A stretch of 64,000 nucleotides of DNA from Meghimatium bilineatum (lineage: Eukaryota > Mollusca > Gastropoda > Stylommatophora > Philomycidae): NCBI GenBank assembly GCA_034231615.1, contig CM067317.1, positions 13,371,316 to 13,435,315 on the forward strand, given 5' to 3'. This document shows, piece after piece, positions 1 to 64,000 of the stretch. The notes under the pieces were generated by a model. That model was not told the DNA's origin and did not search any database. It saw only the letters and a list, made by a program, of their open reading frames with translations. Made by a program: the position numbers and the translations under genes. Positions within the stretch are counted from its first letter, which is position 1. Every line of letters begins with the position of its first letter.

Positions 1-19
1 AAACTGAATGAAACACAGA

Positions 20-100
20 TGGGGATCAGTAAAGAAGATAGCTGGGAGCTCGATACAGAAGATAGCTGGGGGGTCAGTACAGAACATAGCTAAAGACGAA
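20..100. repeat. ~30-bp tandem repeat
   Basis: Three units with TACAGAAGATAGCTGGGGG; nothing else in the first few hundred bases. Confidence 0.75.
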
Positions 101-507
101 GAGGAATGGCTTCTTTTTGTTGGCACCCTATAGAGTGGAAAATTTATAGCGAGGCTAATGGTGCTGATGTATCCTGTACAATAAATTTGATCAAGACATT
201 CAGTTGAAATGTCCTCTTCATCTGCTATTCATTCATTGGCGATTTAGTATCTGGAGACCATACATGTCAAGTTTACCTCTCCTCTCATCAGCGACTTGAT
301 ACCTCCGCAGACTATTTGTCTCCAGGTACCTAGGTTCCTCCCGACGCTTCCCAAATGTTTACTAAAATTTCACTTCTTCATATCTCTCTACATATAAGTA
401 CATCTTTGAAGTGAAGTGAAGGACCTCAATTTTCTTGAAGTTACCAGCTGTCCACATAGGATATCTTTTGGCAGACTCCACTTCTCCTTGCTCCTTATAT
501 GCTCTAG

Positions 508-610
508 AACAGCAGTTCTTAAACGGTTACCCACAGGGTTCTCTCTGCGAGTCCACAAAAACTTAAATAGATAGTATGAGCCTTTACAGTTACAATAAAA
601 GAATAACTGG
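508..610. repeat. hAT-like terminal fragment
   Basis: CAGCAGTTCTTAAACGGTTA followed by CCCACAGGG resembles the CAG-start ends of hAT elements; similar words occur at 20855-20895 (reversed) and 40060-40080. No matching partner end. Confidence 0.4.
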
Positions 611-1856
611 ACAGATATATTATATTGTTTATTAGCAATACTTTACCATGACATTTTCAAATGCAGACATTGTTTACTATTATTAAACACAGAAAATTCC
701 TCCCTGAACATTTTTTAATATTTGGGAGTCGGAGGCCAAACAAAAATTTCAGTGTCAGCCACAACATAAAGTTTAGAATATCTGTCATAAGATGTTGTTG
801 TACATTGTAAAACTACATTACTTTGTGCTGAAATATGTTTTGTTCAATTTATAATTTCAATGCGGTATCTTTATAGGGGGTTTCAAGCTTTATATAGATA
901 TCACATTTGTACATTTGTTTATTTGACAATATTAATAGGGAATTTTTGTTTCAATATATCTCATTTGAGGTTAAATCTAATGTATGTGAGTTCATTTTGA
1001 AAGTTGGGCATAGCTTTGTGTGTTAATCTTCTCTAGATGGACAATAGTTCTGCAGATTAATGCTTGGCAACAATGATATGTGTTAATTCTTGGGTGCCAG
1101 CTGTGTTATTTTCCATGCATGAGTACTAGCTCTGTATACATGCAAGAGTGCCACATCTGTGTTATCACTTTATATTTCTGGGACCTCCTTAGTCTACTTT
1201 TATGATATGCATAGCAGATCACGGTATCACTATTATTTATTCACTCTTCAGGCTTCCAGCAACACATATATATATATACATACACACAGTGGAATCCATA
1301 GCTCATCCTTATATAACTTATCACTCTAAAATCAAATTTCACAATCACCAATTATATTTATTCTTTACTGTTCATCAGCCAGACCAATACCAAGTTGTTA
1401 TAATGGGATCTGACTATATATGGGATGTGACATATATATATATGTATGTATATATGTGGCACGCGTGTAATTGATGTTCTTAGAAAGGACTGATTTTCTT
1501 ATCATTGTAATATATGATAATGTGTGAACAAGACACCCCACCCCAAAAAAGTGCTACTAACATACATTAGGACATCCATACAGAAAGAAAGACATGGATC
1601 ACATACAATAGCATATTAATAAACTAAATATACCCACACATCAAATAATCCATGAAGAAATACTACTTCAAAAACTAAATACTTTGATGATTATTTGTTT
1701 AGTTAAACAACGTAAGAGCATTCTCCTTTGTTTAAAATTAGTCTTGTTAATTTATTTCAAGTTTTTCTGTAAATGAACAATGCACAAAAATATATCTAAA
1801 TACATGAATTATCTGCACATTCAAATTATAACTTCCCCTTTTATAAAATATATTCT
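611..1856. other. No gene recognised
   Basis: AT-rich sequence with TATA microsatellites at about 1262-1285 and 1430-1455; the 90-codon frame at 1202 overlaps these and is not credible. Confidence 0.6.
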
Positions 1857-1904
1857 ATTATAATAATAGATGCATATTCTGGTCATTGCTTTACAAGTAT
1901 TGTT

Positions 1905-2141
1905 CTTCTTCTTCTTCTGCGTTCAGCATCTGTGGTCATGCTATACCGCCAGGCCTGTCGTCAAGACGAAGTCCACTGTCTTCTCCAAGTCAGAGCCCCA
2001 TAGCTTTTGCCTCAAGACTGTATCTTCTGGCCAGGTCTGCTGTCTCTGTTCTTTGTATGTTGGGCAGTCCTGAAGTATGTGTTCTGGAGTCTGGGTTCCG
2101 GATTCACATGGACATTCATCTGTGTATGAGATCCGTAATCC
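1905..2141 (-). mobile_element. LINE (family B) 3' end with 48-bp flanking direct repeat
   Basis: Encodes LRISYTDECPCESGTQTPEH, ILQDCPTYKEQRQQTWPEDT and KLWGSDLEKTVDFV, the C-terminal finger of an RNase H LINE, then GCTGAACGCAGAAGAAGAAG as tail (minus strand). Flanks 1857-1904 and 2142-2189 are identical over 48 bp. Confidence 0.88.
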
Positions 2142-2256
2142 ATTATAATAATAGATGCATATTCTGGTCATTGCTTTACAAGTATTGTTGAAATATTTCA
2201 GTGCCACTAAGACATCCAATCATATTTCAAGTATAATGTGGATGGTCAATTTTCAA

Positions 2257-2430
2257 ACCATAAGCCCCACCAAAGACGGACGTATTAGGCCATTGGTGCA
2301 AATAAAACGATGACACAACGTATTTCCATTCTCAGGACTACATCCCTGCTGGAAATCTAGTAGGACCATGGTCCTGTTACAAGGGAGATCTAGCGGGAGT
2401 TTAAGAATGAACGCTGAAGAAGAAACTATA
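2257..2430 (+). repeat. SINE-B
   Basis: CACCAAAGACGGACGTATTA, CCATTGGTGCAAATAAAACG, CATTTCCATTCTC-like centre, ends GAATGAACGCTGAAGAAGAA. Same tail as SINE-A but a different body. Confidence 0.85.
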
Positions 2431-2441
2431 AGCAAGCTCAA

Positions 2442-4920
2442 CTGTACTGTGTTTGTGATAGAGGTCTACTAACATCTCTACCACCAAGCCAGCAGTGTAT
2501 TTTATACCGTCTCTAAACTTTTGATAAACCATAGACTACTTAAATAGGATGTTTTCAATAACTGTCAATTCTTATGCGTCTATGCCAAATTTTCCTTTAA
2601 TTCTGTATAATAAAGGAATCAAATTGAGAGCTGGAATGGAAATTAGGCAAATAAATCAACAACTGAAAAAATGAACCAAACAAAAAAAAAACAGCAGTCA
2701 ATTAAAAGAAACATACCATGGTTACTAAAATCACAAAGAACCATATTTAAGTTAAAATTGTATGTACAAGATATGTCTCGTTGTAGAACTATAAGCATGC
2801 AGTATGAGGTCTACATTTTTTACTACAATAAACTGTACACGTAATCTTTGTGTACATTTCTATACAATCTCATATCTTTTGATTACATTCAAATTTGATT
2901 TTTTTAAATTCTTGACCAAAGGTATCTCATAGACATGCTCACATATTTTAGTAGATTATTAATTCAAGCTATTACAATAGTTTAAAAAAAAATTTAATCA
3001 TGACAAGTATCATCAATACATTCTTTGTAACTTAATTTAATGATACACATATATTTAATATGCTTATACACACAGTACAAAGAATCCAAACCACCTTCTA
3101 TACATATTCACCATATGCCAAGATCACCTCAGATCAACAACTGTTAAGTACCGATAATACATAAATTTATAATTACTACTTTATATGGACAAAAACATTA
3201 TAACATTTTTGCAATGCAAACCCTTTAGCTGCTGCACACAAGTTTACTTGTTCCTCTATCTAATTGCTATTGACAAGTTACCTGTTTTTTTTTTACTTTT
3301 TATCCGTTCATCGCTAAAAACAATTTCACTGAAAGAAATAGCCAAGCACCAGTAAGCGTCAACCATCCCATCAATGGTTGGTTGGTTGCTGATCCAGCGG
3401 CCCATGGGCTCATGCCTTTTGACCTAATGCCACACATTAGTATATGGTATATATTTTTTGGTGACAATTAAAAACTAGTACTATGGAAGCTCTTTTATTT
3501 TTGTAGGTCAAGAAAAAGAACAGCCCACAGGAAAAAAAGTCATCAGGGAAACTATTTAGCACAGCTGGGATTGGTTAATGAGAACAATTCAGCAGCTAAA
3601 GGGTTAAGACACATTTCCTTAGCTCAGGTTGCTGTAAGTGTAGCAGGTCATAGGTCAAACTGAAAAGTGGTATATGAAAACAAAATTTTAAGAAGGAAAT
3701 GGCAAGATTAAACTTCAACATATAAAAGATAAACAAGAACTAGTATTTTATATCAGGATTTGAATATAAATTATTAGCAAGCATTGTTCATTGTCTGTGA
3801 AAAATTTAGTTTACCATAAGTATTCCTTTCGTAGTGTCAACCCTGTAATATTCTTTCCACTACAAAGATTATGTCTCATAAATTATACATTTGGAATCTT
3901 GTTACATACACTTCATTTTTTTTTTCAAATCCAGTTGACAGATAAATTTGCTTAACATAGTAATTGCAATAACATAGATCTTACATACTTTCTTTAAATA
4001 TAGTTTTGTGCTTACGTCTAAGAAGGTGCACAATAGCAGCACACCGATGGTACAAGTGTGCCTGTGATTCCTCATACATACTGTGGAAGACTCTTTGTAG
4101 CTCAGATCAGTCTTGTGAATCACATCCATTATTGTCATAGATCGTCAACTAAATTTCTTAGAGCACAAAAACAATAATACTATCGCTTTAATGAAGAATG
4201 ATGCCTACTAGTTTTGTCCAGTTTAAGTGTTTGTCTTTATCTTGACGAAGGCTGTGTGGTCAAAATGTTGAATATGTGCATTTGTCTTTAATTGCAAAAC
4301 AGAATTTAATTATTGGGGGGAGGGGGAGATATTACTTCATTTACCACATGGTTAATAGTTTTACTGCAGTTTTTCTTTCATTTTCCCTTTTAGTAAATTT
4401 GCTTGAAATTATTTCTCAGTCCTGGCCTGTGGTGTAATCATTTTTATATGTTAAGTTTCTTTGTCTTCGTGCAGATGTACTTATCTTTTTCAGATGTAGA
4501 CCCCATATAGAATTGCACATTCCTTTGATCCTGCATTTCCAAAATTGTGTTCCCCAATGTAAAACAGCTAAAATACTAAAAATAATCACAAAAACACAAT
4601 TTTAACAAATATTTCTGCAAAACATTGCAGAAATACACAAATAATGAAAACAAACTCATTAGTTGTCATGTGTTGTACATATTTACATACAAATATTCAA
4701 GCACATCCTGCTCCCAAAACATCTACACCAATTTAGAACAAACAAAACAGGAAAAATAACACCAGAGAGATAGTTACATTTCACATTCATTCAAGTTTTC
4801 ATTTCAGAAAGGTTGTGATAGAAACTATGATATTTTAGATTGTGTAGTTTATCATTATAAAAACATGATTTTAGTCAATATTTTCAGTAGCCATTCAGTT
4901 AAAATTGTTTTTGTACTTTA
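2442..4920. other. No gene recognised
   Basis: AT-rich, with homopolymer runs and one family D repeat (3345-3440). CTTGACGAAGGCTGTGTGGT at 4241-4260 resembles the SINE-C core. Confidence 0.55.
3345..3440 (+). repeat. Interspersed repeat (family D)
   Basis: ATGGTTGGTTGGTTGCTGAT, CCATGGGCTCATGCCTTTTG, ACCTAATGCC; partner of 62965-63115. Confidence 0.75.
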
Positions 4921-5405
4921 TTGCAACACAAAATGCTACCAATGACAACCAAAAAAAACATCCAAAGTATCTTCATTCCAACCCTGTGCTACCAATGTCA
5001 AACATGGTCCTTAACAACAAAACATAAGAGACAACTGGTTACAACAGAGATGAGATGTCTGAGAAAAGCCACAGGAGTGACCAGAAGACACATAATTAGA
5101 AACGAGGTCATGAGAAAGAGTGGGTGTCATATCAATTCTACAATACATACAAAACTACAGATACAATGGTTTGGTCATCTGGAAATAATGCAGTGTGATT
5201 CATTAGTTTATAAAGCATATATGACGAAAGGAGAAGCAGAAAGAAGAGCCAGGGGTAGACCTAGAGTACGCTGGATCGACAACATCAAAGAGACATTACA
5301 CGAATGCCAAATAACATTATCTGAAGTTGCCAAAAAAGCGAGAACAAGAACACCGTATCTCTCTCAACACCTGTAAAGGGTAAAAAAGAAAGGAAAGAAG
5401 AAGAT
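4921..5405 (+). pseudogene. LINE C-terminal fragment
   Basis: 151 codons open. LCYQCQTWSLTTKHKRQLVT, TEMRCLRKATGV, IQWFGHLEIMQ, and ARGRPRVRWIDNIKETLHE match the C-terminal region of the LINE at 53321-53728. No RT core remains. It ends in a GA-rich tail at 5385-5405. Confidence 0.82.
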
Positions 5406-5689
5406 TCAGTACAAATAAAATAGAATGTTATCAAAGGTTGCTATGTGCAGGTAATTTTTTTTGCTGCTCCAGCCACAAGGAAGGGATGAGAGAAATGTTT
5501 AAACTTTCAATATAACTCAAGTTAAAGATAAAAGTCAAAATGAGATCTGCTTCAGACAGATAATGCAGATATGATGGCCATGAAAATAGAGTGACCATTA
5601 AAGTCATGAGTACCAAAAGTAGATAAGATGATTGATATGTGACGATGGGTTATAAATAACGCAATGGGGAGAAATAGATCAAGATTTGC

Positions 5690-5905
5690 CACCTGTTGCC
5701 GGGACACAAAAGAAAAGGAACACTGTTTGCTTATCTTCCATGCATGTCATAAGAGGCGACTAAAGAGGTTATGGGGTTGAGTTGGCTGTCCCATCCCATA
5801 TAGGATATAAGAGAGCCAGAAGCCAAGCTGAATAAAGTCTGATGTATCAGGCTGAATGGTGCAGATATCACAGCACAGCTGTAAACCATGACTTCAGTCT
5901 TCCCA
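5690..5905 (+). repeat. SINE-A, 3'-incomplete
   Basis: CTGTTGCCGGGACAC, CATGCATGTCATAAGAGGCG, GTTGGCTGTCCCATCCCATA, ending near GTAAACCATGAC. Lies head-to-head near the next copy. Confidence 0.82.
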
Positions 5906-5962
5906 TGTGATGTTGAAGGTTATGATGATGATAATTTCTGTGATTCATTATCCAGCCATATT

Positions 5963-6205
5963 CTTCTTCCTCTTATTTCACTCTCAAACTCCTGAAGATT
6001 AGCAGCAAGTTCAGAGAACATAATGCATTGTCATAGTTTACAGCTTGGCTGTGTTACCTGCACCTTTTGGCCTGACACATCTGACATCAGCTTGGTTTCT
6101 GGGTTTATCATATATGGGATGGGACAGCCAACTCCACCCCAAAACCTCCTTAGTCACCTTGTACGACATACAAGGAAGGTTAATAGTGTTGGGTTCATTA
6201 CAGGC
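5963..6205 (-). repeat. SINE-A
   Basis: Begins on the plus strand with TTCTTCCTCTTATTTCAC (the reversed tail), then CTCAAACTCCTGAAGATTAG, GGGATGGGACAGCCAACTCC. Small ORFs across it are fortuitous. Confidence 0.85.
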
Positions 6206-6516
6206 TAATGTGTCCATACACATTCCAACTTTTTAATATTAGGCTTGATTTCATAGTTTCTGTGATGCTGAGATAAAAAACATGCAGCATCTTCTACCAA
6301 TCATTCAATATGCAGACAGCGCATTAAGAGCCTCTCCCTTTCCCCAAGGGCCTTCCAGGGAAGGGGGGTATCTCAGTGTATTGCATGCAGATCGTTGCAT
6401 TGTATGTGTGTTTAGTGAAAGTTCATTTCGTTAAATAATGTATGCTCTGTTTCCTTAAAAGAGTGGACACATTATCCTGTAAAGTATAATTTGATGCTAT
6501 TATTTGATCCCTTTCA

Positions 6517-6735
6517 GACCCTAAAAACACATGGATGATCCAGCCATATATTACCTTTTAGATCCCAAAAACACATGGATGATCCAGCCATATATTACCT
6601 TTTAGACCCCCAAAAACACATGTATGATCCAGTCATATATTACCTTTCAGACCCCAAAAACACATGGATGATCCAGCCATATATTACCTTTCAGACCCCA
6701 AAAACACATTGATGATCCAGTCATATATTACTTGT
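6517..6735. repeat. 45-bp minisatellite
   Basis: About five units of CCCCAAAAACACATGGATGA plus TCCAGCCATATATTACCTTT. Confidence 0.93.
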
Positions 6736-6777
6736 GTTTTATTTCAAATTCTTATGTATGGCAATATAACTATACCC

Positions 6778-6932
6778 ACATTCCGCCAAAGACAGATATG
6801 TTGGGCCATTAGTGCAAATAAAACAGCGACACAGCGCATTTCCATTCTCTGGACTACATCCCGCAGAAAATCTAGTAGGATTATTGTTCTGCTACAAGAG
6901 AGAGTGGAAGTTTGAGAACGAACGATGAATAA
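6778..6932 (+). repeat. SINE-B
   Basis: CCGCCAAAGACAGATATG, CCATTCTCTGGACTACATCC, GAGAACGAACGATGAATA. Confidence 0.85.
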
Positions 6933-8054
6933 AAAGAATAAGTTTGCTTGCTTCTTATTGTAAGAGATTATGGATTACTTTGTGTCATCATTTTATACGT
7001 TTCAGCATCAAGTTAGGCATTCTGAATAGAAATTAATTACTCCACTTTGCCTTCCCTTTTTTCACATTTTCTACAGAGATGACCAAGTGACACCCACTTC
7101 TCGCTTCTAAGGGTATTAAAAGAAAAACTGTAAATACAAATTGTTTCTCATTAGGGAATTGGAAGGAAGCGACGTGGTTTGTATGATAAAGAGTGGCTGT
7201 TGTCATGCTTTGTATGAGTGAAATTTGTTTATTTACCCTGCAATAGAAAAACCCATTTCTTACCATGAGTCAAACCTTAGACTCTAACCTCTCGACCATG
7301 TCCTAAGGTTATAGTTTAACCTAATTTAATGAATGTATTTGTTCTATTTAAAAACCATACACTGTGTGAGAACAACAGTGAAAGTCTAAAACAATGCCCC
7401 TGATGACAATCAAGAAAAATAACTCTTAATGAAATCTCTAAAACATGTACATCATGTATGACTTCCTGCCTTCTCAAAATCAGACATATTTTTCCACACA
7501 AGCATTTGAAATTGTATAATTCTGTGAGATTGTGAAATTCTCAAGCAATCTTTTGAAATTGTCCACATACAATTGACTACACCTAAATGTATGCATCCAA
7601 TTGACCAATCAACTTGTCATATAGAAATAACCATCTTAAAACACTAGAACAAAGACTAAAGAAAATCATATAAAGTACCCGTTATGAAAATGATAACATC
7701 CCTATTTCATAATTTAAGTTGATCTTTGTTTATCACAGGAAACTGAGCTGCAAGAAATATGAAATTTTGTTGTCATTACATGTCCCTTACTTGTTCAATG
7801 TGCAGTGGCAATGATGCAGAGAAATTTGATTATATTTAAAATGCCAAGATGTGTTGTATGGTTTTATTAGTTTCAGATTATCATCTGTCGCCAGTTTTGG
7901 TTGCTACAGAAAATAGGTGAAAAATGTGGTGTGATACATGAACAAGGGTACAGGGCAGGAAATTCTCAAAATAAATGAGAATAGTAAAAAAATGACAATT
8001 GTATATGGATTATTGATCAGTAGATTAAGGTGAGAAAAAGCCTGTGTTATTGTA
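6933..8054. other. No gene recognised
   Basis: Short frames only; no repeat or coding signal identified. Confidence 0.55.
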
Positions 8055-8297
8055 GCCCAATTAGGGAGGGAGGAACAAAGAATAGATATACTATGACCTG
8101 ATATGCATGTCGTAATAGATGACTAATGAGGTTTAGGGGTGATGTTAGTGACTCAAAAAAGCTTTTTGAGGTTGGATGTCAGGTCAAATGGTGCAGATAT
8201 CACAGAAAAAGCTGCAAACCATGACACAACACAATTTGTTCTTCAGACTAAATCTTACTAACTAGCAGGAGTTTGAGAATTAACACAGAAGAAGATT
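8055..8297 (+). repeat. SINE-A, diverged
   Basis: GGAGGAACAAAGAATAGA, GCATGTCGTAATAGATGACT, AACTAGCAGGAGTTTGAGAA, tail ACACAGAAGAAGA. Confidence 0.8.
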
Positions 8298-8489
8298 ATT
8301 AAAAGATCTCTGCAAGTGTTCAGCTCATAGAACAAATAAAAACAATAAATAAATTGTCCAGCTGCCTTTACTAAAATCTAATGGGATGATCCTTTGGCAC
8401 ACAGACTCTTATAATAATAATAAGTCAAGCATATTTCATATACAGGACATAGGTTTTTCCACTGTTGTTGAATTTTTAGGTGACAATAA

Positions 8490-8760
8490 TACATCAAATT
8501 ACATCACCAATAATGTTAGTACATCCAGCCACATCACTAATAGTGACATTAGTACATCTAATCACATCACTAGTAATGACAGTACAACCAATCACATCAC
8601 TAATAGTGACATTAGTACATCTTATCACATCACTAGTAATGACAGTACAACCAATCACATCACTAATAGTGACATTAGTACATCCAATCACATCTCTAGT
8701 ATTGACAGTACAACCAATCACATCACTAATAGTGACATTAGTACATTCATTCATATCACC
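8490..8760. repeat. 60-bp minisatellite, open in several frames
   Basis: Units CACATCACTAATAGTGACAT plus TAGTACATC... and a second half-unit ACTAGTAATGACAGTACAAC. Because the unit length is a multiple of 3 and stop-free, frames stay open on both strands (128, 95 and 101 codons). The repetitive Thr/Asn/Ser peptides are most simply a by-product. Confidence 0.9.
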
Positions 8761-9528
8761 AGCATAATCTGAATGATATATTTTTTTAACCACGAACAAG
8801 TTCCGAGTTGTGTTTGTGAGATGGCGCCACTAACCAACCTACTACCAAGTTATTGACTTAGAGGTAGCTAAAAATCCATATTTTTAAAAAGTATTTTTGA
8901 TGTCTATCCTGCAATTTTTTTGTTTTTCCCTCGAATCTCCATAAACAGACTGTATTAGGTTTTTGTACATATCTATTATTCATTTTCATGAGATATTCAA
9001 ACTATTTTATTTGGTGGCAGATGCTTCAAATAAACTAGAATAGTCTCTGCTGTTTGTATGTATAACTAAATAAAAAATTTTTGAAAAAACCTAAGAATTA
9101 CAAGAAAATAGCCACTCTTAAAAACACTATCGAAATCTGAGATTAATCATTGAGAGTAGATTGGCAAGAAGATTAATGAGGCCACTTATTTGCTAGCATT
9201 GACTAATGAATGTGAATCATGATCAATTAGCAATACACACTAAGACTAGAAATATAAATGAGAAACTATGTGTTTGAAGAAAGTTGCCCAGGTAAAAACA
9301 AAAGACGGTGGTACATGGAGGTACAACTCAGGATCCCAGTTATGTGACCCACAATCCAACAGCCATAGGAAACCAATAAGGCCTCAGCCACAGCCAAAAG
9401 TTAGCTATGAAGACAATATTAGATAGTTTCTAAAGAGACTAAGCAGAAGACAGTATCCAAGAGAAACCGTAACCCTGTTAAAATGCTAAACTCTTTCTAG
9501 ATGATCAAGTATTAAAGAAACAATATAT

Positions 9529-9541
9529 GGGGGGGGGGGGG
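9529..9541. repeat. G13 homopolymer
   Basis: Thirteen consecutive G in AT-rich DNA. Confidence 0.9.
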
Positions 9542-9659
9542 TTTATAATATATAATACTTTTTTTTTAAATGGTAGCATATCTTATTCAGAACATAGCCA
9601 TCAACTCATCATTTTTTTGGTTGTAGTGATTTTCTAGGCAATATAGATTCAGTAGTTTG

Positions 9660-9815
9660 TCATTGCATTCTGAACAGCATAATTCCTGTGGGGAATTCAA
9701 ACACGGTACCTTGTGCCATACAGCTACAGAGCCAGACAATTTATATGTTAACAGTGGTGTTTGAACCTAGTACCTTGACCGTCACAGACGAGCACTGTAC
9801 CATGCCGCCAGAGAC
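9660..9815 (-). repeat. Two tRNA-like units, minus strand
   Basis: Reverse complement: GCATGGTACAGTGCTCG with GGTTCAAACACC (upper unit), and CTGTAGCTGTATGGCAC with GTGTTTGAATTCC (lower unit). A- and B-box-like words in tandem; neither folds as a good tRNA. Confidence 0.5.
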
Positions 9816-9959
9816 TGATTATAGCAATACACTTTTTTTTTTAAACAACTAAAACTACTTATAAGCTAAAGTTACAAACAGAATATATATATCGTGAAAT
9901 GAAAATGGCAAATGTATTGATTTCAAGAGACATGATACCTAAGTTCAGTTTTCAACAGC

Positions 9960-10212
9960 ATTCATTCTCAAACTCCTGCAGATTAACAGGATATAGTCCG
10001 AAGAACAGAATGTATTGTCATGGTTTACAGCTTAGTTGCAATATATGTGCCTTTCAGCCTGACATTCTACTTCAGCATGGCTCCAGGGTCACTTTGACCC
10101 TATATGGGATAGGACAATCAACTCCACCTTAGTTCTTTTACATGTTGTAAGAGGACTACGGTACACAGTGTTGCTATTCTTTGCTCTCCTTCCATGCACC
10201 AGTAACACATGG
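9960..10212 (-). repeat. SINE-A
   Basis: CATTCTCAAACTCCTGCAG, CATGGTTTACAGCTTAG, GGGTCACTTTGACCCTATAT, TGTTGCTATTCTTTGCTC in the usual order. Confidence 0.85.
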
Positions 10213-10394
10213 GCACAGTTCAATCTAAATAACTGAATATGATGAGCTGATGCAGTTCAATATTTAAACCTCTTGCTCTTCTGTTCAATTTGGACAAATA
10301 AGTATTTCGTATCAGAATATTGCAATTTAAACTAAAGTTAATTTTTTTCTATGAAGAGCTTATATCACTAAATGTGAAACTGTTACATCTAACA

Positions 10395-10625
10395 AATATA
10401 GAAGGATATCTGTAGTGTAGTGGTTAAGCCTTCTGGTCACAATCTAACAGATATTAAGGAATCTCTGTAGTGCAGTCGTCAAACCAGTTCACAATTTAAC
10501 ATATATTGAGGGATCTCTGTAGTGTACTGATCAAGTCTTCTGTTCACAACTTAACAGATATACAGAGATCTCTGTAGCACAATGGTCAAGTTTTCTTAAC
10601 ACAAGGTTTTGGGTTCAAAATCAGA
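10395..10625 (+). repeat. Tandem tRNA-like A-box repeat ending in a B box
   Basis: Four ~58-bp units each with a CTGTAGTGTAGTGGTTAAG-like word; only the last is followed by a B-box-like GGTTTTGGGTTCAAAATC. Confidence 0.65.
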
Positions 10626-11109
10626 TTTCAATGTTCAGAGTACCGGTATATATTTCATAAGTAACTACAGGATGCAGACACTACTATTGAAGACACATCT
10701 AGGATAATAGGAGAATTCTGTTGAAAGTGTGGTAGTAACAGAAATTGATGCAATGCCTGTAAGGCAGAATAAAAAGAATGTTCAACTAGCAAACCCCAAT
10801 AACCATCAACATTCATAATTATTGACATATCCCATGGGAGACTGATCACTTATGGGTTTACCCATAATCAGAACTGATGTCAGTTCATAACCCTAATGAA
10901 GACTATCCAATATGCCCTGTCAACAGATATATTAAGGAAAAGCCAGAATATCTCAAGATTACAAGATCAAAATTATGGGGACTGAGGTAAGACATAAAGA
11001 ATTAAGATAAGAAGGTTAGTAATTCAGTGAATATGGAAAGTAATTAAATGTTCAAAGTGGACACATGGCTGAGACACCATCTATACAACAGATACAAGAT
11101 TGCACAACA

Positions 11110-11590
11110 TCTATGTACCTCATATCATCATCATCATCTAGTTCCATCTCCGCAATGAAGGTTGGCTGCAACAGATATCCGATATTCCCGCCATTCATTT
11201 TGGTGGTGGTGAACTCTGCTAGACTGTAACCTGTCCATCTTGTGATGTTACTCTCCCATTTGTATCTTGCCTACCTTCGACTTTACCCTCAAGTAAGGTT
11301 TTCAACAGGGTGTCATGTCTTTTAATGAGCCCAAAATATTTTATTTGCTTGATCTTTATTTCCTTTAATAATTGTTTCTTCATATTAAGTGTTGTTAGAA
11401 CTTCTTTATTTGCTTTCTTCTCTTTTCATATTCTCCCTATTCTTCTATATATCCAAATCTCTCAAAGACATCAATTCTATCTTTTAATTGTTTGTTTATT
11501 GTCCATGTTTCTGAGCCAGACATTAATATAGAATAGACGCAGCATTTTATAATTCTCATTTTTAGTTTGTTTGTAATTTGTTTAAAAAAG
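11110..11590 (-). pseudogene. LINE C-terminal fragment
   Basis: Reverse complement of the 3' part of the LINE at 12138-13205 (shared blocks around CATAAATATAGAAT-like and the CTGCAGCCAACCTTC-like 3' end). Frames broken. Confidence 0.75.
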
Positions 11591-12137
11591 CTGGTGTCTT
11601 CATTCACAAAAAATCTTAGGTCAAATATTGAAAACCTATAACAATTACCTCTGACAAAGACTGAAAGAATTCTGAAAGCTAACTAAGAAGAAATGAAAAG
11701 ACAGAAGGAATGAATAGTTAATGCCATATATTGATGGAAGCTGATTAAATCATTAGTCCCTTAGTCATCCACAGATCATGAGAACAAGAAATATGGAGGT
11801 CCATTGGCACAATGAATAATATGGTATTTAATCAGTTCAATGGTTAGGCTGTTTAAAAGAAATGGCTGGTAATATAAATGAAATCTGTTAATAAATGTAG
11901 CCACTCAACTGAAGTGTTTCTATTATACATGCTACAGTGAGGTAATATTACATCCAATAATGAAAATAAAACAACTAACCGGTATAATAACCAGATATCA
12001 ATAGATGCCCAGTTTATGACAAAATCAATTATTTTCTCGGATTATTCAATTGCTAAATTGACCTTTGTCCATGCTGCGTTATTGAAATATTTAGTAATTC
12101 CTTTATTTGTGTTTCATACAGCATATTTTTTTTGTAT

Positions 12138-13205
12138 TACAGTATCTCATACAGCAAGGTCTTTGACAGAGTCCAACATGAAAAATTAATCAAATGTCTA
12201 CAAGAAATAGGCATAGATGGAAAATACATCAGACTGATTAGAAATATATATTGGGAATAGACTGCATCAATAAGTTGTGAAAACAGCAACTCACCATACA
12301 TAGAAACAATGAGAGGCAAGACAAGGATGTATTTTTTAACCACCCAGCCTATTTAATATCTACACAGAAAATATCTTTAAACATATAGAAGGAATGCCAG
12401 GACTCAAGATCAGTGGGAACATAATAAACAACCTGAGATATGCAGATGACACTGTCCTTTTAGCAGAAAGTGAACATGAACTACAAAGACTAATAGATCA
12501 AGTCAATAAATCAAGTAATGAATATGGGCTGGATATAAACATCCAAAATAAACCATGATAATCAGCAGAGACACAGAAGAACAGGTGCAAACATAAAAAT
12601 ACAGGGAGAGAAACTAAAACAAGTAGAACATTATCAATATCTTGGACACATAGTCACAAATGATGGCAGATGTGAAACAGAAGTTAAAAGGAGAATAAGA
12701 ATGGCTAAAAATACTTTCAATGGCATGAGGGAAAAAAATATTAACATCTAAACAAATTACAAAACAAGCTAAAAATGAGAATCATAAAATGCTACATATA
12801 TTCTATATTAATATATGGCTCAGAAACATGGACAATAAACAAACAATTAGAAGACAGAATTGATGCCTTTGAGATGTGGATGTATAGAGCAATGGGGAGA
12901 ACATCATGGAAAGAGAAGAAAAGTAGCAAAGACATCCTAACAACACTTAATATAAATAAAGAATTATTAAAGGAAATAATGTTCAAGCAAATAAAATATT
13001 TTGTGCACATTAAAAGACATAACACCTTGTTGAAGACCTTACTTAAGGGTTAATTTGATTCGAGGCAAGCAGGAGGTAAACAGAGATACAAGTGGGAGAG
13101 TAACATCACAAGATGGACAGTTTACAGTCTAGCAGAGTGCACCACCAAAACAAGAGACGGGATGTTAGAGGCCTGCTGCAGCCAACCTTCGTTGCAGAGA
13201 TGACA
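12138..13205 (+). pseudogene. Decayed LINE: reverse transcriptase and C-terminus
   Basis: Scrambled frames show SKVFDRVQHEKLIKCLQEIG, IDGKYIRLIRNIYWE, a NLRYADDTVLLAES box near 12430-12470 and, from 12775, MRIIKCYIYSILIYGSETWT with NKQLEDRIDAFEMWMYRAMG. Related fragments in the opposite direction lie at 11110-11590 and 44900-45420. Confidence 0.82.
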
Positions 13206-14689
13206 CTTGATGTTTTTTCTTACTGACTCTACAGAACATGTACATTGTAATTTATCTCATTTAAACCAAAATCAAAAAGTGTAACTAAATTGTTCTAATT
13301 AAGACAGAAAGTGATAGTGATATTATCCATTTGATCCGTTCCAGGACATTATTATCATTAGTAACTTTATCCATAATTTGACGTTTTAAATTCCATTTTC
13401 TAAGCCTATGAGGCCTATTGAAGAATTCTGAATATTACCCGGTAATCTGAAAATAAACACTTCTGTACAATAAAATCTTCTCTGTGCGATTAAGTCAAAC
13501 TGTCAAATGCTGCATGTTTCCTGTTAGGGAGGGATTTTGTAGCTGTGGGATAGAGGCTGCATGCACTTACTGGCGTCACATCATGTACAGGGTCAGTTTT
13601 TTTAATGTGAGTGATTAAGTGCCTAATTCAAAATACTTGTTCAACTGTTTGTAGAGTATCTTTAGCTAAACCTAAAAGTCTCAAACTGAAGCCTATCTGT
13701 GGCTTGTTTATAACTTCTTGAATTAACTCTTTACCTCCAACAAGCTGCTAAAAAGCAACCTAGGTACACTCACTGTGCCAGTAAGCTGATATCATTTATA
13801 CTTGTATAAGTTCTGAATACATTATGGCAGGAGAGGACAACCTTTATATATATATATATATTAATATATGGTTACAATTACAATTACACAAGCTATCAGA
13901 CTATGTCAAAATCTTCTCTGATAATGGGCCTTTCCTTTACAGATGTGTGAAAGATATCCGATATTTAATAAATGAAATATTTGGAGTTTTCCTTCATTTA
14001 ATGAATTACCCTCGTACTTTCATATTTATCTATTTGTTCTGGAGTCTTTGAACTATTCCCTCTGTTACATATTCCAGCTATGTACATAATAGTATATTAG
14101 GCATTATGAGTTAGGCAGTTCAGAATATAGTGATAAAGTCATGAAATTTGATTGTGTCTCTTAACTGTACCATGTCATCATCGTTTCACTCAACTTCATT
14201 ATAAATATCTCATGTTTTCTCTCCAATGTACCCTGTCATAATCTTACCACATCTCTCCACTGTACCCACAGTCAATGATAACTGATTAAAGCTACTACTA
14301 TACCCAATCTTTGAAGGCTCTCTCTAAGTCAACATAATCAATAAATGACTTCTTAGCAAGGATTCAGTTCATTTCAAAAGAACAAAAGACACTCTCATGA
14401 AATACATTCTTCACTAAAGCTCATATATAAGGTATATAAGTAATCTGCATTATCTCAAAACAAAGAAAAATACTTAACAATACTGACATGATCATTTACT
14501 GAATATTATTTCTATCCCAATAAAAGCATAGTTTTTTTTAATCATAGTATGTACATATATCAATATATATTTTTTTTAAAATGACATATACATTTTTGTA
14601 AGTATAACAAACATAAAGTTCTACTTTATATTTCAAATGAAGACTAGACAAAACATTTAGTAACAATAATAAATGTAATACACCTTAGA
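13206..14689. other. No gene recognised; one shared repeat
   Basis: 13490-13610 resembles 28305-28420 (GTCAAATGCTGCATGTTT, GGGATTTTGTAGCTGTG). A TATA run lies near 13845-13870. Confidence 0.55.
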
Positions 14690-15060
14690 AGCAGTAGAGG
14701 TAAGTTAAATTAGCAAAATTTCTTTGTGCTTGGTATGTAGCATACACCTTAGGCAGAGAATGTCAAATACATTTATTTTATCTCGTGTACATTTACAATA
14801 CACTTTAACAAGTGGAGACATCCCATCTCAGGCAGAAAATGTCAAATACATTGATATTATCTCCTGTGAGTACATTTACAATACACTTTAACAAATGCAG
14901 ACATCCCTTCTCAGGCAGCGAATGTCAAATACATTGATATTATCTCTTGTAGGTACATTTACAATACACTTTAACAAGTGGAGACATCCTACTTTCAGGC
15001 AGCAAATGTCAAATACATTGATTTTTATCTCTTGTGGGTGCATTTATGATAGATTTCATT
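14690..15060. repeat. ~84-bp minisatellite
   Basis: Four units with TCAGGCAGNRAATGTCAAAT, ATTATCTC, and ACATTTACAATACACTTTAA. Confidence 0.9.
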
Positions 15061-15400
15061 CATTCAATGCTAAAGAATTTTTATACAAACTTAATTTGAC
15101 ATTCATCTGCTGACCAAATTAGAAATTGTCTCATTTCTGGTATATGATCCTGGTGATCAGCTTTGATGATTGTCGAATTCTTTATCATGCAGCAATAACA
15201 CAGAAGTCATTGTGGTAGTATTAATAAATAAATCTCATCTAAGTACTACATCATTATAAATGGCTGTGCTCATTGAAAATAGTGGTTAGCAACATTTAAG
15301 GGTGGGGAGCCATAGCATATAAATTTCACAATTTTTTTCAGCAAGTTTGTTCAAATATATTTAAAATACTTAATAACTAATGTCAGCATTATAATAAATA

Positions 15401-16638
15401 AGAGGCATGTTCAAATGAAACCCGTCCGTGCCGTGCCACCTATGCCAGCATGCAAGGAGCATGAAGACGTCATCACTGATGTAATAGTATACACCAATGA
15501 ACAAATTGTCAGGTGGTCATTCTCTTTGTATGCTTAGTGCCTGGTGCAGGCAGTTGACAACATGGCTGGTATGATAAGGAATCCATTCCAAATTGGATCA
15601 ATGAAAAGTGATTGTTTCTTACAGCCGTAGGATATCAACAAACCAACATTCATCAATGAATGTAGGGGGTGTATGGTGAAACATGTGTGCCGAAGACAAC
15701 AGTGAAGATTGGGTAAGAATGCTTCGGAAGGGTCACAGGTAACAAATGATTTTTCACGGCAGGGTCAGGTACATATTGTAACAAAAGAAGTCACCTCCAA
15801 GATGGATGCAGCAATGAGGTTTCACCCACAGTTGAGTTTGCATTCACTAGCTGATGAATTCTGTGTTATTACGGACAGTTCAACTGATGATTCGGAACAA
15901 CTTAGTTGTCAGAGGGTGTGTTCTCAGTGGGTACCATGGTTATTGATTGACCACCATAAGGGACAATGAGAATACTGTGGAGTTTGAATCATTTGCAGCA
16001 TTACCATGCAGAAGGTGATGAATTTCTGTCCCAAATAGTGACAGGTGACAAATTGTGCATTTTCAGCTACGCAGCAAAACAGACAGCATGCAATGGAAAC
16101 ATCCTGGATCACCAAAGATTAAAAAATTCAAATGACAAATTTTCACAGGAAATGTTATTTTTTTTTACCAAGAAGAATTCTTACTGGTGGATTTTAAAGA
16201 GCCTAGTGTGAACATCAATGTTGCTGGCTACAAGTACATACTAGACAAGCTGCCATCAAAGAATAGGTGACCTGGAATGCTGTTGCAAAGTGTCATTCTG
16301 TTGCACAGCAATGCTTACCAGCATGTCATAAAAGTTGTGCAGAAAGCATAAGCATGAAAAAAGATGGGAAGTTCTGACACATCCAGCCTATAGCCCCAAT
16401 CTATCGCCATATGACTTAATTTGTTCTGACTTTTAAAGACAGCTCTAAAAGAACAATGATTCCACTCAGATGTCATGACAGCGCTGACTAAATGGTTCAA
16501 TGAGCAAGCGAAGTCCTTCTCAGAAGGAATTCAGTCTATCCAGACAATGAGATGTATGTTTTATAATGTAGCTGCTGATGTGCCTTTCCTAATCTTGTAA
16601 TAAACTCACTAGGACGGATCTCATTTGAACACACCTTG
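15401..16638 (+). mobile_element. Decayed mariner-like element
   Basis: 1238 bp between TA dinucleotides (15399-15400, 16639-16640). The ends are imperfect inverted repeats: left GAGGCATGTTCAAATG, right in reverse AAGGTGTGTTCAAATG, each followed by a CCGTCC motif. Inside, several frames carry mariner pieces: QWVPWLLIDHHKGQ, HLQHYHAEGDEFLSQIVTGD near 15980-16050, a LLHSNAYQH relic near 16300, and ASKSFSEGIQSI near 16510-16540. It has multiple frameshifts and stops and is non-functional. It belongs to a different mariner lineage from the intact copy. Confidence 0.88.
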
Positions 16639-17087
16639 TACTATTGTGACTTTGAATCAATCTGGGACTTAAAAGTGATTTCCGACAAAACAACTATTGA
16701 TTATGACACTGAAAACTTCAGAGAGTATGTCATGAAGAATTATGAATGTCTAGCATTGAGGGCTACTGGCCATCATGACAATAGTGAACAGTGATATCTA
16801 AGAACTCTTTGAATACTTTAATGAATTTACAAAACTAGCACATGAAGCTTCCAAAATACTGTGACACAGGACAATAAATTTGGCTTTGGTTTAAATTATT
16901 TATTTTCGACAAGTGTTTATTTCCAATATTTGATAAATTCACTATATATTTATCGAATGTTGCCTTGCACAAGTGTTTATTTCCAATATTTGATAAATTC
17001 ACTATATATTTATTGAATGTTGCCTTGCACAAGTGTTTATTTCCAATATTTGATTCTTCTTCTTCTTCTTTCGTTCGCTAATAATGT

Positions 17088-18488
17088 CTATATCTGCAGT
17101 GTTGTTTCTTGTATAAATTGGACAGTGTTTTCCATTTCTTGTTTTGTACCATAAAGTTTAACATTCTTTGGTGTATCAGAAGGCCAGTATGTGCATCTTA
17201 ATGTGTCATAGTTTGCACATTCTTGAAGGATATGTTCTGAAGTCTGGTTGACTTGTCCACAATTACACTTTGCTGTTGTGCCAATTTTAAATTGTGTATA
17301 CATATGGCTGTTTAGTCTATTGTGTCCAGTTCTCAGTCGAAATATGATGACCTGTTCTTGTCTGTTAAGTAGGTGGTAGTCGTCCCGTGGAGGTAAGTTA
17401 GGCTTTCGTTGTGCCTTTATCATGGATTTCTTTTGGTGATAGCTGATTGGTACATCCGGTTGCTGCATGTTAGCACCTTCCTTGGCGAGTTGATCAGCTC
17501 TCTCATTTCCTGCTATTCCACAGTGTGATGGAATCCATTGCAGTATAACTCTACACCTATTTTGTACTATGGACAATACCTCTTTTAACTCTGGAAGTTT
17601 ATTGGATTGTAATGCCTCTAGTACTGACCTTGCATCTGTAAGTATTACAATAGGGTGTGAGGTCCTGTCCAATGTTAACAGTTTCTCTGCAGCTGTATAA
17701 ATAGCTTTGACTTCAGAGTCATAGTTGTTGCAGTAATTCCCTGTTGGTATACAAGTGGTATCAGTGGTGCCATCTGGGTATTCTACATATACACCACTTC
17801 CTCCATTTTTTACTGCATTCTGTGCTGATCCATCTGTATATACTCTGGTCCATAGATCACTTGGGTAAGCATCATCAAGGAAACTGAGAGCTGCTACTCT
17901 TTTCTGCAGATTATTCTGATGTTCATCCCCATGCACACCTGCTACTGTTGTTTGGATGGTCACTGGTAGGCATGTCCGTTTTTCCCATGGGGTGTGTTCT
18001 GGTTGAGATGTCAGTGGTATTGTTACCTCTGGCAGATCCGATACCTGTCTACGTAGATGCTTGGCCTGGTGTATGAAGCTGCTTCTTTTAAGCCGTCCTT
18101 GTGACAGATTCTGGAATCTTTCCTTCATTGGGTGACTATGGTGGGAAAGAAACTTTTCTCCATGAATTATAATTTTAGTATCTCTACGCTCTTTCAATGA
18201 CTGCATCCCTTCGATATTCTGCATTTCTATGATTGGTGTGGATCTCATTGCGCCTGTAATGATTCTAAGTGCTTGGTTCTGTACTCTATCTAGGTTATGT
18301 AGTGTAGTGTTTGATGATGAATTCCATGCTGTAGAACCATATTCCAAGTGTGGTCGAATGGCTTGTTGGTATACATTTTTTCGAATTCTTTCATTAGCTC
18401 CCCAAGTTGTCCCACTCAGTTTTCTTAGTATAGCTATCTTCCTTCTAGCCTTTGTTTCTGCTTTGCTGATATGATGTTTCCATGTCAT
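17088..18488 (-). CDS. LINE polyprotein segment: RT thumb, RNase H, zinc knuckle
   Basis: 466 codons open. RT thumb (IRPHLEYGSTAWNSSSN, ALRIITGAMRSTP), then RNase H with the acidic residues in YTDGSAQNAV, YDSEVKAIY and ILTDARSVLEAL and the HCGIAGNERADQLAKEGA box. A C-terminal CNCG...SEHILQEC finger follows. RNase H removes RNA from the RNA:DNA hybrid in elements of the I/Jockey-like groups. The Met at 18488 is internal; the true frame runs upstream into the RT and is stopped once near 18645 by TGA where related copies have Trp. Confidence 0.9.
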   Translation of the reverse strand: MTWKHHISKAETKARRKIAILRKLSGTTWGANERIRKNVYQQAIRPHLEYGSTAWNSSSNTTLHNLDRVQNQALRIITGAMRSTPIIEMQNIEGMQSLKERRDTKIIIHGEKFLSHHSHPMKERFQNLSQGRLKRSSFIHQAKHLRRQVSDLPEVTIPLTSQPEHTPWEKRTCLPVTIQTTVAGVHGDEHQNNLQKRVAALSFLDDAYPSDLWTRVYTDGSAQNAVKNGGSGVYVEYPDGTTDTTCIPTGNYCNNYDSEVKAIYTAAEKLLTLDRTSHPIVILTDARSVLEALQSNKLPELKEVLSIVQNRCRVILQWIPSHCGIAGNERADQLAKEGANMQQPDVPISYHQKKSMIKAQRKPNLPPRDDYHLLNRQEQVIIFRLRTGHNRLNSHMYTQFKIGTTAKCNCGQVNQTSEHILQECANYDTLRCTYWPSDTPKNVKLYGTKQEMENTVQFIQETTLQI

Positions 18489-18982
18489 TTTGGCATCAAA
18501 TGTTACACCAAGATATGTGGGTTGGTCATCTACCTTTAAGATAGTTTTATTTACATAGATGTTTCCTGCTCTTTGTTTTGGTGAAAGTGTATAAAGGGTT
18601 GTTGCTGACTTCTCTATAGTGATACTTACACACCATTTGTCAGCTCAATTAGTCAAAATGTCCATGGCTCTCTGAAGCATTTTTGTGGCAACCATGGCGC
18701 TCGCATGTGTGCACAATAGAACCAAGTCATCTGCATATAGTGCTGCCTTAGTTCCACAGGGTATTTCTTCAATTAGATCATTGATAAATATGAGAAAGAG
18801 AGTGGGTGATAGAACTCCTCGAGGCACTCCATGGCGTAGTAATACTTTCCTACTTTTTTGCCATTTACTTGTACTCTGGCTCTTCTATTGTGAAGAAAGG
18901 CTTTCGTCCATCTAAACATATTTCCACATATCTTGTAGTTTCTCATTTTTTGAAGCAATCCTTCTTTCCACATTTATCAAAG
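18489..18982 (-). pseudogene. LINE reverse transcriptase, 5'-truncated
   Basis: Minus-strand frame WKEGLLQKMRNYKICGNMF, FLHNRRARVQVNGK, a shift near 18830, then PRGVLSPTLFLIFINDLIEE and YADDLVLL. One stop (TGA) near 18645 precedes DKWCVSITIEKS and PTYLGVTFDAKMTWKHH. A one-base loss is apparent at the extreme 5' end. Otherwise well preserved, so insertion was probably fairly recent. Confidence 0.85.
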
Positions 18983-19373
18983 CCAATATTTGATAAATTC
19001 ACCATATATTTATCGAATGTTGCCTGGCACACGTGTTTATTTCCAATATTTTATAAATTCACTATATATTTATCGATAGTTGCCTGGCACAAGTGGTAGT
19101 ATTAAAATAATTTCCCATCTTCACACACAAAAAACCTGTATGTATTCTTTGAGATGAAAGATATACAATTACAATGTCTTGATAACAATATTAATTTGTT
19201 AGGAAAAAACCATTCACTTTATCGTTATTAAATATTGTCAAAATTACTGTTGCTGGTTAACTCTGGAAATTGTGAGCTATTGTCCCTCTTCCTTACTTAG
19301 CTAGTTAGATCTTCCTTATTGCATACAGGACCTGGTCACAGATTCTCCTATCTCCCCTTGAATATATCCACAA

Positions 19374-20240
19374 TTATATGACCAGTACCTTTATTCTGGA
19401 AATATGAAAGGAATCATCATTCTCATTTAATTCATTTGTCCAAGCCAAGACTAGTATGGAATTCGATATGTCAGTCCAGTCCATTGAGCTACCGCTCAAC
19501 ACAATGACAGAATTCACCAGCCTATCAGCTTTCCCATTATTGTAAACACCTGAATTACCAGGCACAAAAATTATTGTGATTCCAACCAACTTCTCTACTG
19601 CTTCAAGTCACAGCTCACTTTTATTTTACCGGTCATGCTCATCAAGTCAGTGTCATGTGACATATTCTTTCCAGAACATAGTCTTGCTTATGAATCTTCT
19701 GAAATCTCACGTTCTATGGCAAGTTGTCCCACTTCCTCTAGCAACATGTGCATGCATTCTTGAATGTCTCTTTCCAACAACGTCTTGGTCGGCCTCTGCC
19801 CCTACTGCTTTCTATCGCCCCCTCCAACATCACTATTCACATGGCCGAAAAAATATAACTTCCTTCTTAATATGGTATTTAAAAGCCAACCATCTTGAAC
19901 TTTGATTTTTCTTAGGACGTCTTGGGTGGTCTTTCATGCTGTCCATAGTATTCTAAGGTCTCTAGCACTTCATTTCAAAGGCCTGTATTATCTCGGCTGT
20001 AGTTTTATTTATTGTCGTTTCGCAGCTGTAGGTCGCCACTGGGAAAACATACCTTAGGTCCTGTGTTTGCCTCGTGCCAAAGTTTTTTCAGTTGTGTTAA
20101 TTTAGACATCGCTATTGATGTTCTCCTCCTGATCTCGACTGCACGTCTTGACTGATCAAGTCACTAAGAATGCAGATATGTCATATTCTCTTTGGGCCCA
20201 TCCATTAAAGGCATTGGTTTATGTCATAAAGTTCAGTCTT
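19374..20240 (-). pseudogene. LINE RNase H piece and C-terminal remnant
   Basis: At 19589-19374 the minus frame reads VGITIIFVPGNSGVYNNGKA, DRLVNSVIVLSGSSMDWTDI: an RNase H HSG/HCG box with HS replaced by NS, from a family distinct from A. At 20240-19620 are LINE tail words (LYFFGHVN, ECMHMLLEEVGQLA). Decayed. Confidence 0.65.
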
Positions 20241-21631
20241 GATGTTTGTAGTCATAACAAAAGCTCCACTCTCCTCTCTAGGGTTTTTTAAGCTCTGAAG
20301 GCCTATGCAATATGCACGTCTAACAATTGAACAATTCATGCTACTTTCTCTGAAATCCTCGCTGTTCAAGACCTGCATTTCAGATCCAACAGAAAAAGAG
20401 CTTCACTTTCTATGTTCACTGTTATTACTACCAGAAGATACTCTGGAAACCTATGGCACACTTATCCATTCTCAAACATGTACACACTTTGTATGACATC
20501 CGCAGCATGACCCACCAATGACTTTCTTATTCTATATGTAGTGGGGGAGAGGTTTATGAGTTATTTTTCATACCCGCAAGATTTCAACTATGTGCATTTG
20601 CAATGCCATGAGAAGAAAGTCACCTATTCAGAGAAGAGAACTGCTTCTTCTGTCACAACATGTGCCTGACTCAGCCATGGGAACATATAATAAGATAAAC
20701 ATATGTTTCTGCCAATGATCTCTATGAAAATCCTTTTTTTTTGTATGTTCAGAGCTTCCCTACAAAATGTATTTTTTCCTCACACCACCAAAATATTCCA
20801 TATTAGAAAATGTTTAATTATCTATGTAGCTGGCATTTATATAATTGTGGGAATGCAGGGTCCGCAGAAATGAACAGTTTAAGAACTGTTGTTCTATCTG
20901 ATAACCACTGACAATGGACACAATAAGACCTATCATTAGAACAAGCAAGAAGTTGACTAACACTGTATGATAACATCTAAAAATCATCACCATTATCCTG
21001 ATCTATGGCTGGGAGGAAGTTAGCACGTTTCAGAAGCCAAAGTTTGACCATTCAGAAATCAATAGCAAACTACTGTCCCTAAATATTACCTAAAAATCAT
21101 TACTCTTAAAAAAATGCATTTAACATGTTGTCCTAAACAGCATATGCAACTAACATCTATCCAAAGGTTTCAGTCCATTATCAATTTTCTATTCATTCGC
21201 CCAATTGGATGATATATTTTTTCCATATTTCCATCTCAGATCGTTATTACAAACTAAATGTTGTAATAAAGTGCTATGCAGCTTGCAACTACTATCTGAA
21301 TGTTTACAGGCTGCACCATATATACATCTGAAGCACCACTAACAAAGCAAAGAAAACAATCCTGTGTTACAAGTAACCCCCAGATGAATTACTCAAATAT
21401 GGCACTTGTCTGTAACACTATTGTCATAATCAATCACTGAAAATAACAAAAACATCCACCAGTCTCAAGAACTAGCAATGAAATAGCTATTACTTGACAT
21501 TCAATGCCTTTCAGAAGATATAAGTGTTCACTTCTGAAATCTTTCAGATAAATGCTGGCATGTAGAGAATAATTTATGGACCATACAGAACATTTGGTAT
21601 CAGCTACCACATAATTAAGACTTTATAATCA
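20241..21631. other. No gene recognised; region downstream of TDG
   Basis: Probably holds the TDG 3' UTR at its upper end. A hAT-like end fragment lies near 20855-20895. Confidence 0.5.
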
Positions 21632-22561
21632 CTATATATTAAAATAACTCGAGGCTTTAGGATCTTTGCCACTTGTGACACTTGTTCGTGCATGGTAATG
21701 TGGATGTGGAAAATTAGATCCGTTGTGAGCATGCACTCTAGTGCCTTGGGAAGGGTAGGGGATTCTGTTTTGAGCAAATGGAGACTGGTTAAAATTGGTG
21801 GATGAATGCTGCATTGGATCAGATGATGACTGGGAGAAATTATTGGATCTGATGCCCACATAAGATGGTTTGCTGAAAGAGCCTTTACTTGGGAGGTCAC
21901 CCAAACTTAAATACTGAGGCATAGATGACAAATGGTATTGGTAAGGATCTGAGTCATCTTCAATACTCACCTTCTGGGCAGCCGGCCCATTTACAGCAAG
22001 TGATTCATAATCGCTTGCATCATATGACGCCTCTTGTTTGATTTCTAATCCTGAGATTGAGTGTACAGAACTAGAAGTGGACTGGAAAACTCTGGCAGTA
22101 TGTGAACCAGTTCTTGGCTTCAAATGATGAATCTGGGGCATATATAATTGTGACATCTCATCTCCTGATCCAGATGTTTCTGTATCCAAGCTATTGTCTC
22201 CCCTGTTTAATGCATTTCTTCCTGTACAACTCTCCATTGGAATGTCTTTCCCTTCTGCACTGGCTATAAGAGCCTCCAGATATTCTGCTTGATTCTGGAT
22301 TTGCTCTAAAGTCATCTCCTTAGTGGAACAATCTCCAGAGGATAATCTTGAATCTTCATCATCATCAGAGACTTCATCCTTCACCTCAGATTTAGACTTT
22401 GGTTCCAGAGCTGGGAAGACAATTTCAGAATCACTCAAGTTAGGAAGATCACCTTTCAGATGGTCTCTGAGCTTCTTCAAAGCGAGATAATAAGGTACTT
22501 TATCAACAGCCCTAGGCAACTGAGCACATCTTGCACTAGATGATGGCATGACAAACAGAAC
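21632..22561 (-). CDS. TDG: TDG terminal exon ([10 protein letters not shown] and long C-terminal tail)
   Basis: 930 bp including the stop, acceptor TTTCTTCAG. The first ~35 codons finish the catalytic fold: [18 protein letters not shown], then [14 protein letters not shown] (human KVHYYIKLKDLRDQLKG). The remaining ~270 residues are Ser/Asp/Glu-rich and look disordered. VKDE followed by a DDDED acidic run (22384-22373) and IKQE (22042-22031) fit SUMO-acceptor patterns; [14 protein letters not shown] lines up with human VKEEKYDPGYEAA. No clear polyadenylation signal was identified just downstream, so the 3' UTR end is undetermined. Confidence 0.93.
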
Positions 22562-25500
22562 CTGAAGAAAGAGAAAAGTAAGCAAGTAGTAAATATTTTT
22601 ACTCAATATCATCTACAAACTGCTCTTCAATAACTTACAGGTTATCAAGAACCACTTTTGATGGTGGTAAAACAGCATAAAACTTCTTCGGTTTGTACAT
22701 GTGATGAGATATGACTCACTTTCTAAAATTATTTTACAAGGAACAGTCGAGGGTGGAAGGAAGAGAGGAAGTGAGAAAATCCTGGATTGATAACACAAAG
22801 GAATGGTCTGGACATGATTTTTCTAGATTCCTCCAAATGGCTGATGATATAGTTTGGAGATCTTTTTTTTCGCTGATGTATTCAGTGTGGCACCCCTACA
22901 ACCATGACAGGTTATGGGTCTTGTTTATATTACTGTTCATATGAAGAGTGGGTCCTACCTACTCTGATGACTTCTGAAGTAAACAGTCTGACATCATTTT
23001 TGGGAAAGTCTTATAACGTAGATCATAGAATATAATGTAAACAGAGTTTTAAACATACAGACATTAATCTATTGGTGTTTTTGTTTGGTGCATTGATTTC
23101 ATTAGTTGGTGTGCAATAACAAATGTCAATTCTAGCAGGTACCTAGGTTAGTGGACATGCCTGCTTAACCTTTAGGGCCCTGAATTAAAAATTAAGAAAC
23201 ATCCCCTTGGGCCTGAATTCTTTTTTGGAAAATTTTCGTTATTGATGGTGGGTGTTTTGAAAACGTGATAACTTTTTTATTTTAAAAGATATCAAAATAA
23301 TTTTTGTATATCTAAATAAAGGAGTGAATAGTGACTATAGTCATGTTTTTGTTGTTGCTGTATGTATGATATGACAGTTGTGAGCAAGTTGTGAAGTTGA
23401 AAATTCGGGGGGAAAATCGCAAAACGCAATTTTCAAATCGCACATGTAACTTCTTGACGACCTTAATACTTGAGCAATGTGTGGAATCATTGATAAAATC
23501 CTCATAAATACCTATACTTATTGTATATATATTGTTTTATATCAAAACTAGTATACGATGAACTAAAAAACTAATAAAACGTGAAGAAATTGCATATAAC
23601 GTCCGCCCGGTAAACACTAGGTCTATCCCGACACGCAGCGTAATTATTGTCTATGCACTCACTTGGCACCCCTGATACATATTATTTTTGTGTTTTTGAA
23701 TGACTACACAAACATTCTTATCAAATAACAACATATTAAACACAAAAAAACAACAATTAAAACATGTAGTTTATAAGAAATTGCATATAACGTCCGTCCG
23801 GTAAACACTAGGTCTAGCCCGACACGCAGCGTAATTATTGTCTAAGCACACACGTGGCACCCCTGATACATATTATTTTTGTGTTTTTGAACGACTACAC
23901 AAACATTATTATCAAATAACAACATATTAAACATAAAAAACAACAATTAAAACATGTATTCATGATCACTTAGTCATGCCACGCGGTACTCAATTTGATA
24001 GTAAAATATGGCTAAAAAATGGCCAACGTCGTTCCAGAAATTCGCTGACAAAACCAGCCGGTTTTCTCTCTTCTTGCAGTCATAATGAGTAAAGTAACTT
24101 GACCTTTAAACTGCGACGTATTCCTAGCGTCGTTTGGCGTGTTTTATACGTCACGGGATCATTACTTTGTGAAGTTCCGTGCTCGGGAATCGGGCGATAT
24201 CCTATGTAGCGGGATTGCGCCTGCAGGCACAATGGAGCTGTTCTCATAGGCGCATTATTGCGACCGCAGAGTCGTAAAGGTTAATCATCAAAACTTAATT
24301 TACCCCAATAATAGCCCAGAGGACAGACACTGCCAGCACACTAGTGAAACAGTGAATCACAAGCTGACATTCTGCCCTACTCTACAAGATACATGACATA
24401 CCCTGCTACCAAAATATTCAAAACTTGAGAGCATTTTATACAAGATATCATACAGTTCTGTAATTCAAAGTTGATTGCACTCCTGAGCTACATAATACCT
24501 AGGTAAGTCTTTTATGTTTTTGTGTTTTTGTGAAAAACCATCTTGACCTTGACCTCACACCTGTCATACCACACACACACATTTTTTACACAGATTTAAT
24601 CATTATTCAATTGTTTATTAACATGTGCAAAAATTATTTCGATATCTTTTAAAACAAAAAAGTTATTGCGTTTTCAAAACACTCACCATAAATAATGCAA
24701 ATTTTCCAAAAAAGAAGTCAGGCCCAGGGGGAAATTATGTAATTTTAAGTCAGGGATCTAAAGGTTAAGCATTTCTGCAAGTGTGTGTTATCATGTATGT
24801 TACTAGGGACCAAACCCAAAATAAAGGAATGATGAAAACGGATGTGCTGGACCTCAGACGTCCTGACCACAAGTGGCCAACCGGGGTGCAAATAATCACA
24901 GTTCTACTGTGGAACTTGCAGCACAACGTACTTCACGCTCCCCGGCGGAAATCACACGAAATAATTGTTGTGGTTATATGAGAGCGAACGCAGAAGAATA
25001 AGAATGTATGTTACCAGCCAATAAAACTTTATTATGTATGTTACCAGCCAACAAAACTTTATAATTTATGTTACCAGCCAATAAAACTTTATCATGTATG
25101 CTACTAGCCAATAAAACTTTATCATGTATGTTGCCAGTCAAAAAAATTCTATTACCCTGTTCCAAGTTTCACTTTTGAATTACAATTTTATTGCAGATGT
25201 TATTTATTTATTTTTTTAAAAGGACAAAACAATTTTTGTCTGTTGATATGAAGAATCTTCCATACGCTGCAAAGTTGTTACAGAAAAACAACAAAACAAT
25301 AGATTTTGTTCACAGGTGAATTACTCACAGTATCACATCCTTCCATTTTATCTGGCTGCTTTCCTATGTTGAAGTTTTTATTTGCACTGAAGACTTCATA
25401 AATACCTGCAAAAAAATGTGCAAATACAGAAAAAAAATTAAGAAATATTGCTTCATCTAAAAATAATAATGCCTTTACAAATGTTCAAAAATTTGTGAAT

Positions 25501-28500
25501 GTGTAAAAAGTGTGCATTAAAACATTTATTATCCTGTTATCTACACCTTCATCTTCTTCTTCTCCTGTGTCCAGGATTCTTTTGGTCTTAGATCTTCAGG
25601 CCAGCCGCCAGGATGAATCTCCCAGTCTTCTCCAGGTCAGAGTGGCAGCCCCAAAGTTTTTGCCTCAGTTCAGTCCAATGTGGTCATCTTCTTTTTCCAC
25701 ATGAATATTCATGTATGTGGGCCTCCCTGAGCTATCCATACCAAACCTACGGTATAGACATTTCAACATTTCAAGTAGATATACAATCATAACATGATGG
25801 TGTCGTTATGCAACGGCCACAGACCTAAGGATACTGCTATATAAATTTCATTGGAGTAGAATATAGAGTAAAAATGATACTGAGTATAAATTTCCATGTT
25901 GTTTTTTCCATTTTCATTGTGTCATGGTTTACAGCTTGGTCACAATAACTATGCCTTTCATCCTGACACATCCGATTTCAGCATTGCTTCTGGATTCTTC
26001 ATGATTCTTGATTAGAAACTGGCCTCACAGCACATGGGGCATTCCATTAGTGCTCCACCCCCTGTTACAGCAGCCATCCGACTCGATAGTGTTTCGAGTC
26101 TAATGTCGCCGAAACAGACATCGACATCAGGGCACAACTCTGGCCCTTGCAACAGGTTTCTTTGTTGTTCCGCCCACCCAAGCAGTGCCCGTACTAGTTC
26201 AAGCACAACGTCGGCCTGTCGGAACAACATGGTAACTGTTATCGAAGGTTACGACTACGGGATTGTATAGATGACGTACCATGAAGCTTCTATAAGCAGA
26301 TAACATCAATATAAAGGCATGTCATCTACTAATGTTCTCTGTTGCATGGTTGGTTTGTCTAGTGAGCCATTGGTGAGACCCACAGACGCAACCACAGGTG
26401 TAAATTCTGGATTACATTTACCCTCTATGGGATAGAATAGTAGACCCTGCTCCTAAAACACCCTTACTCTCCTCCTACGATATGCATAGCATGTAAGTTT
26501 GTTATTCTTTGTTCCCCTTGCAGACCCTAGCAACACATGCGTGAGTATAATCTAAAAACAATCATCATCTATAAAACAATCATTAATCATCTTCTTTCAA
26601 GCAAAATATATCAAAATTGTTTACCTTTGCCATTGAACACCGCTATTTTTGGCTTGTACATTATCAATTTTTTCTTCAGAATCTCAGCACCATCTCTGAT
26701 TTCCTGTCTAACAAAAAATAATTTTCACGATAACAGATGATATTATATTTGAATACATCTATTAGCTATTCACAGAAAAAGAAAACAATGAACATGCAGA
26801 AAAACACTGCAAGATGGAATGGGAAAGATTTATAAATAGAAGAACAATTGATGATGGTTCAAAATAAAGATACATTTTTTCTACATGCATTGAAGGTAAA
26901 CAGTGTTGCTATTCTTTGCTCCCCTTTCGGGCCCAGGCAACACACAGGTGTAAACATCTAAAACAAAAAATTATTGAATTTTATAAATACCCACTAAAAA
27001 AACAAATTTTAAAATAGAATTTGATGATGGGAAAGATTGCGTAATTTTAATTTGGCTCACTAAGGTTAAGGGTAAAAAACCTGGATATTACTGGAACCAA
27101 GACAATCAGTGCTAATAAAATTCATATATATAAAGTTAAAATATTTAAACAATGAACTTCACCATTTTTTAAAGCAGATTCTATTTGAAAGAATCTAATC
27201 TACAAGAGATTAACTCATTCTTGCTTCTGAAATGCTGACTTTCAAATACCTATCAATGAGAAATGATATCAGACCTGGTTTTTTTAATGTTGCTATTACT
27301 ACAAATTATGATCTATGAGAGATGAACAAGGACTTTTTTAAATGTTGATTTCATGCCGAAGATGGATCTTCTGGGACACTGGCACAAATAAAAATGGCGG
27401 ATCATCGTGGTTCCATTCTCTGGACTACATCCCGAGGAAATCTAACAGGACCACTGCTCTGCAACAAGAGAGATCCAGTGGGAGTTTGAGAATGAACGCA
27501 AACAAACAACAAACAAATGCTGATTTCTTCTTTTCTTCTTCAATGTTCATTCTCAAACTCCTGATGGATCTCTCTTGAAGCAGGACCAAAGTCCTACTAG
27601 ATTTTCAGCAGGATATAGTCCAGAAAATGGAAATGCATTGTGTTGCCGTTTTATTTGTGCCAATGGCCCGAAACATCAGTCTTTGGTAGAAATGCTGATT
27701 TTTACTTCAAGAATTCTTACTATATAAAATTACTTACTTTTTTAAATCAGCGCTACCCCTTGTTGTGCGGGCACAAATATTTGTGAAGCCAATGCCAAAA
27801 TTTAAAAGTTTATAGTCATCATAAGCACTCATGGGTTCAGGGATCAACCCCGCCAGATACATGCACCTCCCTGAAACAAACCACATTCAATAAATCAGTT
27901 CTTCATTGAAACATGATGTAATCCTACATTATCTCTTCTGCAATCAAGAAACTATCCTGCTCTGTCGAGGATGATACAGAACATGTCTCCTACAGTCAAG
28001 ATACTGGGTTCAAACTCTTTCCAGCAATTGTGCATCCATTTAGAAAGCAATGACAATCTACTGAATATATCTATATTGCAAAGAAAATCACTACAACCAA
28101 AAAATGCTAAGTGCGATTTTAACAGGATATGCTACTAACTTTAACCAAGAACCTGGCCATGCTTAACTTCAGATCTGCCATTATTGACAATTACACATAC
28201 ATTATCTTCTGTGGCAGTTCTGTAACTGTGTGCTCCAGTGAAGGTGGAAAATATTTAGATTGCAAATGGCTCCTGGGTCAACATGTCCTTGGGAAATTAG
28301 TAAAAACTGTCAAATACTGCATGTTTTCCGTTAACGAGTTGCAGGGAGAGATTTTGTAGCTGTGTGATAAAGACTGCATGCTCTTGCTGTTCCCATACCA
28401 AGTACAAAGTGAGTTTTTTCATTGAATAGGAAATGAGTACCAGAACAAATCTGGGCAATGAAGACACAGGCATGATACTGACTAGGTCACCACTAGTGCA

Positions 28501-31500
28501 CCATAGCTAGGAATTTATCAGTCTAAAGGTAAAATTCCTTACACATTATATTGTAAGAAGGAGAATACCGGCTGTTTTTTTTTCAACCTAAATTCTAGAG
28601 CAAAGTATGTTTATTTTCAACGCCATATTTTTCTATTAAATGTAGTACTACATGGCATGGTAAGTGATCGTCATGGAAATTAATATCTACATGTTTTAGT
28701 TGTTGTTTCTGTGTTTTGTTATATTGTTTGTTTGAGAACCCTAGAAATTCTGAGCGATTAGCTCTTACTTTCTATGTGGAATGGGGAGGTTTCTGAGCTT
28801 TCTTTCATATCCAGGAGACTTCACTTCACCTTTTGGCTTGGTGCAATGCCTACTGGAGGAGCCTTCTACTCAGCACTCAAGGGGGGGGGGGGGGGGGGTG
28901 TAAACTTGTTATATTATAAGAATGTTCGTTTATTCATTAAATAATACAAACACAATATGTACTAGGGGCGCTTCATGTCAGCATGGAAAATAATTATGTT
29001 GTATGTCTGCCTAGTGTTGGACAGATGGACATTGTATGTGTTTTCTTCATGTTTTATTAGTTTGTTCAGTCCATATTATATTAGTATGAACATGAAACAA
29101 CATATATACAACAGGAATAGGTATTTAGGAGGTATTTAGATATTTTTCCCCCAATTTTCAACTTAACTTGCTCACAACTGTCATATTACATATACAAGAA
29201 CACAAAAAAAACATGATTATTTGCATTATTCACTCCTTTATTTACATGTACACAAAATATTTTGATATCTATACAAACACAAAAGTTATGGCATTTACCA
29301 AACACTCCCACAAAATAATGTACATTGTCAAAAAAGAATCCGGGCATGGGGGAGATAGTGTATAATATTAATCTAGGGTCCTTGCGGTTGAAATAGCAGT
29401 AGAAACACAAAAAACGAAAACAAAACACAGAGACCATCAAATACAGATAACAGGAAAAAACCCAGTACAAATAGTCATTCAAATCCTTCAAGTCAGAATT
29501 CTACTTGAAAATAAAAATTGTTAGGTGAATTTCGTGATGTCACAATTAGTAGGCCTACCAAAATTTACTCTGAAGCCACACAACATTTCCTCCTTGCTAC
29601 TCAAAACACTAAGTCTACCTAACAAAGTAGCTTCAATGTCACTTTCCTCATTATATTTGGTATTCAAATGACCTACATATTTCCATAGTAACTATGACTG
29701 TGTCATACAAATAATACCAACCGCTGTGAACAAGTTGTCTCAAAACTCAAAATTACACAACAAATCAGTCCCATGTAATATTCTCTCGTATTAATACGAA
29801 ATGTGAATTCTGAACTACGCAAAGGTCACAGTTTTAAATTAACCCTGGGCAGATTAAAAAATAGAATGTGAATCCTAACGAAACAAGGACCAAAAAAACG
29901 AGTCTGGGAGAATTACTGGAACCCCCATTGCGATACTGTTACTAAAAAATAGCTCATCCAGGAAAGTATATTGTTCCAAAATGGCACCCATTTAAATTTG
30001 GTACCCATGATAAACCTTCCATAGACATGAGATTGTATGATATATAGAAAGTAATGTAAATCTAGGCCTAGCATTATAATAAGTAAGATTTTGCACTTAA
30101 AAATAGCTCTGGGGCTTTGAAATTCATTAAGAGGGTGCAAACATTCATTATGACACATAAAAAGTTTCACTGCTCTTTCACATGAGTTTGATTTTATCAG
30201 ACTTTTAAAGACCACGATGTTTACATCTTCGGTAATGCTGTATAAGACTAGTGAAATACTGAAACAAATAAATTTTCGCTTCTAGCTCTTTCGGTAACTT
30301 CTGTGTGAGCTTAGTATGGGTTCGTAGACACAAATGATGCTATAATGCGACCGTAGTGGCCAACCTTCCTGACTGAATGAATAAATAGCGTAGCTGGGTA
30401 CAAAGCTAGTACCTGGAGGTTATGGTTTTAATGACCACTCATAACGACGCCTAGGTTAGGCCACGTTGTATTATCTTTGATGTTTTTTCACAATTGGAAC
30501 ATTAAAGTCATGTCATCTGCTTATAAACAGAAACATATGGTAGTATTTACCAGTGTTAATACCCATTGAGTGAATATTCTTTAGTTTCACAGAATGTCGA
30601 CCAGCTGAGCCATCATGTATATACATGTTTTATTTTTATGCATTCACCTTCAAACTCCTGCTGGTCAGCAGAATGTAGTCCAGAGAATGGAATGCAATGT
30701 GCCATACATGTTTCCAAACTGCAAAGTTTCTCCAATCACCAAAAAGCAGATAACATACAAAATTCAATGATATAACATAAGTTTAAATATTGTATGCAAC
30801 TTACAAAAGTGATTTCCTGGACCTGCATAGTGATGTCCAACATAAGCAGCAAATAGACCTGGATTGATTCCAATCTGTCAAGACAAACAATATCAAAATA
30901 CACTCAGTAAAAGGCATAAGAAGACAGACAATATCAAAATACACTCAGTAAAGGTATAAGAAGACAAACAATATCCAAATTCACTCAGTAAAGGTATATG
31001 AAGACAGACAATATCAAAATACACTCAGTAAAGGTATATGAAGACAGACAATATCAAAATACACTCAGTAAAAGGTATAAGAAGACAGACATGGAATCTT
31101 ACAAATATATTCATTATCATCACCAAAACCTTTATCTCTTGGGTTGCAGGAATGCCACTTTGAAGACATCAATTAAAATCCTGCCATGCTTCTCTGATCT
31201 TAACTCTATATGAGAATGAAGAAAATCATTTTGTGGGCATAACGGTTTTCATTAGTGGTGTCTTGTCTGTTAGTCTATCCTTCTGTCCTTTCTCACTATG
31301 GGAACACACCTCTGTTATCAATCTCTGTAACTGTCCCCATTGTAAATATCATCAGGGAGGTTAGGTGAGGTTGCACATTGGTAGAACACCCCAATATTCT
31401 CCTGAAAAACAGTACGATGTCAGTATATGATGTCCAAACAGTCCATTAACATACCTTTTGATACTGTGTCCATATATTCTATAATATAATATCATTATTT

Positions 31501-32933
31501 AGCTGAAATATTAACTGACATTCATAATAATAGTGATCCTTTGTGATACCAATTATTATTTCAGAATAAACAGAAACATATGTTTATTCATATGTATGTC
31601 AACTCTATCAAGAAGAGGGAGAAAATATGACCTACTGAGACGGCCCTAATTTTAAACCTGAGGGGTTCCATGGATGACCTGAGGCAAATCGCACAGTTTA
31701 TTGAAGCTACTGGCACTGTAACCAGATAACTGGCTGAAGAACAAATAAGAACTCTAAATGTTATCTCTGACAAAAGACTTACTATAAGAATATCCAAATT
31801 TGGAGCGAGATGATCTGGTAAAAGCTTCTGAAGTACTTCTTCCTCTGGCATGCCATTAAATCTATCCTTTCTCTTTTTGGCTACAGTAAGATGGTCTGTA
31901 ATAGTCTCCTGTTTTAGTTTCTTTTCTCCAGATTTACCGTCTGCTTCTGATGTGCCACTGAAATTTAAAATACTGTTTAGCACTGAGAAACAGTAGAATT
32001 AATATGAATTAATTTTTTTGTCCCTGGCTGCATATTATGACAAAATATTAAAATTAAGGTGCTTTATATATCAGAATATAAGACAAAATATTAAAATGCA
32101 GGTACCGCATATTTCCGAATATAAATGGATGGCTTATATTTGGAAATATGCTATAGTTTTTACAAAGCACAAAAACTGACTAAGTCAATGTTCCAAACAA
32201 ATGATCTTTATCAAGCAAACAACCACACACTATATCAAACATAGCTGTCAACTTAATGTTTAATAAATCTGCATTTTAACAATTTATTTCTGTATTCCAA
32301 TAAAAAAATGTCTGTATTTAGCAAAAAGACATTTTTTAGGTAATTTTTTTTTTTTACCCATTAAGTATGTGAGTGGTGTCAGTATGTGCGATATAAAAAC
32401 GTCAACATTAGTAATATTTACTGAAATTTAACCCCAAATTTCCTTTTTCAAAACAAAAATTATGTATATATCAAAGAACAAGATGCTGGTACTAGTTGGA
32501 GAGACAAAACACAGATAGAGATTGAAAAGTCTAGGTTTGGTATCTTCTTCTTCAGCGTTCATTCTCAAACTCCCACTGGATCTCTTTTGTAGCAGGAAAA
32601 AAAATGTTAAATTTCCAGCAAGATGTAGACCAGAGAATGGAAATGTGTTGTGTTGCCATTTTATTTGCGCCAATGGCCAGACACATCTGTCTTTAGTAGA
32701 GACTTGTGTTGTTATGCATCTCTCTGGTGTGTGTGGAGATGACTACACTATTTATACTATATTTCATTTCCAGCACTAGTGACTTTACATACCTTTCATC
32801 CTTCACCTTCTTTGGACGGCCTCTCTTTTTGGGTTCCTTCATTGCTGATGGTGGAGGCCCACTTGATGAATGTGAAAACATGTCATCTTCTGACTCAACT
32901 TTTATTTGAGTTGATAGAACTTCTGGGTTGAAG
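21632..32933 (-). CDS. TDG: Thymine-DNA glycosylase, seven exons assembled (5' end missing)
   Basis: Spliced gene on the minus strand, exons 32933-32793, 31957-31783, 30874-30805, 27870-27738, 26707-26625, 25405-25329 and 22561-21632. All six introns have GT donors and AG acceptors and the phases agree, giving 535 residues plus stop. TDG family enzymes remove T or U from G mismatches and 5-formyl/carboxylcytosine during active DNA demethylation, in the nucleus. The catalytic domain shows IGINPG with the Asn of the active site, [23 protein letters not shown] and [10 protein letters not shown] with the Arg that fills the gap left by the flipped base. An AT-hook-like KKRGRPKK lies upstream. The C-terminal tail (about 270 residues after the catalytic domain) is longer than in the human enzyme and contains IKQE, aligned with the human sumoylation site VKEE. 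The exon at 32933 begins in mid-codon, so an upstream exon probably exists; I did not find it. Identification rests on recall of the human protein, not on a search. Confidence 0.93.
22690..22945 (+). pseudogene. LINE C-terminal remnant in TDG intron, antisense
   Basis: Frame from 22711 contains [37 protein letters not shown], and YNHDRLWV, matching the family pattern GRPxxxWIDNIKEWTG. Adjacent to the acceptor of the last TDG exon. Confidence 0.7.
23169..24764. mobile_element. Non-autonomous piggyBac-like element, TTAA-flanked, in the last TDG intron
   Basis: Flanked by TTAA at 23165-23168 and 24765-24768. The ends are long inverted repeats of about 145 bp: left starts CCTTTAGGGCCCTGA and right, reversed, CCTTTAGATCCCTGA; both continue with CTTCTTTTTTGGAAAATTT-like and GTTTTGAAAACG-like stretches. 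TTAA duplication and CCT-start ends are piggyBac hallmarks. No transposase frame is visible, so it would need help to move. The interior holds a ~192-bp tandem duplication and a GC-richer block (23990-24290). Confidence 0.85.
23585..23968. repeat. ~192-bp tandem duplication inside the piggyBac-like element
   Basis: Two near-identical units, each starting GAAATTGCATATAACGTCCG and containing ACACGCAGCGTAATTATTG and the run ending AACATGTA. They differ at only a handful of positions. Confidence 0.9.
24865..24998 (+). repeat. SINE-B, strongly diverged
   Basis: GGCCAACCGGGGTGCAAATA, GAGAGCGAACGCAGAAGAAT; the centre is only loosely similar. In the last TDG intron. Confidence 0.5.
25005..25150. repeat. 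30-bp minisatellite in TDG intron
   Basis: Five units of ATGTATGTTACCAGCCAATA plus AAACTTTAT. Confidence 0.92.
25329..25405 (-). CDS. TDG: TDG exon (substrate-loop region)
   Basis: 77 bp, acceptor TTTTTTTGCAG, donor ACT|GTGAGT. It encodes [20 protein letters not shown] and MEGCDT, matching the human IYEIFSKEVFG region, with a shorter loop than in human. It ends in phase 0. Confidence 0.92.
25545..25735 (-). pseudogene. LINE (family B) 3' end, decayed
   Basis: Reverse complement resembles 1905-2141 (blocks GTCTTCTCCAGGTCAGAGTGG and GCCCCAAAG), with a GAAGAAGAAG tail at the minus-strand 3' end. In a TDG intron just upstream of the exon at 25405. Confidence 0.65.
25997..26404 (-). mobile_element. 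408-bp unclassified insertion with 9-bp target duplication
   Basis: Inserted in a SINE-A. On the minus strand the first ~140 bp (26404-26264) are a repeat also found as both arms of the foldback at 61961-62636; the rest is clearly GC-richer than its surroundings and contains a 72-codon ORF. No poly(A), GAA tail or inverted terminal repeat is obvious, so the class is unknown. Confidence 0.7.
26012..26230 (-). CDS. Unidentified 72-residue ORF within the insertion
   Basis: Not recognised. The Met at 26230 has a good context (ttACCATGt) and an in-frame TAA lies a few codons upstream, so the 72 codons form a self-contained frame. It has a Leu/Ala-rich helix-like part ([20 protein letters not shown]), a Cys/Asp middle ([12 protein letters not shown]), and a C-terminal [10 protein letters not shown] with three cysteines. 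GC content is much higher than in flanking DNA, but long GC-rich frames are open more often by chance. It lies in a TDG intron on the TDG strand. It could be a gag-like or transposon-borne fragment, or an exon carried by retroposition. Confidence 0.35.
   Translation of the reverse strand: MLFRQADVVLELVRALLGWAEQQRNLLQGPELCPDVDVCFGDIRLETLSSRMAAVTGGGALMECPMCCEASF
26625..26707 (-). CDS. TDG: TDG exon with AVFNGK
   Basis: 83 bp, acceptor TTTTGTTAG, donor AAAG|GTAAAC. It encodes [14 protein letters not shown] and PKIAVFNGK, the family's conserved core strand. It ends with the first base of a Gly codon. Confidence 0.93.
26885..26960 (-). repeat. SINE-A 5' fragment
   Basis: TGTTGCTATTCTTTGCTCCC then CTTTCGGGCCCAGGCAACAC only. 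Confidence 0.8.
27348..27500 (+). repeat. SINE-B, first arm of inverted pair
   Basis: ATGCCGAAGATGGATCTTCT, CATTCTCTGGACTACATCCC, AGAGATCCAGTGGGAGTTTG, ends GAATGAACGC. Antisense to TDG. Confidence 0.87.
27535..27695 (-). repeat. SINE-B, second arm of inverted pair
   Basis: TTCTTCAATGTTCATTCTCA, GATGGATCTCTCTTGAAGC, GCCGTTTTATTTGTGCCAAT. About 40 bp downstream of the 5' splice site of the TDG exon at 27738. Confidence 0.87.
27738..27870 (-). CDS. TDG: TDG exon (central glycosylase fold)
   Basis: 133 bp, acceptor TTGTTTCAG, donor GTAAGT. It encodes [19 protein letters not shown], then [17 protein letters not shown], matching the human segment containing GIGFTNMVERTTPGS. It ends with two bases of a Lys codon. 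An inverted SINE pair begins about 40 bp downstream of its 5' splice site. Confidence 0.94.
27955..28110 (+). repeat. tRNA-derived SINE, decayed
   Basis: Shares AGAAAGCAATG and CTACTGAA with 58185-58325 and has a B-box-like GGGTTCAAACTC. In a TDG intron. Confidence 0.6.
28715..28898 (+). repeat. Interspersed repeat (family E) ending in an 18-base G run
   Basis: TTGTTTGAGAACCCTAG, GCGATTAGCTCTTACTTTCT, GGTGCAATGCC match 61800-61958. The copy ends in G18 at 28881-28898. In a TDG intron. Confidence 0.7.
28960..29400 (-). mobile_element. Decayed copy of the piggyBac-like family (left part, reversed)
   Basis: On the minus strand it matches the left third of the element at 23169: the end with TCCGGGCATGGGGGA near 29340, the stretch ending TTGCTCACAACTGTCATAT at 29167-29186, the TTTTATTAG block near 29050 and the CTAGTGTT block near 29012. 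The outer TTAA is degraded. It lies in the TDG intron between the exons at 30805 and 27870. Confidence 0.7.
30648..30702 (-). repeat. SINE-A/B 3' fragment
   Basis: CTTCAAACTCCTGCTGGTCA and GTAGTCCAGAGAATGGAATG; in TDG intron. Confidence 0.7.
30805..30874 (-). CDS. TDG: TDG exon with active-site motif IGINPG
   Basis: 70 bp, acceptor TTGACAG, donor T|GTAAGT. It encodes [20 protein letters not shown] then NHF. The Asn codon at 30865-30863 corresponds to the catalytic Asn of TDG (Asn140 in human), which positions the attacking water. The last base starts a Trp codon (T|GG) completed in the next exon. A 41-bp minisatellite begins only a few bases upstream of the acceptor. Confidence 0.95.
30880..31095. 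repeat. 41-bp minisatellite at TDG 3' splice site
   Basis: Five units of AGACAATATCAAAATACACT plus CAGTAAAGGTATAAGAAG starting six bases beyond the exon edge at 30874. Confidence 0.92.
31783..31957 (-). CDS. TDG: TDG exon (linker and start of glycosylase fold)
   Basis: 175 bp, acceptor AATTTCAG, donor ATA|GTAAGT. It encodes a Lys-rich linker ending in [15 protein letters not shown] and NLDILI, matching the TDG core start (human RFNGVSEAEL and NLDIVI). It ends on a complete codon, so that the next exon begins with IGINPG. Confidence 0.93.
32545..32705 (-). repeat. SINE-B in TDG intron
   Basis: TTCTTCTTCAGCGTTCATTC, GTAGACCAGAGAATGGAAAT, GCCATTTTATTTGCGCCAAT. About 85 bp downstream of the exon at 32793. 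Confidence 0.87.
32793..32933 (-). CDS. TDG: TDG exon (N-terminal, AT-hook-like region)
   Basis: 141 bp. Acceptor ATCTTAG before 32933, donor AG|GTATGT at 32792. It encodes an acidic stretch with IKVE (a SUMO-consensus-like site), a Ser/Pro-rich linker and the basic KKRGRPKK near 32807-32830, typical of the DNA-binding N-terminus of TDG. An in-frame Met lies at 32881-32879; translation could start there, but the frame is open upstream through the acceptor, so I treat this as an internal exon. It ends with two bases of a Ser codon completed by the next exon. Confidence 0.8.
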
Positions 32934-33049
32934 CTAAGATAAATGAAGAATTTAAAATATATATATCAATATTTATATGCTGTTTTGTGAGTGAACAGAA
33001 AAAAGTAAACTTTGTATATTTCTGAACATCGTGATTAATTAATAAGGGT

Positions 33050-33850
33050 TAACAGATAATCAAAATCCTAAATAACACCATGTGGTGCTTCTTGGAAAAA
33101 GGTGTGCTATTGCTCATGTAGTATATCTGGCTAACACATTTTGGGATTGCTCCCAGGTCTGTCGAGGCTAAAGAAGGAATAGAATTAATTGAAACCAGAC
33201 AAGCAATGTCTCTGGCACCTCTCAGTCTATACAGCACATGACACTTTTGCAACACAGTGGCACAATGTGCTCTAGCTTTGATAGCTGGAATACAAGGCCA
33301 AAAAAATGTTGGCCAGTGTCAATGTCTCAACCCAGATATCAATAAATGATGATAAGATATAGTAAAGTCTAGAGCACAAATTAAGTCTGCTGAAGCAGGC
33401 AACACATGCCAGATGTCCAACACGAAACCAGCTAAAGTGTTGTTCCAGGTTGAGAACACAAGTCAAAACAATATATTTGATAGCAAACATTCCACTGCAA
33501 TAGAGCCCATTAAAAGTAAGAGCCATGCTTCAGGTATGCCAAGTGAGAGCAGGCACTCCTGGGTACGTAAGAAAGCTTTGAAAAACAGCGCTCCATTGCA
33601 CATGGGAAAAGTGTTGAGCAATGTGTCAGGAGCACATATTGTTCAAACTCTTTGGCTGAAGCAGTGCAAAGACCCAAACTCTGGATGTCCAGACATAATG
33701 GGCTGGGAGCAAGTCCTCGCATACAAGGGTGAAGAAACCACGTCCAACTCAACTGACACCCGTGGTCCGAACACGGTTAAACAGAGAAAATTGAATCTAC
33801 TAGAATACATAGGGCACAGTGGGCAATGACAATGTCTTAATTTATGCAAT
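33050..33850. other. Unclassified interspersed-looking sequence with open frames
   Basis: Plus frame 33413-33829 (138 codons) and several minus frames (33049-33255, 33272-33526, 33510-33752, 33643-33849) are open. The minus frames chain with short shifts (MSGHPEFGSLHCFSQRV, then YVLLTHCSTLFPCAMERCFS, then WFRVGHLACVACFSRLNLCS), which looks like repeat sequence under no strong constraint. No domain recognised. Confidence 0.35.
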
Positions 33851-34509
33851 TTGTTTCCCTGTAGAAAAGCTCCTCATATGAGATAGGTGCAATCAATACA
33901 AGTCTATATCCCTGCTTACTGTTTCCACCCCTGAGACTTCCACTCTGGGATATGTTTTGGTCTTTAAGTCCATGTGCACAGTGGGTGATAAAGTGCCAAT
34001 GCTGTCAACTTATTTTTCATAAACTCACATTTTGTACAAGTTATATGTGTATTTTAATTTTAAAAACATCCATATTTAGCACCAAAAAACCTTTCTTGTT
34101 TATTTGGTCCATCAATACGTGTGTGAGATAAAAACATCTGCATTAATAATAATTACTGAAATTTAACACCAATTAACTTTTTTTAAATTTTAGCATGCTA
34201 AAGGAGCATTTCTACTGCAATTTTATAGGTGTTGCTGATATCTATTGGTGCATAACTGCTCCTCATGTTATGTGTCCCAACTAAACAAAATTAAAATTAC
34301 ACAATCCTTAATGTCGTGTGACCGAAATCCATGAATCATAGTTAGGAAGAATTTTCCTTCTTCCGTTGCCGGTTCTAGTCGAGAAAAAATGCAGAATGGA
34401 GGACCAAAACAATTGTTAAAATTGAGAAACATCCAGTTCAGAATCCATCAGTGGGCTACAATGGTCGCCAATATGTATACTTGACAAAAATATCCTTATG
34501 GATTATGAT

Positions 34510-34665
34510 AGCAAGGAAATCTTGGGAATAATGCTATTATCTGTCTACTATATTAATGCTATAATCTAATAATGCTATTATCTGTCTACTATATTAATGC
34601 TATAATCTAATAATGCTATTATCTGTCTATTATATTAATGCTATAATCTAATAATGCTAATATTA
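34510..34665. repeat. 42-bp minisatellite
   Basis: About 3.5 units of AATGCTATTATCTGTCTACT plus ATATTAATGCTATAATCT. Confidence 0.92.
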
Positions 34666-34679
34666 TGCTATTAGAGTGG

Positions 34680-35478
34680 CGGCCCCATAGCTTTTGCCCA
34701 AAATCGATATCCTCTGGCCTGACCCGACATCTCTGCTCTGCGTATGTTGGGTAGTCCTGCAGTATGTATTCAGTGGTTTGGGTTCCTGATCCAAATGGAC
34801 ATTCATCTGTGTAAGAGATTCTCAGTCAGTAAGGTGCCCCAAAAGTCTGCAGTGGCCTGTTCTAAAGCAAAAAGTTTGGTCTGTTGATATCTTTGGAGGT
34901 GATGTATGGCATCAGTTTAGTCCTTCCACTTCCATTTGTTTCTTCCACTTTGATATGCATGTATTATGAATTATTGTGTTTGCTTCTTTGTAGGACAGTG
35001 GATGATACTTGGTTGTTCCATTCCACTACATGTTCTTAACAGATAATCAGCTTTATCATACCCATGACTCCACAGTGTGTGGGTACCCATTGAAGGGTAA
35101 TAACTGAGGATTTCTGGATATATTTTAACTCTGATGTTGTGCAGAAGGCTTTCAATTCTTGTGCTCTGGGTTGATTCCAATAGGGATCTGAGTCTGTGAT
35201 ATAGCTATCTTCTTTGGTCTTTTCTGATTCTGTGAGGACTTTCAGTGCATGATGGAGTGCAACTGCTTCTGCTCTAAAGTTATGAGTATTTGCCAGTTAG
35301 AAAAGCTTTAGATATTGTCTTACCATCTTTGAGTCTTATAAGAATTTCACCTTTTCATTATTGCTCTCTCTGCTGATCCATCTGTGTACACATGTGTCCA
35401 ATCCTTGGGATTGTATTTTCTTTCTATCATCTCTAGTGTCAATGCTTTTAGTTGAGGTGGAGTGGTGCTCCTTTTTAT
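34680..35478 (-). pseudogene. LINE 3' portion (RNase H and zinc-knuckle region), left of mariner
   Basis: Read on the minus strand. Near 35400 are DWTHVYTDGSAERAI (first RNase H Asp motif), then RAEAVALHHALKVL, then an S-x-x-x-Q-WVPTHCGV-like stretch with frameshifts. The lower end (34680-34830) resembles the Cys-rich C-terminus at 1905-2141. It ends abruptly at the mariner insertion site. Decayed. Confidence 0.75.
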
Positions 35479-35480
35479 TA

Positions 35481-35510
35481 CGAGGGGGAGTCAATAAGTA
35501 AGTCACAAAT
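35481..35510 (+). repeat. Left TIR of mariner
   Basis: 30-bp terminal inverted repeat, identical in reverse complement to 36786-36815, next to TA. Confidence 0.95.
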
Positions 35511-35644
35511 TGATGTTGGATGGCAGGAAAATGCAGTAGGTGGTTTCTAAAGCTGTTTATAGTTGATATCATCATAGAACTTTATGTTTATGTTCGCTAG
35601 ATGGCGCTAGCTGTACCTTGCGCATGCGCAGCACAAAAAACAAA

Positions 35645-36715
35645 ATGGCTACTGTACTTACAGAGTGTACAATCAATGAACAACGTGCTGTTGTGCGTTT
35701 TTTATGGGCAAAAGGACTGCCTGCAAAAGACATTCATAAAGAAATGCTTCCTGTTTATGCTGACAATTGTTTGTCCCGTAAAGCGGTGCACAGCTGGGTA
35801 AAAAAATTTTCTCAAGGACGCTCTAAAATTGTTGACGAAATCCGATCTGGTCGTGCTGTTGAAATTGCAACAGACGCATCTGTGCAGCGGGTTGAGGAGA
35901 TGATTCGAGGTGACAGACGAGTAACGATAGACGCTGTAGCAGCCGCAATAGGGTGCTCACATGGTTCAGCATACAGCATCATGCATGACCGATTGAAATT
36001 TAAGAAAGTGTGTTCAAGGTGGGTGCCCAGACAATTGACGGACGAACACAAAATGAACCGATTAGGCTTGTCATTGGAGCATCTCTGTCAATACGCAAAT
36101 GAAGGAGAAGACATGATGAACAGGATTATTACTGGGGACGAATCATGGGTGCATCACTACCAGCCGGAATCAAAGCGTGCTTCAATGCAATGGAAACATC
36201 CTTCTTCGCCTTGTGTCCAAAAATTCAAGGTTACACCATCAGCAGGGAAGGTTATGCTGACAGTGTTCTGGGATTGTCAAGGAGTGCTTTTAACCAATTT
36301 CAAAAAGAAAGGTGACAATGTGAATTCTGAATCATACTGTGAAGTTCTATCAGTGCTTCGGGATGCAATTCGAAGAAAACGTCCAGGGCTGCTGACTAGA
36401 GGAGTGCTACTCCTTCATGACAATGCTAGACCACATACGGCTCGATTAACTCAGGAGAAAATAAAAAATCTTGGTTGGAAAATTCTGGAACATCCTCCTT
36501 ACAGCCCCGATTTAGCCCCTAGTGATTTTCACCTTTTTGGTCCACTAAAAACCCACCTTGGCGGGAAGCATTTCGCGACTGACGCAGAAGTTGAATGTGA
36601 AGTGAAAATGTGGCTTAAAAAGCAGAGCACGCAGTTCTACGCAGCAGGTTTGGGAGGACTCATAAAACGATGGGATAAATGCATCAATGTTGGTGGAAAT
36701 TATGTTGAGAAGTAA
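35645..36715 (+). CDS. Mariner transposase, intact, D,D34D
   Basis: Cut-and-paste transposase acting on the element's inverted repeats in the nucleus. The frame is open from 35618; I prefer the Met at 35645 (context aaaATGg), giving 356 residues, near the ~345-350 usual for mariner. The N-terminal ~110 residues form the helix-turn-helix DNA-binding half (QRAVVRFLWAKGLPAKDIHK; SRKAVHSWVKKFSQGRSK). WVPRQL is the linker motif. Catalytic Asp 165 (TGDESW), Asp 259 (HDNARPH) and Asp 294 (SPDLAPSDFHLF), with 34 residues between the last two, give the mariner D,D34D signature. There is no frameshift, internal stop or missing catalytic residue. Activity is not proven. Confidence 0.95.
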   Translation: MATVLTECTINEQRAVVRFLWAKGLPAKDIHKEMLPVYADNCLSRKAVHSWVKKFSQGRSKIVDEIRSGRAVEIATDASVQRVEEMIRGDRRVTIDAVAAAIGCSHGSAYSIMHDRLKFKKVCSRWVPRQLTDEHKMNRLGLSLEHLCQYANEGEDMMNRIITGDESWVHHYQPESKRASMQWKHPSSPCVQKFKVTPSAGKVMLTVFWDCQGVLLTNFKKKGDNVNSESYCEVLSVLRDAIRRKRPGLLTRGVLLLHDNARPHTARLTQEKIKNLGWKILEHPPYSPDLAPSDFHLFGPLKTHLGGKHFATDAEVECEVKMWLKKQSTQFYAAGLGGLIKRWDKCINVGGNYVEK

Positions 36716-36785
36716 AGGGATAATGTATGTGTAAAAATAAACAGTTTTCAGGTTTTTATCGTCTTCAGTTTTTTTCTAAAGAGCC

Positions 36786-36815
36786 ATTTGTGACTTACTT
36801 ATTGACTCCCCCTCG
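36786..36815 (-). repeat. Right TIR of mariner
   Basis: 30-bp terminal inverted repeat, perfect partner of 35481-35510, followed by TA. Confidence 0.95.
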
Positions 36816-36817
36816 TA

Positions 36818-37262
36818 TATTCCAATGCTGATCTTACGTAGCCTGTATATGCTCTAATTAGAATTTTCCAATTTGCACCCCAATCTTTTCCAGCCAATTT
36901 TTAAGGAGTGCTGTCCTCATTGTACCTTTTGTTTAGCACTTGTCTATGTGCTGTATCCATATAAGTCTTGGATCAAAAGTGACTCCAAGGTATGTGGGTG
37001 TCTCGTCTTTATGCAATGTTTGACCTTTTATGGTTAGTAGGATTTTCTGTGGTTTGGTGGACATGCTGAAGATGGTATAGGTAGTTTTTGGACATTGATA
37101 GACATGGCCCATTGGTCTGTCCACTTGGCCAAATTGTCCAGTTTCCTGTAACCTTATTTTTGTTGTGCCTACGCTCTCTTCACTGCACCATATCGCCAGA
37201 TCATCTGCATACATTGCAGCATTTACTTTACACGAGAGGATTTGGTCAATGTCATTCATGAA
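36818..37262 (-). pseudogene. LINE reverse transcriptase fragment, right of mariner
   Basis: The minus frame encodes FMNDIDQILSCKVNAAMYAD then DLAIW (YADD catalytic box), PTYLGVTFDPRLIWIQHI and, nearer the mariner, LIRAYTGYVRSALEY. This is the RT palm/thumb of an RNase H-type LINE. The ~150 residues that normally separate this point from RNase H are missing, so the copy had lost internal sequence before or when the mariner arrived. Confidence 0.8.
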
Positions 37263-37383
37263 GGAACCTCTATTATTATGGAGACATTTTGAAGACTGTT
37301 GTCTGGCTCCTCAAAATCAGTGTCTCAATTTCTGTTGGCAGTTTTGCAAGGATATTTTGTGCTCAGTCAAAACCACATTCTTG

Positions 37384-37592
37384 CACAGATTAGCAGGATG
37401 TAATCCAGAGAATGGAATGCAGTCGTGATTTATAACTTGATTGTGATATCTGTGCCTCTCAGCCCGACACAATTTCTGGGCTACTTTGACCCTCGATGGG
37501 ACTGATCAACCAAACCCTCCACCTCCAAAAACCTTCTTATAACATGTATGGTTACCAGTTACTAATCTTTGCTCCCCTTTCAGGCCCAGCAA
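37384..37592 (-). repeat. SINE-A
   Basis: GATTAGCAGGATGTAATCC, CTCAGCCCGACACA, TTTGCTCCCCTTTCAGGCCC. The reversed tail is replaced by TTGCACA. Confidence 0.8.
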
Positions 37593-37902
37593 CACATGTA
37601 TTGTGTAATTCCAACACGTTTCAATAACTAACAGGATCTTCGGTGTGCATAGAACTCATTACCAGGACACAATGTCATAAACATCACTTTCAAAGTTGAG
37701 TTCAATCTGTCTTTGTCGACTGACCGGACAAAGATCTCCAACCATTTTCTTTTTTCCAAATTCTGCACAATTATTTCAGTGTTTCTTGTTTAGATGCAAC
37801 ACTTTTCTCAATCATCCCATCTTGTACACAAATCATAAATCTATATAACTTCTTAATAAGACACAATTAAAAACATTGATTTAAAGTCATTTTACTTCTG
37901 CA

Positions 37903-38137
37903 TTCGTTCTCATTCTCCTGTATATTAGCAGTATGTAGTCTGGAGAACAGAATGTGTTGTAATGGTTTACAACTTTGCTGCAATATCTGTGCCTTTTGTC
38001 CTGAAACACCAAACTTCACATAACTTATAGGTCACTTTGACACTATCTGGGAGGGAACAGCCAACTCCGCCCTATAACCTCTTAGTCGCTTCTCATGGCA
38101 TGTATGGGAGGTAAATTTTATTGCTATTTATTGCTTC
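37903..38137 (-). repeat. SINE-A
   Basis: CATTCGTTCTCATTCTCCTG, GTAGTCTGGAGAACAGAATG, ACCTCTTAGTCGCTTCTCAT; second copy within 600 bp in the same orientation. Confidence 0.82.
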
Positions 38138-38489
38138 CCTCAGGAGAGGGGGAGAGAGACTGGCTACCTCGAGCGAGTTATTTTACTACTACAGCCAATA
38201 ACAATTATTTGTACAAGTTTTAATAGTCTTACTATGGAGATTGAGGTAAACTACTGCTGTTATTCCACTGGTAATCCTGGAAATCAGGAGCACCCTCCCA
38301 TGGCTCTTGCTTGATGGGATTCATTCTGCCTGAAAATATTACAAAGTATGCAATTTTACTAAGCAATACCATCCAAACTAAGATAAATCTGGACCAATAC
38401 AGAATCGTTACTCTTCCAGTTTATGATAATGATGTTCCTCCTTCGCAAGCGAAGGAGCATGGCATGAAAAACAATAAATGCGATGAAAA

Positions 38490-38930
38490 AAAATATTTAT
38501 AATTTGGTTTGTGAGTGTCCAATGAGTTCGATTCTTGCACGGAAAGTTGTATTGCAGTGCATGCAGGAGTGCTGAAGGTTCAGAGTAGGAGATTTTTCAG
38601 ATTTGTCCTTCCGCTTCTTGCGCTTGTGGATTGCCCCCAGTGTTCTTTCTTTTTCAAATTTCGTGATGCTAGCAGTGATCAGGGTGTGCCAGACTGAGAG
38701 ATCAAGTGCTGTAGTCTCCCAGGAGCTAGTATCGATGCTGCAGTGCTTGAGAGAGTTTTTTTTAGGTGATCTGTGAAGCTCTTTTTCTGCCCTCCACTTG
38801 AATGTTTGCCTTTGCACAGCTCCCCATAGAATAATCTCTTTGGAAGACGCTTGTCTGGCATACGGACGATGTGGCCAGTCCAGCGGAGTTGGGACCTAGT
38901 CAGCAGTGCATAGATGCTTTGCATAATAAT
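38490..38930 (-). pseudogene. LINE C-terminal fragment
   Basis: Minus strand: MQSIYALLTRSQLRWTGHIV, RMPDKRLPKRLFYGELCKGK, then shifted frame FKWRAEKELHRSP and finger-like SCMHCNTTFRARIELIGHS. This matches the tail of LINEs ending in a C2H2-like CxxC...H. One or two frameshifts. Confidence 0.78.
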
Positions 38931-39407
38931 TCCGGTTTATATCTACATTTAGCTCTGCCATATGACTGTGAAAGTCAATAAAGTTGTTCTTACTCATCGA
39001 ATTTTGCTGTGAGTTCTGGAAAGGCCTTATGGTTGCAACATTGATTTGTGTGTTATTATGTGTGTTTCCAGCAAAACTTCATTATCTTGTTCCAAGTTTC
39101 ACCTGTAAGATGAAAAGTTCAAAACAATTCAAAAGTCATAGAGGATTGACTTCACTGTACTCGGTTTCCCATATGTACTCCATCACTCTCAACAAAGCGG
39201 CACGCCGCCTGTCGAGAGTACCACTCATGGCATGTAACTCCATAGCTTCAAGTGATACCACAGGGATCTCCGAAAAAATCCACCTTATAAACAAGATGAC
39301 ACAAGCCAGATTCATGACCTCTTGAACACAAGGCGACCAGCTTAACCACTACGCTAGGGAATCCACAGACATGTGACATACCTATTAACTTCCAGAAGAA
39401 CCATTCT

Positions 39408-39680
39408 ATATTTATGTTCAAAATAACCCCTACATTCTGTATTTTAACCAGAATGACTCCTATAAGATGTATTTCAGTCAGAATAATCCCTATATTCTGT
39501 ATTTCAATCCAACTAGCCCCTTCATTTTGTACTTCAACCGAAAATAACACCTACATTCTATATTTCAGTCAAAATAACCCATATATTCTCTCTTTCAACC
39601 TAAAAAAACCCCTATATCCTATATTTCTGCTCAAAATAATCCTATATTTAATCTTAATTTCAGCCAAATTATAACCCTTA
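39408..39680. repeat. ~30-bp degenerate minisatellite
   Basis: About nine units of TTCAATCARAATAACCCCTA plus YATTCTGTAT. Confidence 0.88.
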
Positions 39681-39689
39681 CATTTTGTA

Positions 39690-39890
39690 TTTCCGTTGTG
39701 TAAAAGGCTTTTATTTCTTGTGCTCTGGGTTGATTCCAGTAGGGATCTGAGTCTGTGATATAGCTATCTTCGGTGTTTTCAGTTCTGATTTGGTGAGGAC
39801 TTTCAGTGCATGATGGAGTGCAACTGCTTCTGCTCTAAGTTGGAAGAGTATTTCCCAGATAGAAAAGCTTTAGATATTGTCTTTTAGATA
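39690..39890 (-). pseudogene. LINE (family B) RNase H fragment
   Basis: Nearly the same sequence as 35145-35310 (shared GGGATCTGAGTCTGTGATAT and ACTTTCAGTGCATGATGGAG), i.e. part of the RNase H domain with RAEAVALHHALKVL in the minus frame. Confidence 0.75.
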
Positions 39891-39938
39891 TTGTAAATAC
39901 ATTATGTATTTTAGTGCAAAATAACACCTACGTTTTAT

Positions 39939-39978
39939 GGGGGGGGGGGGGGTAATGATAATTCGGGGGGGGGGGGGG
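39939..39978. repeat. Two G14 runs separated by 12 bp
   Basis: G14 at 39939-39952 and 39965-39978, potential G-quadruplex. Confidence 0.9.
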
Positions 39979-40374
39979 AATACAATTTTTTAATATTAAA
40001 AAATATGTATATGTTACATATGGAGGCATCAGAATTTTAGAAAGACTTTGGTGGGGCATGGTAACGAAAAGGTTGAGAAACACTGGATTAACCTTTAAAA
40101 TGATAATCTTTTGACTTTATACCTCATCGGATTTATGTTGTGGTATAAAAATTCTTAAAGATGTTCATTCATCTCTTCATTTATCTTACAGTGCTACGAA
40201 TCACAATGTCTTCTTTTTTTTTTTTTTAAAGACCATTTCATTATTTGTAATTTCCTGTTAGTTCCTTTATGATGATGGACAAGACCTTGTATTTCTTATG
40301 ATTGTAGTGGCTCTCTTGCCAACTTGTCTATATATTTTCTTGCCCCTTCTAGTTTGTGTTTTTACTTCCTAGTC

Positions 40375-40486
40375 TGATGTGTCAGACCAAAAGGCACAGA
40401 TATTGCAGCTAAGCTGTAAACTATGACACAACACATTCGGATCTCCCGACAAATCCTGCTAGCCTACAGGAGTTTGAGAATTGAAT
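40375..40486 (+). repeat. SINE-A 3' half
   Basis: GTCAGACCAAAAGGCACAG, GTAAACTATGACACAACAC, CCTACAGGAGTTTGAGAATT. Confidence 0.8.
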
Positions 40487-41330
40487 GAACTTCAAAAATT
40501 TAGCAATGATGGTGCATTCATACAGCTGTTTAGCACTTTGCTCACCAGCAATCGACAGCATACTTATCAGCCATTACCGAGGGTGCATGCAAAATTTTAT
40601 ACATTGACATCGTCGTCTTTAAAAATCCATATAAAATCGATGTAGCGCTAGACAGCTTTGAAACTTTCTATGTGTTGTAACGACTGTTTGCACTTTTTGA
40701 ATGAATTTGAAAGCTTCAGAGTTATTTTAAGTGCAAAATGCTACTTATTGTAATGATAGGTCTAGATTTACCTTAATTTCTATATATCATACGATATTAC
40801 CTTCGAAATCTCCTATATTTCATGATAAAAACTCATTTACGATGTCTATATCAGTATTCCACAAGTGCCGCCATTTTTAAACAACATAATTTCCTGGAAA
40901 TGCTATTTTTAGTCACATTATTGCAATAGGTATTCCCATTTTTCTGATCTATCATAGCGCTTTCAACTATCATCGAAATTGGTCAGCAAGGTTCTGTAAC
41001 GGAAATCGACTAAGTCGAAATTGATATTGATTACAACTGATTTCAGAGAAGTTAAATTTTAACAGAGTAAACAGGCACACAATCAGAATGTAATCTCAGA
41101 ATACACACTAATAAAAAATGTACACAGTTAAAAAGTTAAAATCTGTTATTAAATAAACTTGGCTGAACAGAAGAGCAATGAGAAAAACTGGGAGAGAAAT
41201 TTATAAATATAGGGTGCACACTCATCCTTACAAAACAGTTGACTAAAATCTTTTTAAATATCCAGCTCTGGACATCTAGAATACCAGTAAGAGAATTTGA
41301 TATAATTGTGGTATGGGTAGAGCTGGCATC

Positions 41331-41604
41331 TTCTTCTGCGTTCGTTCTCAAACTCCTGCAGATTAGCAGGTTGCAGTCCGGAGAACGGAATGCATTGTGT
41401 CATGGTTTACAGCTTTGCTGCTATATCTGCGCCTTTCGGCCTGACACATCCGACTTCAGCATGGCTTTGGGTCACTGACCTTACATGGGATGGGGCAGCC
41501 AACTCCATCCCATAACCTCCTTAGTCGCCTTTTATGACATGCATGGAAGGTAAACAGTGTTGCTATTCTTTGCTCCCCTTTCGGGCCCCGGCAACACACG
41601 GGCA
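41331..41604 (-). repeat. SINE-A, near full length, with target duplication
   Basis: Best-preserved copy of the commonest SINE here. In element sense it starts CCCGTGTGTTGCCGG, contains GTCATAAAAGGCGACTAAGG, and ends GAACGAACGCAGAAGAA. Flanks AGAGCTGGCAT (41319-41329) and AGAGCTGGGCAT (41605-41616) are the target duplication. Confidence 0.9.
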
Positions 41605-41639
41605 AGAGCTGGGCATCTGAGGGGCAGAATCAGAAATGT

Positions 41640-41900
41640 GTTTAACCAGCAAACGACAGGAACCACCATCATCAAGTGCTGTGCTGAATGGTGTTCATAT
41701 CTCTCCATGTACATCGATCTCCCATATGTCATCATCTCTGTTGGTGTCATCAATCGAAGCCATTTAGTCAAACTGTCCAATATCTTTTCTCTATGTCTTC
41801 CCCTTGATCTTTTCCCTTCTATCTTTCACATTGTCACTATATTCTCAATGCCTCCTTTTCTCATTATCTGCCAAATAAATGTCTTTTTCTTATATTATCA
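41640..41900 (-). pseudogene. LINE C-terminal remnant
   Basis: Minus-strand words KIEGKRSRGRHREKILDSLTKW and PTEMMTYGR resemble the tail of the LINE at 56900-57560. Heavily decayed; a SINE is inserted just beside it. Confidence 0.6.
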
Positions 41901-42396
41901 ATAATGCATCTTTTCACATCCATTCTTCTCAGACATTCTTCATTAGTAATCTTTATTAGTATGCATACACTTCAATATTTTCTTAGGGAGATGGAGTACC
42001 TATGAGTTTTCCCGGAGTGCTGTGACGTCAGTTCATAATTAATAATAAATCCAGTCATTAGTAAAACATGTTCCCTTTTTTTGAAACATTCACCTGTTGG
42101 ATCATATTTTTTATGTAGTTCTAATATACAGATTTTTAATAGCTAGTGGGTCAGTGAAGACCTTTTAGTGCGAATATGTACAAAGAATGGAGAGAGTTTG
42201 ATGTTAGTGTTATTTTAATATGACAATATACATTAATTACTGTCCAACGGTCTGCTCCTAAAGCCAGGTGGGAAGGTTTGATTCCTTGAGAAACTACAAA
42301 TATGCTCTTCCAGGATATACGGTTCAAGTAATTTTTATTTATGGTATGTGTCCAAGTAATGGTGGATTGTAATCTGTCTAGTTTATACCATCCTCT

Positions 42397-42948
42397 CCAT
42401 TGTGTTTTGTGTATGGCATTCTGATTCATTGTGCGCCTTTTGGCTGGTTGCCTCCATCTTCAGCACATTGCTTACTTGGGCAGTATTCCTCTCACTGTGG
42501 AATATCAAGAAATGAAAAAGCCGACCAACTGGCTAAGGAAGGTGCTGCCGAAGCCCAACCAGATGTACTAATCACCTACCATCATAAAAAACAAATAATA
42601 AAGTCAATAAGAAAGCCACAAACACCAACACACGATGACTATCACATTATGAATAGATCAGAACAAGTTGTAATTCTACGCCTCAGAACAGGACACAACA
42701 GACTCCGCAATCACATGTACACAAAATTCAAGATTGGCAACACAGCCATGTGCACAGGCAGTATAGAGTACCAAGCATATACTTCAAGATTGTTCTGAGT
42801 ATGAAACGCTAAGACAGACATATTGGCCAGAGGAAACAACACTGAAATCAAAGCTCTATGGGCCACTGTATGTACAAATGACAGTGATTTTTATTAAGGA
42901 GACAGAATTACAGATATAGACATGTTTCAAGTGAACGAAAGAATAAGA
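42397..42948 (+). mobile_element. Short LINE (family A) insertion with 12-bp target duplication
   Basis: The duplication ATACCATCCTCT is at 42385-42396 and 42949-42960. From about 42478 it encodes SSHCGISRNEKADQLAKEG, PTHDDYHIMNRSEQVVILRL and RTGHNRLRNHMYTKFK, then a frameshift at the finger near 42756. It ends GTGAACGAAAGAATAAGA. The first ~80 bp (42397-42475) do not match the family upstream of this point. Confidence 0.9.
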
Positions 42949-42960
42949 ATACCATCCTCT

Positions 42961-44461
42961 AGCTAGGACCATATATAATAAACACCAAAAAAAGTTGCAA
43001 AGTAGGATAGGCTTAAGTAAATACTGGTTATTTTCTAAATTGGTCTGAAATGGACTTTCTTATAAATTTCATGGATGTGTTAAATGCATTATCAAAACAT
43101 AATTTCAACAGTCTATGTCTAATCATTATAAATACAAACATTTCAAGCAACAATAACAATGCATTGTTTTGCATTATTTTTTTTGTTTAGACCTGGGCCC
43201 TAACTACATCTATTTTAAGTAATTACAAGTTCTCTAATTACAAGTCTAAAGAAATATTTTGTTTATGAGTAGTAACTTTTGAAAGGGTTATTTTTTATAT
43301 AGGCTGCCTGAGGCATTAGCCTAAGGTGTCTTCTGTTGATAAATAGAAACTGAAAAGTTGCACAGTACAGCACTCACAGTTTGAGTTGTGTTATCAGACA
43401 GTGATCAGTTTTTGTGACATTTATTTTTCAGTTGTCAACTGACAACTGTATCTTGACACAACAGGAAATAACTTTTTTGTAACTCATTTCTTATTTTAAT
43501 TTGACAAACTGCATTTTCGTTGGCGTACTAACGTCAAACAAAAATTAGTTTCATTTTTATTGCGGACATGTATTTGTGACAATTGAAATCAAGGAAACAA
43601 CAACAAAAACTATCCTAAAAAGTTGAAATTCATCAGCCATCAGGCTCTTCAGTACGACCAAACTGGCAACCATGTGTAAAAATAGCAAATTAGACAACAA
43701 TCTTTGGCCGATATTACAAATTATTGCACAGTTACACATTATTATGTTTGACTGATCGATGAGACACAAGTAGCCAGTGTCAATGGGTTACGCAAATATT
43801 AGTTCATTCCACACTCACAAGCATTGGATGAGAAGGATTTGAGTATCTTCCAGTCGTAACTCTTCACACTTCGCACTCCACCAGCCACCAGAAGTGACAC
43901 TAACTCAACTGTGTTGCACACGTCTCAATGCATCGTTGGCAATGGAATGCATTGCAAGCTTTAATGCAAGTCAAGCGTTAATAACATATGAAATTGTTAA
44001 AAGCAATAAGAAGGGATACTGCAAACTAAAAAACACTACAGGACGTACCGAATGTGAAAGTAAGGGATTACCAGGCCTGCGATTGCCCGTCCACGAATCT
44101 CTTTGTATTGTGTTTATAATTTTTGATAGCTTCCTTTTCAGTATGTAAGATTCATGATCATTGGGCAAGATTTCTACCACTATCCAATCAAACACCTTTT
44201 CTCAAAAAGCGCACCTATCAAGGTCTGATTGTAAGAGGCGAAAGATAAAAAACATCAAATTTATAACATTCTAATCATGTTTATTTTTAAAACATAGTAT
44301 TACAGACTTTTCTTTCAATATTTGTATTAATATTGTACAAAATTATAAAAGATATTTCATCTAATATCGTTTTTTTTTTAATAAAATGAAAAATAAAAAT
44401 GCTTGCGATCTAGGACTACTAACAACCAGTGTCAGTTTCATAATATTCATTCGTAATCAGA
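42961..44461. other. No gene recognised
   Basis: AT-rich; the 84-codon frame at 43894 shows no recognisable features. Confidence 0.5.
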
Positions 44462-44475
44462 AATAATAGTAAATT

Positions 44476-44763
44476 CACCGTGCGTCGTTGGCACCAAATG
44501 GGGAGGGAAGCAAATAATAGTGACACTGTTATCTCCCATGCATGTCATAAGAGGTGACTAAGTAGTTTTTAATGTGGAGTTGGCTATTCGATAGATTGCA
44601 TAGAGGGTCAAAGTGACCTATAAGCTATGCTGAAATATGTAGTGTCTGGCTGAACTGAATGGAACAAACATCACAGCAAAACTATAAACCGCATAGGCCT
44701 ATATTCCGTTCTCCGGAGTGTAAGCCCAAATCTGCAGGAGTTTGAGAACGAATGTAAAAGAAG
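44476..44763 (+). repeat. SINE-A with 14-bp target duplication
   Basis: AATAATAGTAAATT at 44462-44475 and 44764-44777. The body is diverged from the 41331 copy but follows it end to end; ends GAACGAATGTAAAAGAAG. Confidence 0.9.
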
Positions 44764-44899
44764 AATAATAGTAAATTATCACCACTTGAGATATTCAATT
44801 CATGTAAGCCTAGCCTATATTTTTTTTAATTATAAGGCCTATTATATAATTAATGTTCATTTTTTGTGTTTATATGGCCTATGTCTGCATATAGTCTAT

Positions 44900-45420
44900 C
44901 ATCAAGTGCCGTCTCCGCAATGAAGGTTGGCTGCAGCAGATCTTCAACATACCCTGTCTCTTGTTTTGGTGGTGCACTCTGCTAGACTGTAACTTGTCTG
45001 TCTTGTGATGTTACTCTCCTACTTGTATCTCTGTCTACCTCTTGTTCGCTTCCCTATGACTTTATCCTCAAGTAAGGTCTTCAATAAGGTCTTTTAATGT
45101 GTCCAAAATATTTTATTTGCCTGATCTTTATTTCTCTTAGTAATTATTTCTTCATATTGGGTGTTTTAGCACCTCATTATTTGTTTTATTCTCTTTCCAT
45201 GATGTTCTACTATATACCTACATCTTGAAGGCATCAATTATGTCTTCTAATTGTTTATTTAGTGTCCATGTTTCTGATCCATACATTAATATAGAATAGA
45301 TGTAGCATTTTATAATTCTCATTTTTAACTTGCTTGTAATTTGTTTAGATGTTACTATTTCCCTCATGTCATTTAAGGTACCTTTGGCCATTCCTATTCT
45401 CCTTTTATTGATCATAAGCC
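44900..45420 (-). pseudogene. LINE C-terminal fragment
   Basis: Minus frame KLKMRIIKCYIYSILMYGSE then TWTLNKQLEDIIDAFKM, same family as 12138-13205; the part below 45220 is frameshifted. Confidence 0.8.
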
Positions 45421-45652
45421 ATTAAAATGGTGCAGTTGGACTTCATTGTATTAATTAATTTCCTTATATAGGACTATACTGATAAACTCAGTCAATAATA
45501 ACAGCACATCATTCTGCAGAGAGTAGCACCTCACTCATAGCACATAACTCCATTTCTCAAACTCTAATTTTCATGGACCTCAGAAAAATGCATTTGTTAG
45601 CAAGACTTCACAGTCAACTATATACAAATAAAATGGTTTTCATCATGCACCA

Positions 45653-46095
45653 GAAGATAGATGTGTTGGCCATTGGTGCAAATAAAACAACGACACAGTG
45701 CATTTCCATTCTCAAGACTACATTCGACTAGAAATCTAGTAGAATCGTCTTGCTACGCCAGTGTGCTGCTGGGCCCAAGGGGGAGCAAAGAATAGCAACA
45801 CAGTTTACCTTCCATGCATGTTGTAAGAGGCGACTAAGTTATGAGATGTAAGTAAGGAGGTTATGGGATGGAGTTGGCTGTCCCACTCATATAGGGTCAA
45901 AGTGACTCAAAGTCATGCTGAAGATGGATGTGTGAGGCCAAAAGGCACAGATATCACAGCAGTGCAGTAAACCATGACACAATACATTCTGTTCTACATC
46001 TTGTTAATCTGTAGGAGTTTGAGAACGAACGCAGAAGAAGAATTTTCTTGCTACAAGAGAGATCCAGCGGGAGTTTGAGAATGAGCACTGAAGAA
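45653..46095 (+). repeat. SINE-B copy split by a SINE-A
   Basis: Left piece has TTGGCCATTGGTGCAAATAA and CATTTCCATTCTCAAGACTA; right piece has AAGAGAGATCCAGCGGGAG and GAGCACTGAAGAAGAA. Together they match other SINE-B copies such as 6778-6932. Confidence 0.88.
45757..46045 (+). repeat. SINE-A nested inside SINE-B
   Basis: The duplication TCTTGCTAC is at 45748-45756 and 46046-46054. The two outer pieces form one SINE-B copy when the insertion is ignored. Confidence 0.9.
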
Positions 46096-46662
46096 GAATT
46101 CTTTATGATGAAAGTCTCCCAATGTGTGTTAGTTACAAACTTAATATACAGCAACCTTCCTAACTAATAGAATAATAATCCCCAGCTATGCAGCCACAAT
46201 AGAAAATAACACCAGAGGAAGGTCTGCCCACAAGTTCCACCTTTTTTCCTTATCTTCTTTGATGACCTGGTCAAATATCCAAACATGTCTAAAGCATGTT
46301 TGCTGATGAACTTGCATTTGCACTACTAATGAATATCCCATTATCTTATCCTGGTTAAAGCAAAGATCAACAGAACTCTTCTCACAATCTCAGTTTATTT
46401 GAACTGTGGAGACATTACACTTATAACATGTTAATCAATATACAGAAAACTGTTTACATCATTTTATCTCAGTCAAAAAATAGCATGAATATCTACCAAT
46501 ATTAAAATAAGTGGGCAAATACATGTATTAACAAGGGAGGAGTCCCCAGTCTATTTTATCTTAGAGTAAAACTAGACTGAAATTAAAATTTAATATCAGA
46601 GGTAAAACATGTAAATGCCTACATCTCATTGCCAGCTAGTTAATACAAATTTTGAAACAGAT

Positions 46663-47341
46663 TCTTCTTCTTCTTCTTTCGTTCACTTGAAACATGTCTA
46701 TATCTGTAATTCTGTCTCCTTAATAAAACTCACTGTCTTTTGTAGTTCATACAGTGTCCCATAGAGCTTTGATTCCAGTGTTGTTTCCTCTGGCCAATAT
46801 GTCTGCCTCATTGTTTCATGCTCAGAACACTCTTGAAGTATATGTTTGGCACTCTGTGCTCCCTGTCCACATGTACACATGGCTGTGTTGCCAATCTTGA
46901 ACTTTGTATACATGTGACTGCGGAGTCGGTTGTGTCCCGTTCTGAGATGTAGAATTATAACTTGTTCTGGTCTGTTAATAATATGATAGTCATCTTGTGT
47001 TGGTGTTTGTGGCTTTCTTATTGACTTGATCATCTGTTTTTTCTGATGGTAGGTGATTGGTATATCTGGTTGGTCTTCAGCAGCACCTTCCTTAGCCAGT
47101 TGGTCTGCTTTTTCATTTCCTGGTATTCCAAAGTGAGAGGGTATCCACTGCATGGTTACCCTATACTGATAAGACAATTCGCTAAGTAGTTTTTTCAAGT
47201 CTGCTAGTTTTCCAGACTGGAGAGCTTGAAGCACTGACCTTGCATCTGTCAGGAATACCACAGGCTGTTGGTCGGAGTTGGAGTTCAGCAGTTTTTTAGC
47301 TGCCACACTAATTGCCTGGATTTCTGCATCATAATTATTGC
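46663..47341 (-). mobile_element. 5'-truncated LINE (family A) with 11-bp target duplication
   Basis: The duplication TTGAAACAGAT is at 46652-46662 and 47342-47352. The minus-strand 3' end is (GAA)n after GTGAACGAAA. Only the RNase H and C-terminal finger remain. Confidence 0.92.
46698..47306 (-). CDS. LINE RNase H domain and C-terminal finger, open frame
   Basis: 202 codons uninterrupted; the true start was upstream of the truncation, where a YDAEIQAI-like codon string precedes the Met. Visible: VVFLTDARSVLQAL (Asp), IPSHFGIPGNEKADQLAKEG, LRTGHNRLRSHMY, and CTCGQ...KHILQECSEHE. The box reads HFG rather than HCG, a substitution at a conserved position. It is a retrotransposon relic and not a host gene. 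Confidence 0.9.
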   Translation of the reverse strand: MAAKKLLNSNSDQQPVVFLTDARSVLQALQSGKLADLKKLLSELSYQYRVTMQWIPSHFGIPGNEKADQLAKEGAAEDQPDIPITYHQKKQMIKSIRKPQTPTQDDYHIINRPEQVIILHLRTGHNRLRSHMYTKFKIGNTAMCTCGQGAQSAKHILQECSEHETMRQTYWPEETTLESKLYGTLYELQKTVSFIKETELQI

Positions 47342-47454
47342 TTGAAACAGATAAACCAACTGTATCTCATCTACATGAGAGTAGTAATAGATTTTACCCT
47401 CCAGACTATAGAGAGTCACTATCTCATCTCTGAACTGAAAATGGAATCAAGTTT

Positions 47455-47985
47455 GTAGAATAATTACAGTATGTGAGATGATGAAGTAATCTCTTTAGCT
47501 GTGAGCAGATAGCCTTTCTGACAAAAGCATGGGTCTTCCTCAAAGGGAGTGGCCAAAGTAACACCTGAGCTCATATAAGGTTTGTTGTCTCAAAGGCATG
47601 GTTGTGTTAGGGAATTTATGGGTGCATGTTTAGTCCCTAAATGGGGGTATTCAAGTGCAGCAGTATCCCAGGATCATCACATGGAGCACAGCATATTCTG
47701 GTCTGGGTCAACTAGTTCATCATTCTTTTATTATTAGATCAGCAGTGACAGGACATCTAGCCTTTCCCCGCCCCTAGGGACAAAGATGTAAATGTCCACT
47801 ATCCTGCATCGCTTCGTCATCCAATGAGATTAACTAATAGAAGACAAAATTAAGAAATTGAGACAAGAAATGCAGTGACATTTTTGCACAGGTCAGCCTA
47901 TTTCTCCAACTTCCCTTAGTCGCCTTCTACAACATACCTGGAAAGAAGACAGTGGCACTATTCTTTGCACTTTGAACTGATAGTC
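47455..47985 (+). repeat. Unclassified interspersed repeat (family F)
   Basis: Parallel to 49745-50780: shared GATGATGAAGTAATCT, CTCAAAGGCATGG, GGTCAACTAGTTCAT, and a SINE-A-like TCCCTTAGTCGCCTTCTACA end. No coding frame. Confidence 0.7.
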
Positions 47986-48165
47986 CAGACACTGGTTGCT
48001 GAATTGACAAATATGCTGGTTGCTGATTCATGTCAAGGGCTCATGCCCCTGACCTCAAAAAATAATCCTTGGAAGTCTATGGATTTTCAATCCACCTCGG
48101 GTCAGAGCCAGAAAATAACTATCACACTACCAGGAAGGTAGGTTTCTAGCTATACACTGCTCCAA
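47985..48165 (+). repeat. Interspersed repeat (family D)
   Basis: GGTTGCTGATTCATGTCAAG, GGCTCATGCCCCTGACCTCA, then GAAGTCTATGGATTTTCAAT; partner of 62965-63115. Confidence 0.65.
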
Positions 48166-48396
48166 GCCACTAACCAAGGTACGGTTCACTGTACTCATTC
48201 CCGCCACCAATTTCCTACTGGTTATACCAAATTGACAGAAAACAAAAGATAGAAAGAATACTGTTGGGAAATGTATGAGGAAAGCCACACACAAAAAAGA
48301 CAAAAACACCTACAATAACGGTGAAATAGAACCAGAACCCAGTTTAGGTGAAGTCAAAATTCCCATATATGTCCCGTTTGCTGTTCCGTCGGCCAT

Positions 48397-48723
48397 CTAA
48401 AAGTGTATAAACTCAGTCAGTTGCTGATTAGGCGTTCTTCTGATCTTCTGGGGAGGGAGCACTTTCATTGCTGAATATGTAGGCATACATTGTCTCGTTC
48501 GACTTCCTTCTCGTAGGGTATCCATGACAGCTCTAATCAATTCAATCATGTCTCTTCTTATCTCGGTGCCATTCACCAAGGCTTTAACCAGCCAACACAT
48601 CTGCTCTTTCGTTTCCCCTGACCATAGCATAACCTGAACAGTAAATCCATGTAATAGCGCTAACGTGACATTTCTATAATAAGACATTTGCATGGGCTTC
48701 CAGTCCAAACAAAGAAATTGCAA
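48397..48723 (-). CDS. Unidentified ORF, 108 residues
   Basis: Not recognised. Composition is protein-like rather than AT-biased: WKPMQMSYYRNVTLALLHGF, EQMCWLVKALVNGTEIRRDM, then IELIRAVMDTLREGSRTRQC, with a long amphipathic helix-like middle. No intron signals or clear partner were found. It could be a LINE ORF1/gag-like fragment, an exon of an unseen gene, or chance. Confidence 0.3.
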   Translation of the reverse strand: MQFLCLDWKPMQMSYYRNVTLALLHGFTVQVMLWSGETKEQMCWLVKALVNGTEIRRDMIELIRAVMDTLREGSRTRQCMPTYSAMKVLPPQKIRRTPNQQLTEFIHF

Positions 48724-48799
48724 CTACATCGTTAAAGATAGAAGAGGCTTTTAATAGAATTGGCTACAATCATATTGAATATCATAGACAGAGAAAAAG

Positions 48800-49034
48800 A
48801 CGGACATTACTGAAACTAAATGAAGGATGGTTTCTAAATACCAAAGCTGCAATATTTTGGACACTTAAAGAGGATGGTATCGACAGGATGATTCTGGAGG
48901 GGGGGGAGGCAGAGTGCAGGGGAAGAGAAGAGGAAGATCAAGAAGATAATGGATGGATCAGCGATATTGAAGAATGCATGAACAGACAGAGAGGCATTTA
49001 GAGTATCCACGATGAAGACAACGTTCTTGAAAAA
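48800..49034 (+). pseudogene. LINE C-terminal remnant
   Basis: From 48840: LQYFGHLKRMVSTG, a short G-run shift, RGREEEDQED and GWISDIEECMNRQRG. It is cut by a SINE at about 49035; the LINE-like GTCACTTGA follows the SINE. Confidence 0.65.
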
Positions 49035-49315
49035 AAATGTCGCCCGTGTGTTGCCGGGCCCGAAAGGGGAGCAAAGAATAGCAACACTGTTTACCTTCCA
49101 CGCATGTCGTAAAAGGCAAACTAAGGAGGTTATGGGATGGAGTTGGCTTTCCCATCCCATATAGGGTCAGTGACCCAAAGCCATGCTGAAGTCGGATGTG
49201 TCAGGCCGAAAGGTGCAAAAATCGCAGCAGTGCTGTAAACCATGGCACAACACATTGCGTTCTCCGGACTACATACTGCTAATCTGCAGGAGTTTGAGAA
49301 CGAACGCAGAAGAAG
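49035..49315 (+). repeat. SINE-A inserted in a LINE remnant
   Basis: Starts GCCCGTGTGTTGCCGGGCCC, ends GAACGAACGCAGAAGAAGAA. Flanks AAAATGTC and AATATGTC give an imperfect target duplication. Confidence 0.88.
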
Positions 49316-49834
49316 AAGAAAGAATATGTCACTTGATATATAACCATGTTATTGACATATAGGAAACACAATATTGATATCTGTTTTGCAACTATGCTCA
49401 CATCTACAAAGTTTCTCTAAGTGCAGATCTTGGGCCTCAGAGATTAGAACTATAGCTTCCATTTAGCTGCAGGGATCCCAACTGGTGTCATGTGTTTGCC
49501 AATGTTTTCGCCTTGAAAATGGCACAAGTACAGATCTGGATCAGGCATAAGCAGATGACATCTGGTCAAACAGAACTTAAATAACTGCTGGTGTTCCGAG
49601 TACAAACTATCAATAGGCTGTTGTACTTACACTGCTATTGTCAGTCCATCAAAGGAAACGGTTGTCTGCAGCGATGTTTAGACATTGGACTACTGGTAGT
49701 TCAGTCCCCACTCATTTTAGTTAAACAATTTTGAGTTATAATTTTCACAGAATATGATGATGAAGTAATCTTATTAGATGTGAGCCTTGGCACCCCATCA
49801 CCTTTCAGATAAAAGTAAAGGTTCCCATCAGTGA

Positions 49835-50078
49835 TAAATATAAATAACCAAAATAATTCTCAGTAACCTGTTTACTTTATTTAGGATTTACCAGTCATCT
49901 TTGTTATTAATTTATTTTACGGTTGTATATTTTCTTAACCGTTATTTGTTTCTTGACAAAGGTCCCAATAGGACCGATACGTTGATAATTGTCCTTGTTC
50001 TATGTTGTATTGTTATTTATTATTGTTTTATATAGATAGTTAGGTATTCTATGTAACCTGTTTACTTTATTTAGGATT
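49835..50078 (+). repeat. SINE-C insertion with 12-bp target duplication
   Basis: TCCCATCAGTGA at 49823-49834 and 50079-50090. The insert has AACCTGTTTACTTTATTTAG near both ends (about 49868 and 50057) and a core with TTGACAAAGGTCCCAATAGG. A related copy lies at 60079-60255. Confidence 0.85.
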
Positions 50079-50218
50079 TCCCATCAGTGAGCAACCGAGA
50101 TGACAACAAACTCGTATAAAGTTCCCTGTCTCGAAGGCATGGACTTATTGATTGGGAGGAGGAGGTTATGGATGCACGTTTAGTTCCAAAAGAAAGGCAT
50201 TCCATTGCAGTAGTTTTC

Positions 50219-50455
50219 CAGGATCATAGGTCCTGTCATGAGCGTAGCATGCAGCTCTGGATCATAGGTCCAGCCATGATCGTAGCATACAGCTCTGGAT
50301 CATAGGTCCTGCCATGATCGTAGCATACAGATCTGGATCATAGGTTCTGTCATGAGCGTAGCATACAGCTCTGGATCATAGGTCCTGTCATGAGCGTAGC
50401 ATACAGCTCTGGATCATAGGTCCTGTCATGAGCGTAGCATACAGCTCTGGATCAA
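50219..50455. repeat. 38-bp minisatellite
   Basis: About six units of GGATCATAGGTCCTGTCATG plus AGCGTAGCATACAGCTCT; most units differ by one or two bases. Confidence 0.92.
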
Positions 50456-50805
50456 CTAGTTCATTATTTTTCTATCATATCTGTCGACCTATCTGCAATG
50501 ATGGCACACCTAGCATTCCATGCTACCTAGTAGTTTGCCACAAATGTGCAATGCTGACTGCCCTGTACCTCTCTGTCATCCATAGGGACCATTTGACAGA
50601 AGACAAAAGTAAGAAATCGAGATAAAAAGGAAAGAAATTATGACTTTTTCACGTGTTACATTCTGTAACCCTACCCCCCTCCCCAATTTTCCTTAGTCAC
50701 CTCTTACCACATGCCTGAAAAGAAGATAGTGATATTATTCTTTGCACCCTAAACTAAATGTTCAGGCTTTGGTTGCCACACTGGCGATAATGATGGGAAG
50801 AATAC

Positions 50806-51009
50806 ATGATATCTTGTGAACACTTTCAACAGAATTCAAAATTAAGAAAATATGTTGATGCAATTCAGAATGCGGAGAGGAGTATTCGTGCTATTAAAGT
50901 TATGGTAGCTGCAGACATGCAAATATTTCTCCTGTTCCTGCTGCTAACATTCGTACTGTTGTCATTCATTACAACCTATGTTTGTTCATGCGGTCACAGA
51001 CATAAGTGA
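50806..51009 (+). CDS. Small ORF with one hydrophobic segment
   Basis: 67 codons: a charged N-terminal half (RKYVDAIQNAERSIRAIKV) and a hydrophobic stretch (MQIFLLFLLLTFVLLSFITT), ending VCSCGHRHK. It resembles a single-pass membrane peptide, but frames of this size occur by chance. No homology recognised. Confidence 0.2.
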   Translation: MISCEHFQQNSKLRKYVDAIQNAERSIRAIKVMVAADMQIFLLFLLLTFVLLSFITTYVCSCGHRHK

Positions 51010-51389
51010 ATAGATTAAAGATGTGCCCCATCGAGGCCAACTCCTTGAAGTAGCGCTGGGACTTATTCCAGCCAACAGAGGCTGGAAAATAAGATTAGTT
51101 GGGACATCCCCTACACCGAGCAGGACCACAGAAAGCACAGGTGCTGAAGTCGGAGAATCAGACCGAGAGGCGGGCGCACCAACAACCATGGTATCACGCA
51201 AACACGTCTTCACAACATTTTTTTAAAATCACCATGCTGCTCGTTCTGTGAAGTTTTCCTGATTCTAAACTTTGGCAGAATCTACTCCCAGATACCGTAA
51301 TAGGGTTAACCTCCAAAGTACGAGGGTACCAATGTTTTAGAATTAACAGGAAAGATTGGAGAAAAAGTAACATACTAAACTGATCAAGA

Positions 51390-52035
51390 ATACCACCGAA
51401 TCCAAAACACACAATGAAAGTGCTGAATACCAGATAATTTACATAAAAAACAACACCCTTGAACTCCACATACTAAACTTCTACTGCCCAAATGACATCC
51501 CTAACAAACACCTTCTAGCAGTGATAGACTTTAACAGTTACTCTCAAAGCTGAGGATACAATAATTTATACAGAAGGGGAGAAGAGATAGAAAGTTCGCA
51601 AGATACAACATTCTCATCCACCTCAATAATCAAAAGAATCCACCAACTTTCTACTCAAGAATATTCATTGTTTATTTAGATTCATACCAGTAGCAATGAA
51701 ACTCTAAAACATAAACTTCAAACATACGTGAATATCTGTTTCTGTAGAATATTAAACATTAGTGGCTGGGCAAGATAAGAAATAGAGATATGGAGAAGAA
51801 CAGATCAATATTTGGTGGACATATAGATTAAGGAGAGAACAATGAAAGTGGCACGCTCAGAAAATCTGCAAAATATATAAGGGAAGGGGGGATATCCATA
51901 ATTATGTCAACATTTTTTGTTCCTCCCGTGCCCATTGTCAACAATTTTGGGACCTCCTGCTTAATTATGTAATAAAGAAAAAAGTAACGCCTCTCCCGTA
52001 TAAGATTTTTAACACTAAAATGTACTATATGATGT
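51390..52035 (+). pseudogene. LINE endonuclease and C-terminal fragments
   Basis: Near 51417-51545 one frame reads YIKNNTLELHILNFYCPNDI followed by PNKHLLAVIDFNS, typical of an AP-endonuclease core. Near 51740-51880, CRILNISGWAR, RNRDMEKNRSIFGGHID and GTLRKSAKYI match the C-terminal tail of another LINE type. Frameshifted, non-functional. Confidence 0.65.
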
Positions 52036-52040
52036 TTTCT

Positions 52041-52611
52041 TAACTACTCTGCAGAAGTACAGGCTTTAAACATTGCTGCAGAAATAATTAAAAACACAAG
52101 CCAATGCCAACTGGTGGTATTTCTTACTGATGCTATGTCTGTCCTACAAGCCAGTGACAGTGATAAGCTGCCAGACCTGAAGAAAGCCATACGAGAAGTG
52201 AGTATCCAAAGAAGGGTAGTACTACAGTGGATACCATCCCACTGTGGCATACCAGGAAATGAAAAGGCAGACAGACTGGCAAAGGATGGAACAACACAGG
52301 AACAAAACGACCAAGAAATCACCTACAAAGAAAAGAAGACCCTCATCATAGCCATCAGGAAAGACGCCCACCAAAAAGACAATTACCACTATCCCGACAG
52401 AGCAGAGCAGGTTATTATCTTCCGCCTCAGAACAGGACACAACAGATTAAACAGCCACTTAAATAGACTAAGATTGGTCCCATCATCTCTATGCTCTTGT
52501 GGGCAGGTGCCACAGACCGCTGAACATATCCTGCAAGACTGCAATACACTAAACCAGTTAAGGGAAGAACACTGGCCCATAGATCCACAGAAATATGTAT
52601 GGGAGCACTGA
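52041..52611 (+). pseudogene. LINE RNase H and finger domain (family A-related)
   Basis: Frame YSAEVQALNIAAEIIKN, VVFLTDAMSVLQAS, QWIPSHCGIPGNEKADRLAK, FRLRTGHNRLNSHL, CSCGQVPQTAEHILQDC, stop at 52609. Open throughout from 52114, but it begins abruptly at 52041 and lacks the usual 3' tail, running straight into another LINE at about 52640. Confidence 0.85.
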
Positions 52612-52639
52612 GGAGCTAGAATATCAATAGCTAGAATAG

Positions 52640-53800
52640 CAATAGCCACAACTTCAAAATACCCAAATGGGCTTCCGTAAGAACAAAAGCTGACAACTAA
52701 CAGAAAGAGCCACAGAAAACAACAAAGAATTATATATCGCATTCGTAGACCAAGAAAAGGCATTCGACAGAGTAGACAGACAACAACTATGGAAAACACT
52801 ATCAATATACGGAGTACCAGAACATTTAATCAACATATGCAAGGGCATTTATGCAAATAGCCAATGTGCAGTAACAACAAATGCAGGTGTGACAAATAAG
52901 TTCCAAATTCAATCAGGAGTTCGCCAGGGGTGTGTCCTATCCCCTCTACTTTTTATAACATATATCGACCACATCTGTAAACTAACAAGTACCAACGAAG
53001 AAGATAACATAAAAGACAAATTGAACGAACTACTTTTTGCAGACGACCAAGTACTAATAGCGACATCAGAAGAACAATTGCAAGACCATATGAACAAACT
53101 CCACATAACATGTCAAAAATTCAACATGAAGATTAATATTGAAAAGACTGAAATAATGGCAATAGCAAAGAAAGAAAGAAATATCACTATCTCCATCGAT
53201 GATAAACACCTTAAACAAGTAAATTAGTTCACTTACTTAGGAAGCATTATATCGAGTGAAGGGAAAACCAGTAAAGAGATACAAAATAGATGCAACAAAA
53301 CATACCAGATCCTAGGACAGATGACACGCATTTTCAAGAACAAAAATGTATACATAGACACTAAAGTTGCATTATACAAGACTATTATTATTCCATCACT
53401 ATGCTACCAGTGCCAAACCTGGACAATGACAGCACAAGACAAAAGAAAAATAGTGACAACAGAAATGACATGTCTACGAAGAATACTCGGAGTGTCATTA
53501 AGAGATAGAATTAGAAACGATAACATCAGACAGATAACCAAAACAATACCAGTATTGGAACACATCAAAAGACAGCAGATCAAGTGGTTTTCACACGCTT
53601 CCAGACTACCGACATATAGCATGCCACAAATGGCCATGACACATAGACATAACGGTTATAAAGCCAGAGGCAGACCATGTAAAAGATGGATCACAGAAAT
53701 CAAAGAAGTCACAGGAACAAGCTTATAAACAGCGCACAAGAAGGCCATCTCCAGAGAACTCTTCCACCCCTGACTTTGCAAGGCAAACAATGGACACAGC
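52640..53800 (+). pseudogene. LINE reverse transcriptase with (GATA)n tail
   Basis: Codes AFVDQEKAFDRVDRQQLWKT near 52739, then from 52889 FQIQSGVRQGCVLSPLLFIT, YIDHICKL and LLFADDQVLIATSEEQL (FADD box), ending at one in-frame stop (53225) inside FTYLGSIISSEG. The tail (53321-53728) has YQCQTWTMTAQDKRK, TEMTCLRRILGV, and ARGRPCKRWITEIKE. It runs into about 225 bp of GATA repeats. Two to three disruptions in all. No RNase H domain follows the RT, unlike family A. Confidence 0.85.
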
Positions 53801-53802
53801 GT

Positions 53803-54028
<226 letters not shown>

Positions 54029-54119
54029 TATCAATGACGTCGATCCATCAGGAAAAAAAAGAAACGGTGAAAACCCAGAAACACATGGAGATAGAGTCTG
54101 CAAGGATATAGACAAATAG

Positions 54120-54510
54120 AAAATCTTGACAGAGGTAGAATGAGGCTGATAACATATCTACGGATACAGAAAAATTGACAATCTTGACAGAGATAGAATG
54201 AGACTTATAACATATCTAATGATAGAGATAAATGGAAAATCTAGACAGAGATAGAATGAGGCTGATAATATATCTAAGGATATAGACAAATAGAAAATCT
54301 TGACAGATAGAATGAGGCTGATAACATATCTACGGATACAGAAAAATTGACAATCTTGACAGAGATAGAATGAGACTTATAACATATCTAATGATAGAGA
54401 TAAATGGAAAATCTAGACAGAGATAGAATGAGGCTGATAATATATCTAAGGATATAGACAAATAGAAAATCTTGACAGAGATAGAATGAGGCTGATAACT
54501 TATATAAGGA
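54120..54510. repeat. 58-bp minisatellite with 172-bp higher-order unit
   Basis: Units of about 58 bp (motif CTTGACAGAGATAGAATGAG) in groups of three; the three-unit block 54141-54312 is repeated almost exactly at 54313-54484. Confidence 0.9.
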
Positions 54511-55204
54511 TACAGACAAATGTAAAATCACTGTCCGTGATCTATGAACCCGAGGATATGTAAACAACTTATGTGCGTGATTGATTGATTGAGGAAACAA
54601 TGAAATGCTAATTACAAGAATACAGAGGAAGCTCTTATGATGTCATTGAGGGAATTAGGTTAACGTGATGATTGAAATCTGATGGGCAAAATGAGGAGTG
54701 TTTTTTAATAAGCGATGCACACAAACCAACAGCAGCATACGTATCCTTGGACATATAGTGGAGACTGAGCACCTATTGATCTCCCCCCACCCTTCCGTGC
54801 AATGACATCCTTTCATAAGCAATAATTCTTCCTCTGCACTAGTTTAGTGCTTTTAAACAAATTTGCTGGGCCGTTTCAGTGCATTTTGTCATTATTTAAT
54901 GTTTTTTAGTGCTTTTAACTAGTCAAATAATGTAGGCACTATCTAATTAATCAAAAACTTTTGTTTATTTTTAAACATTTTTGTGAACACTAAAAAGTCG
55001 AACTCATAATAAATAGTAAATTGAGCCGAATTTTAAAATTGCCATTGTTTATTTTATTTGACTAAAAGAAACACTCAGAAGAACAATACTTAGAGAAAGT
55101 AAAACAACCAATATTCATACTATTCAAGAACTGCACAGAATAGCGTTGAACAGACAGAATTGGAGAGATCTGACCTCTGCTCTAACTTCAGCGCAAAAGG
55201 AAAA

Positions 55205-56860
55205 TGAATGAATTGTTTATTTGCATATTCACAATCATTACAGGATCTTTGCTGTGACTACACCACTGTTAATTTACATTTGTGTATCACAATGAGGAAG
55301 ACCTACCTACCGCATTTAAAAGCACAGTGACTAAATGATTTGAGATTTAAAAAATGGTTAATTAGAGTTGAAAGAGATAACACGAAGTGTTATTGTAAAT
55401 GTAAATGTACAATAGCCGGGAAGGTAAAAGATATTGAGAGACGTACTGAGAGATATTGAGACAACAAAATACAAAGAACCTAAACAACCATTCCATGAAA
55501 AAAAAAAATTTCACCCTTAGCAATGACGTGAAAGCAACAGATCCAGGCATATCTTTGTTCGTAGCTGGACATTGTTCCCTAAGAGTAGTCGATTATTTAA
55601 ATGAACTCTGTAAGGTATACTTTGGTGACACTAAAGGATGCAAGAACTTAAAGCTTAGAAGATCAAAGTTTAGTTCAGTTATTTCAAATGTGTTCGCACC
55701 ATATTTCTAAAAAGACTTGATATCTGATATTGGAAACATCAAATTCAGCTTATTAATTGATGAAAGAAATGATATTACTGCAATTAAGCAACTTGGTACA
55801 GCAGTAAGATATTTTTCCGTGATAAGAAAACAGTTTATTGATACTTTATTAGATTTAGTAGAACTGTGTGACTAACGCTGAATCAATATGCAATGCTCTG
55901 AAAGAATGTTTGAAGAATAATAGACTTGAGTTGCAATATTTAGTTGCACTTGGCACCGATAATGCATCTGTCATGACAGGTGTAAACAATGGAGTACACA
56001 CAAAATTAAAGTCTGAAATTCATCCTCTGATCATAGAGGTGTGTGCCATTCTCTTTAACTAGCTGTATCACATGCTACAGCCGAGTGCCTTCCCAGAAGT
56101 CTCAGTTCATGATTAGAGAAACATATAACTGGTCTTCTTACTCATCATTTTGTCAAGCAAAGTACAGTGAGATTTTTGCATTAATAAATGATGGGCAAAC
56201 CCCACATACGCTTATTCAACCAAGTCAAACACGATGCATGTCTATTGAATCTGCCATTATCATAATATTACAGCAGTGGGTTGAGCTCAGGACTCATTTG
56301 AATATAGCAAGAATGTGCAAGCGCTGTTATGCAGCAGAACTTCTATATTCTATGTTTTGTGACATGAAAAAAACTATGTTTTCTCCATATTTCTCAATCA
56401 TATTCTTGGAGAAGTTCAAAGCGTGAATAAATAGTTTGAAGCAGAAATACAAGATCCAACAAAATTACTCAACGATCTTGTCCATCTCTCTGATTCTTTC
56501 AATTCAAAGATTATTCCTGGGAAAAATATTACACAGACTGATGCTATTGAAGACTAGATTCTAATCAATATCTGGGTTATGAGTTTGAAAAAGAAATGGC
56601 AATTTACACATTTTCAGATGAGAAAAATTCTTGGAAGATGTGTACAGGTTTTAGTGGAGTTATCAACATAGCTGCGTTTACGTTTGCTAGATAACGTTCA
56701 CATATTGCAGTCCATGTCATGATTTACTGGAAGTGAATGTTTACAGCCAATTAAGCCTTGCATATTAATCTTGCTAAAATGTTTATTGATGGCGCAGCAG
56801 CGAAGATACTCTCACCGGCATAAATTTCCAGTGGTGAAAACTTCACTATATGCAGTGGAC
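55205..56860 (+). pseudogene. hAT-type transposase pseudogene (ZBED/DUF4371-like)
   Basis: Broken plus-strand reading frame related to hAT transposases of the ZBED/FAM200 kind. Pieces in order: a BED-like finger remnant with RFKKWLIRVERDNTKCYCK near 55346-55400; DVKATDPGISLFVAGHCS and KLRRSKFSSVISNVFAPYF (55520-55708); KDLISDIGN and SLLIDERNDITAIKQLG (catalytic-domain start, 55711-55800); LGTDNASVMTGVNNGVHTKL (55945-56010); MIRETYNWSSYS then QAKYSEIFALINDGQTP and ILQQWVELRTHL (56109-56310). At least four frameshifts or stops are needed to follow it. No intact ends were identified. Function lost. Confidence 0.82.
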
Positions 56861-56899
56861 ACATAACGGCACACTTGTATTGTGGGCAGAAATAGTTTC

Positions 56900-57560
56900 A
56901 TACAGGAATGTCAGCATCATCATTAGGTGCCATGCCGGCTGGCATAGGCAATCATGGCTCTCCACAGCTCTCTGTCTCAAGTATTATGTATCAAGCTCGT
57001 TGTTGTTGCCGTTCCAGGTTGTCAAACTGTCTAATATTTTCTCACGTTATCGTCCTCTGTATCTGTTGCCTTCAATCTTGCTTGCTGTGACTGTGTTCTT
57101 CAAACCTCTCTGTCTCATCAACAACTCTAATTTCCCATTTTCCAGTTTGTTTATTGTCCAAGACTCGCGTCCATATGTTAGTATAGGAGTTACATAGCAC
57201 TGTAGAACTCTCTTCCTCACCTCTAATGACAAGGTCATATTACATAATATATTCTGAATGTTGTTTTTGCCTGTCCTATTCTGCATCTTATTTCTGTCGA
57301 ACTTCTTCCATCTGCTGTAATCATTGTACCTAAATATTTGAATTGGCGGACCTGTTTTAATACTATATCATTTACTTTGATATTGCAAGTTGTGTTATTT
57401 TGTTTCTTTGAAATAACCATTACTTCTGTTTTCTTTTGATATTCAGGAAGAGGGCTTTCTCTTTACTGTCTATGACTACTACATTAATGAATTCTTGGTC
57501 TTCTTCACTTTTAGCAATCAGAACAGTGTCATCCGCATATCTCCTCACACTCAACTATTG
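56900..57560 (-). pseudogene. LINE fragment (RT end and C-terminus)
   Basis: Minus strand: YADDTVLIAKS near 57540-57510, VLKQVRQFKYLGTMITADGR (57330), QNRTGKNNIQNIL, RVLQCYVTPILTYGRESWTI, then a decayed tail with RYRGRENIRQFDNLERQQQ. Several shifts. Confidence 0.82.
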
Positions 57561-58184
57561 CATGCATTATGTTTTCTCTGTTTAAAGAGAACAGGTCTGG
57601 TAAAAGTAGACAATCGTGCCCAACTCCTAGCATTGGTACTTTTTTAGTACTTCCAAAAATTTGTTATAGTGCTTTCTGTTGCTTTTTCCAGACGTTTCCA
57701 GTGCTGTATAATGAAATGAGTTGGCAACCCTACAACCAAGTCGGTGGCATTTTCTCCATTCGACACGACTGACGAATTATGATAATGATATCGGTACTCA
57801 TAAATGTATAAGCATCGAGTATCAGTCACATCTATTAAGTATTGTAAGTATCGCGGATGCTCGGTCGCAGATATTAGCATCAACGATATTTCCCTACCGA
57901 CTGGCAAAGTCAGAAAAGGACTGAATAGTTGACTGATATTATTTTAATTTAGTCATCCATTCAAGAAAGATATGTGAGTAACGAATGTACTTAGGCCTAT
58001 ATTTACGACATTTAGTACGTGATATTTTCAAAAGTACGTTAACACCTGCACTGAATTAATATATTGTATGATCTAGATTTTATCTTTGAGAAGAAACTCA
58101 ACCGGCGTCGTACGTCGTCTGCATCTATTCATATTTTTTTTTTCCAACGGCTATTTAAGCCCATTTTACTTTTCCGTCGAAGTG
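57561..58184. other. No gene recognised
   Basis: Frames on both strands but no domain; lies between a LINE fragment and a tRNA-like SINE. Confidence 0.5.
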
Positions 58185-58325
58185 GTACAGAGCGCGTCTT
58201 TGTTAGCCAAGGTATCGAGTTCGATCCCCGCCACAGGCATTTGAGCATCCAGACCGTTCAGAAAGCAATGGCAAACTACTGAACGTATTTTAATTTATAT
58301 TGCCAAAAAAATCACTACACTAGTC
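58185..58325 (+). repeat. tRNA-derived SINE
   Basis: GTGGTACAGAGCGC (A-box-like) followed 33 bp later by GAGTTCGATCCCCGCC (good B box), then a tRNA-unrelated tail ATTGCCAAAAAAATCACTAC also seen at 28070-28095. No anticodon-arm folding expected of a working tRNA. Confidence 0.7.
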
Positions 58326-58605
58326 AAAGAGAAAAACTGATGGGTTGATGGCTAGTCCTGAATCATCTACCAAATAATAATAATTTTATTTTATATATAA
58401 TAAATAATATGATGAGTAATTTAGTTGACTGTAACTTTTCTGGTCGGCAAATGTTAATCATTTTTTAAGTTGTCTTTTTTGTTTCAGTCATGCCAACTAG
58501 GCGCAATAATTAGAAGATAATCATTAAAATTAAAGCTGTTTCTTGTGTGCTGCAGGAACACTAAAAAAATGGAAAAAAATCAAACTTAGTCCCTTTTTCT
58601 TTCTT

Positions 58606-58690
58606 TTGCGTTTGTTCTGAAACTCCTGCAAATTAGCATTAGTCTGGAGAATTGAATGGTTGTGTACTTAGGTCTAAAACTTTATAAAAG
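58606..58690 (-). repeat. SINE-A 3' fragment
   Basis: TTTGCGTTTGTTCTGAAACT, AATTAGCATTAGTCTGGAG. Confidence 0.7.
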
Positions 58691-58827
58691 TGTTAAAATA
58701 GTAGGAGGTATAAAATAAGAAATACTAACTATTTATTACTGTGCCTTCATGCTTTCTTATCTAATCATAATAGGTGAGTAAGGAGAAGATGAACTCCAAA
58801 TTTGTTCCCTCATCCCATAGATCAAAC

Positions 58828-59088
58828 CCTGTGACTGCCCGTCACTGAAAGGGGAGCAAAGAATAGCAATACTGTTTGCCTTCCATGCATATCGTAAGAG
58901 GTGACTAAGGAGGTTATGGGATGAAGATGGCTGTCCCATCTCGTATAGGGTCCGTGATCCAAAGCCATGCTGAAGTCGGTTGTGTGCATATATCACAGCA
59001 GTGCTGTAAACCATGACAGAACGCATCCGTTCTCCGGAATACATCCTGCTAATCTGCAGGAGTTTGAGAATGAACGCAGAAGAAGAAA
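58828..59088 (+). repeat. SINE-A
   Basis: Starts TGACTGCCCGTCACTG, contains GTAAGAGGTGACTAAGGAGG, ends GAATGAACGCAGAAGAAG. A second, shorter and more decayed 3' piece follows at 59135-59248. Confidence 0.88.
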
Positions 59089-59134
59089 TCATGTGACTCA
59101 AAAGTTATGTTAACAATTTGAATTGTGTTGTTAT

Positions 59135-59248
59135 GCTGAAAGGCAAAAATATTGCAGTCAAACTATGATAAATCATGACAAAAACCTCCTGTTCTACAGA
59201 CTACATCTTGCATTGCTAACTAGCAGGAGTTGTTTGAGAACAAAAGTT
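59135..59248 (+). repeat. SINE-A 3' fragment, decayed
   Basis: Matches the last third of the family (AAACCATGAC-like, CTAGCAGGAGTT, TTTGAGAAC). Confidence 0.7.
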
Positions 59249-59249
59249 A

Positions 59250-60078
59250 TAGGACCTTAAGTCCTAAAGACATTAAATGGCACAGATACAGAGAATACGG
59301 TAAAACCATTTAGTGGGTACAGACAAGTTGTAGACAACTCAGAAAATGAAAAGATCATACTTTAGTACCAGTAGATCTACAACTTTTATGCAGTATGTGT
59401 TAAGTGTGTAAATAATAATCAAACTGCCAGAGGATATCTGACATGGCAGAGAGTGCAGTATGAAAAGATCATACTTTAGTAGGCGTACAACCTTTTATCA
59501 TTCAAGTGTTTTTGTGGCTCTGTACACCTGCATATAGGTATATGTATGTGCATGTATGAGTTTATACTTGTATATATATATATTTACATGTATGTGTGCA
59601 CGTATGTATAGGTGTTGATGTTTATATATTCTGATGGTATATATATATGTGTGTGTGATTGTATGTGGATGTGTGTATATTTTGATGCTTATCTATTCCA
59701 GAAGTTGTCAACTGCTGATCCTCCCTACGCATGTTTATGTCTCTGAGTCTATTGGTGGCCTCCCAGCAACCAATTTCTTCCTTTTTTCCCATATCCTCTT
59801 CCCTTCCTCATTTATTTTCCCACCGTCTTGGCATTACTCATTGGTGGCCCCAACTCTGCTGTTGCATCTTTCATGTTGAGCTTCTATATATTACCTACTA
59901 CTTTATTACCTATGGCAATTGTCCATTGATCTATGTCTATTTCTGTCTTTCAATAGTGCACAAATTTATGCTCACATATTGAAAGCACACAATTTGTCAT
60001 TTATGAGACATGCACGTCATAAAATCACGTGGCCCTATTTTCTGGTAAGAGAAACAGGTCCAGGTCATTCTAGTTGTC
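59250..60078. other. No gene recognised; TG/TA microsatellites
   Basis: ATGTATGTG-type simple repeats at about 59535-59690. Confidence 0.55.
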
Positions 60079-60255
60079 AATATTTTTATGGTTTTGTATT
60101 TTTAATTGTTATTTGTTTCCTGAAAAAGGTCTCGGTTGGACTGCTACGTAGAAAGTTGTCCTTGTTCTATGTTTTATTGTTAGTTAATTGTTTTTTGCTA
60201 TTGATAGTTAGGTATTTTCTAGTAACCTCTTTACCTTATTTAGTATTTCCTACTT
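60079..60255 (+). repeat. SINE-C-like copy
   Basis: TTGTTATTTGTTTCCTGAAA, GTTGTCCTTGTTCTATGTT and AGTAACCTCTTTACCTTATT follow the order in 49835-50078. Confidence 0.75.
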
Positions 60256-60286
60256 ATTTGTTGTTTTTTTCATAAAGGAAACTACA

Positions 60287-60560
60287 CCTGTTTGGTCATA
60301 TAAAAAGACACAACTGTTTAGAAAGACAAATAATGGAGGGCAGAGCACCTGGACAGAGGAGGAAAGGCAGACTAAGAAGACACTGGACTGATGACATTAA
60401 AGATAACATGAATATGTTGTTGGAAAATGCATGCAGCATCGTCGAAGACAGAGAAGGGTTCAGGGAGTTTATGGGAAGACAACGTTCTGGAGAGAATACG
60501 TCACTTGACACTCTTATTCGTTTTGTTACTGTGGCACTCTCCATTTTGTCAGACATCATC
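60287..60560 (+). pseudogene. LINE C-terminal fragment
   Basis: LFGHIKRHNCLERQIMEGRA, GQRRKGRLRRHWTDDIKDN then REGFREFMGRQRSG: the usual C-terminal segment of endonuclease-type LINEs. Starts without upstream RT. Confidence 0.78.
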
Positions 60561-60714
60561 TGATATTTTGGTTATTTATGTCTATATCCTTGTATGCGGT
60601 GTGTGTAAATAATAATAAAACTGCCAGAGGATATCCGACATGGCAGAGAGTGCAGCAGTAACAAAAAAAATAACACCTATGATAAAGTATTATTGTCACT
60701 GATTATTAATCATC

Positions 60715-61110
60715 ATCATGTGACATATTCTTTCCAGAACTTGGTCTTCCTTATGGATTCTCTGAACACTGCGATTCTTGATGAGTTGACTAGCCACAGC
60801 TAGAGATATGTTTAAGCAATGTTATATATCACTGCTCGATTGTCATCTTGGATGCCCTCTTCCACTGCTGCCATTAACTCTGTCTTCAGCTATTATTTCC
60901 ATGCTGTTATATCTCTTTATTTGACAAAAAAAAACACAGTTTTCTTGTTAAGAAGTTGTTAAAGAGCCAGCCCTCTTCGACATTTATTGATCTTAACACT
61001 TTTTGATTTGTCGTTTTACCTATCTGTGGTGTATATAAAATTCTTCTGTAGCATTTAATTTTGAAAGCAGTGATTCTCTTTGCTATTCTTTTATTTAATG
61101 CCCATGGGAT
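60715..61110 (-). pseudogene. LINE C-terminal fragment, opposite direction
   Basis: Minus frame LNKRIAKRITAFKIKCYRRI, NVEEGWLFNNFLTRKLCFF; this is the segment that normally comes just before the one at 60287. The lower part (60715-60900) resembles the tail at 19620-20240. Confidence 0.7.
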
Positions 61111-61799
61111 TACTAATATGACAATCAATAAAGGTAATATAACCAATAAATAGCTAAGATAATGTAAATGAGAATAACAAAAAACAAGGGACATTTTCCA
61201 TATTATGGTCCAATAGGGACCTTTATCAAGAAACAACAGTGAACTCGAAATAAACACAAAACTGTCAATACAATGAGATGGTCTTACAGCCACATCTCAT
61301 TCCATTTTTTTAAAAAGTGCAATCGTATTTAGTTATAAGCAATAGCGGTGATTGTTTGAATTTTACACATTTGAGAGACAAAGATCCAACGAGGTAAGTG
61401 GGATGCTACAAGAAAAAAAGTCACCATTAGATCTCCTTTTCTTGTCCCCACTGTTAAATTTAAAATTGTATGTTGTCATTTCATTGATAGCCATATTTAT
61501 CATGAATTATATACATTCTACAGATAATCATGCCATCACAACTTGGATACTGGGCTATCAGGGGTGTAAGTTTTTTTCTACAACAGTTCTACTTTGTTAA
61601 TTGTTCTATGTTGCTATAAGGATAATTATTCTTCAACATTTTTTAAATTGAATTGTACATGTTGACTTGTTTTGATTTTTAAATATAGCAAAATTAAGTA
61701 AAGAAAATGCATGACACATTATTGAACATATTTGGCACATTATTTTATGTATTCACACATATGATAGCAAATAGTTCAATGTTGTTGGGTCTGTTTCTA

Positions 61800-61958
61800 T
61801 TGTTTGTTTGTTTGCTTGAGAACCCCAGGAATTGCAAGCGATTAGCTCTTACTTCCTATGTGCAGTGGTGTGGTTTTTCTGAGCTTTCATACCTAAGAGA
61901 CTTCAGCTTTCGACTTTGTGCAATGCCTTTTGAAGGAATGTTCTGCTCAGAGGGGGGT
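61800..61958 (+). repeat. Interspersed repeat (family E)
   Basis: Counterpart of 28715-28898: TTGCTTGAGAACCCCAGGAA, GCGATTAGCTCTTACTTCCT, ending AGAGGGGGG. Confidence 0.7.
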
Positions 61959-61960
61959 CT

Positions 61961-62636
61961 ATAATTGTATAGATGAAATGCTACAAAGCTTCCATAAGAG
62001 AGCCTCAATATATCAGCATGTCATCTACTAAGGTTTTCTGTTGCATGGGTGGTTTGTCTAGTGGGACATTGGTCGGACTACCAGACACAACTGCATGCGT
62101 GTCTGTTTCTATATCTTTATGTAGAATCCAAGAGTTATTTAGTTCTTACTGATAAAATTATTCACTAGGTAAGGATAGGACTAAATTTAAGAGGTTTATT
62201 GAAAACCTATGCTCCATAGGGAGTGAAAGAGGGATATATATAAGTATAAGATTATTGTCTTTCCTCATGTGGTTTGTTATCCACTCTTGCTGTTAAGCAT
62301 AGGGAGTGATTAGAGCTTGAGCTTGTTTTCCAAGTCCAGATGTGTCACCAAGGCTGTACTATGACCGTGTTTGTTCAAGATGTTCCTGATGTTTTCTATT
62401 CATCTTTTCTGTGGTCTTCCTCTGCTTTGTACCCTGATCTCATTTGGTTATATGCTTTTATGGGTAACTTGTTGTGATGCATTCTCATAATTTACGCATG
62501 TGGTTGCGTCTGTGGGTCTCACCAATGGCCCACTAGACAAACCACCCATGCAACAGAAAACCTTAGTAGATGAAATGCCGTTATATTGAGGTTACCTTCT
62601 TATAGAAGCTTCATGGCACATCATCTATACAATTAT
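61961..62636. repeat. Foldback structure with ~140-bp inverted arms
   Basis: ATAATTGTATAGATGA at 61961-61976 pairs with TCATCTATACAATTAT at 62621-62636. The arms continue to about 62101 and 62494 through GTCATCTACTAAGGTTTTCT and GGTGGTTTGTCTAGTGG. The spacer (62102-62493) has weak LINE-tail similarity. The arm sequence also occurs at 26264-26404. Confidence 0.85.
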
Positions 62637-62964
62637 GCTTATTATGCTGTTATTTTGTTGTTGAAATGTTTTTCATGTTTACTTGAATATATGTATGCAC
62701 CCTAGGTGGTTGGGAGGGAGCCAGAGATGTACTGTACAGCACTGGGGAGGAGGAAACTGACAGCACTGTTTTTTCCTATGGCTGAGACCCATCATAGAGG
62801 CACAGTGACTCAGGACGTGACAATCCTTTTGACTTGAACATTTGGTTGCATGCCTGGAGCAATGGAGAAGTTCGGCATAACCAGTAGTCAATTGGTGGCG
62901 GAGAATGAGCACAGTGAGCCCTATCTTGGCTGTAGTGGCCCGGAGCAGTGCATAGGTTGAAACT

Positions 62965-63115
62965 TACTATCCTGGAGGTGTGATAGTTATTCTCTGGCTC
63001 TGGCCCGGGGTAGGCTGAAAATCCACAGACTTCCCAGCAATATAATGCCATTTAATGGCATTAGGTCAAAGGGCATGAGCCCATGTACCGCTGGATCAGC
63101 AACCAACCAACCATT
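62965..63115 (-). repeat. Interspersed repeat (family D)
   Basis: Reverse complement of blocks at 3345-3440 and 47985-48105: GGTTGGTTGGTTGCTGATCC, GGGCTCATGCC, GGATTTTCA and CTGGCTCTG-like. No coding frame. Confidence 0.75.
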
Positions 63116-63194
63116 CTCATGTGGCCAAACCACTTGATCTGCTGCCTCTATGCATCTGTCTTGGGGGGAAAAGAATTTTTCTGACGTCATCCAG

Positions 63195-63640
63195 TGCTGA
63201 GCATGATTCTTTTTTGGAAACTTGTTTTATTTTTGGTGGATGTTTAAAAAACGCAATAATTATTTAGTTTTTATAAATTTGTGTATATATTTTTAAGTGG
63301 AAATAAAGAATTGAATATTGAATCTAATGATGTAAGTTTTATTGGTCTATGTATAATATGTGAGAAGGTGATGAAAATAAAAAAAATAAAAAAAGACTGA
63401 TGTATACTTGTCCGATGTGTGGCATCCCTGATAAAAGTCTTCTATAAATCTAGTCGTATTGTATTTGTAAAGTTGTTTCATAAACACGCTAACATGCTCA
63501 TAATATCATCTGTGAAAACAAATAAAACATGTAGATGTCACTAACCTTGTCGGATCCATTTTTCTAGGCCTAGATCTAGTGTTAGTAGTTCACAACATCA
63601 ATATATTCAGCCTAATCTTTCCAATGTCATTTCATAATGA
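63195..63640 (+). mobile_element. Probable decayed piggyBac-like family member
   Basis: Shares TTCTTTTTTGGAAA, a GGTGGATGTTT...AACGCAATAA block and GTGGCATCCCTGATA with the element at 23169, in the same order. Ends not recognisable. Confidence 0.5.
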
Positions 63641-63904
63641 AACTAATGTGTTAGTAATATCTTCTTTGAAAACAAATGTAATTCCCAAGAATTCCTAAGG
63701 TGCCTAACTTGTTAGGAGCATTGAGAGTTAAGATGAAAGAAAATTTCTCACTTCACCTTAAATTGTTCAATTTATAACTTTGCAGGCACAAAACACCAAA
63801 GTTCTTCCAAGAATTGTATGGCACAGTAATATATAAATAGGAAAATTGAATACACACATTGAGATTCATTTTTATTTGATAATTATACATTTTTGTTGGG
63901 TTAA

Positions 63905-64000
63905 TTCTCAAACTTCTGCAGGTTAGCAGAATCTAGTTCAGAGAATGGAATGCATTGTGTCATGGTTTATTGCTTACCTATGATATCTTTCTGCACTTTT
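63905..64000 (-). repeat. SINE-A, running off the window end
   Basis: CTCAAACTTCTGCAGGTTAG, GGAATGCATTGTGTCATGG; cut by the window edge. Confidence 0.82.

Follow-up and report, generated by a model that had tools for sequence, protein, structure and literature searches.

Our study reports on a complete mariner transposon in Meghimatium bilineatum, which lies at positions 35481 to 36815 (plus strand) of a 64,000-nucleotide stretch of genomic DNA, here called the window. The element is a newly found representative of an already known kind of transposon and, by its sequence features, belongs to the mariner family (DD34D) of Tc1/mariner; it is one of the few copies seen that still encode an unmutated transposase. 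From a comparison of its copies across the genome we hold it to be probable that this is an autonomous cut-and-paste mariner whose recent single founder gave a short pulse of insertions, followed by neutral decay, and that the family, as it appears, is now quiet.

The element is 1335 bp long and displays the features of its family, short and perfect 30-bp terminal inverted repeats (TIRs) with a TA on either side. The left repeat (35481–35510, plus strand) starts with CGAGGG and is identical over its 30 bp to the right repeat (36786–36815, minus strand), and the TA target-site duplications occupy 35479–35480 and 36816–36817. A single ATG frame (35624–36715, plus strand), recognized by Pfam and by alignment, encodes a transposase of 363 residues in which D172, D266 and D301 are separated by 93 and 34 residues, the D,D34D spacing, and fall in the columns of the catalytic residues of Mos1. 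The perfect repeats, the TA on both sides, the single open frame and the D,D34D triad had been claimed in a first-pass annotation and were recovered here, with the coordinates of the element exact. Reading of the sequence also indicates a better start context at Met8 (35645; A at −3, G at +4) and a possible poly(A) signal, AATAAA, directly past the stop codon (36736–36741, plus strand). A search of Rfam at the gathering threshold and a tRNA scan gave no matches; the scan for bacterial promoters and terminators is uninformative for an animal gene.

The encoded protein matches Pfam HTH_48, a Mos1-type HTH (27.3 bits, cut-off 24.1), and Transposase_1 (66.3 bits, cut-off 24), with a further match to DDE_3 just under its own cut-off, and the solved structures of Mos1 and SETMAR align to it by sequence. 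Mos1, of the mauritiana subfamily in Drosophila, shares the HTH and DDD transposase (query residues 20–362, 163 bits), the D,D34D spacing and the TA target, but is only 30% identical to the window transposase. The human Hsmar1/SETMAR, of the cecropia subfamily, has a C-terminal domain 37% identical to ours and shares its motifs; in the alignment SETMAR carries N at the third catalytic position, whereas the window protein keeps D301. The YSPDL motif is exact, within YSPDLAPSD, while the linker, WVPHEL in Hsmar1/SETMAR, reads WVPRQL in the window protein, with four of six letters equal. Single-sequence structure prediction of the transposase (mean pLDDT 41) was too poor for use. The TIR resembles that of the CGAGGG-type Rpmar9 of Rhodnius in its start and in 19 of the first 28 bases, a comparison by TIR alone of a kind that does not settle subfamily (available text of PMC4678618).

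A search of the genome (1.61 Gb, 32 contigs) located the exact 30-bp TIR 656 + 660 = 1316 times and its reversed control not once, so the repeats of the window copy are not chance repeats. Allowing up to three mismatches raised the count to 750 + 747, again with none for the control; since this adds only 181 occurrences to the 1316, older copies are few. With the element as query there were 1313 first-look candidates, of which the best 40, the window copy and 39 others, were scored. All are full length, and the 39 others differ from the window copy at no more than three positions. Near-identical relatives of the kind that the first-pass annotation proposed to seek are thus present, among the best 40 of the 1313, which excludes a lone copy.

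A wider view of the family comes from one contig (C1), where the first 100 places listed trace back to 57 loci, all of which were taken. The sample needs at least one exact TIR per locus, covers a single stretch of contig and, at 57 of about 750 loci, has low power for daughters of mutated copies. Both ends of the element are reached in 50 of the loci, 36 of these without an indel; the remaining seven are truncated at one end or interrupted by unread bases. A TA stands on both sides in 47 of the 57, and the open reading frame is kept in 34 of the 50 end-to-end copies. The 43 paired TIR ends in the C1 list span 1318–1336 bp, with no short paired derivatives among them. Extrapolation from this sample gives a family of about 750 loci, with 474 full copies free of indels.

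As the reference, or master, we used the real sequence of one copy (L003), which is common to seven of the eight copies first fetched. Among the best 40 of the 1313 candidates, 11 copies match this master letter for letter and 27 carry one substitution, a different one in each; the window copy and L091 make up the remaining two. The window copy departs from the master just twice, at third codon positions (464 and 686 of the element), and because both differences are synonymous it encodes the unmutated master protein. The two changes occur together in no other of the best 40 copies, and L091 shares the 686G of the window copy alongside two changes of its own. The 33 full-length proteins of the C1 sample all differ from that of the reference, and a catalytic Asp is lost in one. 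As the unmutated master transposase is still encoded, the window copy would probably produce a competent enzyme if expressed.

The distribution of differences among copies suggests how the family grew. The 50 end-to-end C1 copies carry on average 3.74 substitutions relative to the master, mostly private, with a variance of 2.40, slightly below that of a Poisson distribution (P = 0.024), and diversity among copies is low (pi 0.0056). A single pulse accounts for these counts with a log-likelihood of −94.0; a constant rate scores −108.3 and exponential ages −122.1. Steady expansion and exponential ages, 14 and 28 log units worse, were rejected as unlikely. A pulse also predicts 9.7 unmutated copies (bootstrap 5.7–16.9) and a constant rate 60.9, and 11 were seen in the best-40 list; the 57 C1 loci contained none, nor did seven more places taken from another list of the 40 best. 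Once positions 324, 326 and 327 had been left out, the copies shared five variants, where recurrence would give 8.3. Taken together, the spread of substitutions, the count of unmutated copies, the scarcity of shared variants and the neutral, CpG-enriched character of the changes argue for a single expansion, and the family seems to have expanded once, in a short pulse, at a distance of about 0.28% substitutions per copy.

This record bears directly on whether the element is moving now. Mos1, Famar1 and Mboumar-9 are naturally active mariners. Few classical mariners have been proven to be so, Mboumar-9 being called the third in the available text of a 2008 report. That our element is active and its family still expanding would accord with the 34 of 50 copies that keep an open frame, with the 11 copies of the best 40 that are identical to each other and with the two changes shared by L022 and L047 at different genomic sites, yet the constant-rate and exponential models fare far worse than the pulse, unmutated copies are not in excess, the 27 one-change copies of the best 40 all differ, and shared variants outside 324–327 do not exceed recurrence; we regard continuing expansion as quite unlikely. 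One parallel is the fire-ant element Mariner-2_DF, which is reported as currently active and which, in the available text of PMC6307670, likewise has a recent, low-diversity expansion (857 copies, pi 0.005). It is described there as highly polymorphic, with nine variants each represented by 2–11 identical copies, whereas here the closest-40 list contains one repeated variant and few shared changes. On the part of that report available, our family is of like age to Mariner-2_DF but lacks its mark of continued transposition. A pulse that has ended accounts for the genomic record better than present activity does, and the family as a whole appears to be quiet, with its expansion over, although some activity may persist at a low level. 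The first-pass description of a complete mariner that may be active holds in that the copy is complete and young, has many near-identical relatives and encodes the master protein; present activity is not supported, as the substitution spread fits one past pulse and the lists seen contain no excess of fresh copies.

The quality of the assembly has to be weighed in the same terms. If the copies were truly identical and their differences were assembly errors, the burst would be essentially a present-day event, and the mostly private and scattered nature of the differences is what one would see. A duplicated pair of loci on C1 (L016 and L017) points the same way, with seven sites and two indels differing inside the element against one difference in about 600 bp of flank. 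Against this reading, C/G transitions are about four times as common at CpG (32 at 84 sites) as elsewhere (43 at 485), and indels are few relative to substitutions; we consider it highly implausible. CpG sites, 84 of the 1335, took 32 of the 174 changes as transitions, which suggests real decay. Synonymous, nonsynonymous and stop changes (30/112/8) are spread as neutrality predicts (38/105/7, P = 0.29), a pattern that errors would equally give and that does not separate decay from assembly error.

A small number of changes recur between copies. The two shared by L016 and L017 reflect a segmental duplication, the loci lying about 275 kb apart with flanks 99.7–100% identical and the same truncated mariner in each; the element may be mutating faster than its flank in this pair, though the numbers are small. 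L022 and L047 share 273A and 326T at unrelated sites with different flanks. At the element-wide level, 326 A>T is found in nine and 327 T>A in four of the 57 C1 loci, and 327A in six of seven places added later, themselves drawn from a ranking by similarity to a 327A-bearing copy. Because the changes run in both directions, 326 and 327 (within 324–327) are likely to form a mutational hotspot at the border of an A-run and a T-run; it is possible that they were early source variants during the burst. We also weighed a sub-lineage with 326T or 327A as its marker, and the hotspot was preferred, without proof, on account of the two directions of change. For a copy with seven changes (L018), no copy sharing two of them was found among the eight nearest others checked; the nearest share one each, either 327A or 1009G.

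Where the founder came from can be approached through the other mariners of this genome. A narrow search with a degenerate form of the HDNARPH motif, its Asp encoded by the other codon, returned 18 places: one belongs to this family (L079), three to an internally deleted lineage, five are relics and nine have no match to the window transposase. The three (L073, L077 and L084) make up a second mariner lineage, about 50% identical in amino acids across the catalytic portion, and each lacks an internal segment at a similar position. The presence of other lineages and relics in the same genome would allow an old resident lineage to have been reactivated from within, with no outside arrival, but among the 18 motif places nothing lies between about 50% amino acid identity and the burst, and the TIRs with up to three mismatches add so few to the exact ones; we think reactivation unlikely. 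The absence of intermediates favors recent arrival of one founder, for which we infer horizontal transfer. In viral and prokaryotic collections no relative was confirmed by protein or alignment: phage records contained no match, and plasmid records two distant matches. One of these plasmids, NZ_CP135988.1, is small, with partial resistance genes and a match to a mariner-type transposase at 26% identity; it looks like laboratory-vector sequence. Searching the literature for pieces of the TIR sequence returned one unrelated paper only.

Within the window, the mariner has inserted into a decayed minus-strand non-LTR retrotransposon and cut it in two. The reverse-transcriptase tail of this host element (36900–37310, minus strand) scores below the cut-off for Pfam RVT_1 and matches, as protein, another non-LTR copy of the window; its RNase H part (34682–35454, minus strand) is frame-broken. 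When the flanks are joined, with the element and one TA removed, the protein alignment to the in-window relative crosses the join, weakly on the far side. An older mariner relic of another lineage, frame-broken and badly decayed, lies at 15615–16418 (plus strand; 27–56% amino acid identity by piece). A 5′-truncated non-LTR retrotransposon with a GAA-repeat tail (17056–18982, minus strand) sits inside a 60-bp minisatellite, with units on either side, and includes a 518-codon open stretch (copy 17088–18644). A repeat also forms a large inverted duplication, about 81% identical, at 11135–11584 and 12749–13212. The mariner is younger than the decayed elements around it, as had been claimed. The accompanying statement, that no other mobile DNA in the window is whole, is borne out by the pieces examined, namely the mariner relic, the 5′-truncated non-LTR element with its upstream stops and the reverse transcriptase at 52694–53728 with its in-frame stop; since the 17088–18644 copy retains its long open stretch, the contrast in age is less absolute than was claimed. 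When neutral decay was simulated from an undamaged element, the frame and the TIRs both stayed perfect with a probability of 0.144 at 1% and 0.017 at 2% divergence, and with survival so low the window copy would be judged young even if its relatives were left aside.

The insertion sites of the family point to a strict target rule. A TA lies outside 1307 of the 1316 exact ends, and the third base outward (−3) in these 1307 genome-wide ends, the window copy included, is A or T in 1297 and C or G in 10. The background frequency of C or G there is 34% for the window and 32% close to copies, so some 418 C/G ends would be expected. Of the ten exceptions, nine are insertions of full length that have C or G on just one side. 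The tenth (L116, on contig C3 at about 52.47 Mb) is a 35-bp left-end remnant that runs straight into GCTCGTA, a sequence similar to the right end; it is possibly the product of abortive repair. In the available texts, Mos1 has a reported bias for TATA or TAxTA, the Sleeping Beauty target is given as ANNTANNT, and Himar1 prefers A at −3 and T at +3 in a graded manner. Himar1 and Sleeping Beauty thus share with our family a favoring of A/T at −3/+3, but theirs is graded and ours near-absolute. A paper on Hsmar1 states, in the part available, that the surroundings of the TA usually add little specificity in Tc1/mariner and that the preferences of Hsmar1 and Himar1 are mild, unlike that of the window family. 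Among the available portions of the literature on target rules we recognized no stricter mariner rule; on these sources, a near-absolute A/T at the third base, stricter than the preferences reported for Himar1 or Hsmar1, is unusual.

The linker motif offers one possible connection between the enzyme and the tempo of the family. In the available text of a survey of aphids, WVPHEL is the less conserved of the mariner motifs, and in that on Hsmar1, its W, V, E and L are sites where substitution mostly gives a hyperactive enzyme, and its P and H sites where it mostly gives a hypoactive one. Since both H and E are changed in WVPRQL, the net effect cannot be predicted, and a contribution of the linker to the burst is speculation; a literature search found no match for WVPRQL together with mariner. 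We put forward as a tentative and rather doubtful proposal that the transposase reads its target beyond the TA (WNNTANNW), and that its WVPRQL linker, altered among others at a position where most substitutions render Hsmar1 hyperactive, could have let a single founder set off one burst that brought itself to an end.

Our data suggest a model for the history of this family. One founder sequence would probably have arrived recently from outside and given rise to an estimated 650–750 copies in a short pulse. By established mariner biology, a transposase dimer would bind and pair the 30-bp ends and the DDD active site would excise the element, which would then insert at a TA with A or T almost always the third base on either side; the copies would since have decayed neutrally to about 0.28% each. 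With a near-synchronous pulse whose master sequence is still present, both the start and the stop of a burst become directly testable. A strict target rule drawn from more than 1300 natural ends likewise makes a clear biochemical prediction, in a superfamily described, in the texts available, as choosing little beyond the TA.
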